Source: Alphaproteobacteria bacterium
GTDB taxonomy: Bacteria; Pseudomonadota; Alphaproteobacteria; Micavibrionales; Micavibrionaceae
Length of the DNA: 48,220 nt
NCBI GenBank assembly: GCA_024275825.1
Contig: JAJRYK010000002.1
Span: 1 to 48,220, forward strand
Reading direction: 5' to 3'
This document shows positions 1 to 48,220 of this stretch, piece after piece. How positions within the stretch are numbered: the stretch's first letter is position 1; every line of letters starts with the position of its first letter. The translations under genes and the position numbers were made by a program. Under the pieces are notes generated by a model. The model saw only the letters and a program-made list of their open reading frames with translations, was not told the origin of the DNA and ran no database searches.

Positions 1-96
1 CAAATCAGCCGCTGTGCGTGCCGTGACTTCGGCCACGAAAAACTCCAGCAACTTCCGCTGAACTCTATCCCTTAATCTGCAACGCTTTAAACCCAT
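1..96 (-). CDS. IS1595-family transposase, N-terminal fragment
   Basis: The first 32 codons of an ISXO2/IS1595-type transposase run off the left edge of the window. The visible peptide begins MGLKRCRLRDRV and continues with LLEFFVAEVTARTAADL. That is the characteristic start of this DDE-type family, ahead of its zinc-ribbon and catalytic core. The protein would cut and join the element's inverted ends. Nothing of the catalytic domain is visible, so whether the copy is intact cannot be judged. The nearest downstream gene is pdxH, also on the minus strand. Confidence 0.8.
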   Translation of the reverse strand, partial: MGLKRCRLRDRVQRKLLEFFVAEVTARTAADL

Positions 97-135
97 AAAC
101 TATCCTAAATAATTTTACTTATCTACGACAGCCCC
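1..135 (-). mobile_element. IS1595-family (ISXO2-like) insertion sequence, end only
   Basis: This is the transposase-start end of an insertion sequence cut by the window edge. Reading the minus strand, the element appears to begin at about 135 with GGGGCTGTCGTAGATAA. A leader of about 40 bases follows, then the transposase ATG at 96. Such GGGGCTGT-type ends are familiar from IS1595-group elements. The flanking AT-rich bases 136-143 would be one copy of the expected 8-bp target duplication. The other copy lies outside the window, so the boundary is inferred. Confidence 0.7.
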
Positions 136-195
136 AAATATATTTAAAAAAACTTCGTGATTCTTTGAGTCCTTCGAGCCTTTGTGGTGAATCCT

Positions 196-804
196 TTAAG
201 GACAAAGCCACGTCGCGCTCCATGCCCCATTATTTTGCTGCGTATAGATAAAGCGCGTATGGACGCGGGCTTCTTGGCCGATCCAGAACTCTATTGTTTG
301 CGGGATGATGCGATAGCCTTTCCAATAGGGCGGGCGGGGGATGTTGTCTTTGCCGGAAAACTCGCCGCGATATTTTTCTAGTGCGGTTTCTAGCGCGGCT
401 TTCTTGTCAAAGGGCTGGGATTGTTTGGAGGCCCACGCGCCGATTTGGCGCTCTATCGGGCGGGTTTGGAAATAGTGCGATGATTCCTCGTTGCTCACTT
501 GTTCAATGCTGCCGCTTACGCGGATTTGTTTGCGGGTGGATTTCCAATAAAAGCACAGCTCAACTTGCGGGTTTTCGGCGATGGCCTGGCCCTTTTGACT
601 TTCTTCGTTGGTATGAAATTTGAAGCCGTTTTGGCTGATCTCCTTTATAAGGAGCATGCGCGCGGATGGGCGGCCATCTTTATCGGCAGTGGCAAGGCAG
701 GCGGTTTCGGGGTCGTTTAGCTCGCTTTCTCGCGCATCGTTTAGCCAGCTCTGGCAGAGCGCGATGGGGTCTTCTCCATATTCATCAAAAATTTCATGAG
801 CCAT
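196..804 (-). CDS. pdxH: pyridoxamine 5'-phosphate oxidase
   Basis: Cytoplasmic FMN enzyme that oxidises pyridoxamine or pyridoxine 5'-phosphate to PLP, the last step of vitamin B6 synthesis and salvage. FMN-binding segments are visible at about residues 46-55 (RPSARMLLIK) and 86-99 (FYWKSTRKQIRVSG). The family's QIGAWASKQS block is near residue 121 and the C-terminal substrate region ends ATWLCP. I prefer the ATG at 804 (202 residues) over a TTG one codon upstream. The length is normal for the family. It stands alone between the IS1595 end and a divergent lipoprotein gene. Confidence 0.95.
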   Translation of the reverse strand: MAHEIFDEYGEDPIALCQSWLNDARESELNDPETACLATADKDGRPSARMLLIKEISQNGFKFHTNEESQKGQAIAENPQVELCFYWKSTRKQIRVSGSIEQVSNEESSHYFQTRPIERQIGAWASKQSQPFDKKAALETALEKYRGEFSGKDNIPRPPYWKGYRIIPQTIEFWIGQEARVHTRFIYTQQNNGAWSATWLCP

Positions 805-869
805 CAACGAAGGATTCCTTTATTTGAAACGTATGGTACTATAGCTGCGAATAGATATATGTCGTAGAG

Positions 870-875
870 TATAAT
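870..875 (+). promoter_or_regulatory. possible -10 element for the 17 kDa-antigen-like gene
   Basis: A perfect TATAAT lies 30 bases upstream of the ATG at 905, and an AAAGGTGAG ribosome-binding site lies at 891-899. I see no convincing -35 hexamer at standard spacing, so this is a weak call from sequence alone. Confidence 0.35.
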
Positions 876-904
876 CTATGAGATTTAATGAAAGGTGAGA
901 AGAG

Positions 905-1381
905 ATGAGAAATTTTGGATTGATGTTAATGGTATTGGGCGCGTTTGCGCTTTCGGCGTGTCAAACATTGGAAGGGCGCGGGAATAAGGAACTGATTGGC
1001 GGGGCCAGCGGCGCGGTGATTGGCGGCGTTCTTGGCTCTCAAGTCGGCGGCGGCTCCGGCTCTAAATGGGCAACTGGCGCAGGCGTTTTACTTGGCGCGC
1101 TGATCGGTAGCGATATTGGTAGCTCGCTGGATAATGCCGACCGCGCAGCCGCGGGCCAGGCAACCTACGATGCGCATAGCGCGCCGGTTGGCGAAACAAT
1201 TAGCTGGAACAACCCTGAAACCGGAAATTCCGGCACAGTCACACCGACCAATGATGGGTATAGCTCCTCCGGCCGCTATTGCCGTGAGTATCAGCAGGAA
1301 ATTATTGTTGGCGGACAAACACAATCCGCAACCGGCACAGCGTGTCAAAACCCGGATGGAAGCTGGCAGATTGTGAATTAG
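905..1381 (+). CDS. glycine-zipper lipoprotein, 17 kDa surface antigen family
   Basis: Predicted outer-membrane lipoprotein of 158 residues. Residues 1-18 form a signal peptide ending in the lipobox LSAC, so Cys19 would be lipidated. Residues 31-70 form a glycine-zipper segment rich in GGxxG repeats, as in the rickettsial 17 kDa antigen. The C-terminal half carries the family's SWNNPETGNSGTVTP and YCREYQQ blocks. Such proteins are envelope components of unknown exact role. The start is supported by AAAGGTGAG nine bases upstream. It is transcribed away from pdxH and converges on the next gene. Confidence 0.85.
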   Translation: MRNFGLMLMVLGAFALSACQTLEGRGNKELIGGASGAVIGGVLGSQVGGGSGSKWATGAGVLLGALIGSDIGSSLDNADRAAAGQATYDAHSAPVGETISWNNPETGNSGTVTPTNDGYSSSGRYCREYQQEIIVGGQTQSATGTACQNPDGSWQIVN

Positions 1382-1404
1382 GCGTTCTTCGATAAATGAA
1401 TTTT

Positions 1405-2898
1405 TTACGGCGCTTTGTTGTCGTCTTCGAGGGTCAGGCCGGTGTCTTCTGGTAGGGCGATACCAAGATTGGCGGGCGCGGGCTTGGTTGGTTTTGCAAA
1501 GCTCACGCCTTTTTTATCTTGCTCTATGTGTTCTTCTGGCGCGGCGCGATAGAAGGTGTCGGGGATGAGGTTAAACTGCTCATTCTGTTCACAAATGGTG
1601 AGTATAATGTCGTTTGTTATCTCTGTGCCGTCTTGCTTCTTTTTTGTGATGGCATCGCTGAGCTCAAACAGGCGTGACCAGGGCATGGCGCCTGTCGTTT
1701 TTTCGAAAAGCTGGTGTAGATATTTAAAGTCCGGGTCGCTATGCGCGCCGGGCTTTTGAAGCGCGTCATAAATTTCGAGCAGGGCATGCGCGCACCAGCC
1801 GGTGAAGCGTCCGCGGATGAGGCGGGTATTTTGCGCGATGGCTTTTTGGATAAAGATATTGGCGTCGCGTTTCTTTTTGTATTTGGACAGCAGAATCTCT
1901 AGCGTTTCGATGCAGTGCTTTTTATGGAGGCGCTCATTCACCTCTTGATCAGTGAAGGGATTATAAAATCCCATATTGGTGATAATTGCTGGCTCAATAT
2001 TCAGGGTTTCTGAAACGATATAGGCGGTGGAGCGCACATAGGGGTCTTCGCTGCTGTAAATCGCAGTGCTGAGGATTTTGTGTCGGTCATGATCGAGCCA
2101 GGCCATGCGCTGCGCTGCGGTGGAGAAGGCTGTCCATTGGCGGATGGCGTGCTCGTCATAAGTTACGCCGATCTCCTTGGTCATTTGAAGGGCTTTGGTT
2201 ATCGTCTTTCCTTTACCTCCTTTATCCTCATGGATCTCACTGAGCTCTTTATACACAATCTGTGTGGCCTCAGCCGCAATGGGGTAGGGGTAATCTTCTG
2301 GTTTGTGGTTTGGCGTGGCTGTTAAAGCCTCGTTGCAGCGCTGCTGCGCGAGGTGATGAATGAAGCGTTTATGGTCATGCCGCTCCATCATGATGGCCGA
2401 AAATGCATCGGCGAGCATGTTGTCTTGTGCTTGGCGCTCTTTATCTTGGTGAAGAAGCGCAATATTACCTTCTGCAAAACGCTGTGAAGGGCGCATGATT
2501 TTGCGCTGTTCTAAAAGATTGAGCGCGTGCCAGCACAGATGGTATATGCCTTGCTGTATTGCTGTTTCAGTTTTGAACTCATCGGCATTGACGAAGAAGC
2601 AAGCGATGAGTGTTTCTCGCGTTTTAAGGCCAAAAAGCGTTTTTTCTTTCTTCAGCCCCAGTGCTGCAAATTTTGAACAATCGTCTTGCGCGTTGGTTTC
2701 GATATCTTTGCTTAGGGCTGTATAGAGGTCTGGATTGCCAAATAATATTTGCAGTGTTCTGTGTTTGCTTTCCAACGCTTGTTGTCTTTGGCCAGGCTCG
2801 TGGATGATAAAAAACAGCGTGAAATTGTCCAGCTCGCCTTCGAATTGACGGCGGACGACGTTACAGGCGTGATCCAGAGCTGCTGTTTCTAAACTCAT
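1405..2898 (-). CDS. hypothetical protein, 497 residues
   Basis: I do not recognise this protein. It has no signal peptide, no membrane segment and no obvious nucleotide-binding motif. It is largely helical and mixed-charge. A His/Cys/Trp cluster (HLCWHALNLLEQ) falls at about residues 122-133, and there is a MMERHDHKRF segment near 171. The C-terminus from about residue 450 is proline- and acid-rich and probably disordered. Length, codon use and lack of interruption support a real gene. It converges with the lipoprotein gene and diverges from fabI, so it is probably a single-gene unit. The start ATG lacks a clear Shine-Dalgarno sequence. Confidence 0.75.
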   Translation of the reverse strand: MSLETAALDHACNVVRRQFEGELDNFTLFFIIHEPGQRQQALESKHRTLQILFGNPDLYTALSKDIETNAQDDCSKFAALGLKKEKTLFGLKTRETLIACFFVNADEFKTETAIQQGIYHLCWHALNLLEQRKIMRPSQRFAEGNIALLHQDKERQAQDNMLADAFSAIMMERHDHKRFIHHLAQQRCNEALTATPNHKPEDYPYPIAAEATQIVYKELSEIHEDKGGKGKTITKALQMTKEIGVTYDEHAIRQWTAFSTAAQRMAWLDHDRHKILSTAIYSSEDPYVRSTAYIVSETLNIEPAIITNMGFYNPFTDQEVNERLHKKHCIETLEILLSKYKKKRDANIFIQKAIAQNTRLIRGRFTGWCAHALLEIYDALQKPGAHSDPDFKYLHQLFEKTTGAMPWSRLFELSDAITKKKQDGTEITNDIILTICEQNEQFNLIPDTFYRAAPEEHIEQDKKGVSFAKPTKPAPANLGIALPEDTGLTLEDDNKAP

Positions 2899-2999
2899 AT
2901 GTGGTCCAAAGGGTTTGTTCTTTACCTGATCTTGATAATGTGTAGGATGCTAAAGGTCATCCGGCAACCATACTATAAGCAAAAACAAAGAGATCAAAC

Positions 3000-3863
3000 A
3001 TGGATAATGAGAATAATTTTCTAAAGGGTAAAAAAGGCCTCATCATGGGCGTGGCGAATGAGCGCTCAATCGCGTGGGGCATTGCAGCCATGGCCGCGGC
3101 CAGCGGGGCGGAGCTTGCCTTTACGTTTCAGGGCGAGGCGCTGGAAAAGCGCGTTCGGCCCTTGGCTGCTAAAGTTGGTGCAAAGATCATCGTGCCGTGT
3201 GATGTGACGGATGAGGCCAGCATTGATGCAACATTTAAGACCATTGAGGAAGAATGGGGTGAGCTGGATTTCGTTGTGCATGCGATTGCCTTTTCGGACA
3301 AGAACGAGCTGGACGGGCTGTATCTGGACACAAGCCGCGAGAATTTTTCCCGCACGATGGATATCTCTGTTTATTCCTTCACCGCCATTGCCAAGCGCGC
3401 CGCGCCATTGATGACCGATGGCGGCTCGTTGCTGACCCTCACCTATTACGGGGCGGAGCAGGTTATGCCGCACTATAATGTAATGGGTGTGGCCAAGGCT
3501 GCGCTGGAGGCCTCTGTGCGCTATCTGGCCGCTGATTTGGGCTCTAATAATATCCGCGTAAATGCCATTTCCGCCGGGCCGATCAAGACACTGGCCGCCA
3601 GCGGTATTGGTGATTTCCGTTATATCCTGAAATGGAACGAGCTAAATGCGCCATTAAAACGTAACGTCACCACCGAAGATATCGGCCGCGCGGGCCTGTT
3701 CCTGCTCTCCGATCTAGGCAGCGGCGTAACCGGCGAGATCATGCACGTCGATGCAGGCTATCACACAGTCGGCATGCTGTCCGTTGATTCCGTAGCCGAA
3801 ACCGCAGAATTGCTGGCGACTATGGCACCGAAGTCAAAAAAAGGCGCGGACGAGGCAGCTTAG
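3000..3863 (+). CDS. fabI: enoyl-[acyl-carrier-protein] reductase (NADH)
   Basis: Short-chain dehydrogenase fold enzyme that reduces trans-2-enoyl-ACP in each round of type II fatty-acid elongation. The N-terminal nucleotide-binding segment GVANERSIAWG starts at residue 17. The FabI catalytic set is present as Tyr149, Tyr159 and Lys166, matching the Tyr-Tyr-x6-Lys spacing of E. coli FabI. The SAGPIKTLAASGI substrate loop follows from residue 191. Length (287) is slightly above usual because of an alanine/lysine-rich tail. It is the first gene of a plus-strand run, and a repeat-flanked nuclease gene follows it. Confidence 0.96.
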   Translation: MDNENNFLKGKKGLIMGVANERSIAWGIAAMAAASGAELAFTFQGEALEKRVRPLAAKVGAKIIVPCDVTDEASIDATFKTIEEEWGELDFVVHAIAFSDKNELDGLYLDTSRENFSRTMDISVYSFTAIAKRAAPLMTDGGSLLTLTYYGAEQVMPHYNVMGVAKAALEASVRYLAADLGSNNIRVNAISAGPIKTLAASGIGDFRYILKWNELNAPLKRNVTTEDIGRAGLFLLSDLGSGVTGEIMHVDAGYHTVGMLSVDSVAETAELLATMAPKSKKGADEAA

Positions 3864-3872
3864 TTAACCCCT

Positions 3873-3903
3873 AACTGCTTTCCCCGCGAAAGCGGGGACC
3901 TGT
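3873..3903 (+). repeat. palindromic repeat A, copy 1
   Basis: About 31 bases built on the hairpin CCCCGCGAAAGCGGGG, flanked by ACTGCTTT and ACCTGT. A near-identical copy in the same orientation lies at 4244-4274. The two bracket the GIY-YIG gene between them, and this copy ends eight bases before its ATG. Confidence 0.85.
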
Positions 3904-3910
3904 ATCTATT

Positions 3911-4186
3911 ATGTATTACGTATATTTTCTAACCAATAAAAATAAAACGGTTCTCTATACTGGCTTTACAGGTAATTTGGTGGAGCGCACTGCGCAGCAC
4001 AAAGCCGGGCAAGTCAAAGGCTTTACGAAAACATATAATGTAAATCTTCTTATCTACTATGAAGAATTTGAAAATGTCTCTGATGCAAAAGCCAGAGAAA
4101 AGGCTGTTAAAAAATGGAACAGGGCGTGGAAGGAAGAGCTGATTAATGCATCTAATCCTGATTGGAATGAGGTGCTTATACTGTAA
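3911..4186 (+). CDS. small GIY-YIG domain endonuclease
   Basis: Single-domain GIY-YIG protein of 91 residues, the UvrC-like nuclease fold without accessory domains. The GIY and YIG strands are YYVYFL (2-7) and LYTGFT (15-20). Arg26 is the likely catalytic arginine, and the acidic metal site is probably the Glu of the REKAVKKW helix. The family's NPDWNE tail is present. The gene has low GC compared with fabI and aroC. It is framed by two direct copies of palindromic repeat A, so it looks like an inserted cassette of about 400 bp. In-vivo targets of these proteins are unknown. Confidence 0.9.
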   Translation: MYYVYFLTNKNKTVLYTGFTGNLVERTAQHKAGQVKGFTKTYNVNLLIYYEEFENVSDAKAREKAVKKWNRAWKEELINASNPDWNEVLIL

Positions 4187-4243
4187 AAGGCCCCCGTTTT
4201 CACGAAGGAAGCAGGTTGGTAAATTTAAGATAAAGTTTATAAA

Positions 4244-4274
4244 AACTGCTTTCCCCGCGAACGCGGGGACCTGT
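4244..4274 (+). repeat. palindromic repeat A, copy 2
   Basis: Same orientation and nearly the same sequence as 3873-3903; the loop reads GCGAACGC instead of GCGAAAGC. It closes the GIY-YIG cassette and lies 23 bases before the thioesterase ATG, just upstream of its AGGAAAG ribosome-binding site. Confidence 0.85.
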
Positions 4275-4297
4275 TTAGACATCAGGAAAGAAAAAAC

Positions 4298-4759
4298 ATG
4301 ATCTGGTTCAAAGACTATAAAATTGACTACCTCGAAGGCCTGCGCAATGCCAATATGGGCACGCATATTGGGCTGGAGCTGGTTGAGCTTGGCGCGGATT
4401 TCATCAAGGGCCGCATGCCCGTGGATGAGCGCACGACCCAGCCCTTTGGCATTTTACATGGCGGGGCGAGCTGCGTTTTGTCTGAAACGCTGGGCAGCGT
4501 TGCGGCGTGGATGACAATCGACCCGGATAAATATCGTGCGGTAGGGATCGAGATTAACGCCAACCATATCCGTGCTGTTACCGAAGGTTTCGTGATTGGC
4601 ACCTGCACGGCGATGCACACCGGCCGCCGCACCCAAGTCTGGCAAACCGACATCACCGAAGAAGCCACCGGCAAGCGCGTCGCAATTTCTCGCCTGACGG
4701 TAGCGATTATCGAGCAGGGGACGTTGTCTGCACAGAAGGATAAAGTGGTTGTGGAATAG
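4298..4759 (+). CDS. hotdog-fold acyl-CoA thioesterase (YdiI/PaaI type)
   Basis: Cytoplasmic hotdog-fold thioesterase of 153 residues. The signature HGGASCVLSETLGSVAAW, at about residues 54-71, and the following GIEINANHIRAV block closely match the YdiI/MenI branch, where the SETLGS Glu is catalytic. Some members hydrolyse 1,4-dihydroxy-2-naphthoyl-CoA, but many act on varied aryl- or acyl-CoAs. No menaquinone genes are seen here, so the substrate is open. The AGGAAAG ribosome-binding site supports the start. A strong terminator follows immediately after the stop codon. Confidence 0.88.
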   Translation: MIWFKDYKIDYLEGLRNANMGTHIGLELVELGADFIKGRMPVDERTTQPFGILHGGASCVLSETLGSVAAWMTIDPDKYRAVGIEINANHIRAVTEGFVIGTCTAMHTGRRTQVWQTDITEEATGKRVAISRLTVAIIEQGTLSAQKDKVVVE

Positions 4760-4760
4760 A

Positions 4761-4800
4761 AAAAGCGAGCACCGTTTCCAATGCTCGCTTTTGCCGTTTT
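4761..4800 (+). terminator. intrinsic terminator, probably bidirectional
   Basis: An 11-bp perfect stem pairs AAAAGCGAGCA (4761-4771) with TGCTCGCTTTT (4782-4792) around a 10-base loop. T-runs sit on both sides depending on the strand. It begins two bases after the thioesterase stop codon. It would also serve the small gene coming from the right on the minus strand. Confidence 0.85.
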
Positions 4801-4801
4801 G

Positions 4802-4996
4802 TTATATAGCCTCAAGCACAGTTTTTAAAAAACTGAGTGCTCCGGACTTTTTGCTTTGAGTTTTTATTGTGTTTCCAATCCCGAGTTTAGTATACAGGCT
4901 GTTGTAAATCACAGTAATGCCGCCTTTTATTGAGCTGTTGATCTCAGTTTTTTGCGACGCTCTTTCAGCATTATTTTTTCTTTTTTTAGAAGACAT
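4802..4996 (-). CDS. small basic hypothetical protein, 64 residues
   Basis: Lysine- and serine-rich small protein beginning MSSKKRKNNAERASQ. I recognise no domain. The C-terminal half has a weakly amphipathic stretch but no membrane segment. An AGAGGA ribosome-binding site seven bases upstream of the ATG, and a terminator just beyond its stop, support translation. The base composition is AT-rich relative to neighbouring housekeeping genes. It could still be a chance reading frame. Confidence 0.45.
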   Translation of the reverse strand: MSSKKRKNNAERASQKTEINSSIKGGITVIYNSLYTKLGIGNTIKTQSKKSGALSFLKTVLEAI

Positions 4997-5157
4997 ATTT
5001 ATTCCTCTTTGAAAAAGTTAACGGGTGCATGCGCCATAGCGCACACACGAAACAATTTGGTAAACATGTTACCTGTGGGGAATTATGAAGCGGCTGCGGC
5101 CGCATGGCGGTGCGGCTTGAAGGCGTATAGCGGCGCGTAAATTTGCGCGATATTTGG

Positions 5158-5186
5158 TTGCAGTAAAAACATAGTGATTAGACTAT
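5158..5186 (+). promoter_or_regulatory. possible sigma-70-like promoter for aroC
   Basis: TTGCAG (5158-5163) and GACTAT (5181-5186) are separated by 17 bases, 76 bases upstream of the aroC ATG. The -10 match is poor. The rest of 4997-5262 holds no recognisable gene; the only short frame with a plausible start encodes 11 residues. Confidence 0.3.
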
Positions 5187-5262
5187 ACACATAATTAATG
5201 TTGCGGCACAATAAAAATATTTATGCGTGCGTCCCTAAAGGCTTCGTGCTAAATCTTTCTGT

Positions 5263-6348
5263 ATGACAGGTAATCGTTTCGGCACATTATTTCAATACAC
5301 CACCTTCGGCGAGAGCCACGGCCCGGCTATTGGGTGCGTGGTGGATGGGGTGCCGCCGGGGATTTCGCTCTCGGAGGCGGATATTCAGGTCTATTTGGAT
5401 AAGCGCAAACCCGGCCAGAGTCGTTTTACGACGCAGCGTAAAGAGGCGGACGAGGTGGAAATTCTCTCTGGCGTTTTTGAGGGGATGACGACGGGCACGC
5501 CGATTGCGCTGCTGATCCACAACACGGACGCGAAATCGAAGGATTACAGCGAGATAAAGGATAAATTCCGTCCGGGGCATGCGGATTTCACGTACCAAGC
5601 TAAATACGGCATTCGTGATTATCGCGGCGGTGGACGGTCAAGCGCGCGCGAAACAGCGATGCGCGTTGCGGCGGGCGCGATTGCGCGCAAAGTGCTGGAA
5701 ACGCAGATCGGCAAAAAGGTCAAAATTCGTGCCGCCGTGGTGCAGGTGGGCACGGAGCGGATAAATCTGAATAATTGGAGCTGGAAACAGGTTGATGAAA
5801 ATCCGTTCTTCTGCCCGGATAAAAAGGCTGCGGCTGCGTGGGAGGATTATCTTGATAGCGTGCGCAAGAGCGGATCAAGCGCAGGCGCGGTGATTGAGGT
5901 GCATGCGAGCGGCATTCCCGCAGGTCTTGGTGCGCCGGTCTATGATAAGCTGGATGCGGATCTGGCCAAGGCGATGATGAGCATTAATGCGGTGAAGGCC
6001 GTTGAAATTGGCGCAGGGTTTGATGCGGTAGAGCTGGGCGGCGCGCAGAATGCGGATGAGATCCGTATCGGTAAAAACGGTAAGCCGGAATTTCAATCGA
6101 ATAATGCTGGCGGCATTCTTGGCGGTATTTCGAGCGGGCAAGACATCGTCGTGCGCGTTGGGTTTAAACCGACGAGTTCGATCCTGACGCCCGTCAAAAC
6201 CATCGATAAAAAGGGCAAGGAAACCGACATTGTCACCAAAGGCCGCCACGACCCTTGCGTCGGCATTCGCGGCGCGCCGGTGGTTGAGGCGATGATGGCC
6301 TGCGTTCTGGCCGATCATTGGCTGCGGCATAAGGCGCAGTGCTTGTAG
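5263..6348 (+). CDS. aroC: chorismate synthase
   Basis: Last common enzyme of aromatic amino-acid synthesis. It converts 5-enolpyruvylshikimate-3-phosphate to chorismate using reduced FMN. Signatures are GESHG (16-20), RPGHAD (103-108) and [11 protein letters not shown] (121-131), with the conserved GGISSGQDI region in the C-terminal third. Length 361 is normal. The Shine-Dalgarno sequence is poor; an AAAGG lies about 25 bases upstream. It is probably transcribed alone, since a repeat-containing gap separates it from sppA. Confidence 0.96.
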
Positions 6349-6364
6349 TCTGCCATCTTTATCC

Positions 6365-6540
6365 CCTAACGTCGTTACTCGTTGCTCGCGTAGTTTCACT
6401 ACGCCACGCGCCTCCTGCCTAGTCAGAGAATAAAGCTGTTTGACTAACGCTTATTTCTTTATTCTACCAAAGAATAAATTCGCGTTCATCTGTGGTTTCT
6501 TTAAAAATGCCCTGTGAACTCTGAACCTTGCGTGGTAAAA
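6365..6540 (+). repeat. composite repeat-derived spacer between aroC and sppA
   Basis: The spacer contains a hairpin GCGTAGTTTCACTACGC (6389-6405) inside a longer CGTCGTTACTCGTTGC... stretch. Next comes GAATAAAG...CTTTATTC pairing. A single-arm fragment of repeat type E (TTCATCTGTGGTTTC, about 6486-6500) follows. The GTG at 6514, which could start sppA, lies in this repeat-derived DNA. Confidence 0.5.
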
Positions 6541-6546
6541 ATAGTC

Positions 6547-8433
6547 ATGTCTAATAAAAATTTCCGGTATCGTCGCCCTTTATTTAGCTCTCCGCCGCAG
6601 ATGCAGGCGAAGACGCGCAAGCGGAAAGGGGTTGTGCTGCCGATTTTGTGGGCGGCGTTGAAGCGGACGTGCATGGCGCTGGGGGCGATGGTGCTGATCT
6701 TTGCGGTGTATGGGGTGCTGATCGCATCGCAGTTCGCGCCTTCGCCCGCGCCGCCATTGCCGGACAAGATTGTGCTCTATATGGATTTGAAGAGCGGGCT
6801 GGCTGAGCTGCCGCCCATGCCGAGTTTTGCTGATCCGTTTAAGGGCAGCGCGCCGACGGTGCGTGAGTATGTTGCGGCGATTGACAAGGCGGCGTCTGAC
6901 CCACGGGTGAAGGGCATTTATGCACGGCTGGAGCCTGGGAAATTCTCGCTGGCGCATGTGCAGGAAATTCGCGCGGCGCTGGCGCGGTTCAAGGCGGCGG
7001 ATAAGTTTGCGCATATTTATAGCCAGGGCTATGGCGATATCGCGGGCGGTTTTGGCGGGTATTATCTGGCCAGTGCCTTTGATGAAATTTGGCTGCAGCC
7101 GATGGGCATTGTGTCGATCACTGGCATGGCGTTGCAGGCGCCCTATGCGCGCGGCGCGCTTGATAAAATTGGCGTGACCCCGGAGTTCTTCCAGCGCAAG
7201 GAATATAAAACAGCCTATGAGAGCCTGATGCGTGAGGATATGTCGCCGGAGAATGAGGAGATGCTGGGCGCGTTGATGGCGAGTATCACGGCGGAGTTTA
7301 TGGCGGACATCCCTGCGGAGCGCGGGATGAGCGCGGATGAATTTAAGGGTTATGTTGATGATGGGCTGTTCACGGCGAAGGCGGCTGAGCAGGCGAAATT
7401 GGTGACGAGCGCGAATTACGTGGATGTTTTGATTGATAATATCAAGGAAGCGGTGACGGGCGAGCGTGAGTATGAGGATGAGCTGTTTGTCGCCGTGCCG
7501 CATTATCTTGCCGATCTTCGCCAGGCGCAGGCGCAAAATATTGTCGAGCAGCGCTTGACGCCGAAAAAGCCCGTGGTTGCGCTAATCTATGCGGTGGGCG
7601 CGATTATGTCGACTGGCTCTAAATCCGGCATCGCGGCGGCGGACAAGATTGCGCCGGCGATTATGGCTGCGGCGAACGATGATGATGTGCAGGCAATTGT
7701 GCTGCGCGTTGACAGCCCAGGCGGATCACCAACAGCGTCGGAGACGATTTTGCGCGCTGTGCGAAAGGCGCAGGCAAAAGATAAGCCGGTGATTGTGTCG
7801 ATGGGACCAACGGCGGCGTCTGGCGGATACTGGATTTCGGCCTATTCAGAACAAATTTTCGCGCTGCCAACCACGCTGACGGGATCGATCGGCGTTGTTG
7901 GTGGGAAGTTTTCGATTGGCGCGCTGTTTGATAAAATGGGCGTGAATTGGGACGGCGTGCAATGGGGCGAGAACGCAAATTTATGGGCCATTAACGAGAC
8001 CTATTCCGAAGCCGAAGCGGTGCGCGTGAATATGATGCTGGATGATGTGTATGAGAGTTTTTTACATCGTGTGATTGAAGGCAGAGGCCTATCTGATGAT
8101 AGGGCTGAAGAGCTTGCGCGCGGCCGCGTGTGGAGCGGCGCGCAGGCGGTTGAGATTGGTCTGGTGGACCAGCTTGGTGGCTTAACGGAGGCGCTGAACT
8201 TTACAGCAGAACTTGTTGGTGCAGAAGACAAAAATGGCCTTCATATTGTGATCATGCCAAAACCAAAAACGCCGCTGGAGCAGTTTGTTGAATTGATCGG
8301 CGGGAGCGGGATGATTTTTGAAAATCTGCGTATTCTGTCTGATGCGCTGGCGGTGTTTTCCCCGGCGCTTGAGGAGGCGCGCATCTTGCACGATTCTAAA
8401 TCTGCCGTATATGAGAGCCTGCGGCTGGATTAA
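6547..8433 (+). CDS. sppA: signal peptide peptidase SppA, long (67K) form
   Basis: Membrane-anchored serine protease of the S49 family that degrades cleaved signal peptides. From the ATG at 6547 the protein is 628 residues. A membrane segment lies near residues 40-62, followed by two tandem S49 domains as in E. coli SppA. The dyad is Lys221 in the first domain (KEYKTAY) and Ser425 in the second (TAASGGYW), with the VDSPGGSP block before it. I prefer ATG 6547 over GTG 6514, because the extra 11 codons come from repeat DNA. Neither start has a good ribosome-binding site. It converges on the HAD gene through repeat C. Confidence 0.93.
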   Translation: MSNKNFRYRRPLFSSPPQMQAKTRKRKGVVLPILWAALKRTCMALGAMVLIFAVYGVLIASQFAPSPAPPLPDKIVLYMDLKSGLAELPPMPSFADPFKGSAPTVREYVAAIDKAASDPRVKGIYARLEPGKFSLAHVQEIRAALARFKAADKFAHIYSQGYGDIAGGFGGYYLASAFDEIWLQPMGIVSITGMALQAPYARGALDKIGVTPEFFQRKEYKTAYESLMREDMSPENEEMLGALMASITAEFMADIPAERGMSADEFKGYVDDGLFTAKAAEQAKLVTSANYVDVLIDNIKEAVTGEREYEDELFVAVPHYLADLRQAQAQNIVEQRLTPKKPVVALIYAVGAIMSTGSKSGIAAADKIAPAIMAAANDDDVQAIVLRVDSPGGSPTASETILRAVRKAQAKDKPVIVSMGPTAASGGYWISAYSEQIFALPTTLTGSIGVVGGKFSIGALFDKMGVNWDGVQWGENANLWAINETYSEAEAVRVNMMLDDVYESFLHRVIEGRGLSDDRAEELARGRVWSGAQAVEIGLVDQLGGLTEALNFTAELVGAEDKNGLHIVIMPKPKTPLEQFVELIGGSGMIFENLRILSDALAVFSPALEEARILHDSKSAVYESLRLD

Positions 8434-8442
8434 AAACTATTC

Positions 8443-8571
8443 TGTCATCCCCGCGGCAGTGCTCTTGCACTGCTCAAACAGCGGGGATCCATTTATGTGA
8501 GCTGCTTTGCAGCTCTCTTTAGTGGATACTGGATGTATAGCTTCGCTAGTGCTCAGCCTCCAGGATGACGG
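8443..8571. repeat. composite palindromic repeat C, copy 1
   Basis: About 129 bases beginning TGTCATCCCCGCGG and ending CCAGGATGACGG. It contains nested hairpins: CCCCGC...GCGGGG enclosing GCAGTGCTCTTGCACTGC, then GAGCTGCTTTGCAGCTC. It fills the gap between convergent sppA and the HAD gene, where it may also act as a terminator or mRNA 3' end stabiliser. Confidence 0.85.
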
Positions 8572-8580
8572 TTTAGCTAT

Positions 8581-9279
8581 TTAGCGCAACATTTTCTTCA
8601 AATGCTCGTATAAATCTGTGTAGGAAATCACGATATTTTCGGGCGGTAAGCCCTTTTCCAGCACAGCGAGCGCGGCGTTAATGCCGTAGGCAACAGGCAC
8701 GACTTTGCCCGGCGTGTGATTATTGGCATCAAGCGCGGCAATGACGTCTTTACGCCGATCGCCGATATGCCAGATGACGTCTTTCTCGGTAATTTCTGCG
8801 TTCAGCTCCTTCAGCGCCAGCAAAATGCCCTCCGGATGTGGTTTGGATTTCTTTACGTCCTCGCGGAAAATGGTGGCGGTGAAATAATGCGCGAGCCCAA
8901 ATTTATCGAGAATGTCGTGACCGTAACCCTTGCCCAGTCCGTTGCTGGCCAGCGCGAGGGGGATGTTGTTTTTCTTGAGCAGTGCCAGCACAGAATAAAT
9001 GCCGGGGCAGGGCTCAACGATCTGATCAACCTCTTTCCGGCGGACCTTGTGAATAGCGCGATGGACAAACAAGCGCGGCTTTTTCCGGTTCAAAAACTCA
9101 TCATCATCCGCAATGATCGGCCCCTGACCCCCACGGCGAAACAGCCAGGTGAAAAATTTGGAGATCGCATAGCCCCAATCATCAAGCTTTTCCAGCACAT
9201 GCAGCAGATAGATATTGATGTGCCGCACCGATGTGCCGTCCATGTCGAAGATCACGATTGTGGGTTTTTCTAAGGCCAT
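8581..9279 (-). CDS. HAD-superfamily hydrolase, phosphoglycolate-phosphatase-like
   Basis: Predicted Mg-dependent phosphatase of 232 residues. HAD motif I is DMDGT (12-16, nucleophile Asp12). Motif II is Ser111 (ASNGLG). Motif III is Lys145 in KKSKPHP. Motif IV is GDRRKD (172-177). A helical cap of about 65 residues sits between motifs I and II. The substrate is unknown, and motif I lacks specificity-determining residues I can read. Only four bases separate it from the upstream P-loop gene, so the two are very probably co-transcribed downstream of dxs. Confidence 0.85.
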   Translation of the reverse strand: MALEKPTIVIFDMDGTSVRHINIYLLHVLEKLDDWGYAISKFFTWLFRRGGQGPIIADDDEFLNRKKPRLFVHRAIHKVRRKEVDQIVEPCPGIYSVLALLKKNNIPLALASNGLGKGYGHDILDKFGLAHYFTATIFREDVKKSKPHPEGILLALKELNAEITEKDVIWHIGDRRKDVIAALDANNHTPGKVVPVAYGINAALAVLEKGLPPENIVISYTDLYEHLKKMLR

Positions 9280-9283
9280 GGGG

Positions 9284-9964
9284 TTATTTTAATTGCGCGG
9301 TGATTTCTGCGATGAGTGCTGTTGGGGTTTGCGCTTGTTTATGCACGTTATAGGGAATAACGATATCTGCGTGTTCTCGATAGAGCGCATCACGTGTTTG
9401 TAGAAGCAAAGGATAGCAGCGTTTGAGGGCTTCGTCATTGGTTTCATCGCTTTGTGGTTCAAAAATGTCGTTCCAGCAAACTGGTTTCGGATGAGCGATA
9501 TAGGTCTTGAACATGTCCGCTTGTACATCTGCGCTGGTCTCGAGGTAGATAACTAGGCCAGCCTGTGTCATGGCCTGCATTTCATCTGGGTGATAAATCG
9601 CGCTGCCTGTGAGATCTATGACTTTACCGCGTTGATCAGTGTTATTGCGTAAAAACTGTGCCTCTATGTCGAGAAAGGCTCGTTCTTTTTCTTTGAAGTT
9701 TTCTGTCCAGGGCATGCCGAAATAATTTCCCATTTTTTCAGCGTCGTTTTCCCCCGGGTAATCTTTGATAAGTTCCGAGAGGGTTGATGATTGTCCAATG
9801 AGATCGTCAAATTCAATGTGTTCTAAACCGTAATGTCTGGAGATTTCTTTTGACCAGTGGGTTTTTCCACTGCCGGACATACCAATGAGGATAAGGTTTA
9901 TGTTGGTGTTGGTGTCTTGAGAGGGGGCGAGCAGCGCGTTTAAAGCATCGTTTGTAATGAGCAT
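9284..9964 (-). CDS. shikimate-kinase-like P-loop protein, paralogue 1
   Basis: P-loop NTPase of 226 residues with Walker A GMSGSGKT at 28-35 and a FDDLIG segment near 53, resembling the shikimate-kinase/gluconate-kinase fold. The family's GGG substrate motif is absent; a DLTGS segment lies in its place near residue 118, and AHPKPVCW follows. The same arrangement (GMSGxGK, E-rich helix, DxxGS, PKP) occurs in the gene at 18125-18892, so the two are paralogues. Its small-molecule substrate is unknown. It lies 20 bases beyond the relict dxs tail and four bases before the HAD gene. Confidence 0.7.
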   Translation of the reverse strand: MLITNDALNALLAPSQDTNTNINLILIGMSGSGKTHWSKEISRHYGLEHIEFDDLIGQSSTLSELIKDYPGENDAEKMGNYFGMPWTENFKEKERAFLDIEAQFLRNNTDQRGKVIDLTGSAIYHPDEMQAMTQAGLVIYLETSADVQADMFKTYIAHPKPVCWNDIFEPQSDETNDEALKRCYPLLLQTRDALYREHADIVIPYNVHKQAQTPTALIAEITAQLK

Positions 9965-9984
9965 GGGAGGGGCCTTCAGAGTGT

Positions 9985-10128
9985 TTAGAGTGACTTTTTT
10001 ACAATATCCTTTGCCGTGAGGCGGGCTTCTTCATATTGCTTTGCGGGGTCATTTTGATCTTGGAACATATCCGGCAAATGCATGGTTTTGATTTTGCAGC
10101 TTTGCAGGAGATCTTCGCGGGCGAGGAA
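9985..10128 (-). pseudogene. dxs: 3' part of dxs beyond an in-frame TAA
   Basis: After the TAA at 10129-10131 the same reading frame continues without shift for 47 codons to a TAA at 9985-9987. The translation begins FLAREDLLQS and continues KTMHLPDMFQDQ. This is the expected end of DXS proteins, where the C-terminal domain runs VLQFLA...LPD.F and then to a helical tail. The stop thus replaces a single Gln codon (CAA to TAA). As written, this segment is untranslated unless the stop is read through or is a sequence error. Confidence 0.85.
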
Positions 10129-12027
10129 TTATAGCACTAGGGAGCCGAAGCCGCCGATGCTGCCTTCTTCGATGGTGATGAGGTGGTCGTGGTTTTCGAC
10201 CAGCTGGCGGATGAGGGCTTTGTCTAGCGGCTTGGCGAAGCGGGCATCGGCGATGGTGACGCTTTTGCCTTTTGCTTCTAGCATCTCGGCGGCTATTTTG
10301 CATTCCTCCAGGCGGGTGCCGTAGCTTAAGAGGGCGATGTCGCTGCCTTCTTGAATGATGCGGCCTTTGCCAATTTTTAGAATTTTCGGCTCTTCTGGTA
10401 TAGGGGCGCCGGTGCCTTCGCCTCTGGTATATCTGAAGGCGATGGGGCCGCCGTTGTAGCTGGCCGCGGTTGCGACCATGCTGGCCAGCTCGGCTTCATC
10501 GGCGGCGGCCATCAGGACGAAATTGGGCAGGCAGCCGAGATAGGCAATGTCGAATGATCCGGCGTGGGTTTGACCGTCTGCGCCGACCCAACCGGCGCGA
10601 TCCATCGCGAAGCGCACGGGCAGGTTTTGCAGGGCGACATCGTGGATGACTTGGTCGTAGGCGCGCTGCATAAAGGTGGAGTAGATGGCGACGAATGGTT
10701 TGTAGCCTTCGGTCGCTAGCCCGGCGGCGAAGGTTACGGCGTGCTGCTCTGCGATTCCGACATCAAAGCAGCGGTCCGGGAATTCGCGAGCGAATAAATC
10801 CATGCCGGTGCCGTCGGGCATGGCGGCGGTGATGCCGATGATTTTATCGTCGGCTCTAGCCTCGTTGATCAGGCTCTGGGCGAAGACTTTGGTGTAGGCG
10901 GGTGCACCTTGTTTGCTCTTGGCTTGCTTGCCGGTAACCACATCGAATTTCTTTACGCCGTGCATTTTATCGGCTGACATCTCGGCGGGGCCATAGCCCT
11001 TACCCTTTTGCGTGATGGCATGGATCAGGATCGGGCCGTCATGCGCGTTGCCGTCCTTGATGTTGCGCAGGATCGGCAGCAAATGGTCTAGATTGTGGCC
11101 GTCAACGGGGCCGATATAGTAAAAGCCCATCTCCTCGAACAGAGAGCCGCCGCCATGGGCATTGGACATTGCGATGCGGGCGCCTTCCTCGGCGCGCTTG
11201 GCGGCGTGGCGCAGCGGGCCGGGCAGTAGCTCGGTAACCTTCTTCCCCGTCTTGCGGGCATTGATATAGGTCTTGGAGGAGACGATTTTGGTTAAATGGC
11301 GGCTCATCGCGCCCACGGGCGGGGCGATGGACATTTCATTGTCATTCAGGATAACGATCAGGCGGGACTTTTTGCCGTTAATCATTTGGGCGCCGGCATT
11401 ATTCATGGCCTCATACGCCATGCCCGCAGACATAGAGCCATCACCGATCACAGCGATCACGTGATTGCCTCCGCCGGATAAATCGCGCGCCACCGCCATG
11501 CCCAGACCGGCGGAGATGGAGGTGGAGCTGTGCGCTGCGCCGAAGGGGTCGTACTCGCTCTCGCTGCGCTTGGTAAAGCCCGACAGTCCGCCGCCTTGAC
11601 GAATTGTATGCATCTTGTCTTTGCGGCCGGTCAGAATTTTGTGTGGATAGGTCTGGTGCCCGACATCCCAAATCAGGCGATCGGCCGGCGTGTCGAAAAC
11701 GGCGTGCAGTGCGACTGTGAGCTCCACAACGCCAAGCCCAGCACCAAGGTGACCGCCGGTTTTAGATACGACATTGATCATCTCTGTGCGCACATTATCT
11801 GCGAGGGTTTTAAGCTCAGCATCGCTGAGCGCCTTCATGTCGGCGGGGGTGGAGACGCGGTCAAGGACGGTTTTGCCCCCTCTCCCCTTGGGGAGAGGGC
11901 TGGGGTGAGGGAGCGTTTCTCTTTGCTCAGAGTCTTTATCCCCCTCACCCCAGCCCTCTCCCCGGAGTGGAGAGGGGGCTTTATTTGCAGGCTTAGTCTG
12001 CGTCAATTTAGGGTCTGCTGCGTTCAT
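10129..12027 (-). CDS. dxs: 1-deoxy-D-xylulose-5-phosphate synthase, interrupted near its C-terminus
   Basis: Thiamine-PP enzyme that condenses pyruvate and glyceraldehyde-3-phosphate, the first step of the MEP isoprenoid route. The mature-like sequence starts at [15 protein letters not shown]. The TPP region is [13 protein letters not shown], and the transketolase-like part includes [14 protein letters not shown] prefer ATG 12027 to a TTG at 12057. The leader before LDRV is encoded by palindromic repeat D, giving an odd [12 protein letters not shown] peptide. Translation stops at an in-frame TAA where other DXS proteins have Gln, leaving out 47 conserved-looking residues of domain III. It lies downstream of ispA. 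Confidence 0.9.
11875..11979. repeat. palindromic repeat D, in frame within the dxs leader
   Basis: A near-perfect inverted repeat of about 37 bases per arm. The left arm starts GCCCCCTCTCCCC and carries GGGGAGAGGGCTGGGGTGAG. The right arm is its reverse complement, ending AGAGGGGGC. Each arm is itself a small hairpin. It is translated in frame, without stops, as the proline/arginine/glycine-rich leader of DXS. Confidence 0.9.
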
Positions 12028-12193
12028 GATGGGTCTTTGTACCGCATAGTGCGCCAAACACGCAAAGGAAATTTATTGACAAGGGTAGGGGTGAGTATAT
12101 GAAAAATATATTAAATTTATAGAAGGAAGATTTTGAATAATGAAAAAGCAAAAATTACCCAAACGATTGATGGCCCATTAATTCATTTTTAAA

Positions 12194-12526
12194 ATGCCAC
12201 ATGAAGGTGGATGCAAGAATGATTGGGAATGTCAAAAAGTTGCTTTTGCTGCTCACCTTAAAGAAGGTCGAAATTACCTGATTAAAGGTGCCGGGACAGG
12301 TGTAGGAGAAAATATAGGGTATGGTGATGTGGTGGAAACCGTTCCGTTTGAAGAAGCGATGCGGGCACTTGAATGTTTTGAGAAACGCGTAACGGCGCAA
12401 GGTGGGAAAAAGATGCGTACTTCAAAGTTTCGGTTGGCTGTTCATGGAGATTACTACAAACGATTCGAGAAGCTTTTAAAAACGCCTAAGCCCGCCGCGC
12501 AAGAACATACTCCGCAAGTTCGATAA
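12194..12526 (+). CDS. hypothetical protein, 110 residues; may start upstream with an in-frame stop
   Basis: I do not recognise a family. The protein is mixed-charge with a Gly-rich segment (KGAGTGVGENIGYGD) and a Cys trio (GGCKNDWECQ ... LECFEK), and has no membrane segment. Upstream, ATG 12140 has a good AAGGAAG ribosome-binding site and is in the same frame. It meets TAA at 12179 after 13 codons, then continues FIFK into this frame. So either translation starts at 12194 without a good ribosome-binding site, or the gene carries a nonsense codon. Its last 41 bases overlap the 3' end of ispA tail to tail. It sits oppositely oriented between ispA and dxs. Confidence 0.55.
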   Translation: MPHEGGCKNDWECQKVAFAAHLKEGRNYLIKGAGTGVGENIGYGDVVETVPFEEAMRALECFEKRVTAQGGKKMRTSKFRLAVHGDYYKRFEKLLKTPKPAAQEHTPQVR

Positions 12527-13394
12527 GCATATCCGCGCGATTACCAAAGATTTTTAAATGACGCACGGCTTGGGCGACGAGCATTTCGGCGCGGCCTCTG
12601 GCGGCTTCGGCGCCCATGGTGGAGACGAAGGTGGCTTTGCCGGCTTCAATGTCTTTGCCGGTGTCTTTGCCGGTGTCCTGGGGGTCTGCTTCGACATCGA
12701 GAATATCATCGGTGACCTGGAACGCTAGGCCAAGGTCGTGGGCATAGGCACGCAGCGCGCGGCGGTGCGGATCATCAGCCTTGCCCAATATCGCGCCGGA
12801 TTCGCAGGCGAAGGCCATCAGTTGGCCGGTCTTCATGCGTTGCAGGCGGGAGATCGTGCCCAGATCAAATTCTTCCGTTTCGCCGATCAGATCGAGCATT
12901 TGGCCGCCAACCATGCCGTGGCTGCCGGTGGCCTTTGCCAGTTCGCGCACTAAATTACAGCGGACATTGGGATCAGCATGCGTGTCACGGTCAGAGAGCA
13001 CTTCAAAAGCGAGGGTGAGGAGAGCATCACCGGCGAGAATAGCGGTGGCCTCGTCATATTGTTTGTGCACAGTCGGATGTCCGCGGCGCAGAGAGGCATC
13101 ATCCATCGCCGGCAAATCATCATGGATGAGAGAATAACAATGCATGAATTCAATCGCCGCAGCGACGCGGCGCGCGCGCGAGCTATCGACATTGAACAGA
13201 TAGGCAGAGTGAATGGCGAGGAAGGGGCGCAGGCGCTTTCCACCATTGAGCGTGCCATGACGCATGGCATCATAGAGGCGTGCCTCAGCCAAATCCGTCT
13301 CGGGCAAGAGCTTTTCAATCGTCAGATTAACGCCGCGAACGACATCGTCCATGGCGTCCTGGAGTTTCGGGCTGGCGTCACGTGGTGATGGCAT
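12486..13394 (-). CDS. ispA: polyprenyl (farnesyl) diphosphate synthase
   Basis: Class I prenyltransferase that elongates dimethylallyl-PP with isopentenyl-PP to farnesyl-PP. The first aspartate-rich motif DDLPAMD is at 92-98 and the second, DDILD, at 229-233, with GGKRLRP at 51-57. Length 302 is typical. A 12-bp tandem duplication at 12651-12674 gives a repeated DTGK at residues 240-247, just after the second motif. It lies between xseB and dxs as in many alphaproteobacteria. A nuclease cassette now separates it from xseB, and an opposite-strand gene separates it from dxs. Confidence 0.94.
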   Translation of the reverse strand: MPSPRDASPKLQDAMDDVVRGVNLTIEKLLPETDLAEARLYDAMRHGTLNGGKRLRPFLAIHSAYLFNVDSSRARRVAAAIEFMHCYSLIHDDLPAMDDASLRRGHPTVHKQYDEATAILAGDALLTLAFEVLSDRDTHADPNVRCNLVRELAKATGSHGMVGGQMLDLIGETEEFDLGTISRLQRMKTGQLMAFACESGAILGKADDPHRRALRAYAHDLGLAFQVTDDILDVEADPQDTGKDTGKDIEAGKATFVSTMGAEAARGRAEMLVAQAVRHLKIFGNRADMLIELAEYVLARRA

Positions 13395-13430
13395 TTTTAG
13401 GTGTCCTTTTTTATTTTTTTTGCTGATTTT

Positions 13431-13472
13431 GTCATTGCGAGGAGGGCTTTAGCCTGACGCGGCAATCCAGTT
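13431..13472 (-). repeat. palindromic repeat B, left copy of the GIY-YIG cassette
   Basis: GTCATTGCGAGGAG followed by a divergent centre and CGCGGCAATCCAG. It is the inverted partner of 13763-13803 and abuts the stop codon of the GIY-YIG gene. Confidence 0.88.
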
Positions 13473-13760
13473 TCAGCAGAGTGTTTCGTATAAGTCATTC
13501 CAATTTGGATTAAAACCTTCAATTAATGCTAACTTCTTTTTTCGTGATCCGGCTTTAATCTGTTTTTCGCGTATGATCGCGTTCTCTATGTCATCAAAGA
13601 CTTCATAATATACCAGTAAATGGCAATTATATTTAGCAGAAAATCCTTCTGCGTTCTTATTTTTATGTTCGAAAATTCTTTTTCTTAAGTTTGACGTTAC
13701 GCCTGTATAAAGTGTTCCGTTTCTTTTATTGGCTATAATGTAAATCGTAGGGTGTTTCAT
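13473..13760 (-). CDS. small GIY-YIG domain endonuclease inside an inverted-repeat cassette
   Basis: GIY-YIG single-domain protein of 95 residues. The strands are TIYIIANK (5-12) and LYTGVT (17-22). The catalytic Arg is probably Arg28 in NLRKRIFEH, and the acidic site is in REKQIK near residue 65. The FNPNWNDLY tail matches that of the copy at 3911-4186. Base composition is AT-rich compared with xseB and ispA. Two inverted copies of repeat B abut the gene within 2 bases on each side, so gene plus ends form a compact unit of about 373 bp. It sits inside the xseB-ispA operon in the same direction, which keeps transcription continuous. Confidence 0.9.
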   Translation of the reverse strand: MKHPTIYIIANKRNGTLYTGVTSNLRKRIFEHKNKNAEGFSAKYNCHLLVYYEVFDDIENAIIREKQIKAGSRKKKLALIEGFNPNWNDLYETLC

Positions 13761-13762
13761 CG

Positions 13763-13803
13763 TTTCTGGATTGCCGCGTCGCTACGCTCCTCGCAATGAC
13801 GGT
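13763..13803 (+). repeat. palindromic repeat B, right copy of the GIY-YIG cassette
   Basis: TTCTGGATTGCCGCGTCGCT followed by ACGCTCCTCGCAATGAC, the reverse complement of the copy at 13431-13472 apart from the centre. It lies two bases upstream of the nuclease start codon, where its ribosome-binding site would be, and seven bases beyond the xseB stop codon. Confidence 0.88.
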
Positions 13804-13809
13804 GTGGGT

Positions 13810-14049
13810 TTACTCTTGGTCCAATGGCTCTGTTTTGAGCGCACCGTCTTTGTTTATTGTTATTTTCTCGATTTTGGCTTTGGCATCGCTGAGTTTAGTT
13901 TCGCAATGCTTTTTCAGCGCGACGCCGCGCTCATAGGCTTCGATCGATTTCTCCAGCGGCGTGCCGCCTTGCTCCAAATCGCGTACGATAGCCTCGAGCT
14001 GGGTGAGGGCATCTTCGAAGCTGAGTGTTTCAATTTGTTGTTGTGGCAT
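13810..14049 (-). CDS. xseB: exodeoxyribonuclease VII small subunit
   Basis: Small helical subunit of 79 residues that assembles with XseA into the single-strand-specific exonuclease VII. The core SFEDALTQLEAIVRDLEQG, with PLEKSIEAYERGVAL and a lysine-rich C-terminal helix, is diagnostic. The length is usual. It is normally adjacent to ispA and dxs, and is here separated from ispA by the GIY-YIG cassette. The xseA gene is not in the window. Confidence 0.94.
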   Translation of the reverse strand: MPQQQIETLSFEDALTQLEAIVRDLEQGGTPLEKSIEAYERGVALKKHCETKLSDAKAKIEKITINKDGALKTEPLDQE

Positions 14050-14139
14050 TGTTTTTCGCTTTTCTTTAAAGCGCAGAGTGTACGTGAGATAGGGGGGGAT
14101 CTCAAGGGAATTCCTTAGGGATCACCTCGATTTTTCTTG

Positions 14140-14850
14140 TTACCATGATTGGAGTGCAGGCCTCTCTTTTTCTTGAGAAAGGTCTTCAAATTCAATAACA
14201 ACGTTTCCTGTTCCTCGTACCTTGTAGGGCCTGTGGCCGTCTATTGGTTCGTTTCCTGAATATTCAATTTTTAAATCTGGTATATGTTTATGAAGCTCAG
14301 GGATTTTAGGGGCTAAATAGCGTTGTCCATCATGCAGGTATGATCCTGTGAACATAGTCTTCCCAGAGGTGAGAGCATGTCTCATAAGCACCCACCTTAG
14401 GGTTGTCGCATAGCCTTTTTTGTAAAAGTTGGTGGCTGTTTGAAATGTGCCGCTGATTTTTTTCTCTCCTTCATAAAACTTTACGGCTGCGGCAACGCTT
14501 CCACCGGAGCCTTGAATGTAAAAATATTGTGCAAAATTGTGGTCTATTTTCAGGTCCTTTATTTCTGGATCATTAATATCCCAGTTATCAAAATCCACAT
14601 CAGCCGTTTTCAGGTCCTCTATAGTTCCTTGGGACAGAATATGCCAAGTCATCGCGCTCACTGCTTTTCTTAAGAATTCAGCCTTCTCTTCTATCGGGTT
14701 AGCATAGCCCAAGCTGTCGAGTGTGTTTATGTCCACGCCTTGTTGTTTTATAAGCTGGCAAAGGTCAAGGCAGTTACGGGCATAGCGAACATGCCTAACA
14801 TTTCTGTAGGCCTTAACAAGTGTCTGAACTTTTGGTGTGTTGTGGAGCAT
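14140..14850 (-). CDS. hypothetical protein, 236 residues
   Basis: I do not recognise this protein. It has no signal peptide or membrane segment. The N-terminal 60 residues are helical and basic. The middle (about 75-190) is mixed alpha/beta with aromatic-rich stretches such as NFAQYFYIQGSGGS. The C-terminal part ends in a charged tail. AT-richer codon use than the neighbouring xseB and gmhA suggests a lineage-specific or transferred gene. No clear ribosome-binding site is seen. It lies on the same strand as xseB, 90 bases upstream. Confidence 0.65.
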   Translation of the reverse strand: MLHNTPKVQTLVKAYRNVRHVRYARNCLDLCQLIKQQGVDINTLDSLGYANPIEEKAEFLRKAVSAMTWHILSQGTIEDLKTADVDFDNWDINDPEIKDLKIDHNFAQYFYIQGSGGSVAAAVKFYEGEKKISGTFQTATNFYKKGYATTLRWVLMRHALTSGKTMFTGSYLHDGQRYLAPKIPELHKHIPDLKIEYSGNEPIDGHRPYKVRGTGNVVIEFEDLSQEKERPALQSW

Positions 14851-14888
14851 GCAGGCGTTTTAACACAGGCGTTAACTTATGTCAAAAA

Positions 14889-15476
14889 CTATAGCAACCT
14901 CAATTCCTGCTCTAACGCCCCACACAGCATTTGCCCGAGGGTGATGTGCATTTCTTGGATGCGGGCGGTGGTGGTGGAGGGGACGATTAGGGTGCAATCG
15001 CATAGGGGGGGCATTTTGCCGCCGCCCTTGCCGGTTAGGCCGATGGTTTTTAGGCCGCCATCGCGGGCGGTTTTCAGGGCGGTTATGATGTTGGGGCTGG
15101 TGCCGGATGTGCTGATGCCTATGGCGATATCGCCCGGCTTGCCGATGGCTTCTATCTGGCGGGCGAAGAGGGCCTCAAAGCCCATATCGTTGCCGATGGC
15201 GGTCAGGGCGGAGGTGTCTGTGGTGAGCGCGAGTGCGGCGATGGGCGCACGGTCGGAGACATAGCGCACGGCGAGCTCTGTGGCGAGGTGCTGCGCGTCT
15301 GCAGCGCTGCCGCCATTGCCGAAGAACAGGATTTTATTGCCGTTTTGGATGGCGGCGGTGCACAGATCGAGCATGTGCGTGAATTCACCCTGTAGGCTGG
15401 TGAAGGTTTTCTGTGCAACGTCTTGGTGCTCGGTGGCTTCGGATGTCCAAAATATGTCTATATTGAAATTATTCAT
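14889..15476 (-). CDS. gmhA: SIS-domain phosphoheptose isomerase
   Basis: Cytoplasmic isomerase converting sedoheptulose-7-phosphate to D-glycero-heptose-7-phosphate, the first step toward the LPS inner core. SIS-domain hallmarks are GNGGSAADAQH (53-63), Glu67, the phosphate loop STSGTSPN (122-129) and the C-terminal helix containing EMHITLGQM. Length 195 matches GmhA. The other heptose genes are not nearby. A diverged SIS relative such as DiaA is less likely, given the close motif match. Its upstream region contains a 42-bp tandem repeat. Confidence 0.88.
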   Translation of the reverse strand: MNNFNIDIFWTSEATEHQDVAQKTFTSLQGEFTHMLDLCTAAIQNGNKILFFGNGGSAADAQHLATELAVRYVSDRAPIAALALTTDTSALTAIGNDMGFEALFARQIEAIGKPGDIAIGISTSGTSPNIITALKTARDGGLKTIGLTGKGGGKMPPLCDCTLIVPSTTTARIQEMHITLGQMLCGALEQELRLL

Positions 15477-15516
15477 TTTACATAATATTGCTGTGTGGGG
15501 CGTGGTGATAGGGGAG

Positions 15517-15610
15517 GTGCTCGTGAGCGGGTGAGTGTTTGTGAGTAAGCAAGGGCCAGTGTTCGTGAACGGGTAAGTGTTCGTGGGTAAGCAAGGGCGA
15601 GTGTTGCTGG
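15517..15610 (+). repeat. 42-bp tandem repeat, two copies plus a partial third
   Basis: Units at 15517-15558 and 15559-15600 differ at about six positions, and a third begins at 15601 (GTGTTGCTGG). Each unit contains GTGTT(C/T)GTGA-like and GGTAAG-like subrepeats. They fill the gap between the lipoprotein gene and gmhA, upstream of gmhA. Confidence 0.85.
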
Positions 15611-15638
15611 TTTTTTGCTAAAAGACATGCTTCCCGTC

Positions 15639-16427
15639 CTATTGCGGATAGATGATGATGGGGCCGTCCGGCGTTTGGGTCACACGCTGGGTGCCGGTTT
15701 GCGGTGCTGGTGGTGGGGTTTGTGGTGTCTGAGATTGAAAGAGAGGCGCTTTATCAGCTTTGGCAGCGTCCTTTGCGGCTTGCTCGGCGGCTAGTTTTGC
15801 GGCCCTTTCAGCGGCAATCACGGCGCGGTTATGTTGGAGCTGTTCCTGAGTTAGCTGAAAGCCAATCAAGATTTTGTACTTTGGACCATCATTGGGGTTT
15901 GCGATCGGAATGATGTGGCGCAGGGTTTCATATTGCGTGGTTTGGATTGTGCCGGGCTGTTGGGTGAGCGTGGTGGAGAAAACTTCTTTGGCTAAAATGC
16001 TGCCATTGGGCTGCGTCACGGCGACAAAATAGGGGGTGGAGAAGCTGTTTTGGTTCTGGGCTTTTGACCCTATCTGTCCGCTAAAGGTGAGTTTCAGGTC
16101 TATGGTGGCGGTCTTGCCGCTATAGCTACAGGTGTTTTCAGCCTGCGTTACAAGCGCGCGCGATATCAAATTGTAATCTTGTGGATTGCTGATGTCGGAG
16201 AAGGTATTTGCGGTGGCGAGCTCTTCGACGATTTTGATGGTTGGGCAATTGCCGTTATCAACGAGCAGCTCGGGGGAGACCTCCTTTTTCGCTATGAGCG
16301 GTGTAAACTCAGCCCAGCTTGGCGCGCTGATGCTGTCTATATCTTCCTTAAGGCCTTCCCATGTTTGCTGGCAGGCAGAAAGGGTAAATACACAGAGTGT
16401 TAGGGTGAGGAATTTTAAGGGGCTCAT
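15639..16427 (-). CDS. hypothetical lipoprotein with coiled-coil and Pro-rich tail
   Basis: Predicted lipoprotein of 262 residues. The signal peptide ends in the lipobox LSAC, so Cys19 is the lipidated residue. A beta-rich globular part (about 55-200) includes a Cys pair, Cys60 and Cys118, that could form a disulfide in the periplasm. An alanine/lysine/glutamate helix follows (EQAAKDAAKADKAP region), and a Pro/Gln-rich end finishes with GPIIIYPQ. I know no function. The layout recalls envelope-anchored proteins of alphaproteobacteria. It is transcribed toward gmhA. Confidence 0.75.
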   Translation of the reverse strand: MSPLKFLTLTLCVFTLSACQQTWEGLKEDIDSISAPSWAEFTPLIAKKEVSPELLVDNGNCPTIKIVEELATANTFSDISNPQDYNLISRALVTQAENTCSYSGKTATIDLKLTFSGQIGSKAQNQNSFSTPYFVAVTQPNGSILAKEVFSTTLTQQPGTIQTTQYETLRHIIPIANPNDGPKYKILIGFQLTQEQLQHNRAVIAAERAAKLAAEQAAKDAAKADKAPLFQSQTPQTPPPAPQTGTQRVTQTPDGPIIIYPQ

Positions 16428-16503
16428 GCCTGTGTCTCCGAAGTTGTCGCGCTATATCAATAAAAATAGCAGCTTACGGAAGCAGGTGGGCGAAAGCAAG
16501 GGG

Positions 16504-16800
16504 TTAGGATTGAAGGGCTGGGTATGAAGTGTTTCCTTGGTTTCGCGAGTCTCTGTTTATTCTTAATTCTAATGCAGACAGCACAATTGAGTGTGTTGCG
16601 ATAAAGAATTCATCATTTATTCTTGCAATATAATCGTGGACGGCAGCTTCAGGGTTTTGTTCATCTGGTGAAAATACCATATTAATAATATTGGCAATCC
16701 TTTCCCCCCCGGCTTCTTCTATTAGACATTTGCCAACACTTTTTTCAATGTTGGATAGTGCTGCTTTAAAAGCGCCTTCACTAGGGTTTCTTTTTTTCAT
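16504..16800 (-). CDS. hypothetical protein, 98 residues
   Basis: Small acidic-to-neutral helical protein beginning MKKRNPSEGAFKAALSNIEK. No motif or membrane segment is recognised. An AAGGCAG about 14 bases upstream is a poor ribosome-binding site. AT-rich composition is shared with the other orphan genes here. It lies upstream of the lipoprotein gene on the same strand and diverges from ispH. It could be a small accessory protein, and its reality is likely but unproven. Confidence 0.55.
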   Translation of the reverse strand: MKKRNPSEGAFKAALSNIEKSVGKCLIEEAGGERIANIINMVFSPDEQNPEAAVHDYIARINDEFFIATHSIVLSALELRINRDSRNQGNTSYPALQS

Positions 16801-16884
16801 AACTTAATAAACTGCCTTTATATTAGAATATATGTAAGAAATTCTATCTTGTTGCTATAAGCCAACCGTGGCATAAGATTGAGC

Positions 16885-17970
16885 ATGGGACAAGCAGAAA
16901 TTCAAAAACAGCCATTAACGATATTACTTGCTGCGCCGCGGGGGTTTTGTGCGGGGGTGGATCGGGCGATCCAGATTGTTGAGCTGGCGATCGCGAAATA
17001 TGGTGCGCCAGTCTATGTGCGCCATGAGATTGTACATAACAAGTATGTGGTGAACGGCTTGCGGGACAAGGGCGCGGTGTTTGTCAAAGAGCTTGATGAA
17101 ATTCCCGATGACGGCCAGCCGGTGATTTTTAGCGCGCATGGCGTGCCCAAAAGCGTGCCGGAAAATGCTGCCGCGCGGGAGATGTTCTATATTGATGCGA
17201 CGTGCCCGTTGGTGAGTAAGGTGCACCGCGAGGCGGAGCGACATTATAAGAACGGACATCAAATTATTTTAATCGGTCATGCAGGACATCCCGAAGTCGT
17301 GGGCACGATGGGGCAGTTGCCGCACGGTGCGGTGGTGCTGGTTGAGACGGTGGAGGATGTTGCGCGGTTAAGTGTATTGTCAAAGAACTCCCCCTCTCCA
17401 CCCGGGGAGAGGGCTGGGGTGAGAGGGCAAACTTTGAGCGAAGAAGAATCGCCCTTCATCCTAACCCTCTCCCCAGAGGGGAGAGAGGATTATAGTGTAC
17501 GAGATGAGTGTCATCTCGCCTATTGCACGCAAACGACGTTGTCTGTTGATGATACGGCGGAGATTGTGGCAGCGCTGCAGGCGCGTTTCCCGAATATTCA
17601 GGGGCCGCATAAGGAAGATATTTGCTACGCCACCACCAACCGGCAGGCGGCCGTGAAGGCGATTGCAGTGCGTTCGGATGCAATGCTGGTGATTGGCGCG
17701 CCGAATTCATCGAACTCTAATCGCTTGGTCGAGGTTGCGATGATCTACGGGTGCGAGAAAACGGCGCTGGTGCAGCGGGCAAGTGAGATTGATTGGAGTG
17801 CCTTGGGCGGCGTTCAGACGCTGGGGTTAAGCGCGGGCGCATCGGCGCCAGAGATTCTGGTGGATGAAGTGATTGCAGAGGCGAAAAAACATTTCACTGT
17901 CACGATAGAGGAGGTAGCTATCACACAAGAGAATGTCGTATTTAAAATTCCAAGAGTATTGGCCGCATGA
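16885..17970 (+). CDS. ispH: 4-hydroxy-3-methylbut-2-enyl diphosphate reductase with repeat-encoded insert
   Basis: Iron-sulfur enzyme for the last MEP step, giving IPP and DMAPP. The cluster ligands are Cys22 (GFCAG), Cys107 (ATCPL) and Cys247 (ICYAT); HPEVVGT and NSSNSNRL are also present. I prefer ATG 16885 to a TTG two codons upstream. Between residues about 163 and 205 the protein holds a foreign-looking stretch ([13 protein letters not shown] ... [10 protein letters not shown]). In other IspH proteins [10 protein letters not shown] runs almost directly into RD..LAY.TQTTLS. That stretch is encoded by repeat D in frame. It probably forms a surface loop, so activity may be kept. Confidence 0.94.
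17389..17489. repeat. palindromic repeat D, in frame within ispH
   Basis: The left arm CCCCCTCTCCACCCGGGGAG continues into AGGGCTGGGGTGAGAGGG. The right arm CCTAACCCTCTCCCCAGAGG continues to GGAGAGAGG. The arms are inverted relative to each other across about 30 bases. Its length keeps the ispH frame open. Confidence 0.88.
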
Positions 17971-17980
17971 ATAATTATTT

Positions 17981-18110
17981 CCCCGTCATCCCCGCTGCGC
18001 GTGTTAGCGCGCTCAAACAGCGGGGATCCATATGTCAGCCGCGATACGGCTGTCTTCGTAGATCCCCGCTGTTTGAGCAGTGCTTGCGCACTGCCGCGGG
18101 GATGACGGGG
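17981..18110. repeat. palindromic repeat C, copy 2: two head-to-head units
   Basis: The outer ends are exact complements (CCCCGTCATCCCCGC and GCGGGGATGACGGGG). Each arm of about 48 bases carries an inner hairpin and GCTCAAACAGCGGGGATC. The right arm overlaps a GTG at 18080 that would extend the next gene; the real start is beyond the repeat. Confidence 0.9.
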
Positions 18111-18124
18111 GCGATAGGGACCGC

Positions 18125-18892
18125 ATGAAAATAACCGCGCAAGCATTTTTAGACCAACCGCGTAAGGCGATCACACTGATCGGGATGTCTGGTGTGGGGA
18201 AGAGCTATCTGTCTTGCCGCCTGGCAGAGTGGGGATGGCAGAATTATTCCTGTGACTATTTGATCGCCACGAAATATCTGAGCGAAATGATAAGCGATGG
18301 CGGAGAGCTTAGGCCAGATAATATAGCGAATCTCTCTGATTTCGTTGGTCAGATTGGTAATCCGGAGCATGGCGGCGTTGGGCTTGATGAATTTAAGCGT
18401 CGGCAAAGTCTTTATTATGAGGCGGAGTGTCAGGCGCTCTGTGATTTTGTGGATGTTGTCAAGCAAACGACCAATGGACATATCGTTAACGACTCTGCAG
18501 GTAGCTTATGTGAGGTCGAGGATGAATCTGTGCTTGCGGATGTTGCGGCGCAGAGCTTGTTTATATATTTGCGCGTTAGCCCGAAAAACCATAAGCAAAT
18601 TTTAGAGCGGGCCATATGGACACCCAAGCCGCTCTATTTTCCGCCCGCATTTTTTGAAGAGCGTTTGGCGGCGTTTCAGGATAAATTTGAAGCTAAAGCG
18701 GTGGAAGAGATTGATCCAGAAATGTTTTTACGCTGGGCGTTTCCGCACTTATTTGACTCACGCCTGCCGAAATATCAGAGGCTCGCGGATCGCTATGGCG
18801 TGACGATTAATGTTGAAGAGGTCGCGGATATTGAATCGGAAGAGGCTTTTTTGAGCGTGGTGGGCAAAGCGCTGGATGAGCAGAAATCATGA
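18125..18892 (+). CDS. shikimate-kinase-like P-loop protein, paralogue 2
   Basis: P-loop NTPase of 255 residues with Walker A GMSGVGKS at 20-27. It shares with the gene at 9284-9964 a helix with EAECQAL (EAQFL in the other), then DSAGS (DLTGS) and WTPKPLYF (HPKPVCW). These shared positions mark a distinct family and not true shikimate kinase, since the GGG substrate motif is missing. A C-terminal extension of about 60 residues contains a [18 protein letters not shown] segment. I chose ATG 18125 (ribosome-binding site ATAGGGA) over GTG 18080, which lies in repeat C. Its stop overlaps the rnhA start (ATGA). Substrate unknown. Confidence 0.72.
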
Positions 18893-19326
18893 GCGATGAT
18901 GGCGTGATCAGAGTGTACACCGATGGCGCATGTAGCGGAAACCCCGGCCCCGGCGGCTGGGGCGCTTTGCTGCGCTGGAATGGACATGAGAAGGAAATCT
19001 CGGGCGGGGATGGCGACACCACCAATAACCGTATGGAGATGATGGCGGTTATTCAGGCCTTAGAAACGCTGAAGAAATCCTCGCGCGTTGAGATTTACAC
19101 CGACAGCAAATATGTGATGGACGGCGCGACAAAGTGGATGGCGGGCTGGAAGGCCAAGGGCTGGAAGGGCGCGCATAAAAAGCCGGTGAAGAACAGGGGG
19201 CTGTGGGAGCGAATCGATTCGTTGCTTTCTACGCATGATGTGACGTTTTTTTGGGTGAAGGGGCATAGTGGCCATCCGGAGAATGAACGTGCCGATGAAT
19301 TGGCGACGGGCGCGATTCCACGATAA
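18889..19326 (+). CDS. rnhA: ribonuclease HI
   Basis: Endonuclease that cuts the RNA strand of RNA-DNA hybrids, removing primers and R-loops. The four catalytic acids are Asp12, Glu50, Asp72 and Asp136, with the standard spacing. The basic handle region [16 protein letters not shown] is intact. Length 145 is normal. The start overlaps the stop of the P-loop gene by four bases, so translation is probably coupled. In many alphaproteobacteria rnhA follows ispH and thrB; here the P-loop gene takes the middle position. Confidence 0.96.
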
Positions 19327-19334
19327 ATAATGCG

Positions 19335-19457
19335 GCCATCCCCGCGGCGATACGCAGTATCGCTAAAACGGCGGGGATCTATATGTCAGCTGCGCTGCAG
19401 CTGTCTTTTTTGGCTTCGTTCGTGTGAACGCCTGCGACATGCCAGCGGGATGACAGG
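19335..19457. repeat. composite palindromic repeat C, copy 3
   Basis: Begins GGCCATCCCCGCGG and ends GCGGGATGACAGG, with hairpins GCGATACGCAGTATCGC, CAGCTGCGCTGCAGCTG and GTTCGTGTGAAC between. It lies directly downstream of rnhA. Confidence 0.8.
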
Positions 19458-19590
19458 GCGGGCGTTTATCCACACACCCGATTTTCCGAAACTAAAATCT
19501 TAAGATTCCGTTAAGACTCTCCAGCCTAGGCTTAGATATAGCCCCGCAATTTTGTGAGGCGCTCAATTGCTTAAACCGGGAGGTCGTCCA

Positions 19591-20007
19591 ATGAATAAGA
19601 CTCATAAAAATAACGACATCATTCTACCCATCCCTTCAGAGGATCTGACGCAGCGCGAGGAGCTGGATCTCTATGCGCGCTTTATGCGGCATCTACGCTG
19701 TGTGCCCAATAGCCGGATGGAGATTAAGGTTTTGTCGGCCATTCAATTCACCGCCGATATGATGGATTACAGTGATGCGCATGTGGCGAAAGAGCTGGTG
19801 GATTTGGGCCTGCGCGCGCCGCGCCTGGCGTTGCCGGCGGAGTTTCTTAGATTTGCTGATCAGTCGCTGCTGCGCACGGGTTGGGAAGTCGGCGGCCCGT
19901 CAGAGGCGCTGCATGATCTTGCGCGCTATTGGCGTATGATCGGCGAGGATAAATTTGCCTTTGTGAACGGTGATTATAGTCTGGTGGGTGAAGGGGCGTT
20001 TTTGTAG
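19591..20007 (+). CDS. hypothetical protein, 138 residues
   Basis: Soluble helical protein beginning MNKTHKNNDIILPIPSEDL. I recognise no domain. A segment rich in LYARFMRHLRCVPNSRMEIKV is followed by ELVDLGLRAPRLALPAEFL. ATG 19591 has a strong GGGAGG ribosome-binding site seven bases upstream, better than the TTG at 19567. No partner gene is evident; it converges on PBP1A, and its stop codon borders a long hairpin. Confidence 0.7.
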   Translation: MNKTHKNNDIILPIPSEDLTQREELDLYARFMRHLRCVPNSRMEIKVLSAIQFTADMMDYSDAHVAKELVDLGLRAPRLALPAEFLRFADQSLLRTGWEVGGPSEALHDLARYWRMIGEDKFAFVNGDYSLVGEGAFL

Positions 20008-20111
20008 GGGTTCACGCAAAGGGCGCTAAGTTTTCCGCAAAGGTCGCAAAGGAAAAAGATAAAGGCTTCGCGTGCTTTGCGTATTCCTTTTGCGCTCTTT
20101 GCGTGAACCCC
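20007..20111. repeat. long inverted repeat E (GCAAAG type)
   Basis: The left arm GGGGTTCACGCAAAGGGCGC and the right arm ending TTTGCGTGAACCCC pair over most of 45 bases. The arms are strings of degenerate CGCAAAGG units. It fills the gap between two convergent genes and touches the stop codon on the left, so it may terminate both. Confidence 0.85.
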
Positions 20112-20114
20112 TTT

Positions 20115-22091
20115 TTAGTTATTATACCGCCGTTGGTTCTTATGAGATTTTCTGCTATTGCCCGGCGTATTCTTCTCCCAACTGATAATGCCTGGTGATC
20201 CGCCAGCGGAGAGGAGTTTGTCCATCAGGGTGCTAAAGCCGGAGATGTTGAAGTTTCTTGCGCTGATCGGAGCGTATTGACCGCGGACATCGAGCATGAC
20301 TTTTTTCCAGATTTGGGCGGGATAGCTGCCGCCCGTGACGCGGCGCATGGGGCTGTTATCGTCATTCCCCATCCAAACCCCTGCAACCAGCTCGTCCGTG
20401 AAGCCGACAAACCAGGCATCGCGGCTATCTTGCGTTGTGCCGGTTTTTCCGGCTGCGGGGAAGGGCACCGCTGCGCCGCGGCCTGTGCCGTGTTCCAGCA
20501 CGCCGCTCATCATGCTGGCCAGTGTTTGAACATAGGTGTAATCCGCAATGCGGCGGGTCTTACGGCGGGCGGGGCGCTGATAATAAAGTTCGCCTTGCTC
20601 GTTCTCGATTTTGATGATGGCGTAGGGGAACACCGCAAACCCGCCATTGGCGATGGTGGAGTAGGCTGAGGCGAGCTCGAGCATTGAAACCTCGCTGGTG
20701 CCCAGCGCAATGCTCTCATAGGGCTCAAGTTTTGAAAAAATGCCGTGACGGCGCGCGGTTGCGACGACGGCTTCGGGACCAACATCGCGCACGATACTAA
20801 CGGAAACTGTATTGAGCGACAGCCATAAAGCATTCTCTAATGTTAGCTCGCCGTAATATTTATTGCCGTAGTTCTTGGGCTTGTATTCACCTTCAAGGAT
20901 CGGTTCATCCACCACCAGCGTGTCAGGCATATAGCCGTTCTCCAGCGCCGTGAGATAGACGAAAGGCTTAAAGGCGGAGCCGGGCTGGCGCTTGGCTTGG
21001 GTGATGCGGTTGAATTGTGACAGGCCGTAATCCTTGCCGCCGACCAGCGCGAGCACAGCGCCGTCTGGGCGCATGACGATGGCGGCACCCTGGGACACTC
21101 TATCCTTTTCGCCGACCTCGTCAATCACTGCATTAATGGCCTCGGCCGCGCTTTTTTGAATGTCGGGGTTATAGGTTGTGTGGACGATGATGTCTTCGGA
21201 CGGCGTGCCGATCAAATCGTCCAGCCCATCCACAACCCAGTCGGAAAAATAGCGCGCGGTCTGGCCGCTGGGGCGTTTTAGGGGCTGCGCGGGCAGGGAT
21301 GTGAACAGCTCTCCTGCCTGATTTTCGTTGATATAGCCTGCATCAACCATAGAATTCAGCACCACATCTGTGCGCTGGCGAGAGAGCTGGGGGTTGGACA
21401 TCGGGGAATAGCGGGAGGGGGCCTTGAGCAAGCCAGCGAGCGTTGCGGCTTCGCGAATGTTGATGTCTTGCACGGGTTTGGCAAAATATAGATCAGAAGC
21501 TGCCGTCATGCCGTATGCGCCGGAGCCAAGATAGACGCGATTGAGGTAGGCGCTGAGGATTTCGTCCTTGGTTAATTCGCGTTCTAGCCAAAGTGCGAGG
21601 ATGGCCTCCTGAATTTTACGCTTGATCGTGCGCTCTCGGCTGAGGAAGAGGTTCTTGGCGAGTTGCTGCGTGATGGTAGAACCGCCCTGCGCAAAGCGTT
21701 GCTTGCGTGCATTGACCACCATCGCGCGGGTAAAGCCGATGAGGTCAATACCAAAATGGCTGTAAAAGCGGCGGTCTTCGGTGGCGAGTACGGCGTGGAC
21801 CAGGTGCGGGGGGATGTCCTCGACCTTGACGCTTTCGCCCATCAAGTCGCCATAGCGCGCAATGACGGAGCCATCGACAGCCAGAACGGTGATGGATGTC
21901 TCGCGCTCAAAGCTTGCATGCTCGGTGATGTCGGGCAGCTCAGTGGCATACCATGCGATAAGGGCAGTCAGGAATATCCCGGCCCACAGGCCGAGCACGA
22001 AGCTCCATTTGATCAGCTGCGAGAGCAGTGATTTCTGTTTTTTCTGGCGCGCGGTTTTGCGCTTTTTCGATGGTGTTTTCTTTTTGGCCAT
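20115..22091 (-). CDS. mrcA: penicillin-binding protein 1A (bifunctional transglycosylase/transpeptidase)
   Basis: Class A PBP that polymerises and cross-links peptidoglycan. A basic N-terminal tail precedes one membrane segment at about residues 28-48. The GT51 domain has catalytic Glu105 (EDRRFYSH) and QGGSTITQQLAKN at 135-147. The transpeptidase has Ser372-x-x-Lys375, SLN at 425-427 and KTGTT at 549-553. At 658 residues it is shorter than E. coli PBP1a (about 850) because the extra insertion domain is small. The ATG lies only 9 bases after repeat E, without a clean Shine-Dalgarno sequence. Confidence 0.94.
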   Translation of the reverse strand: MAKKKTPSKKRKTARQKKQKSLLSQLIKWSFVLGLWAGIFLTALIAWYATELPDITEHASFERETSITVLAVDGSVIARYGDLMGESVKVEDIPPHLVHAVLATEDRRFYSHFGIDLIGFTRAMVVNARKQRFAQGGSTITQQLAKNLFLSRERTIKRKIQEAILALWLERELTKDEILSAYLNRVYLGSGAYGMTAASDLYFAKPVQDINIREAATLAGLLKAPSRYSPMSNPQLSRQRTDVVLNSMVDAGYINENQAGELFTSLPAQPLKRPSGQTARYFSDWVVDGLDDLIGTPSEDIIVHTTYNPDIQKSAAEAINAVIDEVGEKDRVSQGAAIVMRPDGAVLALVGGKDYGLSQFNRITQAKRQPGSAFKPFVYLTALENGYMPDTLVVDEPILEGEYKPKNYGNKYYGELTLENALWLSLNTVSVSIVRDVGPEAVVATARRHGIFSKLEPYESIALGTSEVSMLELASAYSTIANGGFAVFPYAIIKIENEQGELYYQRPARRKTRRIADYTYVQTLASMMSGVLEHGTGRGAAVPFPAAGKTGTTQDSRDAWFVGFTDELVAGVWMGNDDNSPMRRVTGGSYPAQIWKKVMLDVRGQYAPISARNFNISGFSTLMDKLLSAGGSPGIISWEKNTPGNSRKSHKNQRRYNN

Positions 22092-22100
22092 GTTTTTCTT

Positions 22101-22160
22101 TTAACCACAGATGAACCCCTTTTTATCTGCGTTCATCCGTGTTCATCTGTGGTTTTTAAA
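22101..22160. repeat. long inverted repeat E (CAGATGAAC type)
   Basis: TTAACCACAGATGAAC pairs with GTTCATCTGTGGTTTTTAAA, with a second GCGTTCATCC unit inside. It sits between the GNAT stop codon (two bases away) and the PBP1A start. Confidence 0.85.
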
Positions 22161-22162
22161 TT

Positions 22163-22696
22163 CTATGAGCAATCAAGCCAGTATCGGCGGCGCAGGGGGA
22201 ATTGATCAGTCTCTGCTAGTTCATCTTGAAGCTCTGCTCCGCAAAACTCAACGATTTTTATGGCGGCCTCATTGACGGGGCTAACGGTTAAAAGCGCGCG
22301 GTCGATGCCGAGATAGCAGGTAAAGGGCATGCCCTTTTGCAGGATTTTCTTGCCAAAGCCCTTGCCGCGCATGGATGGGCGAATAACGAAATTGACGTGC
22401 CCGCCCCATTTTTCCAGATGCCAGTTCAGGCGGTGGCGGATGTTAAAAGTGCCAATGAATTTATCGCTCTTCACCAGCCAGAGGATTGTTTCTGGGACGG
22501 GCTCAACCCAATCGGCGTAGGGCTTGTGCAAATGGCGGTTGCCGTCATTGAGTTCTTGAATGAATTGTTCGAAATTAGCCTCAATCTCATCATATTTCAG
22601 AAAGTCATAGCGGCCTTCTTCATGGAACTCCCTCAGGGCGTCCAGATAGCTCTCTTTATGCTCGAGCGATGGTTTTACTAATTTTGATGCTGACAT
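22163..22696 (-). CDS. GNAT-family N-acetyltransferase
   Basis: Acetyl-CoA-dependent acetyltransferase of 177 residues. The acetyl-CoA pyrophosphate loop RPSMRGKGFGKKIL, near residue 106, is the classic motif A (R/QxxGxG/A). The ADWVEPVPETILWLVKSDKFIGTFN stretch before it and NEAAIKIVEFCG after it fit the fold. It resembles YjaB/RimJ-like proteins that acetylate small molecules or peptides, but the substrate cannot be read. It is a single gene between repeat E and repeat D copies. Confidence 0.85.
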   Translation of the reverse strand: MSASKLVKPSLEHKESYLDALREFHEEGRYDFLKYDEIEANFEQFIQELNDGNRHLHKPYADWVEPVPETILWLVKSDKFIGTFNIRHRLNWHLEKWGGHVNFVIRPSMRGKGFGKKILQKGMPFTCYLGIDRALLTVSPVNEAAIKIVEFCGAELQDELAETDQFPLRRRYWLDCS

Positions 22697-22756
22697 GGTT
22701 GCAGGTTTTACATGATTTATTGCGGTTTGTCATCCCTGTGATACTTGTTGTTATTT

Positions 22757-22855
22757 CCTCCCCCTTAGGGGGAGGATTAAGGTGGGGGGTGACGGTGTTG
22801 GTTTAAAGATAGATTTTAACCCCTCCCCCTAGCCCCTCCCTCAGGGAGGGGGGAT
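22757..22855. repeat. palindromic repeat D-like, intergenic copy
   Basis: CCTCCCCCTTAGGGGGAGG and CCCCTCCCCCTAGCCCCTCC...GAGGGGGG arms are inverted around an AT-rich centre. Same design as the in-frame copies in dxs and ispH, but with a slightly different core. It lies between mgtE and the GNAT gene. Confidence 0.8.
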
Positions 22856-22868
22856 GTTTTTTAGCGCT

Positions 22869-24281
22869 CTATATCAAAAACACCGCCGCCAACCCCAAAA
22901 ACGCAAAAAATCCAACAACATCGGTAACGGTTGTTAAGAAGACGGTTGAGGATACGGCGGGGTCGCCGCCCAGTCGGTCGATCAGGATGGGGATGCCGGC
23001 GCCGAAAAATCCGGCGACGAAGAGATTGATGATCATGGCCATGGCGATCACGGCGCCGAGCATGGGGTTTGTGAACCAGAGCGCCGCCACGATTCCGGCA
23101 ATCACCGCAAAGGCCGCGCCATTAAGGATGCCGATAATGGTTTCTTTCCAGATAATACGCCAGGTGTTGGTGGCGGAAATTTGACGGTTGGCGATCGCGC
23201 GCACGGCCACCGTCAGGGCCTGCGTGCCTGCATTACCGCCCATAGAGGCGACGATGGGCATAAGGACGGCCAGCGCCACGATTTCCTCGATTGTGGCATT
23301 AAACAGCGAAATCACGATAGAGGCCAGGATCGCGGTGAGCAAATTCACGAACAGCCAGCGAAAACGTGTGCTGGTGGTGGCTAAAACGGCGCGATAAAGA
23401 TCACCGTCATCCACACCGGCCATTTTTAGAATGTCTTCTTGTGCCTCTCGGTCAATAACGTCAACCACGTCATCAATGGTGATCACACCGATCAGGCGGC
23501 CATTTGTGTCGGTCACGGGCGCAGAGGTGATGTTGTCACGCCGGAAGATGTGTGCAACCTCTTCCTGGTCCATATCGGCGGGGATCGCGATTGTTTCTTC
23601 TAACGTCAGGTTCGCGATTTTCTCCATGCGATTGGCGCGCACGAGCTTGTTGAGCGGTATATGGCCGATCACGTGATGTGCCGGATCAATGACAAAAATA
23701 TCAAAGAAATCTTCCGGCAAATCAGCCGCTGCAGCGCGCAAATAATCGATGGTTTTTCCGGAGGTCCAGAACTCGGGCACAGCAACAACCTCGCGCTGCA
23801 TTAAGCGACCGGCGCTGTCTTCCTGGAAGCTTAGGCCTTCCTCTACGGCGGCGCGGGTTTTGGCGGAGAGCTTGCGCAGGATTTCGGTTTGCTGATCCTC
23901 ATCCAGATGAGAAATCAGGGACAGCGCATCGTCACTTTCGAGCGAGGAAATGATTGCCGCGACATAGGCGGGCGGCATGTCGGACAGGCATTTGCGGCCC
24001 AGCTCGTAATCCATTTCGGTGAAGACAGCGGCGTCAATATATTCGCCAAACATCGCCAGCAGCTCTTGCCGGTCTTCTTCCTTGACCTTCGCGAGCATTT
24101 CCGCGGTGTCACAGACATTGAGGTCGCCCAGAAATTCATGCACCGTATCGGCATCCTGCGCGCGCACAGCCGTGATCATATCCCTGATCTGAGCGTCAGT
24201 CAGAAGGAATGATTGCTCCTCTGTTGCTGCACTTTCGGGCGCTATAGCGTTTTTTTCTGGCATATTATTTGTTCCAGGCAT
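22869..24281 (-). CDS. mgtE: magnesium transporter
   Basis: MgtE-type Mg2+ channel of 470 residues. An N-terminal helical MgtE domain (about 25-150), a CBS pair (about 150-280, including GVITIDDVVDVIDREA) and five membrane helices (about 305-470) are in canonical order. The pore signature is SMGGNAGTQALTVAVRAIA. The cytoplasmic domains sense Mg2+ and gate the pore in characterised members. It is a single gene downstream of maeB on the same strand, with about 60 bases between them. Confidence 0.95.
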   Translation of the reverse strand: MPGTNNMPEKNAIAPESAATEEQSFLLTDAQIRDMITAVRAQDADTVHEFLGDLNVCDTAEMLAKVKEEDRQELLAMFGEYIDAAVFTEMDYELGRKCLSDMPPAYVAAIISSLESDDALSLISHLDEDQQTEILRKLSAKTRAAVEEGLSFQEDSAGRLMQREVVAVPEFWTSGKTIDYLRAAAADLPEDFFDIFVIDPAHHVIGHIPLNKLVRANRMEKIANLTLEETIAIPADMDQEEVAHIFRRDNITSAPVTDTNGRLIGVITIDDVVDVIDREAQEDILKMAGVDDGDLYRAVLATTSTRFRWLFVNLLTAILASIVISLFNATIEEIVALAVLMPIVASMGGNAGTQALTVAVRAIANRQISATNTWRIIWKETIIGILNGAAFAVIAGIVAALWFTNPMLGAVIAMAMIINLFVAGFFGAGIPILIDRLGGDPAVSSTVFLTTVTDVVGFFAFLGLAAVFLI

Positions 24282-24344
24282 TGATAGCGCAACGATACGC
24301 GGTCTTTAAAGAACCATGAAACAGGGCGTTGGATCAAGGGTATA

Positions 24345-26720
24345 TTAAGCCCGCTTGCGCTTTGCCTTTACCGTTTTGGTCTTGGCGGTGGCCTCGGCTT
24401 CGATCATTTGCGCCTCTAAGGTTGTGAAGGCGGTCATGTTGACGATGCTGCGCGGGGTTGCGGCGGCGGTCATGACGTGTGCCGGGCGCGCAGCGCCGAG
24501 CAGAATGGGGCCGATGCTGATCCCCTCCGCAAGGACGCGGAGCATATTAAAGGCGATATTGGCCGATTCCACATTGGGCATGATGAAGGTATTGGCCGTG
24601 CCGCTGAGCGTTGAATTGGGCATGACGGCCTCGCGAATTTTTTCAGAAAGCGCAACATCGGCAGTCATTTCACCATCAATCTCCAGGTTTGGATCGCGGC
24701 GCCGTAGATCAGTGTAGGCTGAGCGCATTTTACGCGCTGAATCACATTCGCCGATGCCAAAGTTGGTGTGGGAGAGCAGGGCGACCTTTGGCTCTATACC
24801 GAACATGCGGACCTTTTCTGCGGCCATCAATGTCATCTCGGAAAGCTGCGCGATGCTGGGGTCAGAATTGATTTGCGTGTCGCAGAAGAAATAGGTGCCG
24901 CTGGGCAGGAGTAGACCATTCATGGCCGCCGGGGTTTCGACGCCGGGTTTGAGGCCAATAATGTCGATAATGTCTTCAGTCTGTTCGTGATACTGGCCGG
25001 TTGTGCCGCAAATCAGCGCATCGGCGTGATCCTTATAGACCATCAACGCGCCGATCACGGTGTTGTTTGTGCGTACGATGTTGCGGGCATCGGCGGGCAT
25101 CACACCGCGGCGCTCCATTATTTTGTGATAAGTCTCCCAATAATCGCGATAGCGCGGGTCATCTTCGGGGTCGCAAAGCTCAAAATCTTTGCCGGCGCTC
25201 ATCCGCAGGCCAAGGCGTTTGATGCGAGTCTCGATTACCTTTTTCCGACCAATCAGGGTTGGTTTAGCGAGGTTTTCATCAATAACAGTCTGCACAGCTT
25301 GCAAGACATCTTCTTCTTCACCCTCGCAATAGACGATGCGTTTTGGGTCGGTTGCTGCGTGCTCGTACATCGGCTTCATGATCAGTTGAGAGCGGATGAA
25401 GAATTGACGCAGTTTGTGTTCATAGGCATCAAAATCTTTGATCGGGCGTGTTGCGACGCCGCTTTTCATCGCCGCTTTGGCCACAGCGATGGGCAGATCG
25501 ATGATCAGGCGCGGGTCGAAGGGTTTGGGGATGAGGTAGTCCGGGCCGAAGGTAAGTTCTTCATCACGGTAAACAGCGGCGACTTCGGCGGAGGCCTCCT
25601 TGCGGGCGAGCGCGGCGATCGCGTCCACGCAGGCGAGCTTCATTTCCTCGTTAATCGCTGTCGCACCAACATCCAGCGCGCCGCGGAAGATGAAGGGGAA
25701 ACACAGGACATTATTGACCTGGTTGGTATAGTCAGAGCGGCCGGTGCAGACGATACAGTCAGGTTTGGCTTCTTTCGCATCCTCTGGCATGATTTCGGGG
25801 GTCGGGTTGGCGAGCGTCATGACAAGCGGCGCCTTGGCCATAGAGGCGATCATTTTTTTGTCTACTGCGCCGGGACCGGAGAGGCCGAGGAAGACATCCG
25901 CATTCTTCATCGCGTCTTTGATTTTACGGTGTTTTGTATCAGCAGCGAATTTCTCTTTCGCAGGATCCATGCTTTCGTTGCGGCCTTTATAAACCACGCC
26001 GGTGCGGTCGCATACGATGATGTTTTCCTTTTTAAGGCCAGCGCCAACCAAAAGATTAAGGCAGGACAAAGCCGATGCGCCAGCGCCGGAGCAGACGAGT
26101 TTGATTTTTTTAATGTCACGCCCGGACCATTTGATCCAGTTTGTAAAGGCGGCTGTGACGATGATGGCGGTGCCGTGTTGGTCATCGTGGAATACGGGGA
26201 TATTCATGCGCTCTTTCAAGCGGCGTTCAATTTCAAAACATTCCGGGGCCTTGATGTCTTCCAGATTGATGCCGCCATAGCTGGGCTCCATTGCCGCGAC
26301 GATATCGACGAACTTGCTGATATACTCCTCGCGCTCCGTATTTTCATCGGTGCAGGTGTTCATGTCGATTTCAACATCCATGGAATCGATGTTGGCGAAT
26401 TTTTTGAACAGGACGGCCTTGCCCTCCATCACGGGCTTGGAGGCCAGCGCGCCGATATTGCCCAAACCCAAAACGGCCGTGCCGTCGGTGATGACGGCGA
26501 CGAGGTTGCCTTTGGCGGTGTAGTCGTATGCGGTGAGCGGGTTTGCAGCAATTTCCTCACACGGCGCGGCCACACCCGGTGAATAGGCGAGTGCAAGATC
26601 GGTTTGGGTAGAGAGCGGCTTGGTCGGTGTGATCTCAATTTTGCCCGGCTTGTCGTGACGTTTATGATATTCCAATGCCGATTTATAAAAGGCGTCTTGC
26701 TTCTTGGTTTTTTTCGTCAT
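24345..26720 (-). CDS. maeB: NADP-dependent malic enzyme with phosphotransacetylase-like domain
   Basis: Cytoplasmic enzyme that oxidatively decarboxylates malate to pyruvate, linking the TCA cycle to gluconeogenic intermediates and NADPH. Residues 1 to about 430 are the malic-enzyme part, with the YSPGVAAPC segment near 46 and the NAD(P)-binding [15 protein letters not shown]. Residues about 440-780 form the PTA-like domain typical of MaeB, which is usually regulatory and binds acetyl-CoA. At 791 residues it is slightly longer than usual because of a Lys-rich tail. It diverges from the tRNA-Leu gene. Confidence 0.95.
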
Positions 26721-26919
26721 TGGCCAGTGTTTTCCGCTGTAAGTTTATGAGGTGTTATTACGCTCCTATAAGGAACAGAAAACGTTGTGATTTACAAGTC
26801 TTGTGCATCATGCAGTGCAATAGATCACAGTTTTTTATTCCACATAATCCACTTGCGCAATGTGGGAGCTTTTGCTACATCTGTGCGGTCAATCAAAGAA
26901 CCACTTGATAAACCCTTGG

Positions 26920-27008
26920 GCGGCCGTGGCGGAATTGGTAGACGCGCAGCGTTGAGGTCGCTGTGGGAGTTAAATCCCGTGGAGGTTCAAGTCCTCTCGG
27001 CCGCACCA
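26920..27008 (+). tRNA. tRNA-Leu (anticodon GAG)
   Basis: The acceptor stem GCGGCCG pairs with CGGCCGC, and the gene encodes the terminal ACCA. The anticodon stem CAGCG/CGCTG encloses the loop TTGAGGT, giving anticodon GAG. A long variable arm (TGGGAG...CCCGTGG) and the T loop GTTCAAGTC are present, as expected for a class II leucine tRNA. Total length is 89 bases including CCA. Confidence 0.97.
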
Positions 27009-27115
27009 TCCGCTTTCGCTGAATTTTGCAAAGCAAAATTTTAGCTACAGCGCGATTTTTCGCGATGAAGCGTGCGAAACGGACGGCTGCGCCGTAGCAA
27101 GGCGAAGGCGAGCAA
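27009..27115 (+). repeat. hairpin-rich element between tRNA-Leu and a GIY-YIG gene
   Basis: Contains the hairpins AATTTTGCAAAGCAAAATT (27022-27040) and GCGCGATTTTTCGCG (27050-27064). A GGCTGCGCC/GGCGAAGGCGAG segment follows. It begins immediately after the tRNA CCA and ends just before the GIY-YIG start, and may also terminate the tRNA transcript. Confidence 0.65.
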
Positions 27116-27117
27116 CT

Positions 27118-27357
27118 ATGAGATATGTATATATTTTAAAAAGCCTATTTAATCCTGAGCATTTTTATGTTGGAAGCACAAATGATTTGGATAGGCGATT
27201 GGCAGAGCATAATGCTGGGCAATCGGTTCATACAAATAAATATAAGCCTTGGGCGATAAAAACATATTTGGCTTTTTCTGATGTTGAAAAAGCAGATAGT
27301 TTTGAGGCTTTCTTGAAAACAGGTAATGGTCGCATTTTTGCCAAAAAACGTCTATGA
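27118..27357 (+). CDS. small GIY-YIG domain endonuclease, tRNA-adjacent type
   Basis: GIY-YIG protein of 79 residues with RYVYILKS (2-9), FYVGST (16-21) and the catalytic-Arg segment DLDRRLAEH. The C-terminal [17 protein letters not shown] is typical of the branch often found beside tRNA genes, and it differs from the NP-W tail of the other two copies. Its stop codon overlaps the lipB start (ATGA), so the two reading frames are coupled. The upstream DNA is a hairpin array following tRNA-Leu. Composition is AT-rich. Confidence 0.88.
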
Positions 27358-27995
27358 CAAAGCCAATGGAATGGAAAGCCACCACATACCCTGTTGAATA
27401 CCAAGACGCGCTATCCTTCATGGATTCCCGCGTGGCCGCCATTCATAAGGGCGCAGCGCAAGAATGCGTGTGGTTGCTGGAGCATCCGCCGCTCTATACC
27501 GGCGGGACGAGCGCCAAGGCGGGCGATCTGCTCGATGCGCGCTTTCCTGTGTTTAAAACCGGGCGCGGTGGGGAATATACATACCATGGTCCGGGCCAGC
27601 GGGTTGGTTATGTGATGCTTAACTTGCGGAAGCGGCAGAAGCAGCCTGATATTAAAGCCTATGTTCATGATTTGGAGCGCTGGATTATCATGGCGCTGGC
27701 GAGCTTTGGCATTACCGGAGAGCGCCGGGAAGGGCGTGTCGGAATCTGGGTGGAAACGGATGAGGGCGACAAGAAAATTGCCGCACTGGGCGTGCGCATC
27801 CGCCGCTGGGTCAGCCTGCACGGCATATCAATAAATGTCAGCCCCGACCTCTCCCACTTCAGCGGCATAATCCCCTGCGGGATTAGCGATGCGGGGGTGA
27901 CAAGCATGTGTGAATTGCTGGGGCGCGATGTGGAAATGGCGGAGTTTGATGCGGCCTTGAAGGATAAATTTCAAGATGTTTTTAACCGCAGATGA
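27354..27995 (+). CDS. lipB: octanoyl-[acyl-carrier-protein]:protein N-octanoyltransferase
   Basis: Transfers octanoyl from ACP to lipoyl domains, the first step of lipoate assembly. The signature [12 protein letters not shown] is at residues 71-82. The catalytic Cys175 (IPCGISD) and Lys141 (KKIAALGVR) are present. Length 213 is normal. The last codons (FNRR and TGA) lie inside repeat E, which therefore supplies the natural-looking C-terminus. The start overlaps the end of the upstream GIY-YIG gene, so lipB translation may depend on it. lipA is not nearby. Confidence 0.94.
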
Positions 27996-28129
27996 ACGCA
28001 GACTTATTTTTAGGTTACTAAATCCCGTTGAAAAACGGGACCTTTTGTAGTTGCCGCTACCGCAGAATGCCCCGTGTCGAGCACGGGGATGCGAAAACAA
28101 GGAATATATCTGCGTTCATCTGCGGTTTC
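27981..28129. repeat. long inverted repeat E (CAGATGAACGCAGA type) with nested hairpins
   Basis: AACCGCAGATGAACGCAGA pairs with TCTGCGTTCATCTGCGGTTT across the whole gap. Nested within are TCCCGTTGAAAAACGGGA and CCCCGTGTCGAGCACGGGG. It overlaps the last codons and stop of lipB, and ends at the stop codon of the convergent amidohydrolase. Confidence 0.88.
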
Positions 28130-29004
28130 TAATCCGCCGCCAAATCCGTAAGTTGCGCCCGCGCATAGCCTGCGCAAAATGTCACTAATTTCTCAATATC
28201 GCCCTTCAGCGCATTGTAATTCTTTGACTTTTCGAAGGTCTCCTCATTCATATAGAGCGCTTTGTTTATTTCTAGCTGGATGGAGTGGCGGCCGCGGGCG
28301 GGGTCGCTATGGCGCTCTATGATTTCTACGCCCTTGAACGGATCATTGATGGTGACGCTGTAGCCTAGCCCCTTGATAAAATTGCGTAGGGCGTGGGTGA
28401 ACTCTGCGCTGCAGGTGGCGGCATCGCGGTTGCCCAGCACGAAATCGCTGGACTTGGCGCGATAGCCCATCAGCGCGGTGGGGCGCTTTGGCACGGCAGT
28501 GCTGGCGGGCATGGAGTGGCAATTAATGTGATAAACTTGACCGAATGCGTAATGCGTTTCGTTAATTAGAGCCTCCAGCGCATTGTGGTAGGGGTGATAA
28601 TATTGCTCTAGGCGGCGCTGGATTTCCTCTGGGGGAAGTTTGCGTTCATAAACTGGAATGCCGGGCTTTACCAAACGGCGGATCAGGCCAATTCCGGCAT
28701 TGGAGCGCGATGTGGGGTTGATCTGGCCGCCTGGCCAATCGCCATCTAGCAGGGCGGGGTCAATATCATCAGCGGCACGGTTTGGGTCAATATAGCTGCG
28801 CGGGAAATGGGCGAGCAAAAGCGCCGCGCCATGATCTGGCGCGCTGCTAAATAGCTCATCAATGAACCTATCTTCGGTATATTGAAGATGGCCAAAGGCG
28901 CAAGCATACTCAAAATCCGCTGGATAGGCTGTGCCGCTATGTGGCGAGTCCAGCACAAGCGGGGCGGGGCGCTTTGGTTTGCGGATGGTCAGGATGTTGT
29001 TCAT
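28129..29004 (-). CDS. N-formylglutamate amidohydrolase family protein
   Basis: Zinc amidohydrolase of 291 residues resembling HutG-type N-formylglutamate deformylase. Metal-binding blocks are VLDSPHSGTAYP near residue 16 and YHINCHSMPAS near residue 160. Further blocks are FKGVEIIERHS, with a likely catalytic His, and RHSIQLEINKALYM. No other histidine-degradation genes are nearby, so a role in general N-formyl or N-acyl amino-acid turnover is as likely as Hut. It diverges from serS and converges on lipB through repeat E. Confidence 0.88.
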   Translation of the reverse strand: MNNILTIRKPKRPAPLVLDSPHSGTAYPADFEYACAFGHLQYTEDRFIDELFSSAPDHGAALLLAHFPRSYIDPNRAADDIDPALLDGDWPGGQINPTSRSNAGIGLIRRLVKPGIPVYERKLPPEEIQRRLEQYYHPYHNALEALINETHYAFGQVYHINCHSMPASTAVPKRPTALMGYRAKSSDFVLGNRDAATCSAEFTHALRNFIKGLGYSVTINDPFKGVEIIERHSDPARGRHSIQLEINKALYMNEETFEKSKNYNALKGDIEKLVTFCAGYARAQLTDLAAD

Positions 29005-29013
29005 GGTTTTATT

Positions 29014-29081
29014 AAACGCAAACTGCGCAAGCTACGCAAAGTTTTTTTATTTTATTCTTCGTAACTTCGAAACTTCGCGTT
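29014..29081. repeat. degenerate inverted repeat E-like (CGCAAA / TTCGCG)
   Basis: AACGCAAACTGCGCAAGCTACGC continues with TTTT-rich DNA. A right arm CTTCGTAACTTCGAAACTTC then ends GCGTT. Pairing is imperfect, so this is a weak member of the family. It lies between the divergent amidohydrolase and serS genes. Confidence 0.45.
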
Positions 29082-29114
29082 ATTAATATTCCTACTTTAA
29101 TGTAGGATAAAAAG

Positions 29115-30386
29115 ATGAACGATTTACGATATATACGAGACAATGCGAGTGATTTTGATACTGTCATGGCGCGCCGAGGGCTTCCGGCACAGAGCAGTGC
29201 GATTTTAGCGCTGGATGAGGAGCGCCGCAGCGTTCAAACAAGTTTGCAGGACATGCAGGCCGCGCGTAATGAAAAATCTAAATCCATTGGCGCGATCAAG
29301 CGCGAGGGCGGCGATACGCAGGCTATTATGGACGAGGTTGCGGCGCTGAAGTCGCAGATGGGCGAGCTGGAGGAGCGTGAGCGCACATTGGGCGAAAGCC
29401 TTAATCAACATTTGGCAGGTCTGCCGAACATCATGAGCGCGGACGTGCCGGATGGCGAGACGGAAGATGATAATGTTGAGCTGCGCATTTGGGGCGAGGT
29501 GAAGGTCGCCAGTGGCCCGGATCATGTGGAGATCGGCGAAGCGCTGGGGATGATGGACGCGGAAACCGCCGCAAAAATGTCCGGTGCGCGCTTTACGATT
29601 TTAAGCGGCGGACTGGCGCGGATGGAGCGCGCATTGGCGCAATTTATGCTCGATATTCATACTGGCGAGCATGGCTATATGGAAGTCTCGCCGCCGCTGA
29701 TGATCAAGGATGAAGCGATGTTTGGCACGGGGCAATTGCCGAAATTTGCAGAGGATCAATTCCGCACGACGCGCGGTGACTGGCTGATCCCCACTGCCGA
29801 AGTGCCGCTGACCAATATGGTGGCAGATAGCATTGTGGAGGAGGAAAGCTTGCCTTGCCGCTATGCCGCGCATACGCCGTGCTTTCGGCAAGAGGCCGGC
29901 TCGGCCGGGAAAGACACGCGCGGAATATTGCGCCAGCATCAGTTTTATAAGGTGGAGATGGTGAGTATAGTCGCGCCCGAAGAGAGCGCGGCGGAGCATG
30001 AGCGCATGATTGGGTGCGCGGAAAAGGTGTTGCAAAAGCTGGATCTGCCTTATCGCACAATGATGCTGTGCAGCGGTGATACTGGTTTTGGCGCGATGAA
30101 GACCTATGATATCGAGGTCTGGCTGCCGGGGCAGGAAAAATATCGTGAGGTGTCCAGCGTCTCAAACTGCGGCGACTTTCAGGCTCGCCGGATGAATGCG
30201 CGCTGCCGCGTGAAGGGCGAGAAAAACACGCGCTTCCTGCATACGCTTAATGGTTCCGGCGTGGCCGTGGGCCGCGCGCTGATTGCGGTGATGGAAAATT
30301 ACTACGACCCAGCCGATGGCGGCATTGTAGTGCCGGAAGTTCTGCGGCCCTATATGGGCGGGATGGAGAAGGTGGTTAAAGCCTAG
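29115..30386 (+). CDS. serS: seryl-tRNA synthetase
   Basis: Class II aminoacyl-tRNA synthetase charging tRNA-Ser. Residues about 30-100 form the tRNA-binding coiled-coil arm. Motif 2 is in [15 protein letters not shown] (near residue 258) and motif 3 is [17 protein letters not shown] near residue 384. Length 423 is normal. It converges on lemA with only 5 bases between the stop codons and no visible terminator. The start is supported by TAGGAT about ten bases upstream. Confidence 0.96.
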
Positions 30387-30391
30387 CTAAC

Positions 30392-30958
30392 CTAAAACTT
30401 CACCTCTGGTGGTTCTTGCATGGCGGCTTGGGTGGCTTCGTCTACTTCGAAGAAGTCTTTTTGGGTGAAGCCGAATTTTGCGGCGATTAGCGAGGCCGGG
30501 AATTGCTCTATCGCGGTGTTTAGCTGCTGGGTTGCGCTGTTGAAGAAACGGCGGGCAGCGGCGATTTTATCCTCGATTTCTGAAAGTTCGCTCATGAGCT
30601 GTTTGAAATTATCGCTGGCTTTTAGGTCGGGGTAGTTTTCAGCCACGGCGAATAGATTCATCAGTGCTTTGGACATTTGGCTTTCTGCGGCGGCGCGCTC
30701 GGCGGTTGTGCCGCCTGCATTATCAATGCCGGTGCGCGCGGCTGTGACGCTTTCCAGCACATCTTTTTCATGCGCGGCGTAGCCCTTCACCGTTTCGACC
30801 AGTTGCGGGATGAGGTCGTAGCGCTGTTTTAGCTGTACATCGACATCAGAAAAGGCCTGTCGCCGGCGCTGGCGCAGGGCAACGAGTTTGTTATAAATGC
30901 CGATAATGGCGAAGATGGAAACGCCGATAATGCCAAAGATAATCCATGATGATGACAT
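30392..30958 (-). CDS. lemA: LemA family protein
   Basis: Inner-membrane protein of 188 residues. An N-terminal membrane segment (about 3-23) is followed by a helical bundle. The LemA block DVQLKQRYDLIPQLVETVKGYAAHE, which I give here only by its parts DVQLKQRYDLIPQ (40-52) and VETVKGYAAHEK, is well conserved, as is the AENYPDLKAS motif. Function is unclear. LemA genes very often sit beside a DUF3137 or a TPM-domain gene, as here, 74 bases downstream of the DUF3137 gene on the same strand, so they likely form one operon. Confidence 0.93.
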   Translation of the reverse strand: MSSSWIIFGIIGVSIFAIIGIYNKLVALRQRRRQAFSDVDVQLKQRYDLIPQLVETVKGYAAHEKDVLESVTAARTGIDNAGGTTAERAAAESQMSKALMNLFAVAENYPDLKASDNFKQLMSELSEIEDKIAAARRFFNSATQQLNTAIEQFPASLIAAKFGFTQKDFFEVDEATQAAMQEPPEVKF

Positions 30959-31032
30959 GCTGTCTATGATCCTTTTCTCGAAAGTTATTGCACCAGCTAT
31001 ATTGAATAGAAAATTTTTGTATTCGTCAAAAG

Positions 31033-32097
31033 TTATTCTTTTTTATGAACCTCTTCCGGGTCGTAGAGGGAAAGCTTATCTACGATAGAAAGAATTTCGC
31101 CGATTTCCTTTTTCATGTTCAGGATGCTGTCGGGGCTGATGGCGGGGACATAGATATTTGAGGGCTCGAAATGGTTATGTTTGCTGGCGATTAAGATGAG
31201 CATTTTATTATCGTAGAAGGCAGCTGCCATTTTTTCGCCGTCATATTCATCATAAAGCCCTTTTAGGCGCTCTATCATAATCGGATCGATCAGATAGCGC
31301 GCTTCGACCTGATCATTGGTGTAGACATCGAATATGGCTTCGAATTCCGGGTCGACCATTTCGGCGCGCTGCAGGGTGCTTGATCTTTCCTTGAACCATT
31401 CGGAGATTTTGCTTTTATTTTGATCAATCAGCGTATGGCCAAAAAAACGTTTATGCCGCGTATCAAGAAGGACGGCCAAGCCCTTGAAAACAGTTTGATA
31501 TGAGGTTCTGTTTTTGCGGCGGCGGCGCACGGCCAGATCAATTTCGGAGAACTCGATTTGAATGCCTTTATATTCGCCGGTAAAGTAATCTTCGGATTTA
31601 TAGCGGTCGTGGCGTGGCACGATTTTAGAAGGCAGCATCAGATTCATCGGCGCTTTGCCCTTGATGTTATATCTGAAATCACCAAATAATTTGGCAATTT
31701 TGGGCAGGATTTCTTTCTTGTATGATTTGGCGTATTCGCGACGCGGCTTTGTTACCCACCTATAGAGCAGCCCCAGGACAATGAACGTAACGCCCGCGCC
31801 GCCGCTGTCACTGCCGCTGCTCGTCCATATCAGGAGGAAATAGTCGATGTAAATACATAGCGGAGCGAGGATTGCAGCGGCGGGAATGCCGAGTTTTTTG
31901 CGCGCTTCATAGGCTCTGAGCTTTTCCAGGCGAATAATTTCGAGATTGCCAAGCGCCTCTTCACTATGCTTGAGGAAGTCCCGATCATCTTGCGAGCGTA
32001 TTTTTACAGTGCGCAGGCCTTCGATATGTTCCAGACCTGATTTCGGTCTGAAATTGGCGGAGATTTCATTTTTAATGCGTGCCCACATTCTTTGCAT
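31033..32097 (-). CDS. DUF3137 membrane protein, LemA partner
   Basis: Protein of 354 residues. The first 65 are helical and basic. Two membrane segments follow (about 70-90 and 102-117), as GIPAAAILAPLCIYIDYF and VTFIVLGLLYRWV. The long C-terminal part is alpha/beta, with GLAVLLDTRHKRFFGHTLI and IYVPAISPDSI blocks characteristic of DUF3137. No catalytic residues are known. Gene order DUF3137-LemA is recurrent in Proteobacteria, which suggests a joint envelope role, but none is established. It diverges from pcm. Confidence 0.85.
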   Translation of the reverse strand: MQRMWARIKNEISANFRPKSGLEHIEGLRTVKIRSQDDRDFLKHSEEALGNLEIIRLEKLRAYEARKKLGIPAAAILAPLCIYIDYFLLIWTSSGSDSGGAGVTFIVLGLLYRWVTKPRREYAKSYKKEILPKIAKLFGDFRYNIKGKAPMNLMLPSKIVPRHDRYKSEDYFTGEYKGIQIEFSEIDLAVRRRRKNRTSYQTVFKGLAVLLDTRHKRFFGHTLIDQNKSKISEWFKERSSTLQRAEMVDPEFEAIFDVYTNDQVEARYLIDPIMIERLKGLYDEYDGEKMAAAFYDNKMLILIASKHNHFEPSNIYVPAISPDSILNMKKEIGEILSIVDKLSLYDPEEVHKKE

Positions 32098-32177
32098 CCT
32101 GCTTTTTGTACTATATGATACTACCCTTAAAATATTAATGTTTTATAATGTCAGGTCAAAGGGTTTATAGAGGGAAG

Positions 32178-32864
32178 ATGAACACACAAGACATCAATAA
32201 ACGCATTCGCCTGATTATGGATTTGCGCGCTAAGGGCATTACGGATACGGCTGTGCTGTCCGCGATGGAGCGTGTGCCGCGGGATTATTTTGTGCCGGAT
32301 GCCGTGCGCGATCAGGCGTGGGAGGATATGGCGCTGCCCATCGGGCGGGGGCAGACGATTTCGCAACCCCTTGTCGTGGCGAGCATGACGCAGGCGCTCA
32401 AGCTCTCGGATCGGGATAAGGTGCTGGAGATCGGGACAGGCTGCGGGTATCAAACAGCCGTGCTGTCGAAGTTGTGCCGGCGGGTTTATACGATTGAGCG
32501 GCATAAGTTTTTGCTGCGCCATGCGGAGGAGCGGTATCGGGCGCTCAAAACTCATAACGTCACCGCGATTGCGGGCGATGGGATGAAGGGCTGGCCGACA
32601 ATGCATGGTGTTGATCAAGCGCCATTTGATAAGATTATCGTCACAGCCGCCGCGCGCGATAAACCGCCGCAAGCGCTGCTCGATCAGCTGCATATCGGCG
32701 GGATGATGATCATTCCAGTGGGGGAGAGCGGCAATCAGATGTTGAAGCTCTATACTAAGGAATCGGATGAGGCCTATGCGGTAAGGGACCTGATGGCTGT
32801 GCGTTTTGTGCCATTGCTGCCGAATATTGCAAGTAATAGTGAAGATGGGCATGAGGCGGCTTAA
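32178..32864 (+). CDS. pcm: protein-L-isoaspartate O-methyltransferase
   Basis: SAM-dependent methyltransferase that repairs isoaspartyl residues in aged proteins. The family block GQTISQPLVVASMTQAL and the SAM motif VLEIGTGCGYQTAVLS are intact, and VGESGNQMLKLY follows. I prefer ATG 32178, preceded by GAGGGAAG, to the ATG at 32148, which lacks a ribosome-binding site; this gives 228 residues, normal for Pcm. In many alphaproteobacteria it lies just upstream of the LysM/M23 lipoprotein and yajC-secDF, as it does here. Repeat C-like DNA separates it from the next gene. Confidence 0.95.
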   Translation: MNTQDINKRIRLIMDLRAKGITDTAVLSAMERVPRDYFVPDAVRDQAWEDMALPIGRGQTISQPLVVASMTQALKLSDRDKVLEIGTGCGYQTAVLSKLCRRVYTIERHKFLLRHAEERYRALKTHNVTAIAGDGMKGWPTMHGVDQAPFDKIIVTAAARDKPPQALLDQLHIGGMMIIPVGESGNQMLKLYTKESDEAYAVRDLMAVRFVPLLPNIASNSEDGHEAA

Positions 32865-32890
32865 ATTGCGGCTTAGATTAATGGCTCTAC

Positions 32891-32967
32891 TGTCATCCCG
32901 GCGAAGGCCGGAATCTTTAAATCTCCAAGTAACGCCAAAAGATCCCGGATCAAGTCCGGGATGACGA
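32891..32967. repeat. palindromic repeat C-like pair
   Basis: TGTCATCCCGGCGAAGGCCGG and GATCCCGGATCAAGTCCGGG followed by ATGAC form two hairpins in inverted orientation. They belong to the same GTCATCCC...GGATGAC theme as copies 1-4, but the inside is different. Located between pcm and the LysM gene. Confidence 0.85.
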
Positions 32968-32996
32968 TTTCTTAAATTGAATAAGTATAGTATTCT

Positions 32997-33950
32997 ATGT
33001 TTATGAACCGTGCGTTTTTTCTCCCGTTTCTGGGGGTTCTCATTTTAACAAGCTGTATTGGTGGCCGGCAAAGTCCGGCGCCGGTGACGGTCTATGGCGC
33101 GTCTGCGGGGGCGGGCAGCGCGGGGGTGCATAGCGTGGTGGAGGGCGATACGCTCTATAGTATCTCTGGGCGCTATAACATCGCGATGCGGGATATCGCG
33201 ATTGATAACAAGATCAGCGCGCCATTTCGGTTGAAGGAGGGGATGCGGCTCAAGCTACCGCCGCCGCAGGAATATAAAGTGCGCCGTGGGGATAGTCTGT
33301 ATATCGTTTCGCGGTTGTTTGGTGTGAATACCTCAGAAATTGCGCGGCTGAATGATTTGCACAGTCCGTATGTATTGCGGACCGGGCAGACTTTGCGCTT
33401 GCCGTCTGTAACGCGCAAGGCGGAGACGACGAGACTGGCAAGTGTTGCTAAACCATCAGCAAAACCCCCTCACCCTAACCCTCTCCCCGAGGGGAGAGGG
33501 GATAAGAGGGCGGTGTCTAAAGTGTCCTCTAAAACGCGGGCGAAGATTACAGCAAAAACGCCGAAGCGTTCGTCGAGTAAATTTCTCAAACCTGTGAGTG
33601 GACGCTTGATTTCGTCTTACGGGCCGAAGAAAAACGGGCTGCATAATGATGGGATTAATATTGCTGCGGCTAAAGGAACGCCCGTGCGCGCCGCGGAGAA
33701 TGGCGTTGTGGTTTATGCGGGGAGCGAGTTGAAGGGATCAGGTAATCTGGTGCTGATCCGGCATCAGGATCGCTGGATGACGGCGTACGCGCATATGGAC
33801 CGGACGTTGATCAAACGCGGGCAGACCATTAAGCGCGGACAAACGATCGGCACGGTTGGCTCTACCGGCTCGGTCGACCGTCCACAGCTGCATTTTGAAG
33901 TGCGGCGCGGGACTGAAGCAATTAATCCCAAGGTTTATCTGGAGGGATAG
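32997..33950 (+). CDS. LysM/LytM lipoprotein, NlpD-like, probably non-catalytic
   Basis: Predicted outer-membrane lipoprotein of 317 residues (lipobox LTSC, Cys20). Two LysM peptidoglycan-binding domains lie at about 45-88 and 93-136, and a LytM/M23 domain at about 200-310. The metal ligands are degenerate: NDGIN (217-221) replaces HxGxD and QLH (298-300) replaces HxH. So it probably activates an amidase, as NlpD does in characterised species, instead of cutting. Residues about 156-169 (PPHPNPLPEGRG) are encoded by an in-frame arm of repeat D, in the linker. It precedes yajC-secDF. Confidence 0.9.
   Translation: MFMNRAFFLPFLGVLILTSCIGGRQSPAPVTVYGASAGAGSAGVHSVVEGDTLYSISGRYNIAMRDIAIDNKISAPFRLKEGMRLKLPPPQEYKVRRGDSLYIVSRLFGVNTSEIARLNDLHSPYVLRTGQTLRLPSVTRKAETTRLASVAKPSAKPPHPNPLPEGRGDKRAVSKVSSKTRAKITAKTPKRSSSKFLKPVSGRLISSYGPKKNGLHNDGINIAAAKGTPVRAAENGVVVYAGSELKGSGNLVLIRHQDRWMTAYAHMDRTLIKRGQTIKRGQTIGTVGSTGSVDRPQLHFEVRRGTEAINPKVYLEG
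33465..33501. repeat. palindromic repeat D, single arm in frame within the LysM/LytM gene
   Basis: CCCCCTCACCCTAACCCTCT followed by CCCCGAGGGGAGAGGGG. This is one arm of the element that is complete in dxs and ispH. It lies in the proline/lysine-rich linker between the LysM and LytM domains. Confidence 0.85.
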
Positions 33951-34023
33951 GCGGTCGGGGTCTTGTTTTTGCTTCGCATCTGTTTATAGTCCTGAAGATT
34001 ATCATTTTCAAATGGAGTAATAG

Positions 34024-34410
34024 ATGTTGATTTCGAAAGCCTATGCACAGGGTGTTGAACTGGCCTCCGGCGCGGCCAGCGCGCCGAACGCAGGCGAAGC
34101 CTTTATGATGAATATGGGCCTCGTGCTCATTTTGGTGGCGTTGTTTTATGTGCTGTTGATCCGTCCGCAGCAAAAACGTTTTAAAGAGCATAGCGAAATG
34201 CTTACAGCCCTAAAAAAGGGTGACAAGGTTATCACAGGCGGTGGCTTGGTTGGTAAAGTTGATAAAATCACCGATGGCGATAACGAGGTTGTTGTTGATC
34301 TGGGCGGCGGCGTAAAGGTCACGGCCTTGCGCTCAACGATCCAGAGCAAAAATGACGCCCGCGTTGCGCCGGCCAAAGATGCAAAGAAAAGCGACTCTAA
34401 AAAGAAGTAA
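34024..34410 (+). CDS. yajC: preprotein translocase subunit YajC
   Basis: Single-pass inner-membrane subunit of the SecDF-YajC complex, 128 residues. The membrane segment lies at about residues 28-46, and the family motif LLIRPQQKRFKEH follows directly on the cytoplasmic side. The C-terminal lysine-rich tail (AKDAKKSDSKKK) is species-specific. Translation is probably coupled to secD, 9 bases downstream. A GGAG ribosome-binding site precedes the ATG. Confidence 0.94.
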   Translation: MLISKAYAQGVELASGAASAPNAGEAFMMNMGLVLILVALFYVLLIRPQQKRFKEHSEMLTALKKGDKVITGGGLVGKVDKITDGDNEVVVDLGGGVKVTALRSTIQSKNDARVAPAKDAKKSDSKKK

Positions 34411-34419
34411 GCCCACTCT

Positions 34420-35973
34420 ATGATTAGAATATCCCGCTGGAAAAGAATTTTGATTGCCGCCGTGTGCGTGTTTGGTGTGCTCTATGCGATGCCGAATATG
34501 ATGAGTGAAGGCTCGCGTACATGGGTGAGTGAGAATTTACCGGGCTGGGCGCCGTCGAAGACGGTTAATTTGGGGCTAGATCTTCGCGGCGGCGCGCATT
34601 TGCTCTATGAGGTGAATGTTGATGTTGTGTTCCGTGAGCGCGCCGATGGCATGGTGCAGGATTTGCGCTCTGCCTTACGCAAGGAAAAGATTGGCTATAG
34701 CCGCATTGGCGCGATTGCGAATGGGGTGCGGGTGAAGCTGCGCAATAAGGGTGACGGCGAAGTGGTGCGCAAGATTTTGCGCAAGAGCGATCCGAATTTA
34801 GAAATAATCACCAGCAATGATGATCTAACAATTGAAGCCAGCATGAATGATGTTGGGCTAAAGCAAACCTTTGACCAGACATTGTCGCAATCAATTGAAA
34901 TTGTCCGCCGTAGAATTGACGAGCTGGGCACGACCGAGCCGATTATTCAGCGTCAGGGCGAGCGCCGCATTTTAATTCAGGCGCCGGGCGCAGATGCCGA
35001 AGCGCTGAAGGGCATTATCGGCACGACCGCGAAGCTGAACTTTCATTTGGTGAAAGATGGTGTGGGCGGCACGGGCGGCGTGAAGACATTCCCGTTTATG
35101 GATGACCCTGGCCGCACGCTGAATGTGCAGCGCCGGGCAATGATCACGGGTGATATGTTGACCAATGCACAGCCGGCTTTTGACCAAAACGGTCAACCGG
35201 TGATTAGCTTTCGCATGAATAATTCAGGCGCACGGCGCTTTTGTGAGGTCAGCCGCAATAATGTGGGCAAGCCCTTTGCGATCGTGCTGGATAACGAGAT
35301 CATCAGCGCGCCGGTTATTCGCGAGCCTATTTGCGGCGGGCAGGGGCAAATCTCTGGTGGTTTTACGATTGAAGAAGCAAATAACACATCGCTCTTGCTA
35401 CGCGCGGGCGCGCTGCCTGCGCCGATGAAGGTGATTGAAGAACGCACGGTTGGGCCATCTTTGGGTGCTGACTCAGTGGAGGCCGGAAAGATTGCGAGCT
35501 TGATCGGCCTGGCCTTTGTTCTGGTCTTTATGGTGCTTGCATACGGCACATTTGGGTTGATGGCCGATGTCGCGTTGATGGTGAATGTGGCACTGCTTTT
35601 TGCGTTGCTCTCTAGCTTGCAAGCGACATTGACGCTGCCGGGGATTGCGGGGATTGTGCTGACGATCGGTATGGCGGTGGATGCGAATGTGCTGATTTTC
35701 GAGCGTATTCGTGAAGAGATTGCAGCGGGACGCACGGCGCTCTCCGCGATTGATTCTGGCTATCGCAGCGCGATGTCGACGATTATTGACTCCAATCTGA
35801 CAACACTGATTGCCGCGGCGATTTTGTTTTCGTTTGGCTCGGGACCGATTAAGGGCTTTTCTGTGACGTTGGGGCTTGGGATTATCACCTCATTCTTTAC
35901 GGCGATTATGGTGACGCGTTTGCTTGTGGTGCTCTGGCTTGATTGGAAAAAACCGACGAATATTAGGATTTAG
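34420..35973 (+). CDS. secD: protein translocase subunit SecD
   Basis: Proton-motive-force-driven subunit that pulls exported proteins through SecYEG on the periplasmic side. An N-terminal membrane helix precedes the LGLDLRGGAHLLYEV block. The large periplasmic P1 head (about 60-340) contains QSIEIVRRRIDELGTTEP. Five membrane helices in the C-terminal third include GIVLTIGMAVDANVLIFERI. Length 517 is normal. It is co-transcribed with yajC; secF follows after a hairpin repeat. Confidence 0.95.
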   Translation: MIRISRWKRILIAAVCVFGVLYAMPNMMSEGSRTWVSENLPGWAPSKTVNLGLDLRGGAHLLYEVNVDVVFRERADGMVQDLRSALRKEKIGYSRIGAIANGVRVKLRNKGDGEVVRKILRKSDPNLEIITSNDDLTIEASMNDVGLKQTFDQTLSQSIEIVRRRIDELGTTEPIIQRQGERRILIQAPGADAEALKGIIGTTAKLNFHLVKDGVGGTGGVKTFPFMDDPGRTLNVQRRAMITGDMLTNAQPAFDQNGQPVISFRMNNSGARRFCEVSRNNVGKPFAIVLDNEIISAPVIREPICGGQGQISGGFTIEEANNTSLLLRAGALPAPMKVIEERTVGPSLGADSVEAGKIASLIGLAFVLVFMVLAYGTFGLMADVALMVNVALLFALLSSLQATLTLPGIAGIVLTIGMAVDANVLIFERIREEIAAGRTALSAIDSGYRSAMSTIIDSNLTTLIAAAILFSFGSGPIKGFSVTLGLGIITSFFTAIMVTRLLVVLWLDWKKPTNIRI

Positions 35974-35985
35974 AAAAAAAGGTAA

Positions 35986-36113
35986 TACCACAGAGGTTAA
36001 AGAGGACAGAAAGAGTTTACAGAGGCCTTTATATTTAATTTGGGCATGAAAAATATAAAAAACTCTTTAATCTCTTTCTTAAAACTCTCCTACCTCTGTG
36101 GTAAAAAAAAGGA
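35986..36113. repeat. long inverted repeat E (CACAGAG type)
   Basis: The left arm TACCACAGAGGTTAAAGAGG and the right arm ending CTACCTCTGTGGTA pair over roughly 40 bases, with AAGAG / CTCTT units repeating in each arm. It sits between secD and secF inside an operon, so it may affect secF expression without ending transcription. Confidence 0.87.
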
Positions 36114-36122
36114 CTTAAAACT

Positions 36123-37070
36123 ATGCGTGGAATAGAATTTATACCGGCCGGCACGAATGTGAACTTTATCAAGATGCGCACGTTCGCGTTCTTGATCTCG
36201 GCGTTTGTTGTGCTGTCGTCCATTGGCTTGGTCGCAACGAAGGGGCTTAATTTCGGAATTGATTTTACAGGCGGAACAGTCATTGAGATCCGCACACCAG
36301 TTACGCCGGACCTGCCTGATTTGCGCACGACCCTGAATGACGCAGGCCTTGGCGTGATTTCTATTCAGGAATTTGGTGCGCCGGATGATCTACTGATCCG
36401 CTTGCCGCAGCAAGAGGGCAGCGCAGAAGCGCAAACGGCGGCGATTGCCACGGTGCGCGGAATGCTTGATGCAAAATATGCGCAGGCCGGCGCGGTGGAT
36501 TATCGCCGCACAGAATTTGTTGGCCCGCAGGTCGGTAAGGAGCTGAAGCGGCAGGGGATGTACGCGGTGCTATTTTCCATTATGGGGATCATGGCCTATA
36601 TCTGGTTCCGGTTTGAATGGCAGTACGGCGTGGCGGCGATTGTTGCGCTGATGCATGATTGCGTGTCGATTGTCGGGCTGTTTGCTTTCACGCAGATGGA
36701 GTTTAATTTGGCGACTGTTGCCGCGATTTTGATGATTGCCGGTTATTCGATCAATGATACGGTCGTGGTGTTTGACCGTATTCGTGAAAACTTGCGCAAA
36801 TTTAAGAAAAAACCGCTGAGCGACGTGCTGAACATGTCGATCAATCAAACGCTTTCGCGGACGATTGTGACGGGCGTTACCACGCTGCTCGCGCTGATTG
36901 CGCTGTATCTGTTCGGCGGCGAGGTTATTCGCGGCTTTATCGATGCGCTGATCTGGGGGATTATCATCGGGACATATTCCTCAATCTTCGTCGCTTCACC
37001 GATCTTGCTGTATCTAGGCGTGCGCAGGTCGGAGGTTGTCTCGGCCGAGCCTGTGCCCAAAGCCAGCTAA
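36123..37070 (+). CDS. secF: protein translocase subunit SecF
   Basis: Partner of SecD. An N-terminal membrane helix is followed by the GLNFGIDFTGGTVIEIRTP signature near residue 45. A short periplasmic domain comes next, then five membrane helices with VAAILMIAGYSINDTVVVFDRIREN. Length 315 is normal. The start lies ten bases after the hairpin repeat, and an AAAGGA from that repeat serves as ribosome-binding site. The Mth938-domain gene follows 3 bases later, which indicates an operon. Confidence 0.95.
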   Translation: MRGIEFIPAGTNVNFIKMRTFAFLISAFVVLSSIGLVATKGLNFGIDFTGGTVIEIRTPVTPDLPDLRTTLNDAGLGVISIQEFGAPDDLLIRLPQQEGSAEAQTAAIATVRGMLDAKYAQAGAVDYRRTEFVGPQVGKELKRQGMYAVLFSIMGIMAYIWFRFEWQYGVAAIVALMHDCVSIVGLFAFTQMEFNLATVAAILMIAGYSINDTVVVFDRIRENLRKFKKKPLSDVLNMSINQTLSRTIVTGVTTLLALIALYLFGGEVIRGFIDALIWGIIIGTYSSIFVASPILLYLGVRRSEVVSAEPVPKAS

Positions 37071-37073
37071 ATC

Positions 37074-37451
37074 ATGGATATAACTCCTCTCGTTAAAGCG
37101 GGCGCACAAGTCATTCAAAGCTATGCAAGTGGCCGCTTTCGGGTGAGTGGGGTAGTGTATGAGAGTGCACTGATTGTCACCGCTGGGCAAACGATGGTGT
37201 GGGATATTGGCGGCGATGTTTTGGCGCTGGGCGAAGATGATTTTGCGCCTCTGATTGCGATTGCGGGCGAGATTGATGTGCTGTTGCTGGGCACCGGCGC
37301 GAAAATGGTATTCTTAGATCCCGCCCTTAAAAATACGCTGCGAGATAAAGGCCTATCCATTGATGTGATGGACACTGGCGCCGCGTGCCGGACGTATAAT
37401 GTGCTGATGGCTGAGGGTAGGCGCGTTGCGGCGGCGGTGTTGTTGGGTTAG
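37074..37451 (+). CDS. Mth938-domain protein (DUF498 family)
   Basis: Small globular protein of 125 residues with the Mth938-like fold pattern. The tell-tale segments are RVSGVVYESALIV, the LLLGTGAKMVF turn and MDTGAACRTYNVLMAEGRRVAAAVL. Human NDUFAF3 and bacterial relatives belong to this fold; in alphaproteobacteria the gene commonly follows secF. The function here is not established. A membrane-protein biogenesis role is a guess from context. The start is 3 bases after the secF stop. Confidence 0.85.
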   Translation: MDITPLVKAGAQVIQSYASGRFRVSGVVYESALIVTAGQTMVWDIGGDVLALGEDDFAPLIAIAGEIDVLLLGTGAKMVFLDPALKNTLRDKGLSIDVMDTGAACRTYNVLMAEGRRVAAAVLLG

Positions 37452-37522
37452 GGTGCTGGCCATTGACATAGCATTATATTTTTAGTAATCATGTCGCTTA
37501 ATCATTTAAAAGGAACCAAACA

Positions 37523-37957
37523 ATGAGTACCCCAACTGAAGCTATGGGCCACGCGGTAGCTACGGAAGAAGCCGGAGAAACGACAATTTCAAATCTAAGA
37601 ACGTTTCAGGTCGCCGTGGCAGTACAGACACAATTAAGGAATGATCTTCTTCATTTTGAAGAAAATGAAAATAAATTAAGAAGTTTTTTTTCTGCAACGA
37701 TGGACGGGCCACTACCTGAGGACAATGAAAAACTTAAGGTAATATTAAATAATTACCTTGGTAATTATTTGGATAGTTATCAGGATGCGTTAATTAGAAA
37801 ACTGGAGGGTGATCCAGCTCAGTTTGATGATGGTATGTGGATCAGTTGTGCTCAAAAGACAGCTATCGGTGCTTTGAAGGATGAATATGTCACTATAAGT
37901 AATGTGAGTCCCTTTACCGTAGCAATGCAAATTAACCCTGCTTTAGAACAACGCTAG
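37523..37957 (+). CDS. hypothetical protein, 144 residues
   Basis: I do not recognise this protein. It is acidic and helical, with a LLHFEENENKLRSFF segment near residue 42 and a C-terminal NVSPFTVAMQINPALEQR. No signal peptide or membrane helix is seen. An AAGGAACC ribosome-binding site sits just before the ATG. Composition is AT-rich compared with secF. A single gene, it converges on sodB. Confidence 0.65.
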   Translation: MSTPTEAMGHAVATEEAGETTISNLRTFQVAVAVQTQLRNDLLHFEENENKLRSFFSATMDGPLPEDNEKLKVILNNYLGNYLDSYQDALIRKLEGDPAQFDDGMWISCAQKTAIGALKDEYVTISNVSPFTVAMQINPALEQR

Positions 37958-38037
37958 ATAGTGTGTCTTGCCATCATCCTTTTCCGCTGGGGTGATGACT
38001 AAACAATACCCTAAGCTGCAACCTTTCCGCCTTCGCT

Positions 38038-38667
38038 TTAAGAGGCTTCGGCGAGACGTTGCATCGGCCCAGCATCAAACAGCTCCGCGCAATATTCCCA
38101 GTTTACGAGATTATCCATGAACGCCTCGAGATATTTCGGGCGGGCGTTGCGGTAGTCGATGTAGTAGCTGTGCTCCCATACATCGCAGCCCAGGATGGCG
38201 GTTTTGCCGCTGGTCAGCGGGTTGTCGGCGTTGGCGGTTTTCATGATCTCTAATTTACCCTCCGCATTAATCGCCAGCCAGCACCAGCCGGAGCCGAACT
38301 GCGTCATGCCGGCCTCAATAAATTTACCGCGGAAGGTTGTAAAATCGCCGAAGCTGTCATTGATCGCGGCCTCAAGCGCGCCGGGAATTGATCCGCCGCC
38401 ATTTGGTGTCATCCAGTTCCAAAAATGTGTGTGATTCCAGTGCTGTCCGGCATTGTTGAACAGGCCCGCTTCGCCGGCCTTATGCGCGTTTAGGATGATA
38501 TCCTCAAGCGTGTCGCCCATATGATCCATGCCCTCCAGAATTTCATTGCCCTTGGTGACATAGGCGTTGTGATGCTTGTCATGGTGAAACTCCAACGTCT
38601 CCGCCGACATATACGGGCCAAGCGCGTCATAGGCATAGGGCAAGTCTGGAAGATCAAAAGCGGACAT
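38038..38667 (-). CDS. sodB: superoxide dismutase, Fe type
   Basis: Converts superoxide to oxygen and hydrogen peroxide. Metal ligands are His28 (LEFHHDKHH), His79 (GQHWNHTHFW), and the Asp and His of GCDVWEHSYYIDY. The Gln in FNNAGQHWNH, near residue 75, is on the N-terminal helix, which is the placement typical of FeSOD as opposed to MnSOD; cambialistic use is possible. The length of 209 is slightly long because of a short tail, MQRLAEAS. No signal peptide, so cytoplasmic. Single gene. Confidence 0.94.
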   Translation of the reverse strand: MSAFDLPDLPYAYDALGPYMSAETLEFHHDKHHNAYVTKGNEILEGMDHMGDTLEDIILNAHKAGEAGLFNNAGQHWNHTHFWNWMTPNGGGSIPGALEAAINDSFGDFTTFRGKFIEAGMTQFGSGWCWLAINAEGKLEIMKTANADNPLTSGKTAILGCDVWEHSYYIDYRNARPKYLEAFMDNLVNWEYCAELFDAGPMQRLAEAS

Positions 38668-38785
38668 GGTGGTTTTTCCTGTGATTTTATAAATATCTAA
38701 TGATGATTAAGGTAGCCGGTTTAGTGGCTTAATCAAGGAATAAGTTTTTTAATTAATGAGTGAGTACCGGCGTATTTATATAGTA

Positions 38786-38818
38786 AAGGGCGCAAATTTT
38801 TAATTATTTTGCGCCCTT
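38786..38818. terminator. hairpin between sodB and a hypothetical gene
   Basis: An 11-bp perfect stem pairs AAGGGCGCAAA with TTTGCGCCCTT around an 11-base AT-rich loop. It lies downstream of the minus-strand gene at 38853-39260. The expected T-run is absent, so it could be a processing or stabilising hairpin. Confidence 0.5.
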
Positions 38819-38852
38819 GAATATAGTTCGAGCTTTTATAAATAAGTTTTAT

Positions 38853-39260
38853 CTAGCCAAGGCTTTGTTCGCTAAGCTTTAGCCCTGTGGATTTGACATG
38901 GGGATCTAGGGTGTCCTCCATGATTAGTACAGCTTTTTCCATGGCAATAAGCTGCTCTTGTGTTGGCGTTTTACCTCCAATTTCAGCCTTCCATCCCTCT
39001 GCGGCAAGATCTAGGGTTTGTATTAACTTTTCTAGTTCCCTGACTTTAGGGTATGGAAAATTCTCTCCTAATGCCGCTTGTGTGAATTGTCCTGTAGTAT
39101 TTCTTGGGCGCGGTTTTTTTTGTTTTTCTAAATCATCAAGTTTGAAAAGAAGTGTTGTCGACATTGTAGCGGCGGCTTGTAGAGAAAACGCAGAAAGTCC
39201 CCTAGCTTCGTTTATTTGCTCTTCCGTTGTTGCTATGCGCATTTCGTGTGTTGCACTCAT
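38853..39260 (-). CDS. hypothetical protein, 135 residues
   Basis: Soluble helical protein starting MSATHEMRIATTEEQINEAR. A basic linker, KKPRPRNTTGQF, lies near residue 50. No family recognised. A CTGGAG ribosome-binding site seven bases before the ATG supports the start. Like the gene at 37523 it is an AT-rich orphan near sodB, with no signal peptide or membrane helix. Downstream is an 11-bp hairpin. Confidence 0.6.
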   Translation of the reverse strand: MSATHEMRIATTEEQINEARGLSAFSLQAAATMSTTLLFKLDDLEKQKKPRPRNTTGQFTQAALGENFPYPKVRELEKLIQTLDLAAEGWKAEIGGKTPTQEQLIAMEKAVLIMEDTLDPHVKSTGLKLSEQSLG

Positions 39261-39534
39261 TTTTTACTCCAGTTTTTATAAATGTATTTGAGCGAGCTTA
39301 CTGGCTGTGTAAAAATATGTCAAGTACATTACCGTAGCCTGTTAAGTTATTGTAAAGGTTTGAAAAAATTTGTTTCGAACTGACCTGTATCGTTAATTGC
39401 AAAATTTTTGCCTTGAAATCTGCACCGTGATTGGCTTTGGAGAAATTTGTTTAAGATTGCCTTTCATGTAATTGTTTTTTAAGGTTTTATCGGCTATACT
39501 GTAATTGGGTAGTAGTAATAAATTAGGGAAATTT

Positions 39535-39837
39535 ATGGTTGATCCAATCAGTAATTCCGGGGGCGTAACTCCGATAAAAAGCGCAGTTTCCAAGCAGCAG
39601 GCTGGCGGCGATAAAGAGGTTGAAAGCGCTGTTCGGGCAGAGAAGGAGGTTTCTTCTTCTGCGCCGGTGGATCGTGTGGAGATTTCTGCGGAAGCGCAAG
39701 AGGCTTTAAGCGCATCTCAAGCCGAGGCCGCTGCGCGTGATGTGCGCACCGCATTGCAAAAGGATCTGGACAAGGTTCTTGGCATTGATCCGTCCTTCGC
39801 CGAGCAGGTCGGCGATGGGGATGACGCCGTGGTTTAG
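39535..39837 (+). CDS. small acidic, probably disordered protein
   Basis: Protein of 100 residues from ATG 39535, supported by AGGGAA ten bases upstream; a TTG at 39505 would add ten residues. It is rich in Ala, Glu, Ser and Lys, with VDRVEISAEAQEALSAS in the middle and a predicted helix (AARDVRTALQKDLDKVL) at the end. The VEISAEA segment faintly recalls FlgM-type anti-sigma factors, but I would not assign that. An intrinsic terminator follows 26 bases after the stop. Confidence 0.6.
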   Translation: MVDPISNSGGVTPIKSAVSKQQAGGDKEVESAVRAEKEVSSSAPVDRVEISAEAQEALSASQAEAAARDVRTALQKDLDKVLGIDPSFAEQVGDGDDAVV

Positions 39838-39863
39838 TTTATTTAGATTAAGTTTTTTGGAAG

Positions 39864-39889
39864 AGCCGCTTTGATTTAAGCGGCTTTTT
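39864..39889 (+). terminator. intrinsic terminator overlapping the end of trmFO
   Basis: AGCCGCT (39864-39870) pairs with AGCGGCT (39879-39885), followed by TTTTT. It ends the plus-strand gene at 39535-39837. Its right stem and T-run also encode the last codons and stop of trmFO on the other strand. Confidence 0.85.
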
Positions 39890-41339
39890 CTATGTCGCCG
39901 ATCCAGTGTTCGAGCGCGGTTAATGCGCGCGTGGTGTAGACTTTTTTGCGGTCTTTGCCTTTTAGTTTGGCGCGCTTGGTTTTGCCTTTTTTATTCTCGT
40001 ACTTCACGGTGGCTTCTTCTTTGGAGAGCGGGGGGAAGAGGCCAAAATTGATGTTCATGGGCTGGAATGTCTCGGTATTTGCGCCGCCGGTGATGTGATT
40101 CAAGAGCGCGCCGAGCGCTGTGGTTTCGGGCGGGAAGGCCAGCGGTTGGCCTAGCTTTTCCGTAGCGGCGAAGCGGCCGGCCATGATACCGACAGCAGCG
40201 CTTTCGACATAGCCTTCGCAGCCGGTGATTTGGCCAGCGAAGCGGATGGTTGGGCGCGTTTTGAGGCGCAGGCTTTCATCCAGCACTTTCGGGGAATTGA
40301 TAAAGGTATTGCGGTGCAGGCCGCCGAGCCTTGCGAACTCCGCATTCCCTAGCCCCGGAATGGTTTTAAAGACGCGCGTTTGCTCGCCCCATTTCATCTT
40401 GGTTTGGAAGCCGACAATATTATAGAGCGTGCCGAGCGCATTATCCTGGCGCAGCTGGACGACGGCGTAGGGTTGCTCGTCTGGTTTGTGCGGGTTGGTT
40501 AGGCCGACGGGTTTCATGGGGCCGAAGCTCAGCGTTTGCGGTCCGCGCGCGGCCATCACCTCGATCGGCATACAGCCATCGAAATAGGGGGTGTCGATCT
40601 CGCGTTCCTCGAGCGTTGGGCTGCCCGACGGCAGTTCCCATTCTTTGAACAGGCCGTATTCGGCGCCTAAAAGCTCTTCGATGAAGGCGTAATATTGATC
40701 TTTGCTCATTGGGCAGTTGATGTAGTCTTTTCCGCCTTCGCCCTTGGCTTCGGCGCGACAAGGCCCGCCCGCCCGAACTTTATCATAGCGCGATTGAAAC
40801 CACGCGACATCCATGTCGATGCTGTCTGTGTGCACGATGGGCGCGATGGCGTCGAAGAAGGCAAGCTCCTCCTCACCGGTCATTTTTGCGATGTTTTTGG
40901 CGAGTGTATCGGAGGTCAACGGGCCGGTGGCGATGATGACGCTGTCCCACTCTGCTGGAATTTCACCGACTTCACCGCGTTCGATGGTGATGAGGGGGTG
41001 ATCCTCTAGCGCCTTTGTCACGCCAGCGGAAAAGATATCGCGGTCGACCGCAAGCGCGCCGCCCGCGGGCACGGCGGCTTTATCGCCCTCGCGCATAATG
41101 ACGGAGCTTAAGCGTCGCATTTCCTCGTGCAGCAGGCCAACAGCGTTATGTTCGTGATCGTCACTGCGGAAAGAGTTGGAGCAGACAAGCTCGGCACAAC
41201 CTTCGGTTTGGTGCGCGGGCGTCTCGACCGTAGGGCGCATTTCATGCAGCACAACGGGCACGCCACGCTCTGCGACTTGCCAGGTGGCCTCTGATCCGGC
41301 GAGGCCTGCGCCAATGATATGTATGGGCGATGTTGTCAT
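39876..41339 (-). CDS. trmFO: methylenetetrahydrofolate-tRNA-(uracil-5-)-methyltransferase
   Basis: FAD/folate-dependent enzyme that forms ribothymidine at U54 of tRNA. The FAD motif [19 protein letters not shown] starts at residue 7 of this start, and the CSNSFRSDD segment, with a conserved Cys, follows near residue 52. The second conserved block is [13 protein letters not shown] in the C-terminal third. I chose ATG 41339 because conserved TrmFO sequence starts right there; an upstream ATG at 41357 adds six residues. At about 487 residues it is slightly longer than usual, with a Lys-rich insertion ([17 protein letters not shown]) near the end. Confidence 0.93.
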
Positions 41340-41456
41340 AGCGCGCATATCTAGCATTATTGACGTTTTGGAGCAATGAATAGTTTGATTTTCTGCGTGA
41401 TCTCTCTACAATCAGCGAGCATTTAGAAGAATTTATATTTTTGGAAGGATCCCACT

Positions 41457-42437
41457 ATGAAGACATTTTTATTGCTTGCGCCTGTTTGTGGCTTGGCGTT
41501 TTGCCCGCCGGCTTTTGCTGAGGATTATAGCGGCGCGAATAGCATTTCTGATGAAGCGGCAGCGCTGGCGGGGATGGAGCCAGCGTCCGGTGATGAGCAT
41601 CATGATGACGCGCATAGTGAAGCTGCTGCTGATGACTATGGCGCACCGTTGAAGGCCGAGGCGCACGCAGATCCGCTTGAGGACATCGTTGTTGACGCGC
41701 CGACACATGTTGAAGAGCATGTAGAAATCGCCGTGGAGCACAAAGAAGAGGCCCGCCATGGCCCGGCGCATTGGGGCTATGTTGGCGTCGAAGGTGCGGA
41801 TCAGTGGGGCGGGTTGGATGAGGCCTATCACGCTTGCGCGGCGGGGGTGAAACAATCTCCAATCAATATTCATGAATTTATGCGCGATGACGCGATGGGT
41901 GATATTACGCTGTCATATCAGACTGTGCCTTTGAGCGTGGTGAATAATGGGCACACGATTCAGGTCAACTACCCGGCAGGTAGTACGGCCAGCGTAGGCG
42001 ACAGAACATTTGAGCTGCTGCAATACCACTTTCACACTCCGAGTGAGCATTATCTGGCCGGCGCGCCCTATGCGATGGAGGTGCATTTTGTGCATAAGAA
42101 TGACGCAGGCAAGCTCGGCGTGTTTGGTGTGATGATGAAACTCGGCGCAGAAAATGCGATGATCCAGAATATCTGGAAAAATGCTCCTGCGGAGAAGGGG
42201 GAGCATGTGGTTGCTGACCTTCTGTTGAATGCCGCGGATCTATTTCCGGCAGATAAGAGCGACTATACATATCACGGCTCCCTCACCACACCGCCCTGTA
42301 GCGAAGGGGTGCATTGGCACGTGCTGGAAAATCCGATCGAGATTTCACAAAAACAGCTGATCGCGTTCCAAACGATGTTCCCTGTAAACGCCCGCCCGGT
42401 ACAGCCGATGGGTGACCGGGTTGTAAAGGGGAAGTGA
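41457..42437 (+). CDS. periplasmic alpha-carbonic anhydrase with His/acid-rich leader
   Basis: Interconverts CO2 and bicarbonate in the periplasm. A signal peptide is cleaved after about residue 21 (AFA/ED). Residues 46-105 are an unusual His-, Asp- and Glu-rich stretch with about ten histidines (DEHHDDAH, HVEEHVEIAVEHK). The catalytic domain starts at HWGYVG (105). Zinc ligands are His191, His193 and His210; Glu197 and Thr277/278 occupy the gate positions. Cys127 and Cys281 match the usual bacterial disulfide. A GGAAGGA ribosome-binding site precedes the start. A terminator follows. Confidence 0.95.
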   Translation: MKTFLLLAPVCGLAFCPPAFAEDYSGANSISDEAAALAGMEPASGDEHHDDAHSEAAADDYGAPLKAEAHADPLEDIVVDAPTHVEEHVEIAVEHKEEARHGPAHWGYVGVEGADQWGGLDEAYHACAAGVKQSPINIHEFMRDDAMGDITLSYQTVPLSVVNNGHTIQVNYPAGSTASVGDRTFELLQYHFHTPSEHYLAGAPYAMEVHFVHKNDAGKLGVFGVMMKLGAENAMIQNIWKNAPAEKGEHVVADLLLNAADLFPADKSDYTYHGSLTTPPCSEGVHWHVLENPIEISQKQLIAFQTMFPVNARPVQPMGDRVVKGK

Positions 42438-42453
42438 TTGATCTTTAAAGATT

Positions 42454-42488
42454 AAAAAAAGCCCTCGTTATCCGCGGGGGCTTTTTTA
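42454..42488 (+). terminator. intrinsic terminator after the carbonic anhydrase
   Basis: AAAAAAGCCC pairs with GGGCTTTTTT around an inner TCG/CGG-rich loop, with a T-run at the end. Symmetric A/T ends would let it work in either direction. Confidence 0.85.
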
Positions 42489-42550
42489 TAGGCTTGCCTT
42501 ATGGAAGTCGCATGATTATCCTGCGAGTGGTTTAATTCAGGAGTTTTTGC

Positions 42551-42889
42551 ATGACGTTCGTTGTTACCGAAGTTTGTATCAAATGTAAGCACACAGATTG
42601 TGTCGAGGTCTGCCCCGTGGATTGTTTTTATGAGGGAGAGAATATGCTGGTGATTTCGCCTGATGAATGTATCGATTGCGGCGTGTGCGAGCCGGAATGC
42701 CCGATCGATGCGATCTTGCCGGACTCTGACCCGGAGGCGGATAAGTGGCTGGAGATGAATAAGAAATATTCTGAAGAATGGGCGAACATCACACTGCAAA
42801 AACCTCCCATGCCGGAAGCTGAAGAGATGAAGGACGTGAAGGGTAAATATAAGGATCACTTTAGCGCTGAGTCTGGGGACGGAGATTAA
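42551..42889 (+). CDS. fdxA: seven-iron ferredoxin (3Fe-4S plus 4Fe-4S)
   Basis: Small cytoplasmic electron carrier of 112 residues. The Cys pattern is 9, 12, 17, 21, 25 and 40, 43, 46, 50, the same spacing as Azotobacter ferredoxin I (one residue offset). It therefore predicts one 3Fe-4S and one 4Fe-4S cluster. The C-terminal extension is charged ([15 protein letters not shown]). It lies 1.2 kb from a ferredoxin-NADP reductase gene, a plausible redox partner. A CAGGAG ribosome-binding site, 8 bases upstream of the ATG, is clear. Confidence 0.95.
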
Positions 42890-42962
42890 TTTTCTCCGTG
42901 ATCTTCGTGGCCGCCGTGCTAAACTCTTTTCAGTGTAAAATTTTACCAAGAGTTTTGAGCGC

Positions 42963-43937
42963 ATGTCTGACCCATTAAAGAAAAACCCAGAATCTCGTGG
43001 CCGTATTTATGATGGCCTGATCGACACCATTGGCAACACGCCGTTGGTGCGCTTGCTGCGCTTTAGTGAGAAGCATGGGTTGGTGGCGGAATTATTGCTC
43101 AAGCTTGACTACTTTGCCGTCAGCGGGAGCGATAAAGACCGCGTGGCCTTTGCGATGATTGAGGCAGCGGAGCGCGCGGGCGACATTACGCCGGGCGAGA
43201 CGACAATTGTTGAAGCAACCTCGGGCAATAGCGCAGTGTCGCTGGCGGCGATGGCGGCGGCGAAGGGCTATAAGATTATCCTGACCATGCCGCAAAGCGT
43301 GCCGGTTGAGCGCCAAAAGATGCTCAAACTCTATGGCGCAGAGCTGATGCTCACCCCGGTGGAGGAGGGCATGAACGGCGCGACAGATAAGGCCAAAGCC
43401 GTGATGGCAGAGCGCGGGAAGTGCTTCATGCCCGGCCAGTTTGATAATGACGCCAACGCGCAAATTCATCTGGAGACCACGGCGGAAGAGATTTGGAGTG
43501 ATACCGGCGGCAAGGTCGATATCTTTATTGCTGGCGTTGGTACGGGCGGCACGATCATGGGCGTGTCGAAGGGCCTTAAGGCGCATAATAAAGATATTCA
43601 AGCCTACGCCGTTGAGCCGAGTGAAAGCCCGGTCCTGTCTGGTGGAGAGCCGGGCGCGCATAAAATTCAAGGCATCGGCGCGGGCTTCGTGCCCTCACTC
43701 ATTGATAAAAAGCTGATCGATAATGTGATCACCATCGACAGCGGGGCTGCGATTGATACAGCGCGCGAGATCGCGCAAGTGGAGGGCATTGCCGTGGGCA
43801 TCTCCACCGGCGCAAATGTTGCCGCAGCGATGAAGGTTGCGAAGCTGGATGAGAATAAAGGGAAGATGATCGTCACGCTTGCTTGCTCTTTTGCAGAGCG
43901 CTATATCGTTAGTCCGTTATTTGAGGGTCTTAAGTAA
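42963..43937 (+). CDS. cysK: cysteine synthase-like PLP enzyme
   Basis: Beta-family PLP enzyme of 324 residues that makes cysteine from O-acetylserine and sulfide in characterised relatives. The PLP lysine is in SGSDKDRVAF (about residues 54-63), the phosphate loop is GVGTGGTIMG, and the substrate loop is EATSGNSAVSL. GGEPGAHKIQGIGAGFVPS is well conserved. Around the lysine and in the TSGN loop it departs from the usual FNPxxSVKDR and TSGNTGIGL, so a different side activity or substrate is possible. The fdxA gene is 70 bases upstream on the same strand. Confidence 0.85.
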   Translation: MSDPLKKNPESRGRIYDGLIDTIGNTPLVRLLRFSEKHGLVAELLLKLDYFAVSGSDKDRVAFAMIEAAERAGDITPGETTIVEATSGNSAVSLAAMAAAKGYKIILTMPQSVPVERQKMLKLYGAELMLTPVEEGMNGATDKAKAVMAERGKCFMPGQFDNDANAQIHLETTAEEIWSDTGGKVDIFIAGVGTGGTIMGVSKGLKAHNKDIQAYAVEPSESPVLSGGEPGAHKIQGIGAGFVPSLIDKKLIDNVITIDSGAAIDTAREIAQVEGIAVGISTGANVAAAMKVAKLDENKGKMIVTLACSFAERYIVSPLFEGLK

Positions 43938-43950
43938 ATTTTTCAAATAA

Positions 43951-45137
<1,187 letters not shown>

Positions 45138-45138
45138 T

Positions 45139-45232
45139 TACCACAGAGATTAAAGAGTTATAGGAGAGTGCACAGAGTTTTAAAATAAAAAAACTCTTTA
45201 ATCTCTTTTCTTGCTCTGTGTGCTCTGTGGTA
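45139..45232. repeat. long inverted repeat E (CACAGAG type)
   Basis: TACCACAGAGATTAAAGAG pairs with CTCTTTAATCTCTTTTC and the outer TGCTCTGTGGTA. Closely related to the copy between secD and secF. It lies between mutS and the ferredoxin reductase gene. Confidence 0.88.
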
Positions 45233-45249
45233 TTAATTTGTAGTTTCTA

Positions 45250-47937
45250 TTACAAGTTACCGGAATATAACGCTTTTAATTCATAGATCAAGTCCAGAGC
45301 GTCCTTCGGTGATAGTGTGTCGGGGGTAATCTCGGTGAGTTTTTTTTCAAGCGCGGACGGCAGGGCCTCTTGCGCATTATCGCTCATGGCGGAAAAAAGT
45401 GGGAGATCATCCGCCAGCCGTGAAAGCGCGCCCGATTGCTCGCCCGATTGGAGGAGGGTGAGTACGCTTTCTGCGCGCTTGATCACCGTCTCGGGAATAC
45501 CCGCCAGCTTCGCAACGTGAATACCATAGGATCGATCGGCGCTGCCCTGGCCGACTTTATGCATGAAGATAATGTCGCCCTTCCATTCCTTGACCTGCAT
45601 AGAGTGACAAGAGAGGCGCTCGAGCTTTGAGGCGAGCGAGGTCAGCTCATGGTAATGCGTCGCGAACAGGGCGCGGCAGTTATTCACCTCGTGCAAATTC
45701 TCGACGCAGGCCCAGGCGATGGACAGCCCATCAAAGGTCGCCGTGCCGCGGCCAATTTCATCCAGGATGACCAGAGAGCGATCTGTGGCCTGGTTCAAAA
45801 TTGACGCTGTCTCGACCATCTCCACCATAAAGGTGGAGCGCCCGCGCGCCAGATCATCGGACGCACCAACCCGTGAAAAGACCCGGTCTGTGACCCCAAT
45901 ATGCGCCTTGGTGGCGGGCACGTATGAGCCCATTTGCGCCAATATCGCGATCAGTGCATTCTGCCGCAGAAAGGTCGATTTACCCGCCATGTTCGGGCCG
46001 GTCAACAGCCAAAGGCGCTGCGCATCACTTAAGTCACAATCATTAGGCACGAAGCTCGCATTGTTTTGGCGCAGGGCTTGCTCAACGACTGGGTGACGTC
46101 CGCCCTCAATGACAAAAGCGGCAGTTTGATCCAAAATAGGCCGCGTGTAATCCAAATCGCTCGCCAGATCCGCCAGGCCAGCAGCCATATCGAGCGTCGC
46201 AATCGTGCGTGCCCAGTTGCCAATTTCTTCTGACATTGCGGTGCATTTCAGGCGCAGCTCTTCAAATATTTGCAGCTCTAGCGCCAGCGCCTTTTCTCCG
46301 GCCGAAGATATGTCGCGCTCCAACTCTGCTAACGCTGGGGTGGTGAAGCGCACCGCGTTGGCCATGGTTTGGCGATGAATATAGGCATTATTACCCATCA
46401 TTGTATCGCCGTGCTTCGCCGTGACCTCGATGAAATAGCCGAGCACGTTATTGTGTTTGACCTTGAGCGTGTCGATGCCGGTGTCGCTTTGATATTGTTT
46501 TTGTAGCCCCGCGATCAGGCGGCGCGCATCATCGCGCAGTAGTTTTAGCTCATCGAGCTTCTTGTGATAGTCCGGCGCAATGAACCCGCCATCGCGGGTC
46601 AAAGCGGGAGGTTCGTCGAGCAAAGCTTGCTTGAGCTGATCCTGCAGCGCGTTCAAATTATTGTCGCTTTGCAGCGCCTCAATGATATCGGCGAGCGCCG
46701 CTTTTGCCGGGTCATTCATATAGAGCAAGGAGCGGATGAGCTCGGCGCGGACCAGCCCATTGCGAATGGCGACCAGGTCACGCGGCCCGCCGCGACCAAC
46801 GGATAGGCGTGCGATGGCGCGCTCCATATCCGGTACGGCCTTCAAGTGCTCGCGAATGTCTTGACGCAGATTCGGGTCATTGATGAAGCAGGTGATGCGA
46901 TCCAAACGGTTGTTGATCGCGGTGATATCGGTTAGCGGTGCAGAAAGGCACGATTGCAGTAAGCGCGCGCCGGGGCCGGTCACAGTGCGATCAATCGTGG
47001 CCAGCAGGGAACCTTTACGCTCGCCCGTTAATGTGCGGGTCAGCTCGAGATTACGGCGAGTGGCGGCGTCGATCTCAAGCGCTGCGCCGCTGCTCATTTG
47101 TTGCGGCTTGGATAGGTGCGGCATATGGCCGATTTGCGTGCGCTCGATATAGTCAATCAGTGCGCCGGCTGCGGCGATTTCGGCGCGAGAAAAACCGCCA
47201 AAGCCTTCGAGCGTTTCAACGCCAAACATCGTCTCAAGACGTTTGGCGGCATTTTGACTGTCGAAGAGGGAGGCGGGTTGCGTGGTCAGGCGCGGGTCAT
47301 GGTGGAGCAATTCGAAGAGTGCGTCGGTGCCAAGAATTTCTTTAGGGTCTATACGCTCTAGCGCGGTGTTTAGATTATCTTTGTGGCTCGGCTGAACCCA
47401 GAATGACCCGGTGGAGAGGTCACACCAGGCGAGGCCATATTGCCCGCCTACTTCTGCAATCGCGCTCAGATAGTTATTCTCGCGGGCGTTTAAAAGCGTG
47501 TCTTCGGTCAGGGTCCCTTGCGTCACGACGCGCACCACGTCGCGGTTCACGAGAGATTTGGAGGCAGGACGCCCCTCGCGCTTGGCACGCTCTTTGGCCT
47601 CGGTCGGGCTTTCTGTTTGTTCGCAAATCCCGACCTTAAAGCCCGCACGGATCAGCTTGGCGAGATAAGGCTCGTACGCATGAAAGGGCACACCGCACAT
47701 TGGGATGTCATCACCGCCCGCCTTGCCGCGCTTGGTCAGGGTGATGTCGAGGGTTTCGGCGGCGCTCACGGCATCATCAAAGAACAGCTCATAAAAATCG
47801 CCCATACGATAAAACAGCATGCAATCAGGGTAGCGCATTTTAATCGCCATATATTGCGCCATCATCGGCGTATGGCCTTCGGTGAGGAAGTCGTCAGCGG
47901 TTTTCGGCTCGCTCGTTTTTAACGCAGGTTGTGACAT
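45250..47937 (-). CDS. mutS: DNA mismatch repair ATPase
   Basis: Recognises mismatches and recruits MutL. At 895 residues it is close to the family norm. The mismatch-binding Phe-x-Glu motif is FYE at 48-50. Lever and clamp regions fill the middle, and the ATPase carries Walker A GPNMAGKST near residue 650, then Walker B VILDEIGRGTATFDG. The C-terminal helix-turn-helix dimer region follows. mutL is not in the window. It lies at the right end, upstream of the ferredoxin reductase on the same strand, and diverges from an IS-flanked fragment. Confidence 0.96.
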   Translation of the reverse strand: MSQPALKTSEPKTADDFLTEGHTPMMAQYMAIKMRYPDCMLFYRMGDFYELFFDDAVSAAETLDITLTKRGKAGGDDIPMCGVPFHAYEPYLAKLIRAGFKVGICEQTESPTEAKERAKREGRPASKSLVNRDVVRVVTQGTLTEDTLLNARENNYLSAIAEVGGQYGLAWCDLSTGSFWVQPSHKDNLNTALERIDPKEILGTDALFELLHHDPRLTTQPASLFDSQNAAKRLETMFGVETLEGFGGFSRAEIAAAGALIDYIERTQIGHMPHLSKPQQMSSGAALEIDAATRRNLELTRTLTGERKGSLLATIDRTVTGPGARLLQSCLSAPLTDITAINNRLDRITCFINDPNLRQDIREHLKAVPDMERAIARLSVGRGGPRDLVAIRNGLVRAELIRSLLYMNDPAKAALADIIEALQSDNNLNALQDQLKQALLDEPPALTRDGGFIAPDYHKKLDELKLLRDDARRLIAGLQKQYQSDTGIDTLKVKHNNVLGYFIEVTAKHGDTMMGNNAYIHRQTMANAVRFTTPALAELERDISSAGEKALALELQIFEELRLKCTAMSEEIGNWARTIATLDMAAGLADLASDLDYTRPILDQTAAFVIEGGRHPVVEQALRQNNASFVPNDCDLSDAQRLWLLTGPNMAGKSTFLRQNALIAILAQMGSYVPATKAHIGVTDRVFSRVGASDDLARGRSTFMVEMVETASILNQATDRSLVILDEIGRGTATFDGLSIAWACVENLHEVNNCRALFATHYHELTSLASKLERLSCHSMQVKEWKGDIIFMHKVGQGSADRSYGIHVAKLAGIPETVIKRAESVLTLLQSGEQSGALSRLADDLPLFSAMSDNAQEALPSALEKKLTEITPDTLSPKDALDLIYELKALYSGNL

Positions 47938-48042
47938 GGGTTATATATACGATGTAAGTTATTTGGACTGAAAGCTTAAATTTGACTTTATGAACAGTTT
48001 TGTTTAACATATCGTTAATATAGATTATTTAGGAGATGTTGG

Positions 48043-48126
48043 ATGTGGACAGCTAAAGGTAGAATTGTAGATTTATTTGAAGATATAGTAATTCCAATTA
48101 ATAATTGCGCATGCTATGCTGCATGA
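48043..48126 (+). CDS. short reading frame cut by an insertion sequence, unknown
   Basis: An ATG at 48043 with a strong AGGAG ribosome-binding site seven bases upstream opens a 27-codon frame (MWTAKGRIVDLFEDIVIPINN ...). The frame stops at a TGA that overlaps the IS630 transposase start. A good ribosome-binding site followed by such a short frame suggests the start of a gene interrupted by the element. The host family is not recognisable from this piece, and a chance frame is possible. Confidence 0.4.
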   Translation: MWTAKGRIVDLFEDIVIPINNCACYAA

Positions 48127-48220
48127 TGACTTATTCAATAGACCTTCGTAAAAGAGTTGTTTCCTTTGTAGAATTTGGTGGTAGTAAAGTGGAAGCTTCG
48201 CATCGCTTTAGTGTATCTCG
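48126..48220 (+). CDS. IS630-family transposase, N-terminal fragment
   Basis: The first 31 codons of a transposase run off the right edge. MTYSIDLRKRVVSFVEFGGS followed by KVEASHRFSVS is the typical helix-turn-helix start of IS630/Tc1-mariner-type bacterial transposases, which move to TA dinucleotides. An additional ATG one codon upstream (48123) is possible. The element end should be between about 48085 and 48122, but I cannot place the inverted repeat without its partner. Confidence 0.85.
   Translation, partial: MTYSIDLRKRVVSFVEFGGSKVEASHRFSVS

Follow-up and report, generated by a model that had tools for sequence, protein, structure and literature searches.

The CGTC REPs, described by Di Nocera, De Gregorio and Rocco (2013; PMC3733652), are palindromes having a [CT]GTC tag at one end, a stem initiated by AT and a CCA tail, with stems of 8-9 bp and loops of 4-5 nt. 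In the available passages of that paper, they are reported mainly from Alphaproteobacteria, Micavibrio included, and frequently form dimers, mostly of the HH kind, with spacers of about 20 bp and more. According to the same passages, the superfamily is apparently without a dedicated transposase: no tyrosine transposase gene is flanked by CGTC sequences, and the other transposase links are few and fortuitous (PMC3733652).

The cassette and its flanking palindromes

The window, meaning the whole stretch of 48,220 nucleotides analysed here, comes from an alphaproteobacterium of the Micavibrionaceae. The original prediction had described a cassette at 13431-13803, and both its sequence and its coordinates are correct. 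This unit of approximately 370 bp comprises a single-domain GIY-YIG nuclease gene (13473-13760, minus strand, 95 aa) between two CGTC-type REPs. The left REP (13431-13470, plus strand) has the tag TGTC at 13430-13433, facing outward, followed by an outer stem ATTGC/GCAAT and a CCAG tail; the right one (13766-13800, minus strand) is inverted relative to it, its CGTC tag being read from 13801 to 13798 on the minus strand. Both are imperfect palindromes reading GTCATTGCGAGGAG..GCAATCCAG, and their arms pair between the two REPs in inverted order with 100% complementarity, over 15 nt (13456-13470 / 13766-13780) and again over 14 nt (13431-13444 / 13787-13800). It had been proposed that both repeats lie within 2 bases of the start and stop codons, which holds for the left repeat, 2 bases from the stop codon, but not for the right one, separated from the start codon by 5 bases (13761-13765). 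The exact sequence CATTGCGAGGAG is found twice in the window, both times in the cassette, and six times when up to two mismatches are allowed, against 6.1 by chance; thus, the inverted pair is notable, and not the density of the repeat.

On the minus strand, the nuclease gene stands between an upstream host gene (13810-14049) and a downstream host gene (12486-13394, the tblastn query), which we take to be xseB and an ispA-type polyprenyl synthase gene, respectively, all three sharing the operon direction. The ordinary family identity that had been assigned to the protein was confirmed, as PF01541 is the sole family matched, with 60.2 bits against a cut-off of 22.6, and Y7, Y18, R28, E65 and N84, presumably the catalytic positions of the GIY-YIG domain, are each conserved in at least 103 of 105 homologs (Y18, E65 and N84 in all 105). 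A domain search found no DDE or HUH/Y1 transposase domain in this 95-aa protein.

As far as tested, the cassette palindromes appear to fit the published CGTC-tagged superfamily, and the repeats themselves are not new. The unpaired [CT]GTC tags stand at their outer ends as TGTC and CGTC, and the ATTGC..GCAAT stem and CCAG tail agree with the published stem and tail. The predicted fold of the two window REPs has five outer pairs and a variable inner helix, and these inner stems are longer and more variable than the 8-9 bp reported in the available text (PMC3733652); many REPs of relatives, such as GTCATTCCCGCG..GCGGGAATCC, look nearer to the published stem of 8-9 bp and loop of 4-5 nt. Another difference is the presence here of a nuclease gene between two REPs, the term GIY-YIG being absent from the main text of PMC3733652 in its available form.

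In the genome of the window, ATTGCGA-type REPs are repeated, with 12 copies against none in the reversed control. Seven gene-less REP dimers were seen in the loci fetched from this genome, which cover part of it, all having outward tags like the cassette; their spacers measure 20-24 bp in six cases and 2 bp in one, compared with 299 bp in the cassette, and single REP copies occur as well (L013). Considering all loci, neighbouring REPs have their tags outward in 138 cases and inward in 91, the HH orientation being undefined in the available passages of PMC3733652, and no convincing helical period was found in the spacers of 138 dimers.

Recurrence of the REP pair and its relation to the nuclease

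One scan of a species-level genome collection returned 177 relatives of the nuclease, and the best 80 were kept, with approximately 15 phylum-level names in the titles of their records. Motif-free local alignment of the 250-bp flanks gave inverted matches with a score of at least 16 at 38 of the 80 loci and in 4 of 584 control windows taken from these same loci, and direct matches in the same test at 39 of 80 and in 9 of 584. A REP caller made 417 calls on these loci, against 52 on the reversed sequence, and the REP density, which is 12.5 per kb in the nearest 50 bp around the gene, decreases to 0.34 per kb at 1.6-3 kb. The tags face outward on both sides, upstream REPs being 38 plus and 2 minus, and downstream ones 53 minus and 7 plus. 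Outward REPs within 100 bp on both sides were found at 42 of the 80 genes (the best 80 of 177), compared with 2 of 311 neighbouring ORFs (Fisher p 1e-31). A further set of 57 genes, 29 from relatives and 28 from the phylum, with one more cut by a contig end, has outward pairs at 22 genes against none of 98 ORFs. In a later set drawn by profile, without ORF controls, such pairs are less frequent, being found at 12 of the 66 genes taken at class level and at 8 of the 33 from viral contigs.

No REP was called within 100 bp at 7 of the 80 and 8 of the 57 genes, nor at 15 of 78 in a set that overlaps the 57, and many genes have one REP only. In the profile-drawn set, no REP was called at 24 of 66 class-level and 15 of 33 viral-contig genes (39 of 99 together), and 28 of these 39 genes have another inverted repeat with a score of at least 14, a score reached by chance in 5 of 584 windows at an earlier setting with longer flanks. 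The REP caller misses AC..GT stems, REPs with two changed stem bases and the Sphingobium palindromes. As for other small GIY-YIG genes of the same relatives, none of 18 has a REP pair, and one, in the genome of the window, has a single REP; this control comprised 17 genes of apparent UPF0213/YhbQ type and one other, 19 having been fetched and one lacking a match. Thus, the link with REPs belongs to the cassette subfamily, and not to GIY-YIG genes or small genes generally.

In IMG/VR, 37 viral contigs (L306-L342) encode the nuclease family, with a called REP within 100 bp in 18 of the 33 measurable; the unit may ride on phages, or these contigs may hold host DNA. Among phages, only distant GIY-YIG proteins were found, in 11 records. 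In Planktothrix agardhii p1 (L256), the nuclease has an MmeI-type restriction enzyme on one side and DISARM drmA on the other, several REPs of the CTGAG type lying nearby, and beside the nuclease of Rhizobium CIAT894, REP pairs lie in a tandem of approximately 271 bp (L242:2306-2875).

A cognate matching of nuclease and REP stem is strongly supported by sequence comparison. Stems vary greatly from one element to another, but the first eight stem bases are identical left and right in 45 of 69 two-REP elements, the mean difference being 0.54 bases against 2.68 for shuffled partners. Over 105 proteins, protein and stem distances are correlated (Mantel r 0.336, above every permutation), and in 54 of 65 cases the nearest protein from another phylum or class, as labelled in record titles, goes with the same stem class, compared with a mean of 32 and a maximum of 45 in permutations. 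In the most stringent control, with the stems permuted within genomes only, the nearest protein of another genome agrees in 43 of 57 cases (mean 24.1, maximum 38); host composition is not expected to cause such agreement. Many genomes have two to five of these nucleases, often with different stem types, some pairs sharing one (G018, G029 and G257). Copies within a genome have a mean identity of 48%, as between genomes, and a maximum of 69%; thus, the full cassette would rarely multiply inside a genome.

A column scan located the strongest stem signal at residues 70, 71, 72 and 75, in a stretch where K69, R73 and K76 hardly vary. In the cassette nuclease, residues 69-76 read KAGSRKKK, with codons at 13533-13556 (minus strand), and in its confident AlphaFold model (mean pLDDT 94.4), they span the end of helix 58-70, a turn and the start of helix 73-83. 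ATTGCGAG stems go with K[AG]GSRKKK, CCCGC stems with KKWNRxWK, CCGGC stems with K[ED]WKRxWK, CTGAG stems with KGxxRx[KYR]K and, in three cases, CTGGx stems with K[ND]MxRx[DE]K. When protein pairs of equal identity outside the motif are compared, about 3 to 4 of the 8 motif residues differ if the stems are different, and about 2 if the stem is shared.

For the hold-out, two other phyla had been named beforehand, and class-level and viral-contig genes were used instead (104 loci, 5 cut by contig ends and 4 broken or of odd length); 42 genes have a canonical REP, and 39 were left once near-identical ones had been removed. Among these, residue 75 gave stem position 7 correctly in all 38 genes with W, K or R there (p 4e-7), comprising 32 with W75 and no A and 6 with K/R75 and A at this position; in the training set, A at position 7 occurs in 54 of 54 cases with K/R75 and in 4 of 60 with W75. 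The gain for the whole stem was modest, the neighbour by motif predicting it with a mean Hamming distance of 1.99 against 2.45 for the rest of the protein (p 0.039), 2.15 for the whole protein and 3.35 for a random training gene; the random-column control had 5 columns, not 8. In addition, all 4 genes with G71 have the predicted G at position 4, a base also present in 7 of the 35 genes that lack G71. The hold-out list further suggested a rule for proline 72, which the training set does not support. A tree of the 95-aa protein built without the motif columns has at least 17 changes of REP class and at least 16 of residue 71, with one supported independent pair, which leaves the test no power for so short a protein. 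Covariation alone points to residues 69-76 as the part by which the nuclease may read its cognate stem.

The window has a second GIY-YIG gene of the same subfamily (3911-4186, plus strand), with the motif KKWNRAWK as read from its translation. The palindrome TCCCCGCGAAAGCGGGGA, without a GTC tag, lies upstream (3873-3903), and a direct copy with one base changed lies downstream (4244-4274), these 31-nt repeats being 97% identical. Their stem is CCCCGC, and KKWNRAWK goes with CCCGC stems elsewhere, so that the combination would agree with what the code predicts, although the palindromes are untagged and direct; perhaps they are REPs that lost the tag. The third GIY-YIG gene (27118-27357), of another subfamily, has a weak T5orf172 match. 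It starts 110 bp after tRNA-Leu (26920-27008) and shares bases with the beginning of the gene that follows, presumably lipB. Therefore, the claim that two other GIY-YIG genes sit against palindromes with other cores stands for 3911-4186 and is not convincing for 27118-27357, which overlaps its neighbour and has no REP nearby. Elsewhere in the same genome, a uvrC-like GIY-YIG frame (L006, G000:C46:2764-2991) has an in-frame TAG, reading 622 aa with one stop, either a real mutation or an assembly error.

Gene-less sites, REP numbers and the possible spread of the unit

We consider it reasonably probable that the unit is a copy of a minimal mobile element, made of two outward-tagged CGTC REPs and a GIY-YIG nuclease spreading them. 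In this mechanism, the nuclease would recognise the stem of its own REP type via residues 69-76 and would cut or nick REP-bounded DNA at the palindromes, and host repair would copy the cassette and gene-less REP-spacer-REP dimers to new intergenic places. The gene-less dimers would then be the non-autonomous relatives of the cassette with the gene, in the same way as REPINs relate to RAYT genes, but with an unrelated enzyme. The class of minimal mobile elements put forward in the original prediction holds in that the REP pair recurs widely, covaries with the nuclease and is absent together with it, whereas the cutting and spreading of the repeats by the nuclease is what we infer.

Regarding the insertion site, xseB loci were read in 30 genomes (that of the window and 29 relatives), out of 56 with a match. 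In 28 relatives, xseB and ispA are adjacent, separated by 3-175 bp, and none of these 28 junctions contains a GIY-YIG gene or a REP; one relative has no ispA next to xseB. As both gene and REPs are absent at these junctions, they look like a joint insertion in the lineage of the window. This agrees with the expected empty site and with the proposal that the cassette interrupts a normally tight operon while keeping its direction; a gene in the same place without repeats, which would have spoken against it, was not seen, since only the window's own locus among the 30 has the gene there.

In seven strains of Sphingobium, the cassette stands on plasmids between fnrL and a response-regulator gene, as read directly at four loci and deduced from full-length identity for the other three; one of the seven has a 1-bp frameshift. 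The cassette is missing from four strains, and two of these sites keep one fused palindrome: TomTYG64 has a palindrome with a tag at each end, corresponding to the outer halves of both REPs joined, and TomTYG74 a similar double-tagged one with a few changed bases. The site of TomTYG65 has a different, untagged palindrome, ATTCCAGC..GCTGGAAT, and that of TomTYG72 an unrelated short sequence. The double-tagged palindromes, of the form GTC-stem-GAC (L252 and L254, fnrL to response regulator), look like remnants of a collapsed REP pair, a possible footprint of loss. In Azospirillum lipoferum 4B, sufB-sufC is interrupted by the gene together with a complete REP dimer on either side of it, and the four junctions read in A. 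ramasamyi, B510, A. oryzae and A. argentinense, with matching flanks of 91-96.5% identity, are short and have neither REP nor gene. Both sites show presence and absence of the unit at one place among close relatives, as for insertion sequences, and not which event occurred, the exact ends being unreadable.

In Shinella, two gene-less plasmids were considered as empty sites, but the divergence of their intergenic region prevents the ends from being placed; in S. zoogloeoides XJ20, the genes on both sides overlap, and neither the nuclease gene nor a REP lies between them. No empty site was found in plasmids for Rhizobium CIAT894, and in the Rhizobium K1/93 series all eight records covering most of the query carry the gene. 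Directly abutting repeats showed no target-site duplication in 45 two-REP elements, without excess over shuffled partners.

GIY-YIG enzymes are generally known to be hydrolytic nucleases, and not strand-transferases. The nature of this enzyme family, the lack of target duplication in the 45 elements and the rarity of multiplication within genomes stand against the mobile-element reading, as do the 3 of 16 REP-rich Pseudomonadota genomes without a detectable nuclease, the nine of 16 relatives with ATGCCCGC-type REPs that have no nuclease next to one, the many genes with one or no REP and the palindromes at 2 of 4 gene-less Sphingobium sites. The absence of target duplication and of near-identical copies fits a slow, repair-mediated spread with horizontal arrival better than a cut-and-paste transposon.

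Another explanation is a free-standing homing endonuclease, which would cut gene-less REP sites so that repair from a REP-gene-REP copy inserts the gene; the REPs would be targets and homology arms rather than transposon ends, spreading by another route. Free-standing GIY-YIG homing enzymes are known, the nuclease model resembles the I-TevI catalytic domain (Z 5.8), and a double-tagged palindrome, which may suggest a recognition site intact in the absence of the gene, is seen in two of the four gene-less Sphingobium sites, TomTYG64 and TomTYG74. However, such a palindrome could just as well be left by a deletion running from the 8-mer ACCCCGGG of one REP to that of the other, and there is no REP to home into at xseB-ispA (28 of 28) or at Azospirillum sufB-sufC (4 of 4 read), which makes homing an unlikely account of the unit.

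The mobile-element reading also bears on REP numbers. Among 58 relatives, GTCATT..AATCCAG matches increase with strong nuclease matches (Spearman 0.58, p 2e-6; GIY-YIG counts transcribed by eye), the nuclease being present in all 18 relatives with at least 9 REP matches and nuclease-less genomes having at most 8. In 299 Pseudomonadota genomes, it is present in 13 of 16 with at least 5 ATTGCGA-type REPs and in 59 of 283 others (p 1e-6, kinship ignored). Both counts run contrary to repeats being equally common without the nuclease, which the original prediction had named as evidence against itself. The three REP-rich exceptions (G168, G344 and G248) indicate that REPs can persist without a detectable gene. 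For ATGCCCGC-type REPs, found in 16 relatives, inspection by eye placed the nuclease directly beside one in seven, including the three highest copy numbers (25, 23 and 7), and not in the other nine, with up to 5 copies.

These numbers also touch the possibility of an enzyme that processes or limits REPs and travels with them, for example by resolving cruciforms at REP dimers, while replication slippage or another enzyme would spread the REPs and joint transfer would maintain the linkage. The best fold neighbours of the model in VIA-align, all with Z below 8, are UPF0213 1zg2 (Z 7.1), which is also the single match by sequence in the PDB (E 0.0019), and Slx1, a nuclease of branched DNA (Z 6.9), followed by the UvrC and I-TevI catalytic domains; these first two neighbours would suit such a function, as would full cassettes that seem not to multiply within genomes. 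On the other hand, REP counts rise with the nuclease rather than fall, and the gene sits inside an outward-tagged repeat pair, as cargo would, so that this role is regarded as quite improbable.

It is very doubtful that the nuclease is a passenger, with CGTC REPs being the substrate in trans of a RAYT (Y1 transposase) or some other transposase, even if RAYTs are linked with GTAG REPs in the available parts of PMC3733652 and PMC8266576 and the genome of the window has a partial Y1 transposase match. A RAYT-type transposase (PF01797, Y1_Tnp) is present in 3 of 9 relatives with at least 14 REP matches, all nine having the nuclease, compared with 14 of 49 others, and is absent from G028 and G029, with 37 and 50 REP matches. 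Thus, RAYTs do not explain the repeats, and a RAYT as mobiliser of CGTC REPs is not supported; moreover, a passenger is not expected to covary with the stem, and the absence of tyrosine transposase genes flanked by CGTC sequences, as given in the accessible passages of PMC3733652, points the same way. Lastly, a coincidence, in which a small gene falls between two REPs of a REP-dense genome, can practically be dismissed, as although 111 of 311 neighbouring ORFs have a REP within 100 bp, it is contradicted by the pair counts, the orientation bias, the subfamily control and the covariation.

Significance and comparison with known systems

In the open-licence PMC literature, as far as its texts were accessible and with preprints outside the scope, no link of GIY-YIG genes with REPs was found, including PMC12306157, PMC6006769, PMC12455944 and PMC9465073; publication elsewhere is possible. 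It is about an even call whether CGTC REPs, one of the two large REP superfamilies, are mobilised by single-domain GIY-YIG nucleases, which would make a new class of minimal selfish elements in approximately 15 phyla, with residues 69-76 as a simple recognition code. As part of this reading, the proposed code would associate G71 with GCGA stems, K/R75 with A at position 7 and W75, in most cases, with a base other than A there. Within the W71 type, position 6 would mostly be C for K70 and G for E/D70, and, from three cases, M71 with D/E75 would stand for CTGG stems. The CGTC REPs, said in the available passages of PMC3733652 to lack a dedicated transposase, would gain a specific enzyme partner, matched stem by stem in many phyla, and an open question about them becomes testable in vitro. 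If the code is real, these would be very small sequence-reading nucleases with specificity set by few residues, and an explanation would be at hand for many scattered genes whose annotation says no more than 'GIY-YIG nuclease family protein' or 'excinuclease ABC subunit C'.

Compared with small GIY-YIG proteins of the UPF0213/YhbQ type (1zg2), the cassette protein has the same single GIY-YIG domain and a similar length, while none of the 18 other small GIY-YIG genes compared in the genomes of the relatives, 17 of which look like that type, is flanked by a REP pair. The T4 Seg genes and I-TevI offer a likeness that we take to be that of a small GIY-YIG nuclease gene behaving as a selfish insertion, and we know of no flanking palindromes for these homing genes. 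The specificity of homing GIY-YIG enzymes comes largely from an added DNA-binding part, whereas the cassette protein corresponds approximately to the catalytic domain alone. MITEs and IS elements have terminal inverted repeats and short gene-less derivatives, in which they resemble the cassette; it differs from them in having no target duplication and no DDE or HUH transposase.

The REPtrons (RAYT/TnpA-REP, with GTAG REPs), as described in the available text of PMC8266576, have in common with the cassette a gene flanked by REPs, coevolution of enzyme and REP, and many gene-less copies. The differences are that the cassette enzyme belongs to the GIY-YIG family, and not to the HUH tyrosine transposases, and that its tag is YGTC, and not GTAG (PMC8266576). 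The cassette is not a REPtron, as it has neither the HUH enzyme nor the GTAG tag, but works like one, sharing the flanking of the gene by its repeats and their covariation with the enzyme.
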